DNA from: Phycisphaerales bacterium
Lineage (GTDB): Bacteria > Planctomycetota > Phycisphaerae > Phycisphaerales > UBA1924
Direction: 5' to 3'
Assembly: GCA_040221175.1 (NCBI GenBank)
Contig: JAVJVK010000007.1
Coordinates: 1-64,000, forward strand
DNA: 64,000 bases
A program made the translations under genes and the position numbers. The notes beneath the pieces were generated by a model. The model saw nothing but the letters and a program-made list of their open reading frames with translations, was not told the origin of the DNA and made no database searches. Below, one piece after another: positions 1 through 64,000 of the stretch (the stretch's first letter is position 1; each line of letters opens with the position of its first letter).

Positions 1-140
1 GCCTGCGCATGCGCTCCGCTCGCGGACTCGCTGCGCGGATTCTCCGGCGCCACCGTGCACGCCCACGCTAAACCTTCCCCCCGCGCCGCAGCATCCGCCG
101 ATCGAGTATTCGAGCGAAAGCCCAAGCGGAGGCGAGGCGG

Positions 141-228
141 CCCCCCGCCCCCCAGCACCCCCCCCCCTTCCCCCCCCCCCACCACCCCCTGCGCCGCCGG
201 GCCCCCCCCGCCCCCGGGCCCCCGCCCG
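141..228 (-). repeat. C-rich tract, G-quadruplex-like on minus strand
   Basis: The plus strand carries many C runs of 4 to 12 bases, for example at 141-146, 160-167 and 171-180. The minus strand therefore has more than four runs of three or more G separated by short loops, the pattern expected of a G-quadruplex. It lies about 210-300 bases past the stop of the gene ending at 439, in the direction of that gene's transcription, so it could impede polymerase. The function is inference; run lengths may also contain sequencing error. Confidence 0.6.
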
Positions 229-382
229 CAAGCCAGCCACGCCCGCGCCTCACGACCACTTCAATTGGTCCAGCCGCAGCGCAGCCGCCGCGTCTTCGGG
301 GCGGCTCCGCGCAGGCGTCGAACATCGGCGCACGGCCGAGACCAACGCGCCCGACCCACCGTGCCCCCCCACCGCGCAACGC

Positions 383-425
383 CCCCGCCGGCGAGGCGTC
401 AAGGAAACTCCCCGCCGGCGAGGCG
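383..425. repeat. 16-bp direct repeat, period 27
   Basis: CCCCGCCGGCGAGGCG occurs exactly at 383-398 and again at 410-425. It lies just beyond the stop codon of the lamin-tail gene. Each copy contains the palindrome CGCCGGCG. No role is known to me. Confidence 0.7.
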
Positions 426-438
426 ACAAGATAAAACT

Positions 439-3400
439 TCAACACCCCGCGTCGAACGCGTTGCTGAACGCCAGGAAGTCGAACAGGGTCAGGCTGCCGT
501 CGCCGTCGAAGTCGGCGCGGGCGTCGCCCGCATCGAAGGCGTTGGAGAAGGCCAGGAAGTCGAAGAGGGTCAGGCTGCCGTCGCCATCGAAGTCCGCCGG
601 GCACGCCCCGCCGAGGATGGCGTCTATCGCGTCCAGGTCGTCCTGGTTGACCACCAGGTCGCCCGTGACGTCGGCCGAGAGGTCGAACAGCACCGCCTCG
701 TTGATGTCGTCCCAGTTGGCCTCGCCGTCGTTGGCCGCGGCGATCTGCGCGACGATGTAGTCGCGGTCGAACGCGTCCACCAGGCCGTCGGCGCCGGCCG
801 TGGGCGTCCAGCCCGGGGTGGTCAGGCCATCGGCGTTGGAGATGTCAAAGCGGCTCCAGCCGGACTGGTAGGCGATGCTGCCGTCGCCGATGATGGTGCC
901 GAAGAAGTTGCCGCTGGTGCTGGCGTCGTCGACGGCCTCGAAGCCGGCCACGCGGTCGAGGTTGCCCGTGGCGGTGCTAAGGGCCAGGCCGTCGGCGAAG
1001 TAGCGGGCGTCCTCGACGTCGAAGTTGCCGTCGCCGTTGAAGTCGCCGATGATCTCGAGCACGACGCCCGAGCCGGGCTCGAAGCTGGCGCGGTCCTCGA
1101 GCGCGGCGATCATGGCGGGGATGTCGTTGACGTTGCGCAGGCCGTCGTTGTTGAAGTCGCCGGCCAGGCCGTTGCGGGCGCTCAGCGGGCTGCCGTAGAA
1201 GACCGGGTTGCCGGCCTGATCGACGTAGTTGCCCCCGCCGGCGACGCCGTCGGTGTAGGTGACGCCCGCGGTGCGGGTGGGCGCCAGGCCGGTGGTGCTG
1301 ACGCTGCCGAAGGTGGCCAGGCGGGCGTCGCCCAGCACGATGCTGGTGGCGCGGATCTCGTCCTGCAGGCTCTGGTTGAAGTCGGGGTTGGGGATCAGGC
1401 CGATGGGGTCCTCGTTCTCCTGCACGAAGTCGGTGGCGGCCGAGAGCACGAAGTTCAGGGCCAGGAACTCGGCGGGGGTGAAGTCGGTCTCGGGCGTGCC
1501 CATGCCGGCCTGCTCGAACGCCGCGATGCTGGCGGTGATGTTGTTGAGGTAGGCCGCGGCCTGCTCGTTCTGCATGGGCGGCAGGCCGGTGCCGATGCGG
1601 CCGCCCAGCGAGGGCGCCACCGCACGGGGGCTGCCCAGGGTGGTGAAGGTCTCCGGCCCGCCGATGGTGTAGCCGTTCTGGTCGTTGTCGAGCACCTCGT
1701 CGATGGTCGGGCGGCTGAACTCGGTGCCGCCGATCAGGTCGTTCTGCACGGCCAGCACGTCGGCCCGGCCGGTGAACAGCCAGCGGCTGGCGCGCTCGGC
1801 GCCGGTGTGGCCGATGGCCAGGCGCGTGTTGATGACGGTGGCCTCCATCGAGCCCGAGCCGCCCTTGTTGCTGGGCAGGTAATCGGGGCCGATGAGGTTG
1901 AACTGGGCATCATTGTTCTTGGCGCCGATGTTCTCGCCGCGGCCCCACGAGGGATCCAGCCCGATGGAGTTCTGGAAGCCGTTGCGCGTGCCCGAGCCCG
2001 AGTCGCGCGTCACGAACACCAGGTTCTCGCCGGTGCTCAGGCGACCGGTGGCGTTGCCGTAGCGCAGGTCGCTCTGGCGGATCTCCTGCTTGCCCACGCC
2101 GTAGTTGACGATGGCCGCGATGGGCACGAAGGCGATCTGCGTGTCGAACACCACGTCGGTGTCGGTCGCCGCCGGCGGGTTGGCCGGGTCGAACGGGCGC
2201 AGGCCGCCCAGGCTCTTGAGGTTGTTGCTCTGACTTATGGGCGCGCCGGTCTTGTCGGTGGCGAAGATCTGGGCGTTGCCGTAGCCGGCCGAGCCGGGCT
2301 TGGCGTCCAGGGTGCCGTCGCCGGCCTGCGTGGCGAACCACGAGCTGGGCACGTCGAGCACGGCCAGGTCGATGCGGAAGCCGCCCATCGAGCTCGTGCT
2401 CGGGAAGGTAAACGGCGAGACCAGGTAGCTGCCGTCCATCATCGAGCGGAAGGGCGAGCCGCCGGGGTTGCCGGCGTTGTACACGCCCGGCACGGTGCCG
2501 GTGGCCAGGTCGACCCACTTCTCGCGGTTGGCGTAGGCGTTCTCGGCGTCGCCCGAGAACAGGCCCACGCGCGGATCATCGTCGTCGCGGGTGGTATCGA
2601 ACAGCGTGGGGGCCAGCGGGCCGTCGAGGTCGTTGGTCAGCACGAACTCTGCCAGGCCGTTGCCCGAGCCGGTCGAGCGGTAGGTGACGATCCAGTGGGC
2701 GTCGTCGTCGTAGCCGCCCGAGCCGCGCTGGCCGCCGGGGGCGAGTTGGTCGATGCCCGGGCCGATGCGACGGGCAAAGCCGTCCAGGTCCGGGTCGAGG
2801 AAGTCGTTGGTCGACGAGGGCGCCTGGAAGAAGCTCTCGAACAGCGTCGCGCCCGAGATGTTCACGAGGTAGGGACCGCGCACGGCCAGATCGGCCGGGG
2901 TCGTGCCGGGGCTGCCCACGCTGCTGACCAGGGTGGTGCCGGCGGGCGCGCTGACGTAGCCACCATCGACGCCATCGGTGCTCAGCGCCCAGTTGGCGCC
3001 CACGTTGGCGTCGTAGAAGGGGTTGACCAGGTAGAACGAGGCGGCGCCGTCGTCCACGGGCCAGCCGTCGTTGCCGCTGCCGTCGTAGGTCACCTGGGCG
3101 ACGGCGGCGCCGAAGTCGCGACCGGCGTGGCTGGTGATGCTGTCCCACAGGCCGAACTGCTCGGTGCCGCTGTTGTTCAGCGCCTGCCAGTTGTCGACGG
3201 CGATGAAGTTAATGCCCGCGCCCCACGCAGCCTCGACCTCGGCCACGCTCAGCGCGCTGTTGTACAGGACGGCGGTGCCGCCCGCGGGAACGCTGCCGCC
3301 GGCGATGTTGGCCGCCGTCACGGGCGAACCGCCGATGTCATCCAGCACCCAACCGGTCAGGTCGACGGAGGTGTCGCCGGTATTGACGATCTCGACGTAC

Positions 3401-3537
3401 TCCCACGAGTTGTCGGGATCAAACGCCGGGTTGAACATGATCTCGGTGATGGCGATGCTCTGGGCGCCGGCGGTTGCCGCGGCGCCGGCCAGGCCGCACG
3501 CGGCCAGCAGCGTCGAAATGGTCTTGGTCGTCTTCAT
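439..3537 (-). CDS. Secreted lamin-tail, phosphate-binding-like protein with C-terminal dockerin-like module
   Basis: The 1032-residue product starts at ATG 3537, preceded by GGAG at good spacing; residues 1-25 are a signal peptide ending in AGA. A lamin-tail-like domain follows (about 28-130, with ITEIMFNP and WEYVEIVNTG). The middle (about 225-560) resembles a PstS-type periplasmic binding protein: ISGATLFESFF near its start, RSTGSGNG near 286 and the loop-like VTRDSGSGTRNGF near 508. The C-terminus has EF-hand-like stretches near 790-850 and 955-970, then a Cys-bracketed 54-residue dockerin-like module made of two 27-residue repeats. The binding-protein match is motif-level, so phosphate or another anion as ligand is inference. 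It appears to be a single-gene transcript. It is probably extracellular or surface-attached. Confidence 0.8.
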   Translation of the reverse strand: MKTTKTISTLLAACGLAGAAATAGAQSIAITEIMFNPAFDPDNSWEYVEIVNTGDTSVDLTGWVLDDIGGSPVTAANIAGGSVPAGGTAVLYNSALSVAEVEAAWGAGINFIAVDNWQALNNSGTEQFGLWDSITSHAGRDFGAAVAQVTYDGSGNDGWPVDDGAASFYLVNPFYDANVGANWALSTDGVDGGYVSAPAGTTLVSSVGSPGTTPADLAVRGPYLVNISGATLFESFFQAPSSTNDFLDPDLDGFARRIGPGIDQLAPGGQRGSGGYDDDAHWIVTYRSTGSGNGLAEFVLTNDLDGPLAPTLFDTTRDDDDPRVGLFSGDAENAYANREKWVDLATGTVPGVYNAGNPGGSPFRSMMDGSYLVSPFTFPSTSSMGGFRIDLAVLDVPSSWFATQAGDGTLDAKPGSAGYGNAQIFATDKTGAPISQSNNLKSLGGLRPFDPANPPAATDTDVVFDTQIAFVPIAAIVNYGVGKQEIRQSDLRYGNATGRLSTGENLVFVTRDSGSGTRNGFQNSIGLDPSWGRGENIGAKNNDAQFNLIGPDYLPSNKGGSGSMEATVINTRLAIGHTGAERASRWLFTGRADVLAVQNDLIGGTEFSRPTIDEVLDNDQNGYTIGGPETFTTLGSPRAVAPSLGGRIGTGLPPMQNEQAAAYLNNITASIAAFEQAGMGTPETDFTPAEFLALNFVLSAATDFVQENEDPIGLIPNPDFNQSLQDEIRATSIVLGDARLATFGSVSTTGLAPTRTAGVTYTDGVAGGGNYVDQAGNPVFYGSPLSARNGLAGDFNNDGLRNVNDIPAMIAALEDRASFEPGSGVVLEIIGDFNGDGNFDVEDARYFADGLALSTATGNLDRVAGFEAVDDASTSGNFFGTIIGDGSIAYQSGWSRFDISNADGLTTPGWTPTAGADGLVDAFDRDYIVAQIAAANDGEANWDDINEAVLFDLSADVTGDLVVNQDDLDAIDAILGGACPADFDGDGSLTLFDFLAFSNAFDAGDARADFDGDGSLTLFDFLAFSNAFDAGC
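442..603 (-). repeat. 81-bp tandem repeat encoding the dockerin-like module
   Basis: Two adjacent 81-bp units (442-522 and 523-603) encode nearly identical 27-residue EF-hand-like repeats with the loop DFDGDGSLTLFD. Related 162-bp segments occur in five other genes of the window, at 5102-5263, 32732-32893, 34934-35095, 48248-48409 and 51364-51525. Confidence 0.85.
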
Positions 3538-3691
3538 GGAACTTCTCTCCGCAAGGTGAACAGGAAGCCTCGTGCTCATGGTCCTTCCGAGGCGGCATCG
3601 ACCGCCCGGCTCCTCCCTCGTCGAGGGCCGGACCGCGCCCCCGATGCCCGCGTTGCAGCGGGCCATGCCTTGATGTGGGTCAGCAACGCAA

Positions 3692-3715
3692 ACGGCCGCG
3701 GTTTCCCGCGGCCGT
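3692..3715 (-). terminator. Intrinsic terminator of the prepilin-like gene
   Basis: A perfect 10-bp inverted repeat ACGGCCGCGG/CCGCGGCCGT encloses a 4-base loop. On the minus strand it is followed by TTTGCGTTGC. It starts 10 bases past the stop codon of the gene ending at 3725. Confidence 0.65.
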
Positions 3716-3724
3716 AGCGACGAA

Positions 3725-4765
3725 TCAGTCTTCCAGGCGAACGCGGATATTGCGGCCCGTCAGGCTGTAGAACTGCTCGCCCCACAACCGCTGGCGGATC
3801 GTGTCTCGAACGTCGTACAAGGCCACGTGTCCGTCGGCGAACACGAAGTTGGCCTTGCCGCCGTGCTTGCGGCTGACGGCGTTCAGGTTCGTCCGCGGAT
3901 CCTCGATCAGGCCCGTCGCCTTCTCGGCCTCGCCGGCATCAAGGATGTCGCGATCGGGATCGGGATAGGTAAAGCGTGCCTCGGCGCCCGAGCTGCCCGG
4001 GGCCTCGCGATACACGTCCTGGCCCGCGCTCAGGCCAAGGAAGGGCGTGATCGGCCGATGGCTCTTGATGACGCGGCCACCCGACGAGGGATAGAGCGTC
4101 TGCCAGTCCGGGCCTTCCTGGAATTCGGTCGCCAGGATGGTCGTGCTGTGGCTGTTGATCCAATCGGGATTCACCAGCCGGTTGCGACGGGGCGTGCTCG
4201 TCGCGAACTTGTTGCGCGGGAAGATCGCCGCGTTCCCGGCGAAGGCCATCCGCTTGAGCTGACGATCCTCGGGCTCGGGCGAACCGATGGAGCCGCCAAG
4301 GTCGTTGACCTGGCCGTTCTCCCAATCATCGAACTTCGGCCCGGGGTTGGTTGCCGGAGCGCCACCGTTGAGCGCCGCGGGCGATGCAAAAGCATCCTGC
4401 GGCAAGTTGCCACCCTCGAACAGCGCCCACGACCAGTGGATGTAGCCATTGGCGGGAACGGGATTGCTGTCGAGCTGGTCCTTGACCTCCCAGTCTTCAC
4501 CATCCCGGTCCTTGCCGTAGACGTACGCGGGTGGGAAGGTCTTGTTATCAACGGTGTAGGTCGTCACGCCTTGGCCGACCGCCCGAAGCTGAGCGGCTGC
4601 CTTGATCTGCTGGGCGGCGGCCCGAGCCTTGCCCAGGCTGGGCAGCAGGATGCCGATGAGCAGCGCAATGATCGCGATGACCACCAGCAACTCGATGAGT
4701 GTGAAGGCACGGCTCTTTGCCGTAGCCGAAAGGGCGCCTGGGGCCATTCGTGTCGTCCGATCCAT
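3725..4765 (-). CDS. Prepilin-type N-terminal cleavage/methylation protein (H-X9-DG class)
   Basis: The 346-residue product starts at ATG 4765 behind a GGGGGA-type ribosome site. A basic leader ends in SRA, then [20 protein letters not shown] gives the class III signal with Glu at position +5 and a membrane helix. The C-terminal part has [18 protein letters not shown], matching the planctomycete prepilin-type H-X9-DG pattern. Such proteins are very numerous in planctomycetes and are thought to be exported by type II secretion or pilus-like machinery after prepilin-peptidase cleavage. It stands alone, far from the pilus-like operon at 20.6-30 kb. Its specific role is unknown. Confidence 0.85.
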
Positions 4766-5095
4766 GGGCGTCGTCCCCCGAGCTCGTTCGTGGCTTGAAG
4801 TCGTGATCCGTCCGACCCGCGCCGGACCAGAAGAGATCTGCGCCGAATTGGTGTCCGGCATGGCCTGGATAGCAAGGGGGCGCGATATGCGCAGAAAGTG
4901 CCGGCCTCATGCACGCATGTTGCTTCTTGCGCGCACCTAACCGAATACCGGCCTCAAAGAGGCTGGTATCAACGATTGTTTAGAACTTCTTAATGAATCG
5001 GGTCGAGCCCGGCTTGCGCACACTTAGCGCAATCACCACACATTCGAGGGAACCAAAGACGCGGAACCAACGATGCAAAGCCGACCGTGGCCGCC
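4766..5095. other. Intergenic stretch with one hairpin
   Basis: No gene is seen in these 330 bases between two minus-strand genes. The only structure I can support is the inverted repeat at 4946-4970. It probably holds the promoter of the prepilin-like gene, but no clear -35/-10 pair stands out. Confidence 0.5.
4946..4970. other. Inverted repeat, 11-bp stem with 3-base loop
   Basis: ATACCGGCCTC and GAGGCTGGTAT flank AAA. The stem is perfect apart from one position, which is a G-U wobble in plus-strand RNA and an A-C mismatch in minus-strand RNA. There is no T run after it on either strand, so it is not a standard terminator. It lies between the stop at 5096 and the prepilin start at 4765. 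Confidence 0.5.
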
Positions 5096-6463
5096 CTACT
5101 CGCAGCCGGCGTCGAACTCGTTCTGGAACACGAGGAAGTCGAAGATCGTCAACTCGCCGTCGCCGTCGAAGTCGGCCGCGAGATCACCCGCGTCAAAGAG
5201 GTTTTGGAAGCCCAGGAAGTCGAAGATGGTCAGGGAGCCGTCGCCGTCGATGTCGACGCGGCAGCCGCCGCCGCACGTCCAAAGGGCAATGTTGCGTGCA
5301 TCTTCGAAGCCGGCGAACGAGAACCCGCCGGTGACGACCAGCGACGTGCCCATACCGAATTCGTCGTATGCCGCCATCGCCGCGATTCCTGGCACCGCGC
5401 CGCCCGAGACCCCGTCGCCCACGGTCCGCCACCCGGCACCGTCCCAAGAGGCAAAGCCGAAGACCGCCTCGCTGCCCGAGAGTACGAAGCTGCCGCCGGC
5501 GTAGAGCTTCTGGCCATTGCCAACGTCTTCGACGAGTAGCGCCGTCACGGTATTGTCGAATCCGTCGCCCACGGGTGCGAACGCAGAACCATCCCATCGG
5601 GCGATTGATGCAGCACCGACGCCGCCGGCTTGCGCAAAGTTGCCTCCGACGACGAGTTCATCGCCATCGCCGAAGTCATGCACCGCCATGGCATTGCCGC
5701 GCGGATTGTCACCGCCGCTCAGCCCGCCGCCGACCGCTTCGAACGCCGAGCCGTTCCATCGAGCCAGGTTCGCTCCACCGCCAGTCGGCAGGGTGAAGCG
5801 GCCGGCGATGTAGAGCGAAGGGCCGGAGCCATCGTCGTAGATCATGAAATCGTTGACCGAGCCGAGGACCCCGTCGCCGAAGCCTCGCCACTCGTTACCG
5901 TCCCACGCCGCCACGCCCGGGCTGAACACCGCACCTCCGCCGGCGGCCGAGAACGTACCGCCCACGAACAACAGTTCCTCGCCCTCGAACTCGAGCGTGC
6001 GCAAGCCCAGCACCTGACCGTTCACGCCGCCATTGAGTGAATCCCAGAAGCCGCCCTCTGGCGAGACCTCGAAGCGGGCGATGCCGCTCACCGGCTCGCC
6101 ATCGGCAAATGCGAATCCGCCGCCGGCGACGAAGTCGCCTCGGAAGTTGGTCGCTACGTTGGCGCCCAGGACGCTGCCGCTGGCGCTCGTCAGCCCGCTG
6201 GTTCCAAAGGTGCGCCATCCGTCGCCGGGGTTCCATCGCGCATTGCCGTTCGCCGAGATGCCGCCCACCGAGGCGAATCGACCGCTGATCACGATCTCGG
6301 GCCCATCGCCCAGGTCGGCGATCGCCAGACCCTTACGCAGGCTCGCGACGTCGACGCCCGGCTGGCCGATGGATCGGTCCCAGTCTGGCGTGCATTGACC
6401 ACGCACCGGACCTGAGAGCACGGCAACACCGACCGCAGTCCACGCCGAAATCAGCTTCACCAT
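5096..6463 (-). CDS. Secreted beta-propeller-like repeat protein with dockerin-like module
   Basis: The 455-residue product starts at ATG 6463, chosen because GGAGG lies 8 bases upstream and a signal peptide (MVKLISAWTAVGVAVLSG) follows directly. The body has repeated units with the pattern ISGRFxxxGG, ARWxG and W-x-x-x-G, for example FASVGGISANGNARWNPG and FTLPTGGGANLARWNGSAF, typical of extracellular propeller-like repeats. It ends with the 54-residue Cys-bracketed module (CRVDIDGDG to DAGC) plus one Glu. No catalytic motif is seen. It is likely extracellular; the ligand or role is unknown. Confidence 0.75.
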   Translation of the reverse strand: MVKLISAWTAVGVAVLSGPVRGQCTPDWDRSIGQPGVDVASLRKGLAIADLGDGPEIVISGRFASVGGISANGNARWNPGDGWRTFGTSGLTSASGSVLGANVATNFRGDFVAGGGFAFADGEPVSGIARFEVSPEGGFWDSLNGGVNGQVLGLRTLEFEGEELLFVGGTFSAAGGGAVFSPGVAAWDGNEWRGFGDGVLGSVNDFMIYDDGSGPSLYIAGRFTLPTGGGANLARWNGSAFEAVGGGLSGGDNPRGNAMAVHDFGDGDELVVGGNFAQAGGVGAASIARWDGSAFAPVGDGFDNTVTALLVEDVGNGQKLYAGGSFVLSGSEAVFGFASWDGAGWRTVGDGVSGGAVPGIAAMAAYDEFGMGTSLVVTGGFSFAGFEDARNIALWTCGGGCRVDIDGDGSLTIFDFLGFQNLFDAGDLAADFDGDGELTIFDFLVFQNEFDAGCE

Positions 6464-6559
6464 CGCACGAGCCTCCATGAGCATCCGGCCAGGACGTGCC
6501 CATCGGGGGATACAGTCGGGATAGCACGCCTGTTTCGGGGCTTGCCCGGGAGGCCCGCG

Positions 6560-7051
6560 ATGGATCAGCCCAAGCCCACGCCCCAGCACGCATGGCTCTC
6601 GAAACTCGTCGGCACGTGGACATACACCGGCCGCGGCGACATGGGCCCCGACCAGCCACCGCACGAGTTCTCGGGCACGGAAGTTGTTCGCTCGATGGGC
6701 GGCCTGTGGATCGTGTGCGAGGGCGCCATCTCTATGCCGGACGGCAGCGAGGGCCAGACGCTCATGACCCTGGGCTATGACCCGCTGGCCAGCCGCTTCG
6801 TCGGTTCGTGGCTTGGCTCGATGATGACCTTCATGTTTCGATATGACGGAGCCCTGGACGAAGGTGGCACCGTGTTGACTCTCGACACGATGGGACCGTC
6901 GATGGACCCCGATGCCGCCCTGGGCACCATGGCCCGCTTCCAGGACATCATCGAGCAGGTGAGCGATACGCACCGCATCCTGCGATCACGCACGGTGCAC
7001 GACGATGGGTCCCGCACCCAGTTCATGGAAGCGCACTACCACCGCGGGTAG
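6560..7051 (+). CDS. DUF1579-family protein
   Basis: The 163-residue product starts at ATG 6560, 7 bases after GGGAGG. Motifs such as WLSKLVGTWTYTG, the central GTEVVRSMGGLWIVCEG and the later SWLGSMMTFMFRYDGAL match the DUF1579 family of small, calycin-like soluble proteins of unknown function. No signal peptide or membrane segment is seen. It is divergent from the gene at 5096-6463 and convergent with the gene ending at 7056, so it is probably a single transcript. Confidence 0.8.
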   Translation: MDQPKPTPQHAWLSKLVGTWTYTGRGDMGPDQPPHEFSGTEVVRSMGGLWIVCEGAISMPDGSEGQTLMTLGYDPLASRFVGSWLGSMMTFMFRYDGALDEGGTVLTLDTMGPSMDPDAALGTMARFQDIIEQVSDTHRILRSRTVHDDGSRTQFMEAHYHRG

Positions 7052-7055
7052 GCCG

Positions 7056-8606
7056 TCACGTGCGCGCGGCGACGGGCGTGTGCGATGGCTTTGCCTCAAT
7101 CTGAGAAGATGTGTCGGCCTGTTCCTCGCCCGAGGGCGTGGCGCTCTGCGGAGACCGCGCCGGCTTACGACCGATTGCGATGACGCTCAGCCCGGGCAAG
7201 CTGTCGATATTCTCGACGAGCTTGGCCACCGGCAGCATTCGATGGAAGAGCTTCACTTGACCCGGCGAAAGCTGCTTGCGGCCCATCTTGGCGCTTGCCC
7301 ACCAGCCCAGCACGCCCAGGCGATTGAACTGCTGCGTCTGCACGACTTCGAAGCCAGCCTCCTTCAGCCGCTCGCTCAGGGAGGCCCGCGTGTAGCGGCG
7401 CAGGTGGCCCAGCCGACGGTCGTACTCGGAGAACAGCCAGTCGTGCGCTGGCGCGAGCACGATCGCGTGCCCGCCGGGCGACAGCACGTCGTAGTAACGC
7501 TTCAGCATCGCCAGGTCATCGCCCACGTGCTCTACCACGTTGATCGCAAGCACCGTATCGGGCTGCTCCTGCGCAATGACGTCCCGTGCCTCGGGCTCGG
7601 CCAGATCGATGCGTGATGCGCGGACGTTCTCGAGGTGCGCGTAGCGGCGGCCGGCGATCTCGGCGTAGTACGGATCCAGATCCGTGCAGATCAGGCGCTG
7701 CCGATCGAGCAACTGCTCGGTGAAGTTTCCGATTCCGCAACCGGCCTCCAGCACACGGGAGCCGACATATGACTCGAACCGGGACATGAGCCAGCGGTTG
7801 TAGCTGCGGGCCCGGCGGACGCTCTCGAGCATGTAGTAGCCGTCGTGGGTGGTGAATCGCTTGTCGAAGAAGCGGAACTTGAAGAGCAGCCACAGCGCCT
7901 GCACGCCGTCCTTCCAGGTGATGTTCTTGCCCTCGGCATAGCTGCGGCCGTGGTAGCTGATCGGCACCTCGTAAATGCGCGCATTCCACTGGGCGAGTCG
8001 CGTGGTCAGTTCGGGCTCGATGCCGAACCGATCGCTCTTGAGAGGAATCTGCTTCAGGATGTCGGTTCGAACCGCCTTGTAGCAGGTCTCCATGTCGGTC
8101 AAGTTGATATCGTTGAGCGCATTGGTCACCGTCGTCAGAAAGCGATTGGCCACGCTGTGCCAGAAGAGGAGCACCCGCCGCTGCTCGCTGGCGGCAAAGC
8201 GTGATCCAAAGACCGCGTCGGCGTTGCCTTCCAGGATCGGACGCAACATCCGCGGATAATCCGCGGGGTCGTACTCCAGGTCGCTGTCCTGCACGATAGC
8301 GATGTCGCCGGTGCATTCCTCGATCGCGCGGCGGATGGCGGCGCCCTTGCCATAGTTGCGATGCTGGTGGAATACGCGGATGCGCGCATCCTGCTCGGCC
8401 AGTTCGGCCAGGATCTCACGGGAACGATCCTGGCTGCCGTCATCCACGGCGACGAGTTCGATCTTCAGGCCAAGATCATCGATCGGCGCCGAAAGCACGC
8501 GCGCCACGATCGTCCGGAGCGTTCGCGCCTCGTTGTAGACGGGCATCAAGACGCTCAACGTCCGGTAGCGAGGGGGAGATTCCGACGCATGCGTGCTGCC
8601 TGTCAT
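7056..8606 (-). CDS. Fused family 2 glycosyltransferase and SAM methyltransferase
   Basis: The 516-residue product starts at ATG 8606 after GGAGG. Residues about 15-245 form a GT-A family 2 glycosyltransferase (LSVLMPVYNEARTL, VAVDDGSQDRS, IVQDSDLEYDP) of the dolichol-phosphate-mannose-synthase-like type. Residues about 275-480 form a class I methyltransferase with the SAM loop VLEAGCGIGNF, acidic ICTDLDPYY and the post-motif NVVEHVGDDLAML. The two domains are in one frame with no frameshift. Substrate is unknown; a polyprenyl-phosphate sugar with later methylation, or separate steps of one glycan pathway, is inference. It follows glnS with a 71-base gap. Confidence 0.88.
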   Translation of the reverse strand: MTGSTHASESPPRYRTLSVLMPVYNEARTLRTIVARVLSAPIDDLGLKIELVAVDDGSQDRSREILAELAEQDARIRVFHQHRNYGKGAAIRRAIEECTGDIAIVQDSDLEYDPADYPRMLRPILEGNADAVFGSRFAASEQRRVLLFWHSVANRFLTTVTNALNDINLTDMETCYKAVRTDILKQIPLKSDRFGIEPELTTRLAQWNARIYEVPISYHGRSYAEGKNITWKDGVQALWLLFKFRFFDKRFTTHDGYYMLESVRRARSYNRWLMSRFESYVGSRVLEAGCGIGNFTEQLLDRQRLICTDLDPYYAEIAGRRYAHLENVRASRIDLAEPEARDVIAQEQPDTVLAINVVEHVGDDLAMLKRYYDVLSPGGHAIVLAPAHDWLFSEYDRRLGHLRRYTRASLSERLKEAGFEVVQTQQFNRLGVLGWWASAKMGRKQLSPGQVKLFHRMLPVAKLVENIDSLPGLSVIAIGRKPARSPQSATPSGEEQADTSSQIEAKPSHTPVAART

Positions 8607-8677
8607 GGGCGCCTCCGATTCGACGTACGACCCGCCAGCCCATCGGCCCGCGGCCGCTCCCGTCGCCACAATCCCCC

Positions 8678-10516
<1,839 letters not shown>

Positions 10517-10586
10517 GCCCAAGCCTATGTCCGCCGGGCCGCGCGCTCCGCACCATTGCCCCGGCCGACAGGTGGCGGCCGGAGGG

Positions 10587-11423
10587 TCAGCCCCGCGTCT
10601 CGAAGGCCCGCTTGAGCAGCCCCATATCGATCGCCATCGAGTTCTCCGGGTGGTTCAGCACGACGCCCTTGATCCGCCCCTCGCTCTCGGCCACGGCCTT
10701 CTCGACACGCTCGGCCAGCTCGGCCGGCGTGGCCTCGATCATCTTCAGCCCCTCGTGCTGCTGGCAGGCCCGCACGGCCATGGCGGCATCGCTGAACGCC
10801 CAGAGCCAGAGATGCTCGCCCTCCTTCACGAAGGCAAAGCCCTGGTCCTTCACGCCCACGTAGATCTTCTCCAGCCCGGCGATGATCTCGTGGACCATGA
10901 AGAACGCCGCGGGGTGCTTGGAGTTACGGGCATGGTCGATCGCACAGTGGATCGCTCCGGCCGGGAGCACGCCCCGCTCCTGGCGATAGAACGCGCACAG
11001 GTCGGGCAGGCGATGCCCGAACCCGCCCGACTTGCCCGGCACGGGATTTACGATGAAGCCGTCGATCCGGCCGCGAAGTCCGCACATATACGCCAAAGCC
11101 GCGGGGGGCGGCATGCTGACGCACGCCAGATCGTGCTCGGCGACCACGTCTTTCGCCCGCTCCACCGAAGAGAACACGGGAAGCAGGGCGCGATCACCAT
11201 CCTGGAACATCTGGACCTGGATGTCCGGCCGATCGTCCTGCGTGGCCTTGCGGGCATCCTCCTCGGTCGTCAGCAAGACCCAGCCCGGCAGATTGCAGAA
11301 CAGGTGCCAGAATTCCCGCTCGGCCGCCTCGTCCTTCGGGTTCTCGACCAGGGAATCGATCAATGCCTGCAGCCGCTGGTCGTCAACCGCCGGGGATCCT
11401 GCCTTCGCCTCTTCGCCACGCAT
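10587..11423 (-). CDS. SseB-family-like protein
   Basis: The 278-residue product starts at ATG 11423 directly after a strong AAGGAGGT site. The N-terminal half (about 15-115: FWHLFCNLPGWVLLTTEED, ALLPVFSSVERAKD) resembles the SseB N-terminal domain. The rest (about 120-270) is less clear but contains MAIDMGLLKRAF near the end. No signal peptide or membrane helix is seen, so it is cytoplasmic. Family function is poorly defined. It lies between acpS and glnS on the same strand. Confidence 0.7.
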   Translation of the reverse strand: MRGEEAKAGSPAVDDQRLQALIDSLVENPKDEAAEREFWHLFCNLPGWVLLTTEEDARKATQDDRPDIQVQMFQDGDRALLPVFSSVERAKDVVAEHDLACVSMPPPAALAYMCGLRGRIDGFIVNPVPGKSGGFGHRLPDLCAFYRQERGVLPAGAIHCAIDHARNSKHPAAFFMVHEIIAGLEKIYVGVKDQGFAFVKEGEHLWLWAFSDAAMAVRACQQHEGLKMIEATPAELAERVEKAVAESEGRIKGVVLNHPENSMAIDMGLLKRAFETRG

Positions 11424-11478
11424 GGGGTGACCTCCTTGCTGCGGGCAACCTAGGCGCGCCCAGACCATTGACACCAAG

Positions 11479-11856
11479 CTATCCCTCGGCCACCACCGAC
11501 GCCATGGCCATCTGGCCCGTATGCGTCAGCGAGAGGTGCCACCACTTGACACCCATCGCCGATGACATTTCCTTCGCCCGACCGTGCAGTACGATCGACG
11601 GCCGACCGCTGGCGGCTCGCACCACTTCGATGTCTTTCCAGCCGGCGCCCTCCGCCCAGCCCGTGCCCAGGGCCTTGAACACGGCTTCCTTGGCCGCAAA
11701 CCGAGCAGCCAGCCGCTCGTACCGCCGCGGGCCATCGCTGGCGTACGCACGCTCTGCCTCGGTAAACACCCGTTCGAGGAATCGATCGCCGAATCGCTCC
11801 ACCGACCGACGCACACGCTGCACCTCGGTCAGGTCGACGCCGTGGCCCAGGATCAT
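11479..11856 (-). CDS. acpS: Holo-acyl-carrier-protein synthase
   Basis: The 125-residue protein transfers 4'-phosphopantetheine from CoA to the serine of acyl carrier protein. It has the family start ILGHGVDLTEVQRV with the metal-binding Asp, the RFLERVFTEAE segment, the RYERLAARFAAKEAVFKAL helix with the catalytic Glu-Ala region, and the C-terminal HLSLTHTGQMAMASV. Length is normal for AcpS. The ATG at 11856 overlaps the stop of the upstream FmdB-type gene by 4 bases (ATGA), indicating translational coupling. Its place behind chaperone genes is unusual. Confidence 0.95.
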   Translation of the reverse strand: MILGHGVDLTEVQRVRRSVERFGDRFLERVFTEAERAYASDGPRRYERLAARFAAKEAVFKALGTGWAEGAGWKDIEVVRAASGRPSIVLHGRAKEMSSAMGVKWWHLSLTHTGQMAMASVVAEG

Positions 11857-12188
11857 GCCGTCGAGGCCTTGGGCTTCTTGTCGGCCTTCTTCGTGTCGGA
11901 TTTCTTCTCTGTCTTCTTGTCGGGTTTGGTGTCGCTCTTGGCGTCAGGCTTCGAATCCGCCTTGCTCTCGGGCTTGTCGGCGCTCTGCGCCTTCTTGTAG
12001 CTCTCGCTGCGGTAATCGGTCTGATAGAACCCCGAACCCTTGAAGAGCAGCGCGGCGCCGGTGCCGATCAGCCGCTCGAGCTTGCGCTTGCCACACTTGG
12101 GGCAGGTTCGCTTGGGGCTCTCGCTCATGCTCTGAAAGAGCTCGAACTCGTGCTCGCAAGCGTTGCAGCGATAGTCATACGTTGGCAT
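11853..12188 (-). CDS. FmdB-type zinc-ribbon protein with Lys/Asp-rich tail
   Basis: The 111-residue product starts with the family signature MPTYDYRCNACEHEFELFQS and the second knuckle CPKCGKRKLERLIGTG; these two CxxC pairs should bind one zinc. The family is described as putative regulatory, with unknown exact role. Residues about 60-111 form a low-complexity charged tail with repeated KPD/KSDTK units, predicted disordered. It sits 18 bases after grpE and overlaps acpS by 4 bases. Confidence 0.85.
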   Translation of the reverse strand: MPTYDYRCNACEHEFELFQSMSESPKRTCPKCGKRKLERLIGTGAALLFKGSGFYQTDYRSESYKKAQSADKPESKADSKPDAKSDTKPDKKTEKKSDTKKADKKPKASTA

Positions 12189-12206
12189 GGTCTGGCTCTC
12201 GAAGGA

Positions 12207-12776
12207 TTACTCTTCGCCCGGCGTCACGGCCACCTTGGCCGGCCGGAGCACGCGGTCGCCCATCGCGTAGCCGGCCTGGAACACCTGGGACACGCAGCCC
12301 GGGCCCACGCCCTCGGCCGCCTGCTGCATCACGGCCTCGTGATGCCCGGGGTTGAACTCGTCGCCCACCGCCGGCTGGATAGGCAGCACCCCGTGGCGGG
12401 CCATCGCCTTCATCGCCTCGGCCCGGATGGTCTCGATGGCCTTGAAGAGCTGCTCGACCGTCATGCTGGACGGATCCTGCGACAGCGCGAGATCGAAGCT
12501 GTCCAGCGCACCGAGCATCGATTCGCACACATCGCGCACGCCGCGAGACCGAGCCTCGATCTCGTTGCCCGACGCACGGCGCTGGAAATTCTGGAAGTCC
12601 GCCAGCGAGTGCTTCCAACGGCTCTCCATCTCGGCCAGATCGCTGGACAACTTCTCGAAGAACGCGTGCGCATCGTCGGCATCCAGGTTCCCCGATTCAT
12701 CGCGGATGATGTCGTCGAAGCTGGCCGGCGGGCCATCATTGTCCTGATCGCGATCAACTGTCTCGTGTTCGGCCAT
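12207..12776 (-). CDS. grpE: Nucleotide exchange factor GrpE
   Basis: The 189-residue co-chaperone releases ADP from DnaK. It shows an acidic N-terminus, a long helix (LAEMESRWKHSLADFQNFQR), and the C-terminal beta domain with HGVLPIQPAVGDEFNPGHHE and GYAMGDRVLRPAKVAV. Its order after dnaJ, 18 bases from the stop at 12795, indicates one transcript. DnaK itself is not in the window. Confidence 0.95.
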   Translation of the reverse strand: MAEHETVDRDQDNDGPPASFDDIIRDESGNLDADDAHAFFEKLSSDLAEMESRWKHSLADFQNFQRRASGNEIEARSRGVRDVCESMLGALDSFDLALSQDPSSMTVEQLFKAIETIRAEAMKAMARHGVLPIQPAVGDEFNPGHHEAVMQQAAEGVGPGCVSQVFQAGYAMGDRVLRPAKVAVTPGEE

Positions 12777-12794
12777 CGCTTACTTCCCTCGCAC

Positions 12795-13946
12795 TCAGAA
12801 CAGGTCCCGGATCTTCTTGAGGAAGCCGTGGCTCTCGGGCATCACGCTCTGGTCTTCGGTCTCGGCAAACTCGCGAAGAAGCTTCTCCTGCTTCTCGCTG
12901 AGCTTCTTGGGAATCTCGACGCGCGTCACCAGCACCAGGTCTCCCCGCCGCCCGCTGCGCAGGTTTGGCAGTCCCTCGCCGTGCAGGCGGAACAGCGTGC
13001 CGTGCTGGGTCGCCTTGGGCACGGTCTGCTTCACCTTGCCGGTAAGCGTTGGCACGTCCATCTCGGTGCCCAGCGCCGCTTGCGTGAAGCCAATGGGCAA
13101 CTCCATCAACAGGTGATCGCCGTCACGCTTGAACATGTCGTGCTCGTCGACGCGCACCACGACGTGCAGATCACCCCGCACGCCCGCGCCGCTGGGCGAA
13201 GCCTCGGGCGGTGGCGGCTCGCCCTCGCCCTGCACGCGCACGGCCTGGCCCTCATGGATGCCCGCGGGAATGCGAACGCTCAGCACGCGCTTGCGCGGCA
13301 CCCGACCCTTGCCCTTGCAAGTCGGGCAGTGCTCCTTGATGATCGTGCCCCGACCCCGGCAACTCGGGCAGGCCGTCACCATGCGGAACATGCCGCCCAT
13401 GCCCGCCTGCTGCACCTTACCCTGCCCCTCGCACGTCGGGCATGTCTGCGGATCGCTGCCGAGCTTGGCGCCGCTGCCGGTGCACGTGTCGCACACGTCG
13501 AGCCGCGTGAACTCGACGTCGCGCTCGGTGCCGGTCAGCACGTCCTTCAGTTCGATCTCGACCTCGGTCTCGAGGTCGTACCCTCGCGCCACGCGCTGGC
13601 GACCACCCCGACCGCCGCCCATGCCGCCGAACCCGCCGCCGCCGAAGATGTCGCTGAACATCGAGAAGATGTCCTCGACGTTCATGTGGCTGAAGTCGTG
13701 CGACGCCCCACCCTGCCCGCGCAGGCCCTCGTGCCCGTACTGGTCGTAGCGGGCCTTCTTGCTGGCGTCGCCGAGCACTTCGTACGCCTCGGCCGCTTCC
13801 TTGAACTTCGTCTCCGCCTCGGCATCGTCCGGGTTGCGATCCGGATGATACTTCAGCGCCAGCCGGCGATAGGCCCGCTTGATGTCGTCCTCCGACGCAT
13901 CACGCTCGAGGCCGAGAATCTCGTAGTAGTCGCGGGTGGTGGGCAT
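12795..13946 (-). CDS. dnaJ: Chaperone protein DnaJ
   Basis: The 383-residue type I J-protein stimulates DnaK ATPase. The J domain (1-70) has the HPD motif in [14 protein letters not shown] Gly/Phe-rich segment around 95-120 follows ([14 protein letters not shown]). Four CxxCxGxG zinc repeats lie at about 155-225 ([32 protein letters not shown]), then the C-terminal substrate domains. It is 75 bases past the second groEL and followed by grpE. Confidence 0.96.
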
Positions 13947-14021
13947 GCGTTCTTTCGAGGCGAAGGTTGAAGCGAAAGGCGCGGAGCCCGTGCTGCCGCG
14001 CCTCGAAGAGCATCGTCTCTC

Positions 14022-15635
14022 TTACGAAACCGCCCCCACCACCGGCTCGGCCTCATCCTTCAACTCGGTCACCAGCACATCAGTGGTCAGCATCAACCCC
14101 GCCACCGACGCCGCGTTCACCAGCGCCGTGCGGGGCACGAGCGCCGCGTCGATGATGCCGGCCTTCACCAGGTCAAGGTACTCGCCGGTCGCCGCGTCGA
14201 AGCCCTCGTTGGCCTTGCTCTCGCGCACGTTCTCGACGACGAGGTCGCCGTCGTAGCCGGCGTTCTCGGCGATCTGCCGCACGCAGCTTTCCACCGCGTC
14301 GTAGACGATGTCGTAGCCGATCTGCTCGTCGCCCTTAGCCTTCTTGCGGGCCGCCTCGATGGCGTCCTGCGTCCGCAGCAGCGCGACGCCGCCGCCAGCG
14401 ACATAGCCCTCCTTGGCCGCCGCGCGCGTCGCCGCCAGCGCGTCCTCGACGAGGTCCTTGCGCTGCTTCATCTCCGCCTCGCTCGAGCCGCCGACGTGGA
14501 TGATGCACACGCCGCCGGTCAGCTTGGCATGCCGCTCCATCAGCTTCTCGCGGTCGTACTCGCTGGTCGAGGCCTCGTGCTGAGCCTTGATCTGCTCGGC
14601 CCGGGCGGTGATGTCCTTCTTCTTGCCCGCGCCCTCGATGATGGTCGTCTCGTCCTTGGTGATGACGACCTTCTTGGCCTTGCCAAGCTCGGTCAGCTCG
14701 ATCGACTCGAGGCTGCGGCCCAGGTCCTCGGCGAAGAACGTGCCGCCGGTGAGGATGCCGATGTCCTGCAGCATCGCCTTGCGACGGTCGCCGAATCCGG
14801 GCGCCTTGACAGCCGCGATCTTCAGCGAACCGCGCAGGCGGTTGATCACCAGCGTCGCCAGCGCCTCGTTCTCCATGTCCTCGGCGATGATCAGCAGCGG
14901 CTTGCCGGCCGACACGGCCTTGTTCAGGAGCGGCAGCAGATCGGTCAGGTTGGCGATCTTCTTCTCATGGATGAGGATCAGGCAGTCCTCGAGCACGCAC
15001 TCGCCGCTCTTGGGATCGGTCATGAAGTAGGGCGACATGTAGCCCTTGTCGAACTGCATGCCCTCGACGAACTCCAGCTCGGTCTCGTTGCCGCGGCCTT
15101 CCTCGACCTCGACCACGCCCTCGGCCCCGACCTTGTTGATGGCCTCGGCGATGAGCTCGCCCACCGACGCGTCGTGGTTGGCCGACACGGTGGCCACCTT
15201 GCGGTAATCGTCCTTGCCCTTGCACTTAACGGCGAAGCCCTCGATGGCCGTGCTGGCCGCCTGGGCGGCGCCGTTCACGCCACGCTGCACCTGCACGGCG
15301 TTGGCGCCCGCCGCAATGTGCTTGAGGCCAGCGGTGAAGATGGCCTGGGCCAGCACCGTCGCGGTGGTCGTGCCGTCGCCGGCCTTGTCGTTGGTCTTCT
15401 TGGCCACCTGGTGCACCATCTTGGCGCCCATCGACGCAAACGGCTCGTGGAGCTCGATCTCACGAGCCACGCTCACGCCGTCCTTGGTCACCTGCGGGTT
15501 GCCAAAACTCTTCTGGATCACGACGTTCCGGCCAGCCGGCCCCATCGTGCACTTGACGGCGTCGGCCAGACGATCGACGCCCTGCTTCATCTCGAGCAGA
15601 GCATCGTTCTCGAACATGACTTGCTTGTGGGACAC
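14022..15635 (-). CDS. groEL: Chaperonin GroEL, second paralogue
   Basis: The 537-residue 60-kDa chaperonin keeps the ATPase signatures [41 protein letters not shown] and VEDALAATRAA and the hinge GYVAGGGVALLR, so it should be catalytically competent. It lacks the Gly-Gly-Met tail found in the other copy and ends in EPVVGAVS. It also lacks the extra segment near [11 protein letters not shown] of the first copy. It lies 65 bases downstream of groES. Duplicated GroELs often divide general and special clients; which copy is housekeeping here cannot be told. Confidence 0.95.
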   Translation of the reverse strand: MSHKQVMFENDALLEMKQGVDRLADAVKCTMGPAGRNVVIQKSFGNPQVTKDGVSVAREIELHEPFASMGAKMVHQVAKKTNDKAGDGTTTATVLAQAIFTAGLKHIAAGANAVQVQRGVNGAAQAASTAIEGFAVKCKGKDDYRKVATVSANHDASVGELIAEAINKVGAEGVVEVEEGRGNETELEFVEGMQFDKGYMSPYFMTDPKSGECVLEDCLILIHEKKIANLTDLLPLLNKAVSAGKPLLIIAEDMENEALATLVINRLRGSLKIAAVKAPGFGDRRKAMLQDIGILTGGTFFAEDLGRSLESIELTELGKAKKVVITKDETTIIEGAGKKKDITARAEQIKAQHEASTSEYDREKLMERHAKLTGGVCIIHVGGSSEAEMKQRKDLVEDALAATRAAAKEGYVAGGGVALLRTQDAIEAARKKAKGDEQIGYDIVYDAVESCVRQIAENAGYDGDLVVENVRESKANEGFDAATGEYLDLVKAGIIDAALVPRTALVNAASVAGLMLTTDVLVTELKDEAEPVVGAVS

Positions 15636-15700
15636 GTGTGCGCTCCTCCGGCCGGGCCGGTCAGTTTCGTTTCGAAGTCAGAAGGGGCCGCGGTTCGGAC

Positions 15701-15991
15701 TCAGCCGTCCAGGATGCCGAGCAACTCGCTCTCGCGCAGGATCAGGTGCTCATCGCCCTTCACCTCCACCTCGGTGCCGGCGTACTTGCCGAACACCACG
15801 GTGTCGCCCTTCTTCACGGTGGGCTTGGCCCGCTCGCCGTTGTCCAGGCGGCGGCCGGGCCCAACAGCGATGACCTTGCCGGTCATGGGCCGCTCCTTGC
15901 TCGTTTCGGGCAAAAAGATACCCGACTGGGTCTTGGTCTCCTGGGCCGAGGGGCGAACGACGATTCTGTCATCGAGGGGTTTGACGTTCAT
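15701..15991 (-). CDS. groES: Co-chaperonin GroES
   Basis: The 96-residue 10-kDa lid protein of GroEL has the family start VKPLDDRIVVRP, the mobile loop ETKTQSGIFLPE with the Ile-Phe-Leu triplet, and the roof/base segments KGDTVVFGKYAGTEV and ESELLGIL. It is upstream of the second groEL and separated from the first groEL by a small ORF. Confidence 0.96.
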   Translation of the reverse strand: MNVKPLDDRIVVRPSAQETKTQSGIFLPETSKERPMTGKVIAVGPGRRLDNGERAKPTVKKGDTVVFGKYAGTEVEVKGDEHLILRESELLGILDG

Positions 15992-16029
15992 TGTGTGTTC
16001 TCCGAGGCGGTCGTGGCCGCAATAGTGTC

Positions 16030-16323
16030 TTACCAGCGTCTTTCGAGTCTGCTGGCGAGGTTCAATCCCAAGCCATACTGCCTGCTTGCAGTACCCAAAA
16101 GCTTCCTTATCTCGTACGCCAGGACCTGAGCTGCATCGAAAGGACCATCTCCACTTGCTCTCAATGTCCGGCCTTCAACATCAACGATCATCCACCAATC
16201 GGCCTGACTTCCCATGTAGCTGTCATGCTGGTCCTTTTGCCGACGCTCGTATCGCAACTCAAACCGACGATCGCCAACCTCGATCCACAGGGGCCATGTC
16301 GACTTGGGTGAAGCGATCTCCAT
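16030..16323 (-). CDS. Small hypothetical protein between groEL and groES
   Basis: The 97-residue frame starts at ATG 16323, 6 bases after the stop of the first groEL. I do not recognise the family. The product is soluble and mixed charge, with WPLWIEVGDRRFELRYERR near the N-terminus, WWMIVDVEGRTLRAS in the middle and a helical DAAQVLAYEIRKLLG stretch. No strong ribosome site is seen, but re-initiation after groEL is possible. The spacing fits a real gene; a spurious frame is the alternative. Confidence 0.55.
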   Translation of the reverse strand: MEIASPKSTWPLWIEVGDRRFELRYERRQKDQHDSYMGSQADWWMIVDVEGRTLRASGDGPFDAAQVLAYEIRKLLGTASRQYGLGLNLASRLERRW

Positions 16324-16329
16324 GACCGC

Positions 16330-18171
<1,842 letters not shown>

Positions 18172-18364
18172 TTACAAGCCGCGCGCCAACCGCCACCGCA
18201 TCCCAAACCCGGTTGGGGCCACCGACCACCCTGCCCACCACCCGCCATGGGCGCTGCCGACCGCCAAAGTGGCACCCAACCGGCCCCGAGCCGGGCCGGC
18301 TGGCCCTTCGATCGATCGGATGAGAGAGACGCTCGCCCCGTCTCAACTTGCCTATCCTCGGCCC

Positions 18365-18757
18365 ATGCTGCTCGGCGTTACCGATCCCGTGGCTTACCTG
18401 CCCCTGGCGGTCATCCTCATGGCCGTCGTGGGCTTCTCGGTCATGAACCTGGTGCTCACACGCATCCTGGGCCCCAACCGGGCCGGCGAGACCAAGGCCC
18501 TCTCCTATGAGAGCGGCATGGAGCCGGTGGGTACGGCCCGCAAGCGGTTCAACGTTCGCTTCTACTTGATCGCCATGGTCTTCCTGGTATTCGACGTCGA
18601 GGTGGTCTTCCTCTACCCCTGGGCCACCACCTTCGCGAACCTCGAGATGGATTCCACCGAGCGCCTGCTCTGGCTGGGTCGCATCCTCTTCTTCCTCTTC
18701 ACGACGATCGTCGCCTTCCTGTACGGTCTTCGCAAGGGCGTTTTCCGCTTCGACTGA
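18365..18757 (+). CDS. nuoA: NADH-quinone oxidoreductase subunit A
   Basis: The 130-residue membrane subunit of complex I has three predicted helices and the family motif YESGMEPVGTARKRFNVRF followed by LIAMVFLVFDVEVVFLYPWA. ATG 18365 is preferred; an in-frame ATG at 18320 would add 15 residues. NuoA sits at the membrane-peripheral junction near the quinone site. The next gene is a histidine kinase, not nuoB, so nuoA is separated from the rest of any nuo operon, at least on this side. Confidence 0.93.
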   Translation: MLLGVTDPVAYLPLAVILMAVVGFSVMNLVLTRILGPNRAGETKALSYESGMEPVGTARKRFNVRFYLIAMVFLVFDVEVVFLYPWATTFANLEMDSTERLLWLGRILFFLFTTIVAFLYGLRKGVFRFD

Positions 18758-18893
18758 CCGCCCAAGGCTCACGCTCCGCAATTCCCTCCCATCTTGCCTT
18801 CAGTGCCGCCGCTCAGGGGTCGATAGATCCCGATGAGGGCCACCGCCTTGGCTTCCAGGCCACATAAGTCGGTGCTTGGCAGGGGTTTGCACG

Positions 18894-20324
18894 ATGGGCA
18901 TCCGCTTTCTGCGTGAACGCGAACGAACGATCATCGGGTTGATCGCCGGTGTCATGGGTGTCGTCGTGATCGTTATCGGAGCGTTTGCCTGGCTCTACGT
19001 CGATGCAGCCGGACTGCCCCGAACCACCCAGGCCTGGGTCGAACTGGCCGCAATCGGCGCCGGAGCCCTCCTCGCCGTGGCGCTGCTCGGTCGCTGGGTC
19101 CGCAAGCGGATGCTGAGCATGTCTGCCCTGAGGGAAGCCGTGCTTGCGTCCGAGAACGCGAAGGCTGCCGCTACTGAACTGGAGTTGAGCGACCGCTTCG
19201 GCCGCGAGGCGATTGCCTGGAATGCCCTTCTGGGCCGCCTCGATGCCGGAGCCCGCCGAGACCCGGCCGGCGTTCCTTCGGGAAAGGCGGCCGCGGCAGG
19301 CGATGGACGGATGGCCGCGACGGTGTGTTCGGCGCTCTGGCAGGGGGTTCTGGTCGTGGGCCCGGCGCTGGACATTCGCTATGCCAACTCGGCCGCGGCA
19401 ATGCTGCTAGGCGTGGACCTGGACACCCTGGACGCCAAGCCCCTGAACGAGATCCTCGACGTATCACCCTTGGCAAACGAGTCGGGCGACAGCGGGCTGC
19501 GGCGCGGCACCATGGAACTGGACCGCACGGTGGGCGAGGCCTCGACGCACCTGCGCGTATCCGTACGCGACGGTCAGGGCAGCGATGCACAGATCGTGGT
19601 GATCGAAGACATCACCCAATTGCACGCGGCCGAAGAAGCGCGAGCCAACTTCATCGCGCACGCGACCCACGAGCTTCGCACGCCGTTGACGAACATGCGT
19701 CTGTATGCCGAAACGGCGCTGGGCGATGACTGCGACGAGGCGATGCTCGGCACGTGCCTGAACGTGATCAACCAGGAAGTCCGCCGACTGGAGCGCGTGG
19801 TTTCGGATATGCTCAGCGTCAGCGAGATGGAAGCCGGCGCACTTTCCATCCAGGAAGGCGAGGCAAGACTCGACCAACTCTTTGAAGAACTGCGGCTCGA
19901 ATTCGAGCAACAAGCCAGGGACAAGGGCGTCAATTTGTCGTTCACGCTGCCCGCAAAGCTCCCAGTCGTGCGCGGCGACCGCGACAAGCTACTCCAGGCG
20001 TACCACAACGTTCTTGGCAACGCCATCAAGTACACCCCAAACGGGGGCACGGTCACGCTCTCGGCCGACTGGGACGAGAACGGCATGAACGTGTCGGTTC
20101 GAGACACGGGCGTCGGTATCGCCGAGGCCGATCGGCAGAAGATCTTCGCGCGCTTCTACCGCACCGACGACGTCCGCGCCTCGGGTGCGCAGGGCACGGG
20201 CCTTGGCCTCACGTTGGCCAAGGAAATCATGCTCGGCCACGAGGGCGGCATCGACGTGGACTCCGAGCCCGGCAAGGGCAGCGTCTTCACGATGTACATC
20301 CCCGGCGGGCGCCTGGTTGCATGA
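18894..20324 (+). CDS. Membrane sensor histidine kinase (PhoR-like)
   Basis: The 476-residue protein starts at ATG 18894; a TTG at 18876 is in frame but less likely. Two N-terminal membrane helices (about 12-36 and 48-66) are followed by a linker and a PAS-like domain (about 145-240, LDIRYANSAAAMLLGVDL, DAQIVVIEDITQL). The dimerisation box HATHELRTPLTNM carries the phospho-accepting His259. The ATPase domain shows N-box NVLGNAIKYTPNGG, G1 DTGVGIAEAD and G2 GTGLGLTLAKEI. No partner regulator is adjacent; the next gene is a STAS protein. It heads the pilus-like operon. Confidence 0.9.
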   Translation: MGIRFLRERERTIIGLIAGVMGVVVIVIGAFAWLYVDAAGLPRTTQAWVELAAIGAGALLAVALLGRWVRKRMLSMSALREAVLASENAKAAATELELSDRFGREAIAWNALLGRLDAGARRDPAGVPSGKAAAAGDGRMAATVCSALWQGVLVVGPALDIRYANSAAAMLLGVDLDTLDAKPLNEILDVSPLANESGDSGLRRGTMELDRTVGEASTHLRVSVRDGQGSDAQIVVIEDITQLHAAEEARANFIAHATHELRTPLTNMRLYAETALGDDCDEAMLGTCLNVINQEVRRLERVVSDMLSVSEMEAGALSIQEGEARLDQLFEELRLEFEQQARDKGVNLSFTLPAKLPVVRGDRDKLLQAYHNVLGNAIKYTPNGGTVTLSADWDENGMNVSVRDTGVGIAEADRQKIFARFYRTDDVRASGAQGTGLGLTLAKEIMLGHEGGIDVDSEPGKGSVFTMYIPGGRLVA

Positions 20325-20339
20325 TGGAGGAGGGGCGCG

Positions 20340-20675
20340 ATGCGCATCGATGAACAGGTTCGCGGCGCAGTCACGTTCCTCAGGCCGGACGGCGCCATTA
20401 CGCAGCAGGACTCGAGCGTCTTTCGGACCAAGCTCGTCGATGCGGCCCGTCGTTCGATGGGTCGCTGCGTAGTTGACGCCTCGGCCGTCCCCTTCATGGA
20501 TAGCGCTGCACTGGAAGCCTTGCTTGACGCCACCGACCAGCTCGGGTCGGCCGGCCGCGTGCTCAAGCTGTGCGGGCTGAACGAGACCGTCCGCGAGTGC
20601 CTTGAACTGACGGGCATCGCGGGCCGGTTCGACATCTACGCCGATGGTGTCTCGGCAGCGAGGAGCTTCCTGTGA
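20340..20675 (+). CDS. STAS-domain (anti-sigma-antagonist-like) protein
   Basis: The 111-residue protein is a single STAS domain. The typical core VVDASAVPFMDSAALEALL contains the Asp-Ser of the usual phosphorylation site. A GGAGGAGGGG site precedes ATG 20340, 15 bases after the kinase stop. Its stop overlaps the GTG start of the ATPase gene by 4 bases. STAS proteins act as phosphorylation-switched binding partners; here a switch protein for the pilus-like machine or a regulator output is inference. Confidence 0.85.
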   Translation: MRIDEQVRGAVTFLRPDGAITQQDSSVFRTKLVDAARRSMGRCVVDASAVPFMDSAALEALLDATDQLGSAGRVLKLCGLNETVRECLELTGIAGRFDIYADGVSAARSFL

Positions 20676-22447
20676 GCGACGAGCAGCCGCAAGACAAGGA
20701 GCAGACGCCACCGCCGGTCACCCGGATCGGCGATGTGCTCGTGGGCAGCGGCGTCATCACCGAGGAACAGCTCGGCGCAGCCTTGGAGCGTCAACAGGCC
20801 GAAGGCACGCTGCTGGGCGAGATCCTCGTCGAAGAGGGCATTATCTCGCCGGCCACGCTGGTGCACACGCTCGGCCAGCACCTGGATTTGCCCTCGTGCG
20901 TGTTGCGCCACGGCCTGGTGGATCCCGAGCTGCTCCAGGTCGTCACCGCCGACGTAGCGCACGAACTGGGCGTGATGCCCATGTTCCGCATCCGAGATGA
21001 GATGACCGTGGCGATGGCCGAGCCGCAGTCGCTACCGACCATCGATCGCCTGACGCAGATCACCGGCTGCCGCATACGACCGGTGCTGGCACTGCGCGGC
21101 AACATCGAAGAATTCATCGAGAAGTACGCCCAGAACCAGGCCAACCTGACGGCCTTCCTCTCCCAGCTCCGCGAATCGGACGTGGAGGTCTTCGATAAGG
21201 AGAACGTCGACGAGGAAGAGCCCGAAGGCGACCTGGCCAAGATCATCGCCGGCAGCCCGATCGTGAACCTCGTCAACATGGCGGTGCTAACGGCCATCCG
21301 CGATCGAGCCAGCGACATCCACATCGAGCCCAGCCACAAGGGCACGCGCATCCGATACCGGATCGACGGCACGCTTCGCGACCTCATGCGTCCGCCCCAG
21401 GGCATGCACTCGGCCATCGCCTCGCGCGTCAAGATCCTGGCCAAGCTCGACATCGCGGAGAAGCGCATGCCGCAGGAGGGCCGCATCCGCATCATGGCCG
21501 AGGGCCGCGAGGTCTCGCTCCGCGTGTCCAGCATCCCCACGCTGCTGGGCGAGAAGCTGGTGATCCGCATCCTCGATCGCGACAATCTGAATTCGAGCCT
21601 GGCCGACCTGGGCATCCGTCCCGAACTGATGATGACCATCACGCGGATGCTGCGCAAGCCCTACGGCCTCATGCTCGTGACCGGGCCGACGGGCAGCGGC
21701 AAGTCGACGACGCTTTATTCGGCGCTGGAACTGCTCAGCAGTCCCGAGCGCAACATCGTGACGGTCGAAGACCCGGTGGAGTACCAGCTCGACCTGATCA
21801 ATCAGATCCAGGTTCAGGAGGCCATTGGGCTGAGCTTCGCCAAGGCTCTACGCAGCATCCTGCGGCAGGACCCCGACGTGATCATGGTGGGCGAGATCCG
21901 AGACCAGGATACCGCGCGCGTCGCCACACAGGCCGCCATCACGGGCCACGTCGTGCTCGCAACCCTGCATACCAACGATGCGCCCGGCGCCGTCGAGCGA
22001 CTGCTGGACATGGGCATCGAGCCCTATCTGCTCAGCGGCGCGCTCAATGGCGTCATCGCCCAGCGCCTGGCTCGCACGATCTGCCAGCACTGCGCCACGC
22101 GTTACTACCCCGACGACAACCTGCTGGCCGAAGCGGGCATCGCCGACGAAGCGCGCACCCCCTTCCGCCGCGGCCTGGGCTGTCAGCACTGCCACGACAC
22201 CGGCTTCCAGGGTCGCCTGGGCATCTACGAGGTGATGGAGGTCACCCCGCCCATCCGCCGGCTGGTGCACGCGGGCGCTTCATCAATGGAACTCCGCGAG
22301 GCATTCTTCAAGGGCGGCGGTAAGTCGCTGCGCGAGGAGGCAGTGCTCGTGGCCAAGCGCGGCTCGACCAGCCTCGAAGAAGCCCTGCGCGTAACCCGGA
22401 GCGACGACGATCTCGATTCCGGCAAGCCCGTGGAGGCGGCAGCATGA
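20672..22447 (+). CDS. pilB: Type IV pilus/type II secretion assembly ATPase (PilB/GspE) with MshEN-like domain
   Basis: The 591-residue hexameric ATPase would power fibre assembly from the inner membrane. GTG 20672 overlaps the STAS stop. The N-terminus (about 18-75) has two repeats of the pattern R/L-(I/L)-G-x-x-L-x-x-x-G-(I/V)-I, namely RIGDVLVGSGVITEEQL and LLGEILVEEGIISPATL, matching the c-di-GMP-binding MshEN domain. The motor domain has Walker A GPTGSGKSTTLY with Lys344, Asp box VEDPVEY, Walker B DPDVIMVGEIRD and His box TGHVVLATLHTND. Two CxxC pairs (CQHC, CQHC) form the zinc site. Confidence 0.95.
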   Translation: MSDEQPQDKEQTPPPVTRIGDVLVGSGVITEEQLGAALERQQAEGTLLGEILVEEGIISPATLVHTLGQHLDLPSCVLRHGLVDPELLQVVTADVAHELGVMPMFRIRDEMTVAMAEPQSLPTIDRLTQITGCRIRPVLALRGNIEEFIEKYAQNQANLTAFLSQLRESDVEVFDKENVDEEEPEGDLAKIIAGSPIVNLVNMAVLTAIRDRASDIHIEPSHKGTRIRYRIDGTLRDLMRPPQGMHSAIASRVKILAKLDIAEKRMPQEGRIRIMAEGREVSLRVSSIPTLLGEKLVIRILDRDNLNSSLADLGIRPELMMTITRMLRKPYGLMLVTGPTGSGKSTTLYSALELLSSPERNIVTVEDPVEYQLDLINQIQVQEAIGLSFAKALRSILRQDPDVIMVGEIRDQDTARVATQAAITGHVVLATLHTNDAPGAVERLLDMGIEPYLLSGALNGVIAQRLARTICQHCATRYYPDDNLLAEAGIADEARTPFRRGLGCQHCHDTGFQGRLGIYEVMEVTPPIRRLVHAGASSMELREAFFKGGGKSLREEAVLVAKRGSTSLEEALRVTRSDDDLDSGKPVEAAA

Positions 22448-23655
22448 AGTGGCGTTATGTTGGCTACGAGACCAGCGGCGCGCCCAAGCGCGGCGTCATC
22501 GAAGCCGCCGACAAGGCGGACGCGCGAGACAAGCTCCGGGAGCGCGACATCATCGTGCTCGAGATCGCTCAGGATGCAGGCCGCGGCACCACGGGGCGTC
22601 GCATCAAGGGCTCCCGGGGCAAGCTGGCGGACATCTCGCAGTTCATGCGCCACATGTCGGTGTTGATTGCCTCCGGCACGCCGCTCTCTGAGGGCGTCGA
22701 AGCCATGGCGGGCCAGACGCGCGACGAGAAGTTTAAGGCCGTGCTCAAGCGCCTGCAGGCGGACATCGAGTCGGGCACGCCACTGTCCGAGGCCATGGGC
22801 GTTCATCCGGGCTACTTCGACGAAGTATGCCGTGCGATGGTTGCCGCGGGCGAATCGAGCGGCCGGCTGGGCGACATGCTCGAGCGTGTGTCTTCGCTCA
22901 TGCGTCAGAAGCTGGCGATGCGACGCGCCATCGTCGGCGCGATGATCTACCCATGCATCCTCATCGGCATCGGCTTCATCGTCGTGCTCGTGATGCTGGT
23001 GATGGTGTTCCCGCGGTTCGAGGCCATGTTCGAGTCGCTGGACACGCCAGTCCCACCGAGTACGCAGCTGTTCCTCTGGCTCAGCACGATGCTACGCACC
23101 TATTGGTGGGCATGGCTGGCCGGGCTCGTGCCCGCCGCGCTGCTGGCCCGCTTCGCATTGATGCAGCCAGCGACGTCGCGTCTGATCGAGAAGGCCCTGC
23201 TGCGGACGCCCAAGCTGGGCGATATCGCACGCTCGATCGCCAGCGCCCGGCTGTCGCGGATGGTCTCGCTCCTGCTGGACAGCCATCTTCCGCTCCTGGA
23301 CGTGCTTTCGCTGTGCGCCGGTTCGATGCGCAGCCCCGAGTATGCCGCCCTGCTCAGAGAGGCGCACGACGCCGCCGAGGTCGGCCAGCCCATCAGCACG
23401 GTCCTGGAAGATACCGACCTGCTCCACGGCCTGGTGCGTGAGGGCGTGCGCACGGGCGAACGCACGGGGCGCATGGGCATGATGCTCGGCAACGTTGCGG
23501 ACTTTCTGGAAGAGGAGAACGAAGCCACGTTGAAGGCGTTGAGCGCCATCATCGAACCGCTCTTGCTCGTGACGCTGGGCCTGGTCGTCGGGGGCATCGC
23601 CACGAGCATGTTCCTTCCGCTGTTCGATCTCACCGCCTCGGCCGGGGCCCCGTAA
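22444..23655 (+). CDS. pilC: Type IV pilus/type II secretion inner-membrane platform protein (PilC/GspF)
   Basis: The 403-residue protein overlaps the ATPase gene by 4 bases (ATGA). It has the duplicated GspF domain: the first copy with FMRHMSVLIASGTPLSEGVEAM and the second with SARLSRMVSLLLDSHLPLLDVL. Three membrane helices follow the family layout: about 168-190 (IYPCILIGIGFIVVLVMLV), about 215-235 and about 373-395 at the C-terminus (LLLVTLGLVVGGIATSM). It couples the ATPase to pilin extraction. Confidence 0.94.
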   Translation: MKWRYVGYETSGAPKRGVIEAADKADARDKLRERDIIVLEIAQDAGRGTTGRRIKGSRGKLADISQFMRHMSVLIASGTPLSEGVEAMAGQTRDEKFKAVLKRLQADIESGTPLSEAMGVHPGYFDEVCRAMVAAGESSGRLGDMLERVSSLMRQKLAMRRAIVGAMIYPCILIGIGFIVVLVMLVMVFPRFEAMFESLDTPVPPSTQLFLWLSTMLRTYWWAWLAGLVPAALLARFALMQPATSRLIEKALLRTPKLGDIARSIASARLSRMVSLLLDSHLPLLDVLSLCAGSMRSPEYAALLREAHDAAEVGQPISTVLEDTDLLHGLVREGVRTGERTGRMGMMLGNVADFLEEENEATLKALSAIIEPLLLVTLGLVVGGIATSMFLPLFDLTASAGAP

Positions 23656-23670
23656 CCAAGGAACGCAGTC

Positions 23671-24552
23671 ATGGGCTCGATCCGTACAGGCCTGGACATC
23701 ACCCCCACCACGATCACCGCGGCTCAAGTCAGCCTGACCCGGCGCGGGTGGTCGTTGCGTTGCAGCGCGAGCATGGCTCGTCGCTCAGACGACGGGGACG
23801 TGACCTCGGAAGAGGCGATCGAGCTCGAGTCACTGCTGTTTCGACATGGGTTTGCGCCTGCCCCATGCGTGATCAATGCGCCCGAGGCGGCGCTGAAGAC
23901 GACGACCCTGGAGCTCCCGCCGGTTACGTCGGGCGCGCCCGTCGACCAACTCGCGCGGGCCGAGTTCGCGCGTCGGAGCAAGATGGAGGCAGGATCATTC
24001 GAGCTGTCGTATTGGGCCCTACCCACGCCGGGGCGGGCCGTTCAGGCAATGGCCGTTGGATGCGATATTGCCACGACCGACCAGGTTATCGAATCGCTTG
24101 AATCCGCCGGCTTGGGCGTGGCGGGCGTCGATGATCCCTCGCGGGCACTCGGACGCGTGCTGGCCGGCGCGCCGGCGGCCGCCACCGTGCGGGTTGGCGC
24201 ACGGCTTGAAGACTGGGGCACCCGCATCGTCGTCCTCCACAACAGCACCCTCCTGTATGCCCGAACGCCCACTGGCTTGCGGCTGGACGGCGAGTACGGC
24301 GAGATGGAAGTCGCTCGACGGCTGGCGACCGAGATCGAGGCCTGCATCGCCTTTGCGCGACATCGATCGCGTTCGCACGCTCCGGCGGCAATCAGCGTGC
24401 TGGGCGCAGCAAGCACACGCGCCACGATCATGGAGGCCATGTCGCGACGCTTCAGCCAGGCCTTGGCTCAGCCGCTGGATGGGCGGGGGCAGGAGATCGA
24501 CGGAACCCTTGCCGGCGCGATCGGCCTTGCGCTCATGGAGGATCTGGCATGA
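23671..24552 (+). CDS. pilM: PilM-like actin-fold pilus assembly protein
   Basis: The 293-residue protein starts at ATG 23671. It has the N-terminal phosphate-1-like SIRTGLDITPTTITAAQVSL, a central LELPPVTSGAPVDQLARAEFARRSK segment resembling the PilM LPPxxxxxLxxxxxxE stretch, and a C-terminal SVLGAAST plus GAIGLALM. It is shorter than classical PilM (about 350). Its position directly before PilN/PilO-like genes supports the call. It would be cytoplasmic and bind the N-terminal tail of the PilN-like protein. Confidence 0.8.
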   Translation: MGSIRTGLDITPTTITAAQVSLTRRGWSLRCSASMARRSDDGDVTSEEAIELESLLFRHGFAPAPCVINAPEAALKTTTLELPPVTSGAPVDQLARAEFARRSKMEAGSFELSYWALPTPGRAVQAMAVGCDIATTDQVIESLESAGLGVAGVDDPSRALGRVLAGAPAAATVRVGARLEDWGTRIVVLHNSTLLYARTPTGLRLDGEYGEMEVARRLATEIEACIAFARHRSRSHAPAAISVLGAASTRATIMEAMSRRFSQALAQPLDGRGQEIDGTLAGAIGLALMEDLA

Positions 24553-25112
24553 TGGGCACGAACCTTCTGCCACAACACCGCGTCAATGCGCGCCGCCTCC
24601 GACGTTGCATCTCGGCATGGACGGGTACGCTCGGCTGCCTCGGCCTGCTGGTCGGCGCCGGATTGGTTGCTGCCCTGGCGACGCGTGCGCAGCCGCCCGC
24701 GATGCCCGCGGGGCTGACCCAGCAAGCCGAATCGCTCGAAGCCGAATTGCAGGCCACACGGGAGGAGATCGCCATCCTCAAGGCCACGCGGATGGCCCGG
24801 AACCGGGCGGCGGCGTCGCTTCGGTGGGATCCGCTCCTGGACATCATCGCCGCGCACACCGGAACAGACGTCCGCCTGCAATCGATCAACGTGCAACCCC
24901 GTCGTGGCCTCACGGGCACGTGGTCGCTGTCGATGGCAGGGAGCGCCGCCACCAAGCAACACGCCGCCGACCTGGCGGCACGCTTGGATGCAACCGGGCT
25001 GTTCGAGAGCGTTCGGCACGCCGTCACGTCGCCAAGAACGCCCAGCGATCGACCCGGCTTCTCGATCGAGTGCGTCATTGCGCCCAAGGCAACGACAGGA
25101 GGCGCCCCATGA
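24549..25112 (+). CDS. PilN-like pilus assembly protein
   Basis: The 187-residue protein overlaps PilM by 4 bases. A short basic cytoplasmic tail starting with NLLPQHRVNARRLRR matches the PilN motif NLLPxR that docks on PilM. One membrane helix (about 26-46) is followed by a coiled-coil stretch (LTQQAESLEAELQATREEIA) and a periplasmic domain with a ferredoxin-like pattern. The motif and the gene order make the call good despite low sequence conservation in this family. Confidence 0.82.
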   Translation: MMGTNLLPQHRVNARRLRRCISAWTGTLGCLGLLVGAGLVAALATRAQPPAMPAGLTQQAESLEAELQATREEIAILKATRMARNRAAASLRWDPLLDIIAAHTGTDVRLQSINVQPRRGLTGTWSLSMAGSAATKQHAADLAARLDATGLFESVRHAVTSPRTPSDRPGFSIECVIAPKATTGGAP

Positions 25113-25726
25113 GCCAGGCGCCGAACCACAAGCCAGTCCATACGCGCATCATGCCAGGCCATATCCATGGTCTGGGTGCAGTGGGCCTCCTCACACTCGG
25201 GGGCATTGCGTACGCGTTTGGCATCTCGCCGTCGTTACGCGCAGAGGCCCAGGCCGCCGCTCAGCGAGAGGCCATCGTGCGGGCCGGTGAACGCGTGCGA
25301 GCGCTGCGGCAGGATCTCGGCGACGCGCAGGTCGAGCTCGACTCGCTGGAGTCCGTGGTCGGCGACGGACCGCTGGAAAGCGAACGACTGGTGGGCCGGC
25401 TGACGGAGGTTGCCGCGGATTTCGGCCTGACGCCCATGGGTGTGGATCGCTCAAGCACCGAGTCAGCGGGCGATCTCGTCCAGACGCGGCTGACGCTCAA
25501 TGCTGTGGGATCGTTCTCGGACATCGATGCGTTCGTTTCGGGCTTGCGTGCGCAGGTCCCCACGGCGTCGATCGATGGCTTTGCGATCGTACCGGCCCCG
25601 ATGGAGTCCCAGGGCCTGGCATTGGTGGCGACCGTGCTGGTATATGCGCCCCAGCCGTCAGCCTCGGACGCATCGACCGCGCGAGCCAACGAATCCGCTC
25701 GATCGGAAGTCCAGCCGGATCGATAG
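25109..25726 (+). CDS. PilO-like pilus assembly protein
   Basis: The 205-residue protein starts at ATG 25109 after AGGAGG and overlaps the previous stop by 4 bases. A membrane helix at about 20-42 (IHGLGAVGLLTLGGIAYAFGI) is followed by a coiled coil (about 50-85) and a periplasmic domain with SFSDIDAFVSGLRAQVPTAS, resembling the PilO pattern of a short FPxxL-like helix after a beta-strand. With PilN it would form the inner-membrane alignment complex. Confidence 0.78.
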   Translation: MSQAPNHKPVHTRIMPGHIHGLGAVGLLTLGGIAYAFGISPSLRAEAQAAAQREAIVRAGERVRALRQDLGDAQVELDSLESVVGDGPLESERLVGRLTEVAADFGLTPMGVDRSSTESAGDLVQTRLTLNAVGSFSDIDAFVSGLRAQVPTASIDGFAIVPAPMESQGLALVATVLVYAPQPSASDASTARANESARSEVQPDR

Positions 25727-25736
25727 CTTTGGCGAC

Positions 25737-26285
25737 ATGGCACTGAACAAGGAACGCAAGGTACTGCTGGGACTGCTCGGCTCGGCTGGCTTGATCCTGG
25801 CCATCGATCAACTCCTGCTGTCGCCGCCCAGTGGCGCGCAAGCGAGCAATGCAAACCCGACTGTGCCGACGCCAGCCGACTCCGTGCCTGCTTCGTCGTC
25901 CGATACGTCAACGCCCGTCTCGACGGGCACGGGCCTCTCCGAACAGGCCGCCCGGCAATGGAACGAGAAGCTGCACGCCGCACTGGATGAGCATGAGGTC
26001 ACGCCCGACCTCGACCCCTTCACCGAGGTCGTCCATTCCGCGGATGACGCAGGCGAAGCGGGCCCGATGTCCGTTGAGGCCTTCCTGAGCCAGCATCAAC
26101 TCTCTTTGGTACTCCTGAGCGGGGACACCAGCGTTGCGATGGTGAACGGCAAGCCCGTCCGTCTGGGCGAAGAGATCGAGGGTTATCGGCTGATTCGCGT
26201 GGATTCGCGCTCGGCCGTCTTCCAGTCGGGGACCCAGACGGCGGAACTGTCGCTGCCGAAGCAGACCAGCGGGGGCACGCCATAA
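25737..26285 (+). CDS. PilP/GspC-like periplasmic protein
   Basis: The 182-residue protein begins at ATG 25737, 10 bases after the PilO-like stop. A membrane helix (about 9-27, VLLGLLGSAGLILAIDQLLL) is followed by a disordered Ser/Thr/Pro linker (about 32-65) and a C-terminal small beta domain (about 115-175: LSLVLLSGDTSVAMVNGKPV, YRLIRVDSRSAVFQSGTQT), the fold pattern of the GspC HR or PilP domains that bind secretin. The sequence match is weak and the call rests largely on layout and position. Confidence 0.7.
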   Translation: MALNKERKVLLGLLGSAGLILAIDQLLLSPPSGAQASNANPTVPTPADSVPASSSDTSTPVSTGTGLSEQAARQWNEKLHAALDEHEVTPDLDPFTEVVHSADDAGEAGPMSVEAFLSQHQLSLVLLSGDTSVAMVNGKPVRLGEEIEGYRLIRVDSRSAVFQSGTQTAELSLPKQTSGGTP

Positions 26286-26430
26286 GCAGAGCGTGCGGCT
26301 TGTAGTGATTATGCGGGCCGGATTCGTCGATCAGTTGCTCGTGCGGAGTGGATTCGTGTTCGATTCGTGTCGATGACACAACAGGAAAGCACACCAGGGC
26401 CCATCGAGGCTCGTTTCGGAGGTTAGCACC
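26286..26430 (+). other. Gap before the major pseudopilin gene
   Basis: This 145-base gap is the only sizeable break in the pilus-like operon. It contains a near direct repeat of GATTCGTGT and a small GTGTC/GACAC hairpin at 26367-26379. A separate promoter for high expression of the pseudopilin is plausible but no clear -35/-10 pair is visible. Confidence 0.4.
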
Positions 26431-26910
26431 ATGGTTGTTGGGATGATGCGCACACGTCGGGCTGGCTTCAGCTTGATCGAGTTGGTGATCGTGATTGCGA
26501 TCCTGGGAATTCTGGCGGCCGTGGCCGTGCCTCGCATGAGCCGCGGTGCCGCCGGCGCCACGTCTTCGCGACTGCGCGCCGATCTGTCGACGATGCGTAG
26601 TGCGCTCGAGCTGTACTACGCCGAGCACAACAACACGTACCCGGCGGTCGCCGACTTCGAGAACGCACTGATCAATCAGTACACCGACGTCGACGGCAAC
26701 CTGAACGCGACCAAGACGGGCGTGTTCATCTATGGGCCGTACCTGAAGGAAGTGCCCACCATCCAGGTGGGTCCGCAGAAGGGCAATAACGGCGTGGCGG
26801 CTGCCGACGCGGCCGGCATCGCCTGGCTGTACAACGAGACGACCGGCGAGATCACGCCCAACACCGGTACCGCGACGGATGACACCGGCACGCTGTACTC
26901 GACCTATTGA
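26431..26910 (+). CDS. Major type II pseudopilin/type IV pilin (GspG-like)
   Basis: The 159-residue prepilin starts at ATG 26431 after GGAGG. The leader MVVGMMRTRRAG is cut before FSLIELVIVIAILGILAAVA, with Glu at +5. The rest has an LSTMRSALELYYAEHNNTYP segment like GspG, where a helix is followed by a Tyr-Pro turn. It is probably the main fibre subunit because it is GspG-like and follows a gap with its own strong ribosome site. Confidence 0.88.
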   Translation: MVVGMMRTRRAGFSLIELVIVIAILGILAAVAVPRMSRGAAGATSSRLRADLSTMRSALELYYAEHNNTYPAVADFENALINQYTDVDGNLNATKTGVFIYGPYLKEVPTIQVGPQKGNNGVAAADAAGIAWLYNETTGEITPNTGTATDDTGTLYSTY

Positions 26911-26917
26911 TCCGATC

Positions 26918-27376
26918 ATGACCCGGCGTCGTGGCTTCACGCTTGTGGAGCTCGTCGTCGTCCTGGTGATCATTGGTGCGCTCGCGGGCCTCGCGCTGCC
27001 GGCTTACGGCAGCGCGGTGGCCCGGTATCGCTTGCAGTCGGCCGCCCACCAGCTACGGGGTGACCTGGACCGTGCCCTGACGTATGCCAGGGCGACCGGG
27101 ACGGAGGTAACCGTGCAGTTCGACGCGGCGAACCATCTCGTCACGTTCACGGGCATGCCGGCTGGTAGGGTGGGCGGGCCCGACCTGGTGCTCGACCTGC
27201 GATCGGGGCCGATGGACGCCCGGATCAGCGCCGTCGACTTTTCGGGCAACGACTTCTACACCATCTCGGGCTTCGGTGTGCCGTCCTCGGGCGGCAGCGT
27301 CACGCTGCGCAACGGCGAGGGCGGCGTGGTGCTCGTCGTCGACGCCGTGACGGGCCTTGCGAGTGCGTCCCCATGA
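26918..27376 (+). CDS. GspH-like minor pseudopilin
   Basis: The 152-residue prepilin starts at ATG 26918, 7 bases after the previous stop. Leader MTRRRG is followed by FTLVELVVVLVIIGALAGLA. The next stretch (LQSAAHQLRGDLDRALTYAR) is the GspH/FimT-type helix, followed by a beta-rich domain. An ATG at 26879 is in frame but lies within the upstream gene. Confidence 0.88.
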   Translation: MTRRRGFTLVELVVVLVIIGALAGLALPAYGSAVARYRLQSAAHQLRGDLDRALTYARATGTEVTVQFDAANHLVTFTGMPAGRVGGPDLVLDLRSGPMDARISAVDFSGNDFYTISGFGVPSSGGSVTLRNGEGGVVLVVDAVTGLASASP

Positions 27377-28314
27377 TGCACGCCGCCAGACGTGGACTCT
27401 CGCTGGCCGAGCTGCTGGTCGCCATGGCCATCAGCACGATCGTGCTTGGCGGCGCAGTCGCGGCAATCGGCATGGCCGGCCGGACCTTCCAGTCGGCAAC
27501 GAGCGGCTTGCAGGCCACGCCCGCGCTGGATGGCCTGGCGCGGATGTCGGCGGACCTGGAACTGGCGCTTCGGTTCGAGGAACGAACCGCCACGGGCGTG
27601 GCCTTCTACGTGCCCGATCGCACCGGTGATGGCGCCCCGGACCTGCTGCGATATGCCTGGGGAGGCAACGACGGCGATCCGATCACCCTCTCGCTCAATG
27701 GTTCGCCGGCGTCGACGGTCGTCCCCTCAGTATCAGGCATGTCGCTGGCGTACCTGGTTGCCAGCGTGCCGGCCGATCCGATGTGGGCGGTGCCCACGCC
27801 CTCGGTCTCGGACACGAAGGTCTTCGACCGCGGCTACACCGGCAGCGGAACGGTGCACACACTCTCGCTCATGTCGTCGGTGGCGGCCATCATCCAGCCG
27901 GTGCCTGGCGGCTCGGACAACCGCTTCCGTGTGACGCGAGCCAAGGTGCGGATGCAGGGCAAGGCGTTGGGAAGCGACGTCTCCATCGCCTTGCACCGGG
28001 TCAACATGATGACCGCCAGGCCCGATCCCGCGGCCATTGTGGCGACGACGGTGCGTCAGGCCGACCTGCCCGACACGATGCAGGACGTCGAAGTTGAGTT
28101 GCCCAACACGGTGGAGTTCAGCGAGGGCGACTTCATCGCCATCGTGGTCTCCCAGAATCTTGTTACCTCGGCGGGCGAGGTCGCGCTGGAGCCGTCGCCC
28201 CAGTACCTCACTGACGGATGGATCGCAACGACCGACCTGCTGGGTCAATGGAAGATCAACGCCACGAAGGACCTGGCGATCCAGGTCTACGCCGAGACGT
28301 GGGAGACGCCATGA
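27373..28314 (+). CDS. Minor prepilin (GspJ/PilW-like)
   Basis: The 313-residue protein overlaps the previous stop by 4 bases. Leader MMHAARRG precedes LSLAELLVAMAISTIVLGGA with Glu at +5. Length, the ALDGLARMSADLELALRF helix and the large beta-rich C-terminus fit the GspJ/PilW type, but the family match is loose. Residues about 180-280 hold an extra extended beta domain with FRVTRAKVRMQGKALGSDV. Confidence 0.78.
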   Translation: MMHAARRGLSLAELLVAMAISTIVLGGAVAAIGMAGRTFQSATSGLQATPALDGLARMSADLELALRFEERTATGVAFYVPDRTGDGAPDLLRYAWGGNDGDPITLSLNGSPASTVVPSVSGMSLAYLVASVPADPMWAVPTPSVSDTKVFDRGYTGSGTVHTLSLMSSVAAIIQPVPGGSDNRFRVTRAKVRMQGKALGSDVSIALHRVNMMTARPDPAAIVATTVRQADLPDTMQDVEVELPNTVEFSEGDFIAIVVSQNLVTSAGEVALEPSPQYLTDGWIATTDLLGQWKINATKDLAIQVYAETWETP

Positions 28315-28940
28315 GCAAGAGACGGGCGACATCGCGTTCGGGCTTCTCGATCATCGAGGCAACACTGGCCACCCTGCTCATCGGCACGACGCTGGTGGCC
28401 GCGATGAACGTCTCAGCGGCCGCCCATCGCGCCAGCGCCGACGCGAATCATCGACGCGATGCGTTGCGGTTGGCCCATGTGCTCATGGCCGAGATCATGG
28501 CCCATCCCGCCTCGGGCACCGACGCGACCAACGCCGGCGCCGGACCCCGGCTTGCGAACTTCGATCATGTACTGGACTACGTCGGCCTGCGACAGAGCCC
28601 GCCGCTGGACATGCAGGACAACCCACTTGCTTCGAATCGCTGGGCGTGGGGCGTGGACATCACCACTCGTGGCAACGAGACGGTCGACACGCTCACGCTC
28701 GACCTGCGGATGTATCAGATCGTGGTCTTCGTGGAGTTGCCCGATGGTTCGCGCGTGCAGTTGACCGGGCTGCGATCGTCGTCCGACGCGCTCCAGCGCC
28801 CGCCGCTGGTGAATCAGGAGCGCACGGTGCAGGTCCCCATCTCGATCACGCTGCCCGACGGCACAACGCTGACGTCGTCGCCCATGGTGTGGAGCGAGCG
28901 AGCGCCGGCCGGGTCCAAGCCCACGCTGGGGGTGCGATGA
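28311..28940 (+). CDS. Minor prepilin (GspI/PilV-like)
   Basis: The 209-residue protein overlaps the previous stop by 4 bases. Leader MSKRRATSRSG precedes FSIIEATLATLLIGTTLVAA, with Glu at +5, and the Leu/Thr-rich helix typical of PilV/GspI. The rest is a beta-rich domain. Role: part of the tip complex of the pilus or pseudopilus (family knowledge). Confidence 0.78.
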   Translation: MSKRRATSRSGFSIIEATLATLLIGTTLVAAMNVSAAAHRASADANHRRDALRLAHVLMAEIMAHPASGTDATNAGAGPRLANFDHVLDYVGLRQSPPLDMQDNPLASNRWAWGVDITTRGNETVDTLTLDLRMYQIVVFVELPDGSRVQLTGLRSSSDALQRPPLVNQERTVQVPISITLPDGTTLTSSPMVWSERAPAGSKPTLGVR

Positions 28941-30220
28941 TGCACGCGATCAGACATGTCCGGCGCCGGGGCGCCGCCTATCTCGTCGCTTTGCTTGCCG
29001 GCTCGATCGTGACCGTCACGGGCCTTGCCGCACTCTCGCTGGCTAACACCCGCGCGAAGGAGTCGATCCTGACCGATCACGAGGCCGAAGCCCGGCTGCT
29101 GAGCCAGTCGGCCCTCGAACACGCCATGGGCGCCATCACTGCTCGATTCGCCAGCGGAGATGACCGCCACGACCTGACGAGCACCTTCCGCAAGGCCGTT
29201 CCCTTGAACGACGGTCGCTTTGCATGGCGGATCGGCGAAGTCGATGGCGCGGCGATCAACAACGTCGACGGACCACTCCTACTCCAGGCCGATGGCGAGC
29301 GCGGCTCGGCCGATCGACGCCTCGAGGCTTTGTTGGCGCCTTCCGGCCTGCCCATGACCATCCTCGATACGGCCATGTACGCCGGCCGGCACGTCTCGAT
29401 CAGCTCGGCGGCGTTCCTCAATGCCGACCATGTCGTCGGCGCGAAAGACAACTTCAGTGCCGCGGCCGGCTCCATCAATGCCGACGTTGAAGCGGGCGGC
29501 AGCGTCTCGGGCACGGTGTATCTGGGGACCACCACCAGCGGGGCCGACCGGCATGATCTACCCAATAAGCCCGACGTGCTCAACTACTACCAGGGTCTCG
29601 GCAGCACCATCAACTTCGACGCCATCGGCTACGACGGCGGTGCGCGCACGCTCCAGAACGTGCTGCTCAGCCCCACCAGCAATCCATTCGGCACACCCAA
29701 TCCATTAGGCGTCTACGTCATCGACCTCCGCGGCGAGCGGTTCGTCGTCCGCAACATCCGCATCGAGGGCACGCTTGTCCTGCTCAACGCGAATGCCGAG
29801 ACCATGATCGGCGCGAACGTATTCATGCGTCCGGCGTACTCGTGGCTTCCTTCGCTGGTCGTCGATGGCAACGTGATCTTCGCTTCCAACGGGTCTGGCC
29901 CCAGCGAGGCCACGATCGGCGTAAACCTGAATCCGCCCGGTACGCCTTACAACTTCCAGCACGACGACGAGTTGGACGACGCCTACCCCGGTCGGATCGA
30001 GGGCGTCGTGTACGCAACCAACGACATTCAGTTTGCCCTTCTCTCGCAGTCGTTCCGCGGCACCGTGATCGCCGATCACGATATCATCATTCGCACGGGC
30101 GTGACCGTGAACATCATGTACGATCCGGGCGTCGCGCAGCTTCCGCCGTTTGGCTTCTTTGATGACCAGGGCGGGCTGGCGCTCGACCCATCGACAGTAA
30201 ACTGGATGCCGATTCCGTAG
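28937..30220 (+). CDS. PilX/GspK-like protein with large beta-rich domain
   Basis: The 427-residue protein overlaps the previous stop by 4 bases. The N-terminus MMHAIRHVRRRGAAYLVALL gives a basic leader and membrane helix but no Glu at +5, as in GspK/PilX-type minor pilins. It continues with a helix containing LLSQSALEHAMGAI, the usual PilX-like feature. The C-terminal two thirds is a repeated beta-strand region with VSISSAAFLNADHVVG and VRNIRIEGTLVLLNANAET, resembling a right-handed beta-helix (polymer-forming-like). It is last in the operon. Confidence 0.72.
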   Translation: MMHAIRHVRRRGAAYLVALLAGSIVTVTGLAALSLANTRAKESILTDHEAEARLLSQSALEHAMGAITARFASGDDRHDLTSTFRKAVPLNDGRFAWRIGEVDGAAINNVDGPLLLQADGERGSADRRLEALLAPSGLPMTILDTAMYAGRHVSISSAAFLNADHVVGAKDNFSAAAGSINADVEAGGSVSGTVYLGTTTSGADRHDLPNKPDVLNYYQGLGSTINFDAIGYDGGARTLQNVLLSPTSNPFGTPNPLGVYVIDLRGERFVVRNIRIEGTLVLLNANAETMIGANVFMRPAYSWLPSLVVDGNVIFASNGSGPSEATIGVNLNPPGTPYNFQHDDELDDAYPGRIEGVVYATNDIQFALLSQSFRGTVIADHDIIIRTGVTVNIMYDPGVAQLPPFGFFDDQGGLALDPSTVNWMPIP

Positions 30221-30259
30221 CGATGCTGCTCCATCGCATCTTGATATCGAACGTCCCGC

Positions 30260-31828
30260 TCAGGCCGCTGGCCGCTGGGCCGCCGTGCCATCGCCGGCGT
30301 TGCCGCCCAGCTTGAGCAGGCGATCGAAGCCCGTGAAGTCGAGCTCGAGGAACGCGCGAGCCATCCGCGGATCGAAGTGCGTGCCCGTGCTGCGGCGGAT
30401 CTCTGCCAGGACTTCGTCGCGCGACAGCGCCTTGCGATACGCACGGTCGCTGCTGAGCGCGTCGAACACGTCGGCCACGGCCAGGATGCGGCCGAACAGG
30501 CTGATCTCTTCGCCCGCGGCTCCGGTCGGGTAGCCCTTGCCATCCCACCGCTCGTGGTGGTGCAGCACGCCGGGCAGAACGTCCTCGAGGCTGGGAATGC
30601 CGCGGAGGATGTCGAACCCGATGCGCGGGTGGCGCTTGATCATGTCGAACTCGTCTTCGGTCAGGCGACCCTTCTTGGTCAGCACGCTCTCGGGCACGCC
30701 GATCTTTCCGATGTCGTGCAACAGGCCCGCCAGGTGGGCGCGCTCGGCGGTCTCTTCATCGAGCCCGATGGCCAGCGCCAGCTCTCTCGCGCCCCAGGCC
30801 ACACGCTCAGAATGACCGCGGGTATAGGCGTCCTTGGCGTCGATGGCCGCAGTGAGCGAGCCGACGGTTCCCAGGAACATCGCAACCTGGTCCTCATGGC
30901 GACGCAGGTTATCGTGGAACACGCCCAACAGGTCTGCCACGGCGTCGAGGATCTGGATGTCCACGCTGTCGATGGCTTCCTTGCGCCCCTGCTTGTCGCC
31001 GCAGATCACCATGCCCACCGTGCGCCCGCGATGCGTAATGGGCTCGACAAGCATCTCGGTGGGAATAAGCGAGCCCATGATGGCGTCGCTCGAATCGATG
31101 ACGCGCGTCCACGCATCAGCCGGATGCACGCGGGCGTATTCGTTGCAGGCTCGTTCCAGCGTTGCCCTGGAGATCGGAAGGTCCCCCACGATGGTCGTCG
31201 AGCCGGCGATGCTCTGGGCGGCGCCGCGGTCCTGGAGCATGATCATCGCCAGCCAGCCATACTTCATGGTTCGGCGGACTTCCTGCACCACGGTCTGCAC
31301 GACCGTGAGCGGATTGGCGACGTGGTTCATGAATCGCCCGACGAACAGCAGCAGGCTGATATGCTCGTAGCTCTCGGAAAGCTGCTCGCTGAAGGTGCTG
31401 ATGAGTTCGTCGCGGCTGCGGATGACCTCGTGCTCGCGATCCCAGGCCCATTGGCCCAGGCTCAACAGGTGCAGCGCCGACGCAAGATCACCCGAACCGG
31501 TGTCGATTCCGCGCTCCAGCGGGCTGCACTCGGGCACGCCGGCGCGGGCAAATGCTTCGGCCGACACCGCGAGTACGACGTCCGCCTCGCCGCGCGACGT
31601 GGCGTCGCTGCCTTGGCTGAAGCCCACCACCCGGATTCCGGGGATCAGGTCTTCGGGCAGGCCATACCCGGGGCCGGCCTGCGCGATCCGCTCCATGCGC
31701 AACCGCGTCTCGTCGTCCAGCAGCAGGTCCGCGAGGCCGTCGGGGCAATGCTCGCCCATCGAGAAACCATGCAGCGATGACCACTTCACGTTGACCAGAC
31801 CGCCGATGTCACCAGCCTGCTCGTTCAT
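30260..31828 (-). CDS. GAF-like/HD-GYP c-di-GMP phosphodiesterase-type protein
   Basis: The 522-residue protein has a GAF-like sensor region (about 145-310, with AWTRVIDSSDAIMGSLIP and HRGRTVGMVICGDKQ) and a complete HD-GYP domain (about 325-500). Catalytic His371-Asp372 lie in LLHDIGKIGVP; the GYP triplet is G432-Y433-P434 in HHERWDGKGYPTG. HD-GYP enzymes hydrolyse c-di-GMP to pGpG or GMP. ATG 31828 overlaps the stop of the response regulator gene by 4 bases, so both should act together. It is convergent with the pilus-like operon, 39 bases away. Confidence 0.92.
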   Translation of the reverse strand: MNEQAGDIGGLVNVKWSSLHGFSMGEHCPDGLADLLLDDETRLRMERIAQAGPGYGLPEDLIPGIRVVGFSQGSDATSRGEADVVLAVSAEAFARAGVPECSPLERGIDTGSGDLASALHLLSLGQWAWDREHEVIRSRDELISTFSEQLSESYEHISLLLFVGRFMNHVANPLTVVQTVVQEVRRTMKYGWLAMIMLQDRGAAQSIAGSTTIVGDLPISRATLERACNEYARVHPADAWTRVIDSSDAIMGSLIPTEMLVEPITHRGRTVGMVICGDKQGRKEAIDSVDIQILDAVADLLGVFHDNLRRHEDQVAMFLGTVGSLTAAIDAKDAYTRGHSERVAWGARELALAIGLDEETAERAHLAGLLHDIGKIGVPESVLTKKGRLTEDEFDMIKRHPRIGFDILRGIPSLEDVLPGVLHHHERWDGKGYPTGAAGEEISLFGRILAVADVFDALSSDRAYRKALSRDEVLAEIRRSTGTHFDPRMARAFLELDFTGFDRLLKLGGNAGDGTAAQRPAA

Positions 31829-32241
31829 GCCGCTTCGCCCATCCGCTCTCGATACGCGCGCAGGTAGTCCGCGGCCAGTTCCAGGAGTTCGGAGGGCCGG
31901 AAGGGCTTGCGCAGGATGTGCTCGACGCAGGTGTCGGCCAGTTCGGCCCGGCTGATGCGATGCTCGAGCGCAGTCAGCAGTATGACCGGGATATCCGAGG
32001 TCGCAGGATCCTTGGCCAGGCTCTTGACCAGTCCGATGCCATCCATGTAGGGCATCTGATAGTCGCTGATGATCAGGGCCGGCTTGTGCTTCTGGGCGAG
32101 CGACAAGGCCGTCCGGCCGTCGGCGGCCGTCAGGATGCGCACGTCGTCGGACTTGAGCTTCCACTCCAACATGAAGCGGATGTGGTGCTCGTCGTCGGCG
32201 ATCAGCACGGAGGGCAGGTTCTTGGCGCTGGCGTCTTCCAC
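31825..32241 (-). CDS. Single-domain response regulator
   Basis: The 138-residue receiver domain uses GTG 32241, chosen because AGGGG lies 8 bases upstream. Motifs: acidic pair LIADDEHH, phospho-accepting Asp60 in LIISDYQMPYMDG, Thr in ILLTALEH and Lys in LRKPFRPSELL. No output domain is present. The 4-base overlap with the HD-GYP gene suggests it controls that enzyme. The kinase partner may be the orphan kinase at 18894 (inference). Confidence 0.9.
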   Translation of the reverse strand: MEDASAKNLPSVLIADDEHHIRFMLEWKLKSDDVRILTAADGRTALSLAQKHKPALIISDYQMPYMDGIGLVKSLAKDPATSDIPVILLTALEHRISRAELADTCVEHILRKPFRPSELLELAADYLRAYRERMGEAA

Positions 32242-32383
32242 GGAGTCGCCCCTTTCTGCCAGTGGTATCGGCTGTTGTCCGCGGCGGATGGAGCCCGAGT
32301 GCCACGCGCCACCGAAACCCGTACGCGTCGACGCGGTTCTCGGGCCTGGGTGCCGCACCTACGCTTCACCGCAGGACATTCCA

Positions 32384-32470
32384 GGTGCGGTGGCCGAGCG
32401 GTTGAAGGCGTTGGTCTTGAAAACCAATGAGCCCGTCAGGGTTCCGTGGGTTCGAATCCCACCCGCACCG
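32384..32470 (+). tRNA. tRNA-Ser (UGA)
   Basis: The 87-base cloverleaf has acceptor stem GGTGCGG/CCGCACC, anticodon loop CTTGAAA (anticodon TGA, reading UCA) and a long variable arm as in Ser tRNAs. The T-loop is GTTCGAATC. No CCA is encoded. Confidence 0.95.
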
Positions 32471-32647
32471 TTTCGTTCTCGGACGTTGTTCCATCGGCCC
32501 GTCAACTTCCGAGAAGTTCGGGACCACGGGCATCCCCCCGACCAACTCGTGCGGATCGATGAGAGGCAGCGGGCACGCGGTGCGCGCCCGCACGACGCCG
32601 GAATCTCGCGGGTGGCCCAAGACCCGATAACCAACAGGAGAGAACCA

Positions 32648-34822
32648 ATGCGCCACGCGTTCGCACAGGCTGCCGCTGTCGCCGCCCTTGTCGCCGTGTC
32701 CGGCCTGGCCCAGGCCAACCCCGATTCGACCTGCCGGGCCGACTTGGACGGCGACGGCGAGTTGACCGTCTTCGACTTCCTGGAGTTCCAGAACCTCTTC
32801 GATGCCGGCGATCTGGCCGCCGACTTCGACGGCGACGGCGAGTTGACCATCTTCGACTTCCTGGAGTTCCAGAACGACTTCACGCAGGGCTGCCCCGGCG
32901 AGCCGATCTCGCTGCAGATGGCCGGCGAGCCGCTGGACGGATATCCGTACTTCGAAGCGACCCGCGCGTTCAACCAAGGCCGCACCGTGCACATGGCCAT
33001 CGACCCCGATCGCTTTCCGTCGATCGTTGGCGTCACCGGCGACATCTACGTCGTGCAGAGCAAGACCGAACTCGAGTGGGCGACGGACCCCAGCCTGACC
33101 GACGTGCGCGGCATGCCGCAGGGTCACACGTTCAGCGCCTTGTCGATCGAAGACGCCGCCGTCGCGTTAACCGGGACCGAGACCCTCGCCGCAGCCAACG
33201 GCCTGAACATCTCGACCGGCTACGACCTGGTGGTGGACGTCGATCGCGACGGCCAGCTCGGCGACGGCGACTACATCGACGGGCTGGGCATTCGGCCCGC
33301 CGACGCCAACGGGTTCAGCGTCTTCACCGACATGACGCAGATGGGGCCGCTGACGCCCACGATGCTCGACACCAGCACTTCGCGCGGCCCGGTCCGCCTG
33401 AACTACCCGGCCGAGTTGGCAAGCGAAGGCCCCTTGCCCATCGCCATCATCGTGCACGGCGGCGGACACGACTACCGGTGGTACGACTACCTGCAGGACC
33501 ACCTCAGCAGTTGGGGCTGGGTGAGCATCAGCATCCAGAACGACTTCGGCGGCACCGGCAACCGCCCGCTGCTGCAGACCCAGGCGCTCATTGCCGAGCA
33601 GCAGACGCTCGCGGGCGGCGTGTTGAACGGGCTGCTGGACAGCTCGCGCATCGTGTGGATCGGCCACAGCCTGGGCGGGCGAGAGGTGGTCATCGGGGCC
33701 GAGCGGCTGTACCGCGGCCTGTTCACCCCCAGCAACTACTCGATCGACGACATGACGTTGGTCAGCTCGATCGGCGCCAACAGCGTGGGCGATTTCGGCT
33801 CGCTCGTGGCCGATCCCGGGCCGATCAACTTCCACATGATCTGGGGCTCGGCCGACGGTGACCGCAGCGGGGCGCCGGGCCAGCAGACCGTGGCCTTCCG
33901 GCACTATGACCGGGCGTTTGGCTACAAGCACTCGACGTACATCCACGGCGCCGACCACAACGTGTTCAACTGCTGCGGCTTCCGCAACTTCACCGGCCCG
34001 CCGGAGACCGAGATCGGCCGGCCCGAGGCCCAGCGCATCGCCAAGAGCATCTGGCTTGCGCTGATCAAGCACCACGGCGAAGACAACGGCGACGCCATCG
34101 ACTACCTCACCCGCGCATGGGATGGCTTCAAGCCCCTGAGCGTGAGCCAGACGACGACGCTCGTGCACATGTACCGTCCCGACCCAGTGGAGATGGACAG
34201 CCGCGTCATCGAAGACTTCCAGACCAATCCGAGCGTGAGCCAGAGCAGCTCGGGTGGCCTCGTGACGCTGAATACCTCCAACACCATCGAAGTGCGCCAA
34301 CGCGACAGCGCCAGCGGCTTCACCTGGACGCCCACCGATCCGGCCAACGGCATGACGTACGCATGGGAGCCCTCGGACACCTCGCGCGGACTGGTCTTTG
34401 ACTATGACGGTCCGGCGTTCATCGAGTTCGAGGTGCTGCCAAGCCTGGGCAACCTGCTCGGCTACGACCATCTGAGCTTCCGCGTGTGCCAGGGCACCCG
34501 TCACCCCAACACGATCGCCGAGCTTGCCCCGGTGACGTTCAACGTCTCGCTCGTCGACGGCAGCGGCGCGACCAGCACCATCCACATCGGCGAATACAGC
34601 GCCGGTGCGTCCGAGCCCTACCAGCGCACCGGCCAGGGCACCGGCGTGGGTTGGCAGAACGAGTACAACACCATCCGCATCAGGCTGACCGACTTCCTGG
34701 CACAGAACACCGGGCTCGACCTGACCGACGTTTCGGCAATCCGCTTCGACTTCGGTGAGGGCGAGGGCTCGAGCATCGGCCGGCTTGGTCTGGACGAGAT
34801 CGAGTTCACCGTCGACCCGTAA
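32648..34822 (+). CDS. Secreted alpha/beta hydrolase with N-terminal dockerin-like module (copy 1)
   Basis: The 724-residue protein starts at ATG 32648 after AGGAGA. Signal peptide 1-24; then the 54-residue Cys-bracketed dockerin-like module at 29-82, unusually at the N-terminus. The middle (about 215-500) is an esterase-like alpha/beta hydrolase: oxyanion region IIVHGGGHDYRWYDYL, nucleophile Ser341 in WIGHSLGGRE, Asp in MIWGSADGD and His in STYIHGADHNVFN. A C-terminal beta-sandwich-like region (about 590-724) follows. The substrate is unknown; extracellular polyester or polysaccharide ester is inference. It has a tandem paralogue 30 bases downstream. Confidence 0.85.
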   Translation: MRHAFAQAAAVAALVAVSGLAQANPDSTCRADLDGDGELTVFDFLEFQNLFDAGDLAADFDGDGELTIFDFLEFQNDFTQGCPGEPISLQMAGEPLDGYPYFEATRAFNQGRTVHMAIDPDRFPSIVGVTGDIYVVQSKTELEWATDPSLTDVRGMPQGHTFSALSIEDAAVALTGTETLAAANGLNISTGYDLVVDVDRDGQLGDGDYIDGLGIRPADANGFSVFTDMTQMGPLTPTMLDTSTSRGPVRLNYPAELASEGPLPIAIIVHGGGHDYRWYDYLQDHLSSWGWVSISIQNDFGGTGNRPLLQTQALIAEQQTLAGGVLNGLLDSSRIVWIGHSLGGREVVIGAERLYRGLFTPSNYSIDDMTLVSSIGANSVGDFGSLVADPGPINFHMIWGSADGDRSGAPGQQTVAFRHYDRAFGYKHSTYIHGADHNVFNCCGFRNFTGPPETEIGRPEAQRIAKSIWLALIKHHGEDNGDAIDYLTRAWDGFKPLSVSQTTTLVHMYRPDPVEMDSRVIEDFQTNPSVSQSSSGGLVTLNTSNTIEVRQRDSASGFTWTPTDPANGMTYAWEPSDTSRGLVFDYDGPAFIEFEVLPSLGNLLGYDHLSFRVCQGTRHPNTIAELAPVTFNVSLVDGSGATSTIHIGEYSAGASEPYQRTGQGTGVGWQNEYNTIRIRLTDFLAQNTGLDLTDVSAIRFDFGEGEGSSIGRLGLDEIEFTVDP

Positions 34823-34852
34823 GATTGAGCACACGAGCAGAGAGGAAACGAG

Positions 34853-37030
34853 ATGCAACCGAAGAAGATTCTCTTGACGCTGGCCGCCTCAGCGCTGCTG
34901 ACGGCCGCCGGTTCGGCCATGGCCCAGGGCACGTGCCGGGCCGACTTGGACGGTGACGGCGAGCTGACCGTCTTTGACTTCCTGGAGTTCCAGAACCTGT
35001 TCGACGCGGGCGACCTAGCTGCTGACTTCGATGGCGACGGCGCACTGACCGTCTTCGATTTCCTGGAGTTCCAGAACGACTTTGTACGCGGCTGCCCGGC
35101 CGCTCCGGTCTCGCTGCAGATGGCCGGCGTGCCGCTGGACGCCTACCCGCACTTCGAGGCCACCCGTGCGTTCAACGAAGGCGACACCGTGTACCTGGCG
35201 ATCGACCCCGATCGCTTTCCCTCGATCCGAGGGGTCACCGGCGATATCTACATCGTCGCCAGCAAGACGAACCTGCAATGGAGCAGTGATCCGTCGCTGA
35301 ACGACGTGCGCGGCATGCCGCAAGCCCACACCTTCAGCGCCTTGTCGATCGACGGCGCCGAGGTGGCCCTGACCGGCAGCGAGACCCTCGCCGCCGCCGA
35401 CGGGCTGAACGTCTCGACCGGCTACGACCTCGTCGTCGACGCTGATCGCGACGGGACGCTGAGCGACGGCGACTACATCGACGGCCTGGCCATCGCGCCC
35501 GCCGATGCCAACGGCTTCAGCGTGTTTACCAACATCTCCGAGATGGGCCCGCTCACGCCCGTGATGGTCGACAGCAGCAGTTCGCAAGGCGTGCTGCGGC
35601 TCAACTACCCGGCCGAGCTTGCCAGCGTGGGCCCGCTGCCCATCGTCGTGATCGTGCACGGTGGCGGCCACGACTATCGGTGGTACGACTATCTACAGGA
35701 CCAGCTCAGCAGCTGGGGCTGGGTGAGCATCAGCGTGCAGAACGACTTCAGCGGCACCGGCAACCGACCGCTGCGGCACACCGATGCGCTCATCGGCGAG
35801 CAGGCGACCATCGCCGGTGGCGTGCTCAACGGGTTGCTGGACAGCTCGCGCATCGTGTGGATCGGCCACAGCCTGGGCGGTCGCGAGTGCAACATCGGAT
35901 CGGAGCGGCTGAGTGAGGGCAGCTTCACCCCCGCCAATTACAGCGCCGAGGACATGGTGCTGGTCAGCTCGATCGCAGCCAACAGCAGCGGCGGCGGATC
36001 GTTCGAGGCCGATCCGGGCGACATTAACTTCCACATGATCTGGGGTTCGGCCGATGGCGACATCAGCGGCAGCCCCAGCAGCTTCGGTGGGCAGACCATC
36101 CCCTTCCGTAACTATGACCGGGCCGACGGCTTCAAGCACTCGACCTACATCCACGGCGCCGACCACAACGTCTTCAACTGCTGCGGATTCCGCAACTTCC
36201 AGGGTCCGGCATCCACCGAGATCGGCCGGGCCGAGGCCCAGCAGATCGCCAAGGCGACGTGGACCGCGCTCATCAAGCACTATGGTGAGGGCAACGGCGA
36301 CGCGATCGACTACGTCACCCGCGCGTGGGACAGCTTCAAGCCCCTGGGCGTCATCGATACCACGACGCTCGTGCACATGTACCGGCCGAGCACCATCGAC
36401 GGCGACAGCCGCGTCATCGACGACTTCCAGAGCAACCCGAGCCTCAGCCAGAGCAGTTCGGGCGGCAGCGTCACCATCGGCGTCGCGAACGCCGCCGAGG
36501 TGCGTCAGGAAGACACCAACGGCACCCTGACCTGGACGGGCAGTGAGCCCAGCAACGGCATGAACTATGCGTTCCTGTCGTCAGACGACTCGGCCGGACT
36601 GGTGTTCGACTTCAACAGCCCCGCGTTCATCGAGTTCCAGGTGTTGCCCGCGCTGGGCGACGTCTCGGGCTATGACCACCTCAGCTTCCGTGTCTGCCAG
36701 GGCACGCGGCATCCCAACACCATCGCCGAACTCGAGCCGCTGACGTTCCACGTCACGCTCGTCGATGGCGCTGGCGCACGGAGCACCGTACACACCGGCG
36801 CGTACCAGGCCGGTGCGAGCGAGCCCTACCAGCGCACCGGCGCCGGCACCGGCACGGGCTGGCAGAACGAGTACGGCACCATCCGCATCCGCTTGAGCGA
36901 CTTCCTCGCGCAGGCCAGCGGCGTCGACCTGACCAACGTCTCGGCCATTCGCTTCGAGTTCGCCCAGGATGGCGGCTCGGCCATCGGTCGGCTGGGGCTC
37001 GATGAGATCGAGTTCACGCTCGATCGCTAA
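34853..37030 (+). CDS. Secreted alpha/beta hydrolase with N-terminal dockerin-like module (copy 2)
   Basis: The 725-residue protein is a tandem paralogue of the preceding gene, colinear over its whole length. Signal peptide 1-25; module at 28-81; nucleophile Ser340 in WIGHSLGGRE; His in STYIHGADHNVFN; Asp in MIWGSADGD. Differences are spread over the sequence, so the duplication is not recent. An AGAGAGGAAACGAG ribosome region precedes ATG 34853. A strong terminator follows at 37060. Confidence 0.85.
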   Translation: MQPKKILLTLAASALLTAAGSAMAQGTCRADLDGDGELTVFDFLEFQNLFDAGDLAADFDGDGALTVFDFLEFQNDFVRGCPAAPVSLQMAGVPLDAYPHFEATRAFNEGDTVYLAIDPDRFPSIRGVTGDIYIVASKTNLQWSSDPSLNDVRGMPQAHTFSALSIDGAEVALTGSETLAAADGLNVSTGYDLVVDADRDGTLSDGDYIDGLAIAPADANGFSVFTNISEMGPLTPVMVDSSSSQGVLRLNYPAELASVGPLPIVVIVHGGGHDYRWYDYLQDQLSSWGWVSISVQNDFSGTGNRPLRHTDALIGEQATIAGGVLNGLLDSSRIVWIGHSLGGRECNIGSERLSEGSFTPANYSAEDMVLVSSIAANSSGGGSFEADPGDINFHMIWGSADGDISGSPSSFGGQTIPFRNYDRADGFKHSTYIHGADHNVFNCCGFRNFQGPASTEIGRAEAQQIAKATWTALIKHYGEGNGDAIDYVTRAWDSFKPLGVIDTTTLVHMYRPSTIDGDSRVIDDFQSNPSLSQSSSGGSVTIGVANAAEVRQEDTNGTLTWTGSEPSNGMNYAFLSSDDSAGLVFDFNSPAFIEFQVLPALGDVSGYDHLSFRVCQGTRHPNTIAELEPLTFHVTLVDGAGARSTVHTGAYQAGASEPYQRTGAGTGTGWQNEYGTIRIRLSDFLAQASGVDLTNVSAIRFEFAQDGGSAIGRLGLDEIEFTLDR

Positions 37031-37059
37031 GCACCGTCACTGAGCCACTGGTTCATTTC

Positions 37060-37101
37060 AGCGGCCGCTCGCGAGGCATCGCGGGCGGCCGCTACGCTTT
37101 T
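37060..37101 (+). terminator. Intrinsic terminator after hydrolase copy 2
   Basis: A 15-bp stem, AGCGGCCGC-T-CGCGA pairing with TCGCG-G-GCGGCCGCT, has one T-G wobble and a GGCA loop. TTTT follows at 37098-37101. It begins 30 bases after the stop. Confidence 0.85.
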
Positions 37102-37103
37102 CC

Positions 37104-37535
37104 GTGCCAGCGTGGATCTCCGACAACGAAGCGATGCTCTGGGGCCTGGGCCTGGTGTCCGTGGTGGTGTTCGTGGGCAGCCTGCTGATCATGCCCGCCC
37201 TGATCGTCCGCATCCCCCGGGACTACTTCGTACACGATGTCCGGCCGCCCTCGCGGTGGGCCTCTCACGCGCCCTGGCTTCGGCTGAGCCTGCGCATTGG
37301 CAAGAACGTGCTCGGCATCGTCCTTGTCCTCGGTGGCATCGCCATGCTCGTGCTCCCCGGCCAGGGCTTGCTGACCATCTTCGCCGGCTTCATCTTGCTC
37401 GATTTTCCACGCAAGTACGCTTTCGAGAAGTGGCTCGTTCGCCACCGTTGGGTACGAGGCCCGCTGAACTGGGTGCGACGACGGAATGGGCGTGAGCCGC
37501 TGGCCTTCCGAAGGCCGACCAGCGAAGGTCTCTGA
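37104..37535 (+). CDS. PGPGW-type small membrane protein
   Basis: The 143-residue frame starts at GTG 37104; an in-frame ATG at 37134 is possible and avoids the terminator stem just upstream. Two membrane segments flank a basic loop: about 12-35 and about 72-98. The second holds GIAMLVLPGQGLLTIFAGFILL, which resembles the PGPGW motif of putative transmembrane proteins. No strong ribosome site is seen for either start. Function is unknown. Confidence 0.6.
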   Translation: MPAWISDNEAMLWGLGLVSVVVFVGSLLIMPALIVRIPRDYFVHDVRPPSRWASHAPWLRLSLRIGKNVLGIVLVLGGIAMLVLPGQGLLTIFAGFILLDFPRKYAFEKWLVRHRWVRGPLNWVRRRNGREPLAFRRPTSEGL

Positions 37536-37758
37536 TTTTCTCTGGCACCTCCTGGATCGCACAAGTTGATTGGCAACAAGAACTTGTCAACGGCGCGGCG
37601 CAGCGTGTTCGTAAACTGCACGCATGTGGGAGCAAATTTCCTGCGCCGGTGCTGAATCGCGACAGGGGTGGGTTCCCAAAGACTCTTGATACAGAGAGCC
37701 GGCACGAGGTGGCGCCGGGCGGAGAAAACAGTGTGCGGCTCGGCCGGGAGGTGTGCCC
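37536..37758 (+). other. Leader region of the Tol/Ton-like operon
   Basis: This 223-base region has no gene. It must hold the promoter of the operon at 37759-44784. No unambiguous -35/-10 pair was seen; the ribosome site GGGAGG lies at 37747-37752. Confidence 0.4.
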
Positions 37759-40700
37759 ATGCGCGCCCTGCTCACGATCTCGGTAGTGGTCCTGTGCTCG
37801 CACGCCTTGATCGCACAGGACGGCGATCGGGCCCTCCGCACGGCAAATGGCCTGTTGCAGCGAGGGTTGCATGCCGAGGCGGCCAGTGAGTACGCGGCCG
37901 CCTTGCAAACGCTCGACAACGCCGACGCGCGCGACGAAGCCCGCTACGGCCTGGCCGTCGCTCGATACAACATGGGCGAGGATGCAGCGGCGATTCGAGC
38001 GCTCGAACAGATCGAGGGCGGCCCGCGTTTCGCGTTTCGGGCGGATGCCGACGTCCTGCTCATGCATCTCCATTTCCGTCAAGAGGACTACGCACGTGCC
38101 GCTAGTTCGGGCCGGGCCGCGGCAGGCCATCGCGACCATGCCGCCTGGGCTTCGACCGCGGCGCTCTTGATCGAGAGCCTCCACCGCGCGGGCGAGAACG
38201 CCGACGCCGTGCGAGCGTATACCCGATTCGAGTCGGACCTCCGTCGTGACGACCAGGCCCACCGGCGAGCGTCGCTGTTCGCGGGCATATCCCAGGCCAC
38301 GATCGCCAGGAAGCCAACCGAGCACGCGACTGCTGCGGAGTGGCTCGGGCGAGTCATCATGCCGCGCGGGCGCGACGGACTGACCGACGCAGCCCTGTTC
38401 CACCAGGCGAACGCCCTCTATGCGGCCGGCGATGCCGCGGGCGCGATCGCGAGCCTCGAGCGAGCATCGGTCGATGCCTCGACGGTCCGGCCGCAGGCGA
38501 TGCTCAGGCTCGCCGTCATCCTGCGTCTGGAAGCAAGACCAGGTGAAGCCGCCAACGTCCTGCGCGTACTTGCCGAACAAGCGCCTCGCTTCAGCACCGC
38601 TCAGGTGCACTACGAGCTTGGTCGCGCATTGCTGGACATCGACCAGCCCGAAGAAGCGATCCGGGCATTCGAACGGTCAGAACGACGAGCCGACCCAGAT
38701 CTCGCTGATGACGTCGCGTTCTGGCATGCAAAAGCTGCGCTGCGCCGCGGTCGCCATGAAGAAGCCGCCGAAAGGCTTCGCCTCGCGATCAAGCAACACC
38801 CGACGAGTCCTTTGATCGCCGAGATGAAGTACGACCGGGCCATCGCGCTGCAACGCGATGGTCAGCCCGAAGCCGCGGCACGGGCCTTCGGCTTGTTCGT
38901 TGCCGACCACGGCGACCATCCACTGGCGCCCGACGCTTTGTTCTCGCAGGCCTCGCTCCTGCTTGAGGTCGATCAGGTCGATGAATCAGCCGGTGTTGCT
39001 CGCAGTCTTAGCCGGCAGTTTACGGATCACCCGCTCGCGTCCAGCGCGGCATTCCTGCAAGCCGAAGCGGCCTATAGAAGCAAAAACTACGAGGCCGCCG
39101 CGCGCGGATTCGCACCGCTCGTCGAGGCGGACGATGATTCGCTGGCAGACCAGGCACGCTTCCGCCTGGGCATGTCCTTCCTCGCAATGGGTCGAGCAGA
39201 CCAGGCAGAGCCCCACCTGGAAGCCGTCGTCGACGGCGTGCGCACGCAGCCGGCGTTCGTGCCCGCGCTGTTCGCCCTTGGGGATATTGCCTTCGACGCC
39301 GAGCAATGGGAACAGGCCGAGTCGCGTTTTGCCGAGTACATCGCCGTGGCCGGCACTCAGGCTGCGAGCGTTGACGCCGCAATGCTGAAGCTGGCACTGG
39401 CCCGCGGTCGGCAGGGTGACACCACGGGGGCCATCGAGTCTCTTACGCAGATGCTGTCCGAGTGGCCTCACAGCGAGCACGCCCCGCATGCATTGTTCGA
39501 GTTGGGCCAGATGCACGTCGCGCAGGGCAACGATCAGGCGGCACGACGATTCTTCACGACGCTGCCGGACCGCCACGAAGATTCACGCTTCGCCCCGCAT
39601 GCCCTTCGCCACCTCGCCGGCATCGCCGCACGATCCGGCGAGCACGAGCGTGCGGCGGGCCTCTATGCACAGGCCGCCGACCGCGGCGGGCGACCAATGG
39701 CACGCATCGTGGCGCTGGACCACGCCAAGGCCCTGATCAACGCGGGCGAGCCCGCGCAAGCGGCGCGGCTGCTTCACGATGCCGAGGGACCCGCACGCGC
39801 CTGGTACGTCATTGCGCTAAGCCGATCGGCAGACCATCAAGCCGCCGTCGACGCGTCCGAGGACTACACGCCGCGCGATCTGGGCGAACAGGACACGGCG
39901 CTCTACCAGTACGCACTGGCAGCCAGCCTCCGCAACACCGGCCAGCGCGAGCGAGCCACACGCATGCTGGAACAGGTCGTTGCGGGTGGGTCATCCGTCG
40001 CACCGCATGCCGCCCTCGATCTGGCGGACGCCTACCTGGCCGATGCGGACTACGCCCGCGCAGCCGATCTCCTCGAGCCCGTGTCGCAGCGCACCGACGT
40101 ACCAACCACACTCGCCAGCGCCGCGACGTACAAGGCCGCATGGGCCCGCTACCAGTTGAACGACCATCGAAGCGTCGTACGGCTGCTGCAGGACTTCAAC
40201 GATGACGCGCTCGCCGGACCCTCGGCCCTGCTGCTGGGCGAATCGCTCCTGGCCCTCAAGCGGGGCCGCGAAGCGGCCGAACAGCTTGCACGCGCGATCT
40301 CGGCCGGCGGGCAAGGCGTCGACGCCGACGCGGCACTCCTTCGGCTGGGCGAAGCCCACGCCGCCGCCCAAGACTGGAACGCGAGCCTCGAGGCATATGC
40401 ACGGCACCGCCGCGAGCACGCCCGATCTCCCCGATGGTTCATGGCCGAGTTCGGCCTGGGTTGGGCGCTCGAGAACGCCGGCAAGCATCGGCAGGCGATA
40501 AACCACTATCAGGCCGTCGTCGACAAGCACGAGGGCGAGACGGCTGCCCGCGCCCAGTTTCAGCTGGGTGAGTGCCTCTTCGCCCTGGGCCAACACGAGG
40601 ACGCCGTGCGCGAGTTGCTCCGCGTCGACATCCTGCATGCTTCGCCCACCTGGAGCCCCGCCGCCCTCTTTGAAGCCGGCCGATGCTTCGAAGCCATGGG

Positions 40701-40836
40701 CAAGGTGGGCGAGGCCCGAGCACAATACCGCGCCGTGCAGGATCGCTTCGCCGAGAGCTCATGGGCGACGGCCGCCGGCGAACGACTCCGCGCCATCGCA
40801 GGTCCGGGCGGCACAGCCAGCGGACGAGGAGGCTGA
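37759..40836 (+). CDS. Large periplasmic TPR protein of a Tol/Ton-like operon
   Basis: The 1025-residue protein starts at ATG 37759, 6 bases after GGGAGG. Residues 1-21 form a signal peptide (LLTISVVVLCSHALIAQD). Nearly the whole rest is made of TPR-like helical hairpins with A-x-x-x-G-x-x-x-x-A patterns, e.g. AEPHLEAVVDGVRTQPAF and AVRELLRVDILHASP. It has the position of CpoB/YbgF in Tol operons but is several times longer. The next gene, exbB, starts 3 bases after the stop, so it is cotranscribed. It probably acts as a periplasmic scaffold (inference). Confidence 0.8.
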   Translation: MRALLTISVVVLCSHALIAQDGDRALRTANGLLQRGLHAEAASEYAAALQTLDNADARDEARYGLAVARYNMGEDAAAIRALEQIEGGPRFAFRADADVLLMHLHFRQEDYARAASSGRAAAGHRDHAAWASTAALLIESLHRAGENADAVRAYTRFESDLRRDDQAHRRASLFAGISQATIARKPTEHATAAEWLGRVIMPRGRDGLTDAALFHQANALYAAGDAAGAIASLERASVDASTVRPQAMLRLAVILRLEARPGEAANVLRVLAEQAPRFSTAQVHYELGRALLDIDQPEEAIRAFERSERRADPDLADDVAFWHAKAALRRGRHEEAAERLRLAIKQHPTSPLIAEMKYDRAIALQRDGQPEAAARAFGLFVADHGDHPLAPDALFSQASLLLEVDQVDESAGVARSLSRQFTDHPLASSAAFLQAEAAYRSKNYEAAARGFAPLVEADDDSLADQARFRLGMSFLAMGRADQAEPHLEAVVDGVRTQPAFVPALFALGDIAFDAEQWEQAESRFAEYIAVAGTQAASVDAAMLKLALARGRQGDTTGAIESLTQMLSEWPHSEHAPHALFELGQMHVAQGNDQAARRFFTTLPDRHEDSRFAPHALRHLAGIAARSGEHERAAGLYAQAADRGGRPMARIVALDHAKALINAGEPAQAARLLHDAEGPARAWYVIALSRSADHQAAVDASEDYTPRDLGEQDTALYQYALAASLRNTGQRERATRMLEQVVAGGSSVAPHAALDLADAYLADADYARAADLLEPVSQRTDVPTTLASAATYKAAWARYQLNDHRSVVRLLQDFNDDALAGPSALLLGESLLALKRGREAAEQLARAISAGGQGVDADAALLRLGEAHAAAQDWNASLEAYARHRREHARSPRWFMAEFGLGWALENAGKHRQAINHYQAVVDKHEGETAARAQFQLGECLFALGQHEDAVRELLRVDILHASPTWSPAALFEAGRCFEAMGKVGEARAQYRAVQDRFAESSWATAAGERLRAIAGPGGTASGRGG

Positions 40837-40839
40837 ACG

Positions 40840-41580
40840 ATGTCCAATACCTTCCACTTCCTACTCGCTCAGAATGCCCCGCCCTCGGTCTTCGAGCTTG
40901 CGACCAAGGGCGGCGTGATGATGATTCCCATCACGCTCTGCTCACTCGTCGTCGTCGCCGTCGTGCTCGAGCGATTGGCCGTGCTGCGCAAGCCTCGCGT
41001 CGTGCCGCCGGGGTTCGAGAAGAAGCTCCACGCGGCAATGGAAACAGGCGGACCCGCCGACGCGAGACAGGCATGCACCAAGTACGACAGCCCGGCCGCC
41101 CGCGTCATCGCAGCTGGGCTTGACAAGCTGGGTCACGGCCCGGAGATCGTCGAGAAGCACCTGACCGCCCAGGGAGAATACGAGCTGCACCTGCTGCGCA
41201 AGCGGCTGCGCATGCTCACCGTCATCGCCGCCATCGCACCGCTGCTGGGTCTCACGGGCACCATCTTCGGCATGATCCGCGCCTTTCAGACAGTTGCCAT
41301 GTCGGGCGAGAGCTTGGGCAAGGCCGAACTGCTCGCCGGCGGCATCTACGAGGCCATGATCACCACCGCCGCAGGCTTGCTCGTGGCGATTCCGACCATC
41401 ATCTTCTACCACTGGCTGGTGTCGCGCGTCGACGGACTTGCCCGCGAACTCGATCGAATCGCCGTCGACTTCGTCGAGCGATACGTGCTGGAACGTCAGG
41501 GTCGCTCGCATCATCACACGGCACAAGACAACGGCGCACCCGCGCCCGAGCCGGCCCTCGCCGTGGGTGCGGAGGCCTGA
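40840..41580 (+). CDS. exbB: MotA/TolQ/ExbB proton channel protein
   Basis: The 246-residue inner-membrane protein has three membrane helices: about 26-48 (VMMIPITLCSLVVVAVVLERL), about 125-150 (VIAAIAPLLGLTGTIFGMIRAF) and about 170-190 (ITTAAGLLVAIPTIIFYHWL). The last two form the conserved MotA/ExbB domain with the LLGLTGTxxGM motif. With ExbD it forms a proton-driven motor. It lies 3 bases after the TPR gene and 3 bases before exbD. Confidence 0.93.
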   Translation: MSNTFHFLLAQNAPPSVFELATKGGVMMIPITLCSLVVVAVVLERLAVLRKPRVVPPGFEKKLHAAMETGGPADARQACTKYDSPAARVIAAGLDKLGHGPEIVEKHLTAQGEYELHLLRKRLRMLTVIAAIAPLLGLTGTIFGMIRAFQTVAMSGESLGKAELLAGGIYEAMITTAAGLLVAIPTIIFYHWLVSRVDGLARELDRIAVDFVERYVLERQGRSHHHTAQDNGAPAPEPALAVGAEA

Positions 41581-41583
41581 GCC

Positions 41584-41997
41584 ATGCTCATCGGGAAGAA
41601 ACAGGACGAGGCAGGCCCGACCATCGAGATGACGCCGATCATTGACATGGTGTTCCTCCTGTTGATCTTCTTCCTGGTTGCCACCACGTATCAGCAGAGC
41701 GAGCGGGAACTGGCAATCGCCCTGCCCGAAGCCGAGGCGGCCGGCCCGATCACGACGATGCTTCGCGAAATCATCATCAACGTCGATGCCACGGGCCAGA
41801 TCATCGTCGGCGGACAGAAGCTCGAACTCGAAGAACTCCGCTCGCTCGTAGGCGACGCCGTCCGCGTGAATCCCGACCAGAAGGTTTCCGTGCGCGGCGA
41901 CAAGGACATCAGCTATGGCGCCATCGCGCGCGTCCTGGACGTCTGCAAGGCCGCGGGCGTGCAGCAGCCCTTCCTCGATACGGTGCCGCTGGGGTAG
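41584..41997 (+). CDS. exbD: ExbD/TolR biopolymer transport protein
   Basis: The 137-residue protein has a short cytoplasmic tail, one membrane helix with the proton-carrying Asp21 in MTPIIDMVFLLLIFFLVATT, and a periplasmic domain with IIINVDATGQIIVGGQKLEL and DKDISYGAIARVLDVCKAAG. Length and motifs fit ExbD/TolR. It lies 3 bases after exbB and 3 before the fusion gene. Confidence 0.94.
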   Translation: MLIGKKQDEAGPTIEMTPIIDMVFLLLIFFLVATTYQQSERELAIALPEAEAAGPITTMLREIIINVDATGQIIVGGQKLELEELRSLVGDAVRVNPDQKVSVRGDKDISYGAIARVLDVCKAAGVQQPFLDTVPLG

Positions 41998-42000
41998 CCC

Positions 42001-44784
42001 ATGCCGTCGCGTTCAAGATTCATCCTGACCGTGCTGGCTCTTGGAGCGCTGGTGTGCAGCGTCATCGCGGCATGGTGGTGGTTCGACGCCGACCACCGAT
42101 CGTTCTACACCGATGACGCCTCCATCCGGCAGTATGCAGCCGCGGCTCCCGTGCGAGACATCCTGTGGCGCGAGCCAGAATCACTGCAGAGCTCGGCAGG
42201 CGAAGTCATTGTGGGGCGAGATCCCTTCGTATCGGCCGAAGGCGATGTCCTTCTGCTCACGCGGCAAAGCGATGCGGGCGACACGGACCTGTTCATCGCC
42301 AGCCGCGTGGGAGACGCGTGGACCCAGCCACGTCCAATGGGCGAATTGAACACCATCGACAACGAGTTGTCGCCCGCGCTCTCTGCCGATGGTCAGAGGC
42401 TGTACTTCGCCTCGGATCGTCCCGGCGGCGCGGGGGGGCTCGATATCTGGATGTCGGTCCGCCAGGGCGATCTCTGGGGTGAGCCCACGCCGCTGGCTCT
42501 CAACTCCAGATTCGACGAGACCGATCCCCACCCCTTGATACAGCGCGATGGGGTCGAAGGCGTGCTGTTTGCATCAAACCGTCCGCGTGCCAGCGAGGTC
42601 GTCGGCGAGGAGCGAACTGACTTTGATCTCTACCTCGCCCAACTCGACCAGAGCAGCGTTCGCCACCTGGCCGAGTTGTCCAGCCCGGGCGCAGATGCAG
42701 GGCCCGCCGTAGCCCCGGCCGGCGACTTCGTCTACTTCACCTCCGATCGCGAGGGCGGAACGGGCGGCCACGATCTCTATCGCGCGCGACTCCACGACGA
42801 CGGAGTACTCGGCCCCGTCCGAACGCTGGGACCATCGATCAACACGGCCAACGATGAATTCGCGCCCTCGCTCTCGCTCGAAGGCTTTGCAATCCAGTTC
42901 GCCACGACCCTGCACGGCGACTCGATCATTCGCCGCGCGGTCTCGCGAGAGGTATACCTCGCGCGGAGCACGACCCGCGGCGATCTGCTCTCGCTGCTGC
43001 CATGGATCCTCATCGCATTGGCCTTCGTCCTGGTGCTCGCGATGCTCCGTCGGGTGGTCCGCAATGCGCAGTGGCAGGCGCGCATCGCCACGCTCGGGCT
43101 CATGGCCAAGTGCGCGCTGGTCAGCCTTTTAGTCCACGGCGGCCTGCTGGCATTGCTGGCCGCGATGCAGGTGCCGCCAAGCGCCGGCCCGCCGGAGGGC
43201 GACAGCCAGGGCCTTCGCGTCGCCCTCTCGTCGTCCGCCGTGCGTTCATCGATCAGCGAACAGATGCACGGCTCGTCAGCCCCCGCCACGCTCGAACAGG
43301 CATCGCAGCCTTCTACCCCAGCGCCCGCCGCGTCGATGTCGTCTCCCAGCGTGACCCAAAACTTCCAGCCCAATCGAACCCAGACGCCGATTGATCGTCC
43401 AATGCGCCCCTCGACACGAACGAGCGAGAGCGCACCCGTCGATTCGCATGCCGAAGCTACGCAGGTCGATGTATCGATGACGATCGAGGCGCAGCCACCC
43501 GGTCCGAGCCTCGCTCTTCCAGAGGCAGTCCCGGCACAGCCACTCGCACACGCCGAGGAAGGCATCCGGGCCCCCGCGCAGGCAGCAACCGCGTCGGCAA
43601 CGAATGGCACAGACATCGAGGCTGCCATCGAGCCCAGCCTCGTGCGACTCGACGCAGCCCGATCGTTTGCCGGCGATGACACACGCCTTGCTTCCTTCAC
43701 AGCGCCGAGCGACACATCGCCACGGGACGACGCGTCTGCCGGTTCGATGGAACTGCCCGGCATCGACCTTCCACGGCTGGAAGCCGCCACGCTCTCACTT
43801 GCGACACCAACGACCGGCGAGAGCGCAACGCTCGTCCACGAGCCCGGCATCGAATTGCCACGGCCCGCTTCCGATTCGCCAGACGCGCCCCCCGACATCG
43901 CCGCCGGCGACGTTCCGCTTCCGTTGACCGAGATTGATCCCAAGGCCGACCGACCAGAGATCGCACCGGCCGCACTCACGTCCACGATCTCCGAATCCGC
44001 GCCCGGCGAACAGTTGCCCGAGGCCGTGCCCACGCTCGACCTTCCCGTATTGGCGTTCGATCCGCCCCAGGTGCGCCTGCCCGAGGAGGTCGCCCATCGG
44101 TTCGAGCTGCTCGGCATCGTGATCGATGCCCAGTCCGAAGCGCCGCTTCCGGGCGCACGCGTCCGGCTCGACCTGGAGGGCACGGCCGACCTCTCGGCAA
44201 CCGCACGGGACGACGGCACGTTCGCGCTCGGCTTCGATCAGATCCCCGACAACGCCGCGCTCACTGCCACGCACGAGGGCTATACCCCCGGCGCGGTCAA
44301 CATCGCCCAGAGAGACCTGCATGCAGGCCGACGCGTCGTCGTTCGGCTGCGCAAGATCGATCCGTTTGTCATCGTCATGGAAGACGAGCCCGAGGTCCAT
44401 CACCTTGGCAACGACGAGTTCAGCGGCCGCATCAACAGCCAGTTCCAGCGGCGTAGCGAGGGCCTGGTGCTGCAACTGCCATTCGAGATGACCGAAGCCC
44501 ACGCAAACCTCCCGCTCCGCGGCGCCGAACTCCGATTGTTGGTCAAGGGCACGCAGGCCCCGAACCCCGTGCGCATCAACGGCAGGCAGATCGCAACGCT
44601 CGCGCAGTCGCCGAGCAACGGCGGCTTCGGCGAGCAGATCATCTCGATTCCCTCCGGCGTGCTCCGGCTTGGGGAGAACGTGCTCGAGCTCGAATCCGTC
44701 GCTCGCCCCGGCAGCGACAAGGACGACTACGAGTTCGTGAATCCCCGTGTCGTTCTTCTGGTCAACGAGGACGCGCCCATCTGA
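42001..44784 (+). CDS. Fusion of a TolB-like PD40 domain and a TonB/TolA-type energy transducer
   Basis: The 927-residue protein has an N-terminal helix (about 8-27), a periplasmic PD40/TolB-like beta-propeller (about 60-320; ALSADGQRLYFASDRPGG and GDFVYFTSDREGGTGGHDLY), a second helix (about 328-350) and a third (about 366-390). The third contains Ser375-x3-His379 in LVSLLVHGGLLALL, the S-x3-H signature of TonB/TolA anchors. A Ser/Pro/Ala-rich disordered region (about 395-695) resembles the TonB/TolA spacer. The C-terminus has a carboxypeptidase-regulatory-like beta-sandwich (about 700-785) and a last domain to 927. Directly after exbD, it is probably driven by ExbBD. Single unbroken frame. 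Confidence 0.8.
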   Translation: MPSRSRFILTVLALGALVCSVIAAWWWFDADHRSFYTDDASIRQYAAAAPVRDILWREPESLQSSAGEVIVGRDPFVSAEGDVLLLTRQSDAGDTDLFIASRVGDAWTQPRPMGELNTIDNELSPALSADGQRLYFASDRPGGAGGLDIWMSVRQGDLWGEPTPLALNSRFDETDPHPLIQRDGVEGVLFASNRPRASEVVGEERTDFDLYLAQLDQSSVRHLAELSSPGADAGPAVAPAGDFVYFTSDREGGTGGHDLYRARLHDDGVLGPVRTLGPSINTANDEFAPSLSLEGFAIQFATTLHGDSIIRRAVSREVYLARSTTRGDLLSLLPWILIALAFVLVLAMLRRVVRNAQWQARIATLGLMAKCALVSLLVHGGLLALLAAMQVPPSAGPPEGDSQGLRVALSSSAVRSSISEQMHGSSAPATLEQASQPSTPAPAASMSSPSVTQNFQPNRTQTPIDRPMRPSTRTSESAPVDSHAEATQVDVSMTIEAQPPGPSLALPEAVPAQPLAHAEEGIRAPAQAATASATNGTDIEAAIEPSLVRLDAARSFAGDDTRLASFTAPSDTSPRDDASAGSMELPGIDLPRLEAATLSLATPTTGESATLVHEPGIELPRPASDSPDAPPDIAAGDVPLPLTEIDPKADRPEIAPAALTSTISESAPGEQLPEAVPTLDLPVLAFDPPQVRLPEEVAHRFELLGIVIDAQSEAPLPGARVRLDLEGTADLSATARDDGTFALGFDQIPDNAALTATHEGYTPGAVNIAQRDLHAGRRVVVRLRKIDPFVIVMEDEPEVHHLGNDEFSGRINSQFQRRSEGLVLQLPFEMTEAHANLPLRGAELRLLVKGTQAPNPVRINGRQIATLAQSPSNGGFGEQIISIPSGVLRLGENVLELESVARPGSDKDDYEFVNPRVVLLVNEDAPI

Positions 44785-44850
44785 AAACGCGTTCATGGCT
44801 TGAACGTTGGTGGCCACGCGGGCAACGACCGTGCTACCGTCGCGCTCGCG

Positions 44851-45744
44851 ATGCATGACATGGTTCCCACTTTCGTTGCCGCCATTGCACTGGCGCTCTG
44901 CTGGACGCTCGAAGCCATCCTGCCCGCCGTGCCCGCCAAGGGCCGCGTCGGCATGGCGCGGCTGAACAACCTGCTCCTTGCAGGCCTCAACGCCATTCCC
45001 GCCGTGGCCCTCGCGGCCATCCTGGCGGTGGCTGACTCCATTACAAGCGCCTCGGGCTTTGGCGTGCTTCGAGCCTTCGATCTACCGTGGTGGGCCCACC
45101 TCATCCTGGCCTTCCTGCTGCTCGACCTCTTGCAGTATCTCTGCCACGTCGTCATGCACAAGGTGCCCGCGTTCTGGCGTTTGCACGCGGTCCACCATCA
45201 CGCCGAGCACATGGAAGCGACGACCGCGCTGCGATTCCACACCATCGAGGTCGCCATCCACGGCGTATTCACGCTCTTGGCCGTCGTGCTGCTGGGCATC
45301 CACGTCACTGACGTTGTCATCTACAACGCCGTGCTCTTGCCCGCCGCCCTGTTTCACCACTCGAACATCCGCCTGCACCCGAGCGTCGAGCCCATCTTGC
45401 GGTGGCTCGTGGTCACGCCGCGCATGCACCGCGTCCACCATTCGCGCTGGCAGCCCGAGACCGACAGCAACTACGCCGCCGTCCTTACGATCTGGGATCG
45501 CCTCTTCGGCACCCTCGCTCCGGACCGTCGGCCCGAGGCAATCAACGTCGGCCTCGACGGCTTCGGCCCCGAGCACACCCGCACCCTGAAGGGCCTGCTC
45601 GTCACGCCCTTCAGCGATGCACGGGCCGAGCTCGGACAGCCGGCCGATCCTGACGCGGCCCCGCCGTGCACCAAAGCGGCCAAGCCTGCATCCGACCAGC
45701 AGAGGGCCCCCGCACGGACCCGTGCCCGCACCGCGACGGCCTGA
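44851..45744 (+). CDS. Fatty acid hydroxylase/sterol desaturase-family protein
   Basis: The 297-residue membrane protein has several helices (about 3-25, 38-60, 78-100, 130-150) and three His clusters of the di-iron family: HVVMH, HAVHH and HRVHH (patterns H-x3-H, H-x2-HH, H-x2-HH), plus HHSN between. These bind a diiron centre that uses O2 to hydroxylate or desaturate lipid chains. ATG 44851 is chosen; a later ATG at 44860 is also possible. A C-terminal disordered Ala/Pro/Arg tail (about 255-297) is atypical. Substrate unknown. Confidence 0.88.
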   Translation: MHDMVPTFVAAIALALCWTLEAILPAVPAKGRVGMARLNNLLLAGLNAIPAVALAAILAVADSITSASGFGVLRAFDLPWWAHLILAFLLLDLLQYLCHVVMHKVPAFWRLHAVHHHAEHMEATTALRFHTIEVAIHGVFTLLAVVLLGIHVTDVVIYNAVLLPAALFHHSNIRLHPSVEPILRWLVVTPRMHRVHHSRWQPETDSNYAAVLTIWDRLFGTLAPDRRPEAINVGLDGFGPEHTRTLKGLLVTPFSDARAELGQPADPDAAPPCTKAAKPASDQQRAPARTRARTATA

Positions 45745-45805
45745 TAACCACCCGACGCCTCCCGCACGGGCTCCGTACCATGGCTCCTCGCAGGAGGATT
45801 CAACC

Positions 45806-47416
45806 ATGATGAACGTTCCCGTCCCGGTTCGGCTGCTGTGCGTCTTGCTGATGCTCTGTTCGGCCGTGTGCCTTGCCGCGACCACCACGCTCGACGTCGA
45901 CCGGGCCAACAGCCTGCTCGCCCGAGCCGAAACCAACCTTGAGTCCGTCGCCGCCAGCGTCCAGGGGCGCACCTCGCCCCCTAAGGGCTCGGCCGGCAAG
46001 CTGCTGATGCGTCGCCTCGAGATGTCGCTGGACGACATCAATGCCGCAAAGGCCGAACTCGAAAAGACGCCTGCGGGCGCCGAGGGTCGAGCCGAGGCCG
46101 TCGAGCGCTACACCGCCGCGGCAAGCGAATTCAATCGCCTGCGGGCCTTTCTCACCGGTTCAGATGCACCCGCCGAGCCCGAGACCGGCACGAAGCTTGA
46201 CTACAAGCAGGAAGAACTGCTCAGCAACGCCAACTTCCACATCCGCGAGGTCGAGGGCAACGCCCGGGTACTGACCGAGCAGACCAAGAAGATGCGCGCC
46301 GTCGACGACCAACTCTCGATCAACTTTCGCGACGTCAACGCCCTGCTCGAGGTCGTCGCCAACGCGCGCCGCAAGACCGGCTTTGCCAAGGAAGCACTCG
46401 CCCAACTCCCCGACGACGGCAAGGGCGTTGTCCAGGCCCGCCAGAAGCTCACCAACGCCGACGCCAAGGTCTCGATCGCCAATGACTACCTCGCCCCCCT
46501 GAACGCTCGGCTCGATCAGCTCATCGATCCGGCCAACTACCCCGAGTTCGACGGCGACTACAAGCGGCTTCGCGAACTCTCGATCATGTTCGCCCGACCC
46601 GAGATCTTCGAGACCCAGCCAACCCTCGCCGGCGATACCTACCTGCAGGCCTCAGCCGCCAAGGACGAGTGCCTCCGCCTGGCTCGCAAGTACGCCCGCC
46701 TCATCCAGCAGCGTACCGGCCAGGGCGAGCAGATCGAGGGCGCGGGCAACGGCTTCCTCAAGAACCACGCCGAGTATCGCCGGGCAGCCGAGCAGAAGAA
46801 GGCCGTCCTGCCCGGCGAGATCCGCGAACACATGGCAACCGCCGCCCGCTACGCCGAGGAAGCGGTGGCCGAGCAGAAGCCCCTGTGGTTCACCGGCGGC
46901 ATCCCGCAGGTCATGGGCTTTGCCGACGAGAAGATCACCTTGATCACCGCCCTCGACGAGCGAGCCGGCAACGCCCTTCGCGAGAAGTTCAACGCCACGC
47001 GGGCAAGCCTGAAGCAGCAGGCCGACTCGCTCCGCGAACTCATCATCCGCGAGAACACGATGCCTGCCGACAACTTCCAAGGCGAGGACCGCGATGAGGC
47101 GATCAAGATCGCCATCAGCGGCTGGAAGGTGCAGCAGGAAGACTTCGAACTGCTCAAGGTCCGCATCCCTGCCCAGGCCTGGGCCCGCGAGACCAAGTGG
47201 ACCTACAGCAATGGCACGTGGTACTTCTCCGATCGCTCCAAGCTCCAAGTCCGCCTGCTCGTAGCCGACAAGAGTAACCCCGAACTTGCCATCGACCGCC
47301 CCATCAACGTCTGGAAGGACCACCAGAAGGGCGACACCATGATCGGCGTGCCCCTCTTCGGCATCGACGACGAACTCCAGCCCAGCGATTACATGTTGCG
47401 CTCAAAGATCAATTAA
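45806..47416 (+). CDS. Secreted helical hypothetical protein
   Basis: The 536-residue protein starts at ATG 45806 behind a strong CAGGAGGA site. A signal peptide (about 4-24, VPVRLLCVLLMLCSAVCLAA) is followed by a mostly helical, coiled-coil-prone body (about 28-120 and 140-300) and a C-terminal domain (about 430-536) containing TKWTYSNGTWYFSDRSKLQV and VPLFGIDDELQPSDYMLRSK. I do not recognise the family. No catalytic motif is seen. It is 17 bases upstream of the VOC gene, so the two are probably cotranscribed. Confidence 0.7.
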   Translation: MMNVPVPVRLLCVLLMLCSAVCLAATTTLDVDRANSLLARAETNLESVAASVQGRTSPPKGSAGKLLMRRLEMSLDDINAAKAELEKTPAGAEGRAEAVERYTAAASEFNRLRAFLTGSDAPAEPETGTKLDYKQEELLSNANFHIREVEGNARVLTEQTKKMRAVDDQLSINFRDVNALLEVVANARRKTGFAKEALAQLPDDGKGVVQARQKLTNADAKVSIANDYLAPLNARLDQLIDPANYPEFDGDYKRLRELSIMFARPEIFETQPTLAGDTYLQASAAKDECLRLARKYARLIQQRTGQGEQIEGAGNGFLKNHAEYRRAAEQKKAVLPGEIREHMATAARYAEEAVAEQKPLWFTGGIPQVMGFADEKITLITALDERAGNALREKFNATRASLKQQADSLRELIIRENTMPADNFQGEDRDEAIKIAISGWKVQQEDFELLKVRIPAQAWARETKWTYSNGTWYFSDRSKLQVRLLVADKSNPELAIDRPINVWKDHQKGDTMIGVPLFGIDDELQPSDYMLRSKIN

Positions 47417-47433
47417 GCTCCCGGGAGCCAGCC

Positions 47434-47916
47434 ATGCCCGACATCCGCACGTTCCTGACGTTCAACGACCAGGCCGAACAAGCCGCCCGCTTTTACACCT
47501 CGGTGTTCCCCAACTCCGAGATCACACGCATCGCCCGCTACCCCGACTTGGGCCCCCAGGCGCCCTTCACCGCCGGCAGCGTCATGACCGTCGAGTTTAC
47601 CCTCGATGGGCGCCCCTTCACCGCCTTGAACCGCGGACCGCAATTCAGCTTCAACCAAGGCATCTCGATCGCCGTGTTGTGCGATACCCAGGACCACGTC
47701 GACGATTACTGGGGCAAGTTCGAGGCCGCCGGCGGGACGCCCGTCGCCTGCGGCTGGATCACCGACCACTTCGGCGTGTCCTGGCAGATCAATCCCAAGC
47801 GGCTGATCGACCTCATCACCGATGACGACGGCGCAAGGGCCGCCAGGGCCATGCAGGCGATGATGGGGATGGTGAAGATCGAGACCAGAGCCCTGGAAGA
47901 AGCCGTGGCCGACTGA
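47434..47916 (+). CDS. PhnB-type VOC superfamily protein
   Basis: The 160-residue protein has the PhnB/3-demethylubiquinone-like signature: FLTFNDQAEQAARFYTSVFP, the GSVMTVEFTLDGRPFTALNR strand pair and ACGWITDHFGVSWQINP near the C-terminus. VOC proteins are soluble, metal-binding beta-alpha-beta folds. Exact enzyme activity cannot be assigned. Ribosome site GGGAG precedes ATG 47434. Confidence 0.88.
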   Translation: MPDIRTFLTFNDQAEQAARFYTSVFPNSEITRIARYPDLGPQAPFTAGSVMTVEFTLDGRPFTALNRGPQFSFNQGISIAVLCDTQDHVDDYWGKFEAAGGTPVACGWITDHFGVSWQINPKRLIDLITDDDGARAARAMQAMMGMVKIETRALEEAVAD

Positions 47917-47944
47917 GGCCTTCCGGCGCTGCCCAAGAAAGCAA

Positions 47945-47977
47945 CAAGCCCCGCACGCTTAAGGCATGCGGGGCTTG
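47945..47977 (-). terminator. Terminator of tRNA-Pro (likely bidirectional)
   Basis: An 11-bp perfect stem CAAGCCCCGCA/TGCGGGGCTTG with an 11-base loop. On the minus strand it is followed by a T-rich stretch (TTGCTTTCTT). It lies 8 bases past the tRNA-Pro 3' end and 28 bases past the VOC stop, so it could serve both. Confidence 0.75.
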
Positions 47978-47985
47978 CCCATAAA

Positions 47986-48060
47986 TCGGGGTGACAGGAT
48001 TCGAACCTGCGACCTTTTGACCCCCAGTCAAACGCGCTAACCAAGCTGCGCCACACCCCG
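47986..48060 (-). tRNA. tRNA-Pro (GGG)
   Basis: The minus-strand cloverleaf has acceptor CGGGGTG/CACCCCG with discriminator A and anticodon loop CTGGGGG (anticodon GGG, reading CCC). The T-loop is GTTCGAATC. No CCA is encoded. Confidence 0.95.
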
Positions 48061-48182
48061 GGTGCTACCCCATGCCGGCCGCCCCTGACGAGACCGCCCG
48101 CACGGGCCTCGATGCTATGCCCCCTGCCGGCCCGAGGCCGCTCGAAGCCGCTCGAAGCCACCGGCCCGCCCGCCACGGCCGA

Positions 48183-48213
48183 AGAAAAGAGCCCTCCCGG
48201 CGTCCGGGAGGGC
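48183..48213 (-). terminator. Intrinsic terminator of the metalloprotease gene
   Basis: GCCCTCCCGG and CCGGGAGGGC form a perfect 10-bp stem with a 3-base loop. On the minus strand TCTTTTCTTC follows. It is about 30 bases past the stop at 48245. Confidence 0.85.
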
Positions 48214-48244
48214 CCGATCAAGGCTCACGCATCAGTCCGCGGGC

Positions 48245-50941
48245 TCAGCAGCCGGCGGCAAACTCGTTCTGGAAGGCCAGGAAGTCGAAGATGTCCAGCG
48301 TGCCGTTGCCGTCGAAGTCGGCCGAGGGGTCGCCGGCTCCAAAGGCATTCTGGAAGGCCAGGAAATCGAAGATGTCCAGCGTGCCGTTGCCGTCGAAGTC
48401 GGCCCGGCAAGCCGAGCCGCCATCGACGATGATCCGGAACGCATCGACGCCGGCCTCGGTCACCGAGTCATTGGGGGTGTCGTTGGCCACGAAACGGACG
48501 CGGAACTCGCTGGTCACGTCGACCACGTCCGACACGCGCACCGAGACCTGCACCCAGCCCGAAGGATCGTGCGAGGTGAAGTCGGCGCCCGACCAGGTCA
48601 GGCCGCCGTTGTCCGAGAACTGCACCAGGAAATCATCGGTCACGCCGTTGACGCTCTGGAACCAGCGGGCGTAGGAGACGATCGCGTCGCCATAGGCCGA
48701 AAGATCGAACTCGGGACTCACCAGGATGGTCGGCCCACCGTCGACGTCACTGTTGCCATCGACGTTATCGGTCACCCAGGCCTGACCCGAGCCATCGAAG
48801 TCGGCGGGCGGATCCTGGCGATCGCCGCCACCTGCGGGCACACCGCGATCCCATGCGCCATCGGACAGCGACGTGGACTCGACAGTCCACCCCGCGGCGG
48901 TCTCGAAGTCGAACGACACGAATTCCTCGCCCACCAGCACCGGGAAGCCGCCCTCGGAGGGAACCCGAACGGTGTCGCCCGTGTCGGCATCGGCCGTCAC
49001 GAAGTAAGCAAGATCGGTCAGCCCGGGCTGACCGGGAATCGTCGCGACGTACTCGTCGCCATCGGGCGTAAGCGACACCATCTGCGTGTCGCCGTCGATG
49101 ATCAGGCCCAGCATCTCCGTTCCCGCCACGAGGCCGGCAGTCGATTCCTCGATGCGCACCCGCACCTCGGCGCTCTGACCGGGCAGCAACTGTTCGGGAG
49201 CGTCGGCGATGCTGATGCTCAGCAGGTCCAGTTCCGGGCAGTCGATGCCGTGGCGATCGAAGGCCATGCAGATCGGCGCGTAGTTGGGCGTGCCGTTGCC
49301 GATGATGCCATCGTCATCGTCGACCGTCAGCACTTCGATGGCCGTCCGCGGCGTCGCCGAATCGCTTCCGTCGCCGCCCAGCGTGATCATCGACCACGCC
49401 ACGAACAGGTCCTGGGCACGCTCGAGCGCGGGACCCGAGCCAAGCGTGTCGCTCATGTTCAGACGGATCCAACGCCACGAGCCGCCAAGCACCTGCCCGC
49501 ACGTGTGGATCGCCGAGCCGCAGGGGTACTGCTGACGCGCTGCCTCGGGGTTTCGCACCGCTCCGCCGCCGACGAAGAAGCCCTGCCCCATCACGCCCGT
49601 GTCGTACAGGTTGATGGCCACCGAGTCGCCGTAGCCCTCGCCGAATGCACCCTGGGTGAGGCCGAGACGGTTCACGATGAAGTGCCCGTACTCGTGGGCC
49701 ACCACCGATGAGAACGCGGTGTTCACGCAGCTGCCCGCCTGACGGAAGAAGTTAATCGACAGATCACGCGAATCAAAGAACGCGTTGCAGCTGTCGTTGA
49801 TGTTCACGTAGGCGTCGGTCTGGCGATCGAGCCCCGTGAAGCCAGGCGCCCGGCTCTTCATGAAGTCGTACGTCAGGTTGGTGTGCAGGAACGCGTTCAC
49901 CTGCGCGGTCGTGAACTGTGCGGGGCTCGGGTTGAACAGCAGTTCGGCCGGGCCGGGAGGCGTCACCATGTCGCTGGCGGTAATCTCCGAACCAGCGGTG
50001 TCCGTCACGGCCACCCACGGACCAACCAAAGCACCCTGCACCGTCACCGACGATGCGCCGGCGTGCGGAATCACGAAATCGCCGTTCAAGTCGCTCGTCG
50101 CGCTCGCGCCACCCGAGATCATGACCTGCAGCAACGGCAACCGCTGCGACACCGGCGGATTGCTCGTGGTGTCGGGCAGGATGCCCGGCGTCGCCATACC
50201 ACTGACCGTGCCCTCGACGTCCACGTGCGACACCGTCGACTGCACGAGCAACTGCTCGCCCGTCTCGGCGTCAACAAACACCTCGTAAGCCTGATCCACG
50301 ATCGGGAAGCTCGCGTGCTCGGCCGTCACGCGCCATGCCGGACGGGTCTGGCCCGACTCCACGCCATCGCCGCCGTGGAAGAACGCCACGAGCTCCGGCT
50401 GGCTGAAGTTCACGAAGTTCATGAAGCGAACATCGTCCCGCACCGATGCCACGGCTTGGTCGGCCGTAAGGAACACCGAATCACGCAGATCGCCGTCGGT
50501 GTTCTGCGCCAGCTTGCCCGAGGCATAGACCACGGCGTGATCAACGCCGCGATCGAGCACCAGCACGCGACCCACGCCCAGGTGCACCGGAAGGCCATCG
50601 ATCGTCTGGTTGAACAGGAACGCCGTGAACTTGCCGTCGCGAACCTCGGTCTGGTGCGCCAGCTCCAGCGTCAGCTCACCAACGCCGAACTCCGAGCCGT
50701 GCTGCGCGAGGAAGTCCATGGCCGCCTGCTCGGCCGTCAGCCCCGTGGTCATGGGCACGCCATAGAACGCCTCGATTCGCCCCGCCTCGTGCTCGAGCGT
50801 GCGAACGCCCGGATACGCCTCGGCCAGGCTGTCGCCGATCACGATGACGTCGTCGGCCGATGCCGACGCCACGGCCATCAATCCAACGCCAAGACCGGCC
50901 ACCAGTCGAATAGCAACGGCGTTCTTCTTACTTCCTCGCAT
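48245..50941 (-). CDS. Secreted zinc metalloprotease with dockerin-like module
   Basis: The 898-residue protein starts at ATG 50941 after GGGAGG. It has a signal peptide (about 1-28), an FTP-like/propeptide-like region (about 30-250), and a catalytic domain with the gluzincin motif H416-E-Y-G-H420 in VVAHEYGHFIVNR and a probable third ligand in GEGYGDSVAI, resembling the M36/fungalysin group. Downstream (about 660-840) are a jelly-roll-like region (FDFETAAGWTVES, WYARWFQSV-type strands) and the terminal 54-residue Cys-bracketed dockerin-like module. It is secreted; the substrate is unknown. Confidence 0.85.
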   Translation of the reverse strand: MRGSKKNAVAIRLVAGLGVGLMAVASASADDVIVIGDSLAEAYPGVRTLEHEAGRIEAFYGVPMTTGLTAEQAAMDFLAQHGSEFGVGELTLELAHQTEVRDGKFTAFLFNQTIDGLPVHLGVGRVLVLDRGVDHAVVYASGKLAQNTDGDLRDSVFLTADQAVASVRDDVRFMNFVNFSQPELVAFFHGGDGVESGQTRPAWRVTAEHASFPIVDQAYEVFVDAETGEQLLVQSTVSHVDVEGTVSGMATPGILPDTTSNPPVSQRLPLLQVMISGGASATSDLNGDFVIPHAGASSVTVQGALVGPWVAVTDTAGSEITASDMVTPPGPAELLFNPSPAQFTTAQVNAFLHTNLTYDFMKSRAPGFTGLDRQTDAYVNINDSCNAFFDSRDLSINFFRQAGSCVNTAFSSVVAHEYGHFIVNRLGLTQGAFGEGYGDSVAINLYDTGVMGQGFFVGGGAVRNPEAARQQYPCGSAIHTCGQVLGGSWRWIRLNMSDTLGSGPALERAQDLFVAWSMITLGGDGSDSATPRTAIEVLTVDDDDGIIGNGTPNYAPICMAFDRHGIDCPELDLLSISIADAPEQLLPGQSAEVRVRIEESTAGLVAGTEMLGLIIDGDTQMVSLTPDGDEYVATIPGQPGLTDLAYFVTADADTGDTVRVPSEGGFPVLVGEEFVSFDFETAAGWTVESTSLSDGAWDRGVPAGGGDRQDPPADFDGSGQAWVTDNVDGNSDVDGGPTILVSPEFDLSAYGDAIVSYARWFQSVNGVTDDFLVQFSDNGGLTWSGADFTSHDPSGWVQVSVRVSDVVDVTSEFRVRFVANDTPNDSVTEAGVDAFRIIVDGGSACRADFDGNGTLDIFDFLAFQNAFGAGDPSADFDGNGTLDIFDFLAFQNEFAAGC

Positions 50942-51360
50942 GGAAATCCTCCCCTGTTCTCGGGATGTGGGTTGCATCGCCGGTGGCGCCCGACTCGGGC
51001 CAGCGCCGCACGCGGTCGATTCGTCCGGCAACACGGATTCACCGGCAACCAGACGAGAACTGTTACAAGTTTGCCAGAACGCCCGTTACGAGCCATTGTG
51101 ACGCGCGAACGCACCACGGGCCACGCCAAAGCACGCCCAGGCGCCAGATTCCCCGCCGACGCCCGCATAGACGTCAATATCCGAGACCCGTCCGCATAAC
51201 CCCCACCCATCCGCGGATGGTCTACGTTGCAAAAGCTCGGGAATCCCAACATGTCGAGCACCGCCGGATAAAAAAGCAAGGAGCCGCCCTCCTCAGGCGG
51301 CCCCTTCGCGACATCGGATGCGGGCCCGAACGAGCCCGGGCTCCGACAGGGATCAGAAAC
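50942..51360. other. Intergenic region with a terminator and protease leader
   Basis: These 419 bases hold no gene. The terminator of the subtilase lies at 51270-51304. The remainder must hold the metalloprotease promoter, but no clear pair of promoter boxes is seen. Confidence 0.5.
51270..51304 (-). terminator. Intrinsic terminator of the subtilase gene
   Basis: On the minus strand GGGGCCGCC pairs with GGCGGCTCC (9 bp, one G-U wobble) and is followed by TTGCTTTTTTA. It lies about 55 bases past the stop at 51361. Confidence 0.85.
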
Positions 51361-54300
51361 TCAGCAACCCGCGGCGAACTCGTTCTGGAACGCCAGGAAG
51401 TCGAAGATGTTCAACTCACCGTCGCCATCGAAGTCCGCGGCCAGATCACCCGACGCAAAGGCGTTCTGGAACGCCAGGAAGTCGAAGATGTCCAGCTCGC
51501 CATTGCCATCGAAATCGGCCCGGCAACCGGTGCCGTCGTCGCAGCGGAAGCCACGCACGCTGACCGCATCCACCGACGCCTCGGTCGCCGAGTCGTTGGG
51601 GCTGTCGGCCACGCTGAAGCGCAGCTGCACCGCGTTGGTCAGGTCAACGTAGTCGGTGACGGCGATCTCCATCTCGGTCCAGTCCTCGCCACCGGCGGCG
51701 TGGTCGACCGACTCGATGGTCGTCCAACCCGTGCCGTCGGTGATCTCGACCAGCAGGCGATCGTTGTCGGTCAGGCCCGCACGCTGATCGTCGTTCCAGA
51801 ACCAGCGGGCGTACCGCAGGGTCACGTCAGCCGGAGCACCGGCCAGCAGGAATACCGGCGACGTCAGGATCGTCGGACCACCGTCCACGTCCTCGCCGCG
51901 CTCGTTGCCGGTCACGAAGGCCTGGCCCGAGCCATCGAAGTCGTTGTCCGGAGCGCCGCGGAAGCCATCGGGCGTGCCCAGCTCCCAGTCGCCGCTGATG
52001 GTCGTGCCCGACATGTTCCAGCCGGAAACGGTCTCGAAGTCGAACATGCCGTAGTCCAGGTCCTCACCGATGCGATCCACCGTGTAGGGACCATCGGCGC
52101 CCAGGGCCGGCAGCGTCACCACGGTGCCGCCGTCGCCGGTGACCTCCATGTAGAACGCCGGGCTCGTGCCGCACGTGGTCTCGGGCAGGTCGAAGACCCA
52201 GGTGTCGCCCGAGAGGGTCATGTCGGCGCGGGTGAAGCCCGAGCCGGTCATGTCGTAGTAGATCGACGGCGAGCCGACGAGCATCTCGTCGCCTTCGATG
52301 ACCTCGACTTCGACGTTCAGGGCCGTGCCCGGAAGCGCGATGTCCGGAACATCCGAAACCAGCGACATGCCGATCGCCGGGGTCACGCCAGCAACCACCA
52401 GCGAGTACACCGAGTCGAGCTCGGCCGTCGCGGGATGGCCGTCCTGGTTGATCTCGTCGCCAAGGACCTCCACGGTCCATACGCCGCCCTCGGGCGAATC
52501 GACGAACACGTTCTCGACGTTGTCAAGATCGTTGGGCGAGCCGCCGGGCGTGGAGAAGTTGCCGTTGGTCAGGCCGTTGTTGCCGTAGTACACCGCGCCG
52601 CTGGGCGAGGTCACCTTCAGGGTCAGGTCGTTGATGCGGTGCTTGCTCGACGACGTCGTGCCGCTCGGATCGCGGTACACCATCGTCACGCGCAGATCCG
52701 GCTCGTCGCTGGCGACCTTCAGCGGGTAGCTGTTGGCGCTCAGCGGGGTCACCGGCTGGTTGGCGTCGACGATGAAGAACCGCTCGCGCTCGTCGTAGAG
52801 CTTGCCCACGTCGGCAAGGCCCCAGCCCTGACGCATACGGTTCAGGTCGTCGCTCGAGCTGGCAAAGTCATACTGCAGGCCCGTGTTGATCATCATGGCC
52901 TTGGCCGTGCTCGACACCGGACGGTTCTCGAAGACCGTGCCACCGGGCACCGCCACCGGACCGAACACGCCCTCGTTCCACATCTGGTAGAACAGGCCGA
53001 TGTGGCCGGCGGTAATGGGCGTAGCGCCCGACGTGCCACCGAATTGCGTGTACGACGTGGGCGAACCGGTGGTCGCCGCGATGGTCGAGTCGTAGAAGTG
53101 GCTCAGATCGGGCTTGATGCGCCCGTCCGAAGCCGGACCCGTGCTGCCCGCGCTGCCGCCGTGGCGGTCGTCGGTCCGCGTCAGCGTGCCGAAGTGGTTG
53201 ATGCCACCGACGGCCACGATGTTCTTCGCCCAGGCCTGGGGACGGCTGGGCGTGCTGCCCGAGTTCGACTGGCTCTGGGTAATCGTGATGTTGTGGTCGA
53301 ACAGGATGTCGTCCATCTCGGCCGACACGGTCGTGTAATCAGTCGTGCGAGGGTCGCCCCAGCTGTTGGTCTGGAACACCGCGCGGTACGGGCCCGACGG
53401 ATCGACCAGACGCGCCGTGTGCGCGTAGCGGTCGCCCAGGGCGCCGTACGCCGCGATGATCGTCTGCTCGGCATCGGGCAGGAAGCCGCGAGCCTGCGGG
53501 TTGGTGCCCGGCGCGAACACGATGCTGAACACGCTCGTGCCGTGCGACTGGCTGCCCACGGCGCCGTGCAGCAACGGAGCCGGGCTCATGCCGCTGAACT
53601 CCTGGTGGCTCAGGTACAGGCCGCTGTCCATGACCTCGGCGCGAACGCCCTCGCCGCTGTAGCCGGTCTCGTTCTCGACGTAATCGGCGCCGCCGATCAT
53701 GCGGGCGATGTCCACGTCCGGCTCGGGCTCGCCGCGCACGTCCATGAAGAGCACGTCGCTGCGCTGGGCGACCGCCAGCAGCTGTGCGTCGGTCAGCCAG
53801 GCCTGCAGGCGGCCGACCGGCTCGGACTCCAGGTCGATCGCCGCGCCCATCGCGCGGATGTGCTGTGCCAAGCCCTTCAGCGAACCCTCGCCGCGACGCA
53901 GCGTCTGGATCGAATAACGCTGGAACGTCGTCGAGTCACCCGAACCGCTCAGCGCCAGGCGCTGCAGGTCCGGCTCGTCGAGCTTGTAGGCCGGGTGATA
54001 CTCGCCCACCCACCGCACGAAGGGCAATGCACGAACGGCATCGACCATGCTCTCGTCGATCGTCACGATCTGTGCCTGGTCGGGCAGGAAGCGCTCGACC
54101 GTGCCGCCCAGGCGAGCGATCGCCTGGCCGTACGCCTCGAGCGGCTGGCTGATGTACTGCACGATGAATGCCTGGTTGCCGTCCACGGCCTTGAGCTGAT
54201 CGGGCACCGCCGGAATGAAGCCGGCAGGATCGAACTCGGCATAACGCAGCATGATCGTGCCGCGCTGTTCCACCACACGCTGCTCGGCCCGGCCGTCGAG

Positions 54301-54483
54301 GCTGATTGCCACCATCGGCTGGCCCGCGTCGGTCCACGTCCGGACGTAGCCGTCGCCAACACGAACGGTCTGCGCTTGCGTCGGCTTGGCAAGCTGCTGC
54401 GACGCCAAGGCCAGACCACTGCTGGCCAGCAGCACCGCCGCCGAAGCCGCCATCACCGTCAATCGATTAGTTCCACGCTGCAT
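51361..54483 (-). CDS. Secreted subtilisin-like (S8) serine protease with dockerin-like module
   Basis: The 1040-residue protein starts at ATG 54483 behind AGAGGA. It has a signal peptide (about 1-27), a propeptide-like region (about 30-270), and an S8 catalytic domain with triad Asp286 (AEVMDSGLYLS), His314 (SQSHGTSVFS) and Ser485 (FGGTSGATPI). A proprotein-convertase-like beta domain follows (TVEVLGDEINQDGHP). The C-terminus has strands like the metalloprotease (FDFETVSGWNMSG) and ends with the 54-residue Cys-bracketed dockerin-like module. It is secreted; substrate unknown. Confidence 0.92.
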   Translation of the reverse strand: MQRGTNRLTVMAASAAVLLASSGLALASQQLAKPTQAQTVRVGDGYVRTWTDAGQPMVAISLDGRAEQRVVEQRGTIMLRYAEFDPAGFIPAVPDQLKAVDGNQAFIVQYISQPLEAYGQAIARLGGTVERFLPDQAQIVTIDESMVDAVRALPFVRWVGEYHPAYKLDEPDLQRLALSGSGDSTTFQRYSIQTLRRGEGSLKGLAQHIRAMGAAIDLESEPVGRLQAWLTDAQLLAVAQRSDVLFMDVRGEPEPDVDIARMIGGADYVENETGYSGEGVRAEVMDSGLYLSHQEFSGMSPAPLLHGAVGSQSHGTSVFSIVFAPGTNPQARGFLPDAEQTIIAAYGALGDRYAHTARLVDPSGPYRAVFQTNSWGDPRTTDYTTVSAEMDDILFDHNITITQSQSNSGSTPSRPQAWAKNIVAVGGINHFGTLTRTDDRHGGSAGSTGPASDGRIKPDLSHFYDSTIAATTGSPTSYTQFGGTSGATPITAGHIGLFYQMWNEGVFGPVAVPGGTVFENRPVSSTAKAMMINTGLQYDFASSSDDLNRMRQGWGLADVGKLYDERERFFIVDANQPVTPLSANSYPLKVASDEPDLRVTMVYRDPSGTTSSSKHRINDLTLKVTSPSGAVYYGNNGLTNGNFSTPGGSPNDLDNVENVFVDSPEGGVWTVEVLGDEINQDGHPATAELDSVYSLVVAGVTPAIGMSLVSDVPDIALPGTALNVEVEVIEGDEMLVGSPSIYYDMTGSGFTRADMTLSGDTWVFDLPETTCGTSPAFYMEVTGDGGTVVTLPALGADGPYTVDRIGEDLDYGMFDFETVSGWNMSGTTISGDWELGTPDGFRGAPDNDFDGSGQAFVTGNERGEDVDGGPTILTSPVFLLAGAPADVTLRYARWFWNDDQRAGLTDNDRLLVEITDGTGWTTIESVDHAAGGEDWTEMEIAVTDYVDLTNAVQLRFSVADSPNDSATEASVDAVSVRGFRCDDGTGCRADFDGNGELDIFDFLAFQNAFASGDLAADFDGDGELNIFDFLAFQNEFAAGC

Positions 54484-54770
54484 GTGTCGTCCTCTTCCTG
54501 ATGAGCTGTGGGGTGCCCGAAACACGCCCCCCGGGCATGCACGGCAACGCCGGGCATTCCAGCGTCTACGCCTTGCAATACAACACGCCGGGCCGGTGCG
54601 TAACCGGCTTCGGGGGTTCCTATACAATGGCGGAAAAGCCGCAGAACCACAAGCCCTTTTGCACGGCTTTCGACACCAACCGCCGCACAAACCGGGCCTT
54701 CAGTCCGGATAACCCCGCTCTTCGGTTTTCGATTGGTCCGCATCGAGCCCGGGGCTCAAGATCAACGGAA

Positions 54771-54852
54771 TGGGCGAGGAGGGATTCGAACCCCCGAAGG
54801 CATTGCCAGCAGATTTACAGTCTGCCCCCTTTGGCCACTTGGGTACTCGCCC
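54771..54852 (-). tRNA. tRNA-Tyr (GUA)
   Basis: The 82-base minus-strand cloverleaf has acceptor GGGCGAG/CTCGCCC with discriminator A, anticodon loop CTGTAAA (GTA), and a long variable arm as in bacterial Tyr tRNA. T-loop GTTCGAATC. No CCA is encoded. Confidence 0.95.
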
Positions 54853-54891
54853 GCTGGGCCACCATCGTAGCCAGCGAATCGATCGAAGGCC

Positions 54892-55701
54892 TCAAGACTC
54901 GGCCTGATCAGCCCCGGAAACATCCGCCGCGATCTCCAACGGCGGCGGCTCCACGGGCTTGCCCCGGCGCTGCGGCAACGCCACCGGCTGCGTGCGTCCG
55001 CCCTGCACCACCGGCACCAGCAAGGGCTGGCCCGCCTGCGGATCACCCGACATCCAGACCACCAGGTCGCGCACCGGGCCGCCGCGAGCAAAGTCGAACT
55101 GCCGATAAGCCTGGCGCGGCGGCCCCTTGCGAACCGAGCCTCCACCAACCCCATTGGCCTCGAGAAAACCCGCCACCGCGCCGATCACCTCGGGCTCGGG
55201 CAGACCTCCGCCCCGCTCGTGCAGAAAAGCACAGGGACAACCCGCCGAGAGGACCTGACCCGGTGCCGCGAGATAAAGGTCTCCGCCGAACTCCATGGCC
55301 TCCAGAAGACCCGCCAGCTCCGCCGGGTGCTCCAGGCTCAACGCGTCCGAATCCACGCACCACTCGATGCCCGACGCCTGGGCGTCCAGAACGGCCCGCC
55401 GCGCATCATCGAGCAGCTCGTGCAGTTCCTCGGGCCACGGCTCGTCGGCCCAGATCTTCGCCAGGTCGGCCGCGTGCCGATCGATGCCCACCGAGGCGGT
55501 ATCGATCGCCAAACCCCGGCTCTCGTCCAGATCGTGCTCGTCCAGATCGCCCAGGGCCAGCGCAATGGCCTGCAGCCCGATGATCGCCGGCACGCTCTGG
55601 CGCCATCGACCACCAGCGCCCTCGGTGGGCAACGCCACCGCCGAGCGCGCAAACTCGGTCCAACGCGCAAGCAGCACCGCCCAGGTCATCGCTTCAGGCA
55701 T
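54892..55701 (-). CDS. Hypothetical protein
   Basis: The 269-residue product starts MPEAMTWAVLLARW. I do not recognise the family. It is soluble and mildly acidic, with a helical N-terminal half (IIGLQAIALALGDLDEHDL) and a C-terminal disordered Pro/Gln stretch. Its start lies 21 bases past the stop of adk and on the same strand, so it may be cotranscribed. tRNA-Tyr lies 39 bases downstream. Confidence 0.7.
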   Translation of the reverse strand: MPEAMTWAVLLARWTEFARSAVALPTEGAGGRWRQSVPAIIGLQAIALALGDLDEHDLDESRGLAIDTASVGIDRHAADLAKIWADEPWPEELHELLDDARRAVLDAQASGIEWCVDSDALSLEHPAELAGLLEAMEFGGDLYLAAPGQVLSAGCPCAFLHERGGGLPEPEVIGAVAGFLEANGVGGGSVRKGPPRQAYRQFDFARGGPVRDLVVWMSGDPQAGQPLLVPVVQGGRTQPVALPQRRGKPVEPPPLEIAADVSGADQAES

Positions 55702-55722
55702 GCCGCAAGCCTACGCCGATCG

Positions 55723-56352
55723 CTACAGATCGCCTTCCATCTCCCGCTGGCCGAACAAGCGATCGTGGATGGGCGCCAAGGCCTCGAGGGTGTGCTGGAG
55801 CACCTGCACCGGCGTCCCGATGGCGTCGACCTCGTGGATCAGCTTGTTGGGATAGAAATCCAGCACGGGACGCGTCTCGTGCTCATAAACCTCCCACCGC
55901 CGACGGATCACGTCTTCCCTGGCATCATCGGCCCGATTCTCGCGCAACGCCCGCTTGCGGAGCCGCATCAGCATGGCGCTCATGTCCCGGCAGACCAGGT
56001 GCACGATCGCCTTGACCTCGATGTGCTCTTCGAGCAGCTTGGCCTGCTTCACGTTCCGGGGAATCCCGTCCAGCACCAGCAGCTCGGCGTGCGGCTTGTA
56101 GTAGCTCAGGGTCATCTGCGCGTGCAGATTCTCCTTCCACATGTCCACCGTCACGTCGTCGGGCACCAGTTCGCCCTTGGACGAATACTCGTAGAACGTC
56201 CGCCCCAGCGGCGTGTGGATGTCCAGCGTGCGGAACACCTCGCCGCACGACAGGTGATAGAACCCCGGGATCTGCCCGAGGATCTTGCCCTGCGTGCCCT
56301 TGCCCGCTCCGGGAGCGCCGAACAGCAACGCGGTTGGAACACGATCGGCCAT
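55723..56352 (-). CDS. adk: Adenylate kinase (short-LID type)
   Basis: The 209-residue enzyme catalyses AMP + ATP to 2 ADP. ATG 56352 is chosen because GGGGAGG lies just upstream. The P-loop is FGAPGAGKGTQ at 11-21; the AMP region has LSCGEVFR and the Arg-rich LVLDGIPRNVKQAKLL; the DD-x-x-x-D-V-I-x-x-R equivalent is DDAREDVIRRR. The LID is short, as in AK1/UMP-kinase-like forms, with no zinc Cys cluster. It is 177 bases downstream of fusA. Confidence 0.93.
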   Translation of the reverse strand: MADRVPTALLFGAPGAGKGTQGKILGQIPGFYHLSCGEVFRTLDIHTPLGRTFYEYSSKGELVPDDVTVDMWKENLHAQMTLSYYKPHAELLVLDGIPRNVKQAKLLEEHIEVKAIVHLVCRDMSAMLMRLRKRALRENRADDAREDVIRRRWEVYEHETRPVLDFYPNKLIHEVDAIGTPVQVLQHTLEALAPIHDRLFGQREMEGDL

Positions 56353-56529
56353 CGTGGCCTCCCCTTCACTGGACTGTGGCGAGCCGAACAAGCCCCGCCG
56401 GAAACGTGCCCCCAAGCATAACGCCCACGCGGGTGGAAGGCCCGTTTCGGGGCCCCGCCATGCGTGGGCGTGTGCGTTTTCTGACGGTTTTTTTGATCGC
56501 CGCCGCCCCGACCGGGCCGGCAAGTCCGA

Positions 56530-58650
56530 TCAGTCGGCCGCGATCACTTCCTGCATGAGGTTGGCCGGCATCGGGCGGTACTCCTGGAACTCCATGGAGG
56601 CCGCCGCCCGGCCCTGGCTCATGCCGCGAAGGGTCGTGGTATAGCCGAACATCTCGCTCAGCGGGCACTCGCAGGTGATCTGGCGGATGCCCGAGCCGCG
56701 GTCCTCGGTGTCGATGATCATGCCCCGACGGCTCGAGATGTCGCCCGTGACGTTGCCGAAGAATTCCTCGGGGGTCACGATGACGACCTTCATGATCGGC
56801 TCGAGCAGCACGCTGCGGGCCTTGGAGACCGCCTCGCGGAGCGCCAGGCGGGCCGCCTGCTCGAAGGCCACCTGCGAACTGTCCACCTGGTGGTACGAGC
56901 CGTCGACCAGCTCGGCCTTGATGTTGATCAGCGGGTAGCCCGCCGTCACGCCGCTGGCGGCCGTCTGGCGGATGCCCGCCTCGACCGAGGGAATGAATTC
57001 CTTGGGGATCGAGCCGCCGACGATCTTGTTCTCGAAGGCCACGCCATCGACGAACTTGATGCCGTCCTCGTCGGCCTCTTCCTTGGTGTAGGGCCGCAGG
57101 TTGATGATCACGTCGCCGAACTGGCCGCGACCACCGGTCTGCTTGACGAACTTCCCGCGGACTTCCTTGGCCTCGCCCTGGATGGCCTCGCGGTAGCTCA
57201 CGCGGGGCTTGCCCACCTGCACGCCGATCTTCATGTCGCGGGTGAGCTTGTTCTTGATGATCTCAAGGTGCAACTCGCCCATGCCGGCGATGATGGTCTG
57301 CCCGGTCTCTTCGTCGTAGTGGCTCTGGAAGCTGGGGTCCTCGCGGCGAATGGTCACCAGCGCCTCGGACAGCTTGCGCTTGTCGTCGCTGGTGTTGGGC
57401 TCGATGGACATCGAGATCACCGGATCGGGGAAGTCCATCCGCTCCAGCAGGATCGGGTTGGCCGGATCGCACAGCGTGTCGCCCGTGATCGAGTCCTTGA
57501 TGCCGATGACCGCCACGATCGAGCCCGCGTGGGCACGGTCGAGCGCCTCGCGCGTCTTGGCCTGCATCTGGTAGATGCGGCTGACGATCTCCTTCTTCCC
57601 GTTACCGGGGTTCAGCACGCGGCTGCCCTTCTCGAGCGTGCCCGAGTAGATTCGCGTGTAGGTCAGGTCGCCGTGGCTGTCGGCCACCACCTTGAACACC
57701 AGGGCCGACAGCGGCGCCTTGGAATCGTGCGGACGCGAGAGCTTCTTCTCGGGGTCCTTGGGATCCACGCCCTGAACCTCGGGCACCTGCGTGGGGTTGG
57801 GCAGGTAGTCGATCACGCCGTCCAGCAGGCGCTGCACGCCGATGTTCTTCAGGGCCGAGCCGCAGAAGACCGGGTTGCATGCCAGGCTCAGCGTGCCCTT
57901 GCGCAGCGCCTGGCGGATGTCCTCGACCGTGATCGAGTTCTCGTCTTCCAGGTACTTCTCGGTCAGGTCGTCGTCCAGCGAACTGGCCGCGTCGACCAGT
58001 TCGTGGCGCCACTTCTCGGCCTCGGCCATCAGGCTCTCGGGGATGTCCTTTTCGGTCACCACAGCGCCCTGCTCGTTGGCGTCGAAGTAGTACGCACGCA
58101 TGCCCAGCAGGTCGATGATGCCCTCGAGCTCGTTGCCCGCGCCGATGGGGATCTGCACCGCGATGGCATTGGCGCCCAGACGCTTCTTGATGGTGTTGAA
58201 GCTGAACTCGAAGTTCGCGCCGATCTTGTCCATCTTGTTGACGTAGCAGATGCGCGGCACGCGATACCGGTCGGCCTGACGCCACACCGTCTCGCTCTGG
58301 GCCTCCACGCCCTCCTTGCCGTCGAACACCGCCACCGCGCCGTCCAGCACGCGGAGCGAACGCTCCACTTCGATGGTGAAGTCCACGTGGCCCGGGGTGT
58401 CGATTAGGTTGATCTGGTAGTCAACATCGCTGCGCGTCCAGTGGCACGTCGTCGCGGCCGACTGGATCGTGATACCACGCTCCTGCTCTTCCTGCAGGAA
58501 GTCCATGGTCGCGGTGCCCTCGTGCACCTCGCCCAGCTTGTGGGTCTTGCCCGTGTAGAAGAGGATGCGCTCGGTGACGGTGGTCTTGCCCGCGTCGATG
58601 TGGGCGGCGATCCCGATGTTACGAACCCTGTTCAGCGGCATCTCGGCCAT
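56530..58650 (-). CDS. fusA: Elongation factor G
   Basis: The 706-residue translocase starts at ATG 58650 after GAGGA. It has G1 [17 protein letters not shown]2 [12 protein letters not shown]3 DTPGHVDF, G4 NKMDK and G5 GSALKN, then domains II to V with typical motifs ([53 protein letters not shown]). Length is normal. It is not linked to ribosomal protein genes here. Confidence 0.97.
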
Positions 58651-59044
58651 GGCGTCGTCCTCGCGTCCTCGGTCTGTTCGCCCGTCTCGGTGACGGTGCG
58701 AATAACGGATCAATCACCCATCAACTGGCCCAAGCACACGCCCGGGGTCGATGATCGGCTGCCCGCCAATGCGAAGCGGGCCCTGGTTATCTGGTACTCA
58801 TCGGCCCCGGGGACTCGTCCCTTCAGGCCAATACCTCTTTCCCGAATCGTTCCGCCCACCACCGGAAGACCACCCGTGCTGCGACACCGTCAGTAGCGAT
58901 GCCCAACACCCCGGGATCGGCCGACCCCTGGCGTGGCCTCGAACAGCACCCTGACCGCACACCATCACCACCGGCGGCCACGGAAGCCGTGGGCCGAAGC
59001 GTAATGCTAGAGCCCCACCGCCTTCCGTCAAGCGACATGCCCGC
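58651..59044. other. Intergenic region upstream of fusA
   Basis: These 394 bases between fusA and the O-antigen-ligase-like gene hold no convincing gene. It likely contains the fusA promoter and 5' leader, but no clear promoter boxes or structured element were found. Confidence 0.5.
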
Positions 59045-61345
59045 CTATCGACCCTCGAAATACGCCCGAAGTTCGGCCAGCTCGGCCTCGCTCAGCCCCG
59101 CGCCCAGCCGATCCAGCCGCATCCGTTCATGGGCCTGCAGCGCATTTTCTGCGCTGCGCCGGGCCAGGGTCTCCAGACCGGCCCGGCGGGCCAACCGGTA
59201 CTGCCGGTACTTCAACTGAGGGCTGGCGGGGTTCAGCGCTTCGGCCTGTGCCAGCGCGTCGAGCACCGCAGTGGTCTGCGAGCCATCAGGATGCAGCGTC
59301 GCCAGCACCGTGGCCAGGTGTCCGTAGTTCTGGGCCGATGCCGGCGTCGCTTCGGTCGCTCGACGAGCCAACGCCAAGGCACGCTGGCCCGCGGGGTCAT
59401 CGCCTGCCAGGGCCACCACGAGCCACGCCCTCGAAGCGGCCCGCAGGGTCGCACCGTCGGCCGGCGCTGCCTCCACTGCGCGATCCATCGCCTCGGCCGC
59501 CACCACCGCCGTCTGGCGCGAAAGCACGTTCATCGCCTCGGCCAGGCTGCCCGGCCGCACCGGCTGGCCAATCTCTGCTGAAAGCTGCTCGGCGACCGCC
59601 CGGAACACTCGCGGATCGCCGCCGCTGGCCTCGAGTCGGGCCCCGATTTCCGCGGGCCGGCGCGCCGCGGTAGCCGCGCTCATCACCGATCCCTGCCACG
59701 CCCAGAGCCCCGGCAGCGTCAGCACGGCAACCACCAGCGCCATCACAGACGGAACGACGCCGATCGCGCGACCGCCCCAACCGGCAGACGATTCGGCGGG
59801 CGCGTCGGACGTCCGATCTCGTGCGAACGCCAAGCCCAGCCACGCCGCCCAGAGCGATGCCGAGCCCACCAGCACGGGCGTCATCTCGATCTGGCCGTGG
59901 GCAATGAGCAGCAGCCCGGCCGCCCCGGCGCCGAGCAACAGCCCCCTCGTCCGAGCGTGCCACGCCGCCCAGGCCAACGCCGCCCAGCCCGCCAATCCCG
60001 CGACCCAGGCGATGGCAAGGCCCGGCGTCAACCCCCCGATGGACTCCAACTCGAACCGCACGCCGATGACCACGGCGATGGCCGGCCCGGCGATGAGCGT
60101 CAGCCGCGGCAAGGCTCCGGACGCCTCGTCGGCATCGGCATCGCCCGCCCCCGCGAGCACCCGGCAGGCGCAACGCCACGCCGCGAGGAGCACCAGGCAC
60201 AGCACCACCGCGCCGATGGCCAGGCCCATGGTCGCTAGCGCGTCGAACACCACGCTGTGCGGACTGGCGGCATTCTCGGGGCTGATGGGGTTCTTCGCCA
60301 GGGCGTACGCGTCTTTGAATCCGCCCGGCCCAACGCCCAGCAGCGGGTTGTCCATCGCGATCCGCGCCGAGGCTTCTACATAGAACCAGCGGAACAGCAG
60401 GCTGAGTTCGCCCACGGCCTCGCCCACCATGCCCCGTGCAACCAACGTCAGGATGGGGCCGAGGACGACCAGCCCGGCAAGCACGCCGGCAATGCGCGCC
60501 CGAACGCGGCCTCGTCGCCACGCCTGAGGGGCGAACCACCCCATCGCCACGATCGCAAGCCCCAGCACGCCGGCGGTCATGGCGCCCTTGCTGCCGCCGA
60601 AGACCACCAGACCCAGTGCCACCAGTGCTCCCAGCCCGGCAACGACCGCCACGGCCTTGCGCGACGAGACGGCGATGGCTGCCAGCAGCACCCCGCCCGC
60701 CGCCAGGAACGACGCAACCACGTTCGAGAAGCCGATCCAGCCGGTGATCTCGGGCTGGCGAAGGCGCCGCTCGAAGGCTCGGGCCCCCGAGGTGCCCGGC
60801 TCGAGCCCCTGGGCGGCCAGCATCCGCACTTGATCGGCCTCGAACTGGGCGACGGTCGCCGGGTGCTCCACGAGAACCTGCACCAGGCCCTTGGCGACGA
60901 ACATCGCCGTCAGCCCGGCCAGCAGGGCCACGACGGCGCGCCGCGTGCGGGCATCGGCGCAACCCCGGGCAATGCATCCGGCTCCGGCCAGCGCGGCGAT
61001 CCACGCGAGGGCGGGGGTGAGGTCGCTGGGCCTGGGGCCATCGGGAAGGCCGTGGTAGAGCCCGACCACCGCGATCAGCACCAGCCCGGCGGCCCAGAGC
61101 ACCCACGGCTTCCATCGCACGGGTGGCGCCAGGAGCAGCACGAGACCGGCCAGCAGGAGCGTCAGCACGTCCATGAGCGCTGCCTCGCGCGGGCCGAAGG
61201 CGCCGGCCGGCGCCGCGACGGTGTAGGGGTCGAGCCCCCAGCCGGGCATGGGGTCGAACGCCAGCAGGGCGCGCACGCACGCGAGCAGGGCGACGATGAT
61301 GGTCAGGCCGTGGATCAGCCCGGCCGTGCGTTCGCGGCTATCCAT
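59045..61345 (-). CDS. O-antigen ligase/polymerase-like membrane protein with C-terminal TPRs
   Basis: The 766-residue protein has about 12 predicted membrane helices in residues 10-520, including the Wzy_C-type motif region MDNPLLGVGPGGFKDAYALA near 335, typical of WaaL/Wzy enzymes. Residues about 560-760 form soluble TPR-like helices with LARRATEATPASAQNYGHLA and LDALAQAEALNPASPQLKYR. It probably transfers or polymerises a surface glycan at the periplasmic face. ATG 61345 overlaps the upstream MraY-family gene by 8 bases. Confidence 0.82.
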   Translation of the reverse strand: MDSRERTAGLIHGLTIIVALLACVRALLAFDPMPGWGLDPYTVAAPAGAFGPREAALMDVLTLLLAGLVLLLAPPVRWKPWVLWAAGLVLIAVVGLYHGLPDGPRPSDLTPALAWIAALAGAGCIARGCADARTRRAVVALLAGLTAMFVAKGLVQVLVEHPATVAQFEADQVRMLAAQGLEPGTSGARAFERRLRQPEITGWIGFSNVVASFLAAGGVLLAAIAVSSRKAVAVVAGLGALVALGLVVFGGSKGAMTAGVLGLAIVAMGWFAPQAWRRGRVRARIAGVLAGLVVLGPILTLVARGMVGEAVGELSLLFRWFYVEASARIAMDNPLLGVGPGGFKDAYALAKNPISPENAASPHSVVFDALATMGLAIGAVVLCLVLLAAWRCACRVLAGAGDADADEASGALPRLTLIAGPAIAVVIGVRFELESIGGLTPGLAIAWVAGLAGWAALAWAAWHARTRGLLLGAGAAGLLLIAHGQIEMTPVLVGSASLWAAWLGLAFARDRTSDAPAESSAGWGGRAIGVVPSVMALVVAVLTLPGLWAWQGSVMSAATAARRPAEIGARLEASGGDPRVFRAVAEQLSAEIGQPVRPGSLAEAMNVLSRQTAVVAAEAMDRAVEAAPADGATLRAASRAWLVVALAGDDPAGQRALALARRATEATPASAQNYGHLATVLATLHPDGSQTTAVLDALAQAEALNPASPQLKYRQYRLARRAGLETLARRSAENALQAHERMRLDRLGAGLSEAELAELRAYFEGR

Positions 61346-62435
61346 GCGCGCCGCCCCTGGGCCCCGTCCTGGGCCAGAACTCCAGCACGCCCAGCACCGC
61401 CATGAGCACCACCGCCTGCACGCCGATGATGATCGCCCCCGTGGCGTTCACGGTGAGCAGCAGCAGCCCCGACGCCCCGGCGATCATGCCGAAGGCCCAG
61501 AGCACCAGCACCGCGCCTCGCCTGCCGAGCCCCCGATCCGCGATGCGGTGGCTGACGTGCTGGAGGTCGCCCACCAGCGGGCTCTTGCCCTGGCTCAACC
61601 GCAAGCCCACCACCGTCGTCAGGTCGTACAGCGGCACGGCCAGTACGAGCAGTGGCAGCAGGACCCCCCACCACTGATGCGCATCGCCGCTGATGTACGT
61701 GCCTCGCGCGCTGAGGAAGCCGAGCACGAACCCCAGCACCAGCGACCCGCCGTCGCCCATGAAGACGCGGGCATTCGGAAAGTTGTGCGGCAGGAAGCCC
61801 AGGCACGCGCCCACCACGCACGCGCTCAGGCCAGCGACGAACCACTGGCCGGCCAGCAGCATCGCGATGGTCAGGAAAGCCCCGGCGATGGCGGCGACGC
61901 CCGCGCTCAGGCCGTCCATGTTGTCCAAGAAGTTCAGCGCGTTGGTCATCGCCAGCAGCCAGAGCGCCGTGATGGCAATGCTCATCGCCTGGCCGCCCGG
62001 GTAGGCGTCCAGAAGCGTGAGCAATCGCGAGTCGGTCAGCAGGGGGATGGCGATGGCGGGCAGGGCCATGAGCCCCAGCTTCAGCAAGGGGCCCAGCGGC
62101 TTGCGGTCGTCGATGAGCCCAAGCACGTGCAGCAGCAGGATCGCCGCGATGAGCACGACGGCGTCGAAGACCACGGCCGAGGGATCGGTCAGCTCGCGGT
62201 GCGGGCCTTCGATCAGGGGCGCGAAAATGAGGGCCGCCACGATCGGCACGAGCAGCCCGGCCACGACGCCGATGCCGCCGATGTTGGGTACGCGCCTCGG
62301 ACCCGCCTTGACCTGCCCGGCCACCCCCGCCGCGTCGAGCGCGTTCAGCCGCCGGCCCAGCAGCGTGGCCCCACGCGTGGCGACCAGGCTCACCACGAGC
62401 GCGACGAGACCCAGGGCCAGCACCAGCCACGGCAT
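61338..62435 (-). CDS. MraY/WecA-family polyprenyl-phosphate sugar-phosphate transferase
   Basis: The 365-residue protein has about 10 membrane helices and family motifs GLIDDRKPLGPL, NALNFLDNMDGLSAGVA (the N-x2-N-x-x-DG loop) and PNARVFMGDGGSLVLGF. It would transfer a sugar-1-phosphate to undecaprenyl phosphate at the inner membrane. Because the next gene is ligase/polymerase-like, a surface glycan route (WecA-like) is likelier than peptidoglycan (inference). ATG 62435 is chosen; it faces the three operator copies at 62475-62540. Confidence 0.9.
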   Translation of the reverse strand: MPWLVLALGLVALVVSLVATRGATLLGRRLNALDAAGVAGQVKAGPRRVPNIGGIGVVAGLLVPIVAALIFAPLIEGPHRELTDPSAVVFDAVVLIAAILLLHVLGLIDDRKPLGPLLKLGLMALPAIAIPLLTDSRLLTLLDAYPGGQAMSIAITALWLLAMTNALNFLDNMDGLSAGVAAIAGAFLTIAMLLAGQWFVAGLSACVVGACLGFLPHNFPNARVFMGDGGSLVLGFVLGFLSARGTYISGDAHQWWGVLLPLLVLAVPLYDLTTVVGLRLSQGKSPLVGDLQHVSHRIADRGLGRRGAVLVLWAFGMIAGASGLLLLTVNATGAIIIGVQAVVLMAVLGVLEFWPRTGPRGGAHG

Positions 62436-62474
62436 GGGCGTGTTGTAGGCCCCGGCGGGGCGTGAGCAACGATT

Positions 62475-62540
62475 TGTCAAGAATGCTTGACATCAATCAA
62501 AAGTCAAGTATGCTTGACATGATGTCCAGTACGCTTGACA
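62475..62540 (+). promoter_or_regulatory. Three tandem palindromic operators overlapping a promoter
   Basis: Three 18-bp copies of TGTCAAG-N4-CTTGACA lie at 62475-62492 (perfect), 62502-62519 (one base off at the left end) and 62523-62540 (TGTCCAG left arm). Spacings are 27 and 21 bases. The right arms contain TTGACA, the -35 consensus. Copy 1 TTGACA (62487-62492) has a -10-like TATGCT at 62509-62514, 16 bases later, inside copy 2. They sit just before the membrane-protein/XRE operon, so autorepression is likely (inference). Confidence 0.8.
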
Positions 62541-62563
62541 CATTGCGAGAGAGGGGGCTGGCG

Positions 62564-62983
62564 ATGCTGCCATCGTTCGAGGAGCGGAGCGTCTGGGTGC
62601 AACTGGTCGGGCTGGGGCTGGTGCTGGGCGGGTACTTCGCCTCGGCCGGCCCGATGCTGGCCAGCGGCATCATGGAGATGGCACCCTACATCGCCGTCTT
62701 CACGGTGTGTCTGGTGCTGCTGATCGTGGTCCAGATCATCGGGCACATCGTCGCGGCCATCTTCGGCGGAACCGAGGACGCCGACGAGCGGGATCGGCTC
62801 ATCGGCTGGAAGGCCGAGGCACGGTCCTCGTGGGTGCTGGGCGCGGGCGTGTTCATGGCGATCACGGCGCTGGCGTTTGGCGTCGAGGCGGCGTGGGTCG
62901 CCAACGGCCTGCTGCTTGCGCTGTTCATCAGCGAGATGCTGAGGCTCGTCCTGCAGGTGGTCAGCTACCGCCGGGGTGCGTGA
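62564..62983 (+). CDS. Small four-helix membrane protein paired with XRE regulator
   Basis: The 139-residue protein starts at ATG 62564, chosen because GAGGGGG lies 6 bases upstream; earlier in-frame starts lie inside the operators. Four membrane helices are predicted at about 15-35, 42-65, 90-112 and 113-132. I do not recognise a named family. Its stop overlaps the start of the XRE regulator gene (TGATG), so the two are translationally coupled. Such two-gene modules often control the membrane protein by the regulator. Confidence 0.75.
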   Translation: MLPSFEERSVWVQLVGLGLVLGGYFASAGPMLASGIMEMAPYIAVFTVCLVLLIVVQIIGHIVAAIFGGTEDADERDRLIGWKAEARSSWVLGAGVFMAITALAFGVEAAWVANGLLLALFISEMLRLVLQVVSYRRGA

Positions 62984-63207
62984 TGGCCGCCAAGGACAAC
63001 GGTCGCGTCATCAACCACATCCGCGTGCTGCGAGCCGCGGCCGACGGCATGACCCAGGGCGACCTGGCCAAGCGCGTGGGCGTGAGCCGGCAGACGCTCA
63101 ACGCCATCGAGGGCGGCAAGTACGCGCCCTCGCTCGAGGTCGCCTTCAAGATCGCCCGCGAGCTGGGACGGCCGCTGTCCGAGGTGTTCGAGTTCGTCGA
63201 CCGCTAG
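62983..63207 (+). CDS. XRE-family transcriptional regulator
   Basis: The 74-residue protein is a bare HTH_3 domain: NHIRVLRAAADGMTQGDLAK, then the recognition helix region VGVSRQTLNAIEGGKYAPSL, then AFKIARELGRPLSEVFEF. This matches small YozG/HipB-like repressors. It probably binds the operators at 62475-62540. Its stop shares bases with the stop of the opposite-strand gene within the palindrome GCTAGC. Confidence 0.92.
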   Translation: MAAKDNGRVINHIRVLRAAADGMTQGDLAKRVGVSRQTLNAIEGGKYAPSLEVAFKIARELGRPLSEVFEFVDR

Positions 63208-63803
63208 CGGCGGCGACGCTGCGCGAGCACGCCGCCGGCCAGCACGAGCGCCGACGCCGGGGCGGGGATGACGCGGATGGTGGCGGCGCCTTCGGTGAGG
63301 TCGGGCAAGCGGGATTCACTGCCGGGACTGAATGGATCTGTGTAGACGGCGTAGTACATCGTGGCCGTCGAGAGCCAAACGTCGAACGCCTCCGGGGCCG
63401 GAGGAGCTGTGTAGACCGCCTCCCAGAACGCGATGGGATTGGATGTGTCAGCATAAATCTCGCCAAGGGCATGCAGCTGGCCCGCGAGAATACCGTCGTA
63501 GCCGGTTGTCGATGCCGCACCAGGCGAGGATCCGGGCCCATTCATGGGAAAGACCAAACGTGCATCGCTCCAGCCGTCACTGCCCACGCTCGTGCGCAGC
63601 CTCGTTGCGATCCCTTGCATCGCGTAGTCGCTCGGGTCAAACCCCGCCCACATCGTCACCACCGTGCTCTCCCCCGGCATCAGCACCGGATTCTCGACCT
63701 CAATGGTGATGGCCGTCTGGGCCAGGGCGGCCGGGGCCAGGGCGGCGGCCAGGCACGGGGCCAGGCATGGGGCCAGGACGGCGGCTCGGATGCTCGCTGG
63801 CAT
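63204..63803 (-). CDS. Secreted PEP-CTERM-like sorted protein
   Basis: The 199-residue protein has a signal peptide (about 1-28), a beta-rich middle, and a C-terminus VIPAPASALVLAGGVLAQ followed by RRRR. This is the planctomycete variant of the PEP-CTERM signal: Pro-Ala-Pro box, a short hydrophobic helix and a basic end. Such proteins are sorted by an exosortase, which is not in this window. GGGAGA lies just upstream of ATG 63803. Confidence 0.75.
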   Translation of the reverse strand: MPASIRAAVLAPCLAPCLAAALAPAALAQTAITIEVENPVLMPGESTVVTMWAGFDPSDYAMQGIATRLRTSVGSDGWSDARLVFPMNGPGSSPGAASTTGYDGILAGQLHALGEIYADTSNPIAFWEAVYTAPPAPEAFDVWLSTATMYYAVYTDPFSPGSESRLPDLTEGAATIRVIPAPASALVLAGGVLAQRRRR

Positions 63804-64000
63804 GGCGGATCTCCCTGGGTGCTGGGGGCTTCGGGCGGGTTCGACGCGGGATCACGCGGCCCGCTCCTACCAATCTACCACACCGGGCCCCACGTCCCAA
63901 AACACAATCCCGAGAAGTTCGCCGCGGGTATTCCCGCGTTGCGAACGGGCCCCGAAAGACCCAAACAAGGGCCTCAGGGCGAGAAATCGGCCTCGGAGGC

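Follow-up and report, generated by a model that had tools for sequence, protein, structure and literature searches.

Williams-Jones et al. (2025, PMC12204202) described vWA transducers, which are encoded downstream of genes for a TPR protein, a TolQ-like protein and paired TolR-like proteins. These transducers have an SHLS helix, their end domain is not of the TonB type, and they include examples from Planctomycetes. The function of the vWA class is called unknown in the available text of PMC12204202. The same text names the SHLS motif for force transducers and describes a motor box after the anchor helix. It also presents PorE, an outer-membrane lipoprotein that combines a TPR, a TolB-like propeller and a carboxypeptidase-type domain. 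The available text deals with vWA transducers and PorE and presents no fusion of a propeller with a transducer, and the word "toroid" is absent from its main text. The protein in this study joins a PD40 propeller to a TonB/TolA-like transducer, and our literature search found no described member with this domain order. An earlier reading of the DNA from its letters alone (the sequence-only reading) had already supposed that no such protein was described, and this held within the literature searched.

The window analyzed here is a stretch of 64,000 nucleotides from a Phycisphaerales bacterium (contig JAVJVK010000007.1). It contains a four-gene unit that encodes a TPR protein, ExbB, ExbD and the fusion transducer (Table 1). 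The four genes are separated by 3-base gaps, and the fusion is a single open reading frame whose ATG lies 3 bases past the exbD stop. The TPR protein matched the tol_pal_ybgF model with 203 bits, above the cut-off of 90.1. The fusion is laid out as TM1, PD40 propeller, TM2, TM3 with S375-x3-H379, spacer, CarboxypepD_reg-like domain (CRD) and beta sandwich. The sequence-only reading had proposed a single-frame fusion directly after exbD with PD40 repeats and a long Ser/Pro/Ala spacer, and all three proposals were borne out. The unit resembles the vWA class in having TPR, TolQ-like and TolR-like genes together with a transducer with a non-TonB end domain. Unlike that class, it has one ExbD instead of a pair, its transducer carries an N-terminal PD40 propeller, and the family ends in a toroid or in the CRD and sandwich. 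A vWA domain was not matched in the 927-aa protein or in the relatives scanned.

Table 1. Features of the four-gene unit and of the fusion transducer in the window.
Feature	Position	Strand	Evidence
TPR protein, 1027 aa, first gene of the unit, CpoB/YbgF-type repeats, signal-peptide-like N-terminus	37753..40836	+	TPR_6 1.4e-42
ExbB/TolQ-type motor subunit, 246 aa	40840..41580	+	MotA_ExbB 9.7e-30
ExbD/TolR-type motor subunit, 137 aa, transmembrane Asp D21	41584..41997	+	ExbD 2.2e-28
Fusion transducer, 927 aa	42001..44784	+	one ORF, also in five same-genus genomes
TM1 (aa 7-25)	42019..42075	+	hydropathy
PD40 beta-propeller (about aa 31-322)	42091..42966	+	PD40 8.1e-16, two stretches
TM2 (aa 329-347)	42985..43041	+	hydropathy; hairpin profile
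TM3 anchor helix (aa 360-392) with C371, S375-x3-H379, V391	43078..43176	+	hydropathy
Pro/Ala/Ser-rich spacer (about aa 393-699), presumably disordered	43177..44097	+	composition
Candidate motor box strand (aa 404-412, GLRVALSSS)	43210..43236	+	V407 21/26; by analogy
CRD, CarboxypepD_reg-like domain (about aa 700-785)	44098..44355	+	Pfam 703-768, 1.7e-6
C-terminal beta sandwich (aa 786-927), CBM-like fold	44356..44781	+	predicted structure

Genes for an FA_hydroxylase and a secreted 599-aa protein lie downstream of the fusion gene in the window and at five loci of the genus. Both are also present at L011, the 599-aa gene alone at L009, and neither at L010, L012 and L013. These two genes are not counted as parts of the unit.

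As a query, the single protein retrieved no relative from genome contigs, where a second query (A5) gave two, and the PDB sequence search returned nothing up to E 0.1. The plasmid tblastn gave one record only, a match of the PD40 region in an Aureibacter OmpA protein. Among 21 genomes (the window's and 20 relatives), the full protein was found as one ORF in five genomes of the genus, and the sixth same-genus relative, G006, had no match to it. The N-module profile gave some match in 44 of 51 genomes of the order and the whole module in only 9, and a profile of the TM2-TM3 hairpin matched 16 of 149 genomes of the phylum, in frames of 925-1547 aa. PD40-only matches were excluded from the family counts in the same-genus and order searches. 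This patchy distribution indicates that the unit is not housekeeping.

The family set comprises 26 proteins that share this N-terminal plan (the window's and 25 others) across the phylum Planctomycetota. The sequence-only reading had named a search for homologues beside exbBD as a check, and such homologues do exist there. ExbD adjoins the fusion at 25 of the 26 loci, ExbB at 24 and TPR at 23; the missing neighbours are confined to L040, L064 and L070, where the contigs stop. The TPR gene of L071 is split over two overlapping frames. The TPR-exbB-exbD-transducer unit, the S-x3-H helix and the motor residues are conserved over the phylum, and the end domain varies.

The propeller of the fusion would be placed in the periplasm by TM1, as judged from the order of the helices. 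The loop between TM2 and TM3 (aa 347-366) contains four basic residues but none that are acidic. By the positive-inside rule this loop is therefore probably cytoplasmic, and TM3 would take the TonB orientation. TM3 consists of two overlapping hydropathy peaks at 360-378 and 374-392. In two MAFFT alignments in which the motif was not used as an anchor, H379 was conserved in 26/26 proteins and S375 in 24/26, with Ala in its place in L068 and L071. C371 (24/26) and V391 (22/26) were also well conserved in these alignments, which were used as evidence in place of a motif-anchored one. Among the columns 340-414 that were identical in at least 22 of the 26 rows, only H379 was identical in all. In the first 13 proteins, S375 and H379 were invariant though identity to the window protein drops to 31%.

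We take the spacing of the SHLS motif to be S+0, H+4, L+11 and S+15. The +11 position is L in 14 of the 26 proteins, F in 10, M in 1 and A in 1. The last Ser (+15, position 390) is Ser in 0/26, with Gln, Glu, Val and others in its place. The motor subunits kept D21 of ExbD at 25/25 loci and T141 and T176 of ExbB at 24/24 loci, which match the known motor residues. A strand-like pattern in the alignment follows TM3, in which V407 is conserved in 21/26 proteins; it is a candidate for the motor box strand.

The spacer of the window protein is 309 aa long and contains 15% P, 16% A and 12% S. Family spacers range from 309 to 651 aa with 7-16% Pro, their ends having been set by hand. The spacer evolves fast: residues 416-695 showed 19-38% identity to six relatives, compared with 42-86% in the TM hairpin.

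The fusion therefore resembles TonB/TolA in its S-x3-H anchor helix, its predicted C-out topology, its long Pro-rich spacer and the adjoining exbB and exbD. It differs from them in the two extra helices and the propeller before the anchor helix, in having no match to TonB_C or the TolA C-terminal domain (Pfam up to E 1), and in the missing final Ser of SHLS; in addition, no receptor plug was found in its genome. The earlier proposal that S375 and H379 couple to the motor in the TonB/TolA manner is well supported by the motif, the topology, the spacer, the exbBD neighbours and the motor residues over the phylum. A full-length model of the protein reached a pLDDT of 35.4 with three usable alignment rows and was not used. 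Another ExbB locus in the window's genome encodes two ExbDs as well as a vWA protein of 320 aa, which has SLLVH in its anchor helix. This separate vWA transducer provides a further instance of the coupling motif from within the same genome.

The two C-terminal beta domains that had been noticed in the sequence were recovered at different levels of confidence. The CarboxypepD_reg match reached 28.7 bits, under the gathering score of 32.3, and the best PDB match of the CRD profile was a weak one to a TonB-dependent receptor (6ytc_A, E 0.022). The second domain is a sandwich in an isolated model of moderate confidence (pLDDT 65.6, pTM 0.64). In Foldseek, its best match was CBM35 2w1w_B at 1.6e-4, but with a TM-score of 0.46. 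The model also matched BcsB 6yg8_D with Z 9.8 over 115 residues and an rmsd of 3.2, where Z of 7-8 can be background, and it resembled GH2 sandwiches. The predicted likeness to CBM, GH2 and BcsB is one of fold, not of function, and no specific family is named.

All 20 relatives outside the window's genus matched a squalene-cyclase-like alpha/alpha toroid of approximately 340 aa, L064 partly; Pfam was run on 13 of these 20 proteins. The toroid profile matched squalene-hopene cyclase (4e-13), pectate lyase (1e-4) and TEP1 (1.3e-4). The window's genus has the CRD and sandwich only. L036, which belongs to the window's order but to a different family, combines toroid, CRD and sandwich, and its last two domains are 39% identical to the window's. 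The CRD was seen in 7 of the 26 members, namely L036 and those of the window's genus (by BLAST, with Pfam on part of the rest). L066 has an additional PDZ. In the tree of the N-module (24 rows, midpoint root, L064 and L070 left out), the six genus proteins formed one clade (100/100) nested in a group of 14 rows (100/100), and the eight remaining rows of that group are all toroid-bearing; the position of L036 is unsettled. Loss of the toroid in the window's genus is therefore the simplest reading. Stand-alone toroid frames of 358-544 aa were found in all 11 genomes searched, whether or not these carry the fusion. The idea that the toroid of the window's genus had split off as its own gene was thus rejected, since a stand-alone toroid that occurs regardless of the fusion seems to be a core paralogue, not the missing piece. 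The sequence-only reading had taken the CRD as a stand-in for the lost TonB/TolA contact domain; this does not hold, as the toroid occupies that place elsewhere in the family. The C-terminus is a lineage-specific swap.

We conclude that the fusion is probably a PMF-driven force transducer of the envelope, TonB/TolA-like in its working but of its own class. The TolB part of the earlier proposal, in which TolB and TolA/TonB were merged, stood only partly. The propeller is a PD40 propeller, and the N-module profile matched 2ojh (1.2e-5) and the TolB structure 6pnv_A (1.6e-5) most closely in the PDB. Against a merged TolB, NCBIfam gave the propeller 96.9 bits for PorE and 94 bits for CHU_0125 (far under their cut-offs of 600 and 620 bits) compared with 30 bits for TolB, and CHU_0125 and PorE again scored above TolB in five relatives scanned. 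The TolB N-domain was not matched in the 927-aa protein (Pfam up to E 1, which gave PD40 and two CRD families only), membrane helices flank the propeller, and PD40 also occurs elsewhere in the genome in separate frames, 464 and 511 aa long. The fusion thus shares with TolB a propeller of the PD40 type, but its propeller is not soluble and is built into a transducer. The models that fit it best are those of PorE and CHU_0125, which are OmpA-like proteins of Bacteroidota. Unlike in PorE, the TPR is a separate gene here, and PorE is not a motor-coupled inner-membrane protein. An OmpA peptidoglycan-binding C-terminus was not matched in the 927-aa protein by Pfam.

These comparisons bear on the possibility of a compact Tol-Pal system, in which the fusion would do the jobs of TolB and TolA, with a CpoB-like TPR and a Pal encoded elsewhere, and tie the outer membrane to the wall. 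A CpoB/YbgF-type TPR, ExbBD/TolQR, a TolB-like propeller and a transducer do occur in one unit, and three OmpA-domain proteins are encoded in the window's genome, one adjoining a MotA/ExbB gene. PorE, a CpoB-TolB-CP-Pal fusion in the available text of PMC12204202, offers a precedent. We nevertheless consider this account unlikely. The protein matches neither the TolB N-domain nor the TonB C-domain, none of the four genes of the unit encodes OmpA/Pal, and the propeller appears fixed in the inner membrane by its helices. The whole module occurs in 9/51 genomes of the order although OmpA proteins were found in 26/26 genomes searched. G006, which lacks a match to the full protein, has four MotA/ExbB proteins, compared with five in each of the other six genus genomes, the window's among them.

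Another reading takes the unit as a wall-damage or polymer-sensing module. A BlaR1-type peptidase and BlaI would switch the unit on, the toroid or the CRD and sandwich would read or process a polymer, and the motor would power remodelling. At 5/7 toroid-bearing loci of the order, the TPR gene is immediately preceded by an M56 gene of the BlaR1 type, and at 4 of these BlaI comes before M56, both identities being confirmed by Pfam; at L035 the fetched stretch ends first. The relatives of the toroid profile, which include pectate lyase and cyclases, fit a polymer-processing role. However, two models built from the found genes detected no BlaI or M56 at the window's locus or at L009-L012. M56 is 4.6 kb away at L013. 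At the remote relatives, the two models found neither gene except at L070, where BlaI adjoins the transducer. We regard this module as an improbable account of the unit.

A TonB-type importer energiser, which would serve outer-membrane receptors through the CarboxypepD_reg domain, is still less probable. The S-x3-H helix and the resemblance of the CRD profile to an extension of TonB-dependent receptors speak for it. We surveyed 26 chosen genomes, 13 with and 13 without the unit. The receptor Plug domain was found in 8/26, and the three unit-bearing genomes among them (G042, G029 and G047; 3/13) agree with an importer. Against it, Plug was found in none of the 16 genomes that belong to the window's family, of which 10 are unit-bearing, and the CRD was seen in just the seven members noted above. 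TonB_C matched in 10/26 genomes but in only 2/16 of the window's family, namely same-genus G003 (a 108-aa frame) and G011, whose match is below the cut-off. As controls, Plug and TonB_C were each found in 3/14 genomes (E. coli, Caulobacter, Bacteroides). Energising of receptors is unlikely because neither TonB_C nor a receptor plug was found in the window's genome, which is 100% complete; TonB-dependent import was thus made unlikely by these searches. Finally, a sequencing or assembly error joining two genes is practically ruled out by full-length, uninterrupted single frames in five same-genus genomes and by those of 20 further genomes, two of which (L064 and L070) end at contig edges.

We therefore return to an envelope force transducer of its own class. 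Alongside TonB/TolA and the vWA class it would, in our reading, make up a third class of transducers driven by the PMF. In such a machine, TM3 probably docks on the edge of the ExbB pentamer through S375 and H379, and the strand at aa 404-412 probably engages ExbD. With its roughly 300 aa, the spacer probably lets the end domain reach across the periplasm. Next to the motor, with TM1 and TM2 on either side, the propeller may serve as a local binding platform instead of a mobile TolB; candidates for its partner are ExbD, the TPR protein and a client. The CRD and the CBM-like sandwich could conceivably bind an envelope glycan or a glycan-bound partner. The motor might pull on or remodel the interface of wall and outer membrane, without energising TonB-dependent receptors.

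More tentatively, we speculate that the family could be a Planctomycetota-wide class of machine with an inner-membrane propeller on a motor and an exchangeable tool. Its ancestral toroid would clamp or process a periplasmic polymer, and the machine would act in wall remodelling, partly under BlaR1/BlaI control, and work without recognisable TonB-dependent receptors. This wider proposal is possible but doubtful.

The four-gene unit and its one absolutely conserved histidine offer a direct genetic test of what motors of the ExbBD type do in these bacteria. The end domains are exchanged while the motor module stays fixed, which suggests a modularity of force transducers that extends well past TonB, TolA and the vWA class.

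The Pfam searches showed that genes for BlaI (PF03965) and a BlaR1-type M56 peptidase head the TPR-exbB-exbD-transducer unit in relatives whose transducer bears the squalene-cyclase-like toroid. The TPR gene of the relative's locus L071 shows up in two overlapping frames, which is perhaps a frameshift.

Coordinates of the features described
Feature	Location	Source
BlaI/M56 leading unit	L014:13593-16808	toroid-bearing relative
BlaI/M56 leading unit	L036:10654-13943	toroid-bearing relative
BlaI/M56 leading unit	L037:2937-6278	toroid-bearing relative
BlaI/M56 leading unit	L038:2126-5592	toroid-bearing relative
M56 leading unit; no BlaI seen, the sequence stretch stopping before its place	L035:9330-11993	toroid-bearing relative
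TPR gene in two overlapping frames	L071:10485-13440	relative
Tandem fusion-like frames	L064:1-6175	relative
Toroid-PDZ family member	L066:5010-9149	relative
Stand-alone toroid match (L080)	C4:890872-891783	window's genome
Second motor locus	L076:7086-10860	window's genome, contig C1
Large proteins with EF-hand/dockerin-like segment	32069-37030; 48245-54690	window

At L064, a tandem pair of fusion-like frames adjoins exbD/exbB. In the second frame (797 aa), propeller matches are accompanied by a helix at the N-terminus and a single late helix. The family member at L066 carries a PDZ domain C-terminal to the toroid. A frame with a stand-alone toroid match was present in all 11 genomes searched; that of the window's genome is 393 aa long.

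The second motor locus comprises ExbB, two ExbDs (Pfam) and a 320-aa vWA protein with an SLLVH anchor helix.

Four large window proteins have a common paired EF-hand/dockerin-like segment as read from the sequence (CRADxDGxGxLxxFDFLxFQNxF); two of them bear it close to their N-terminus, the other two at the C-terminus. These proteins are probably secreted.
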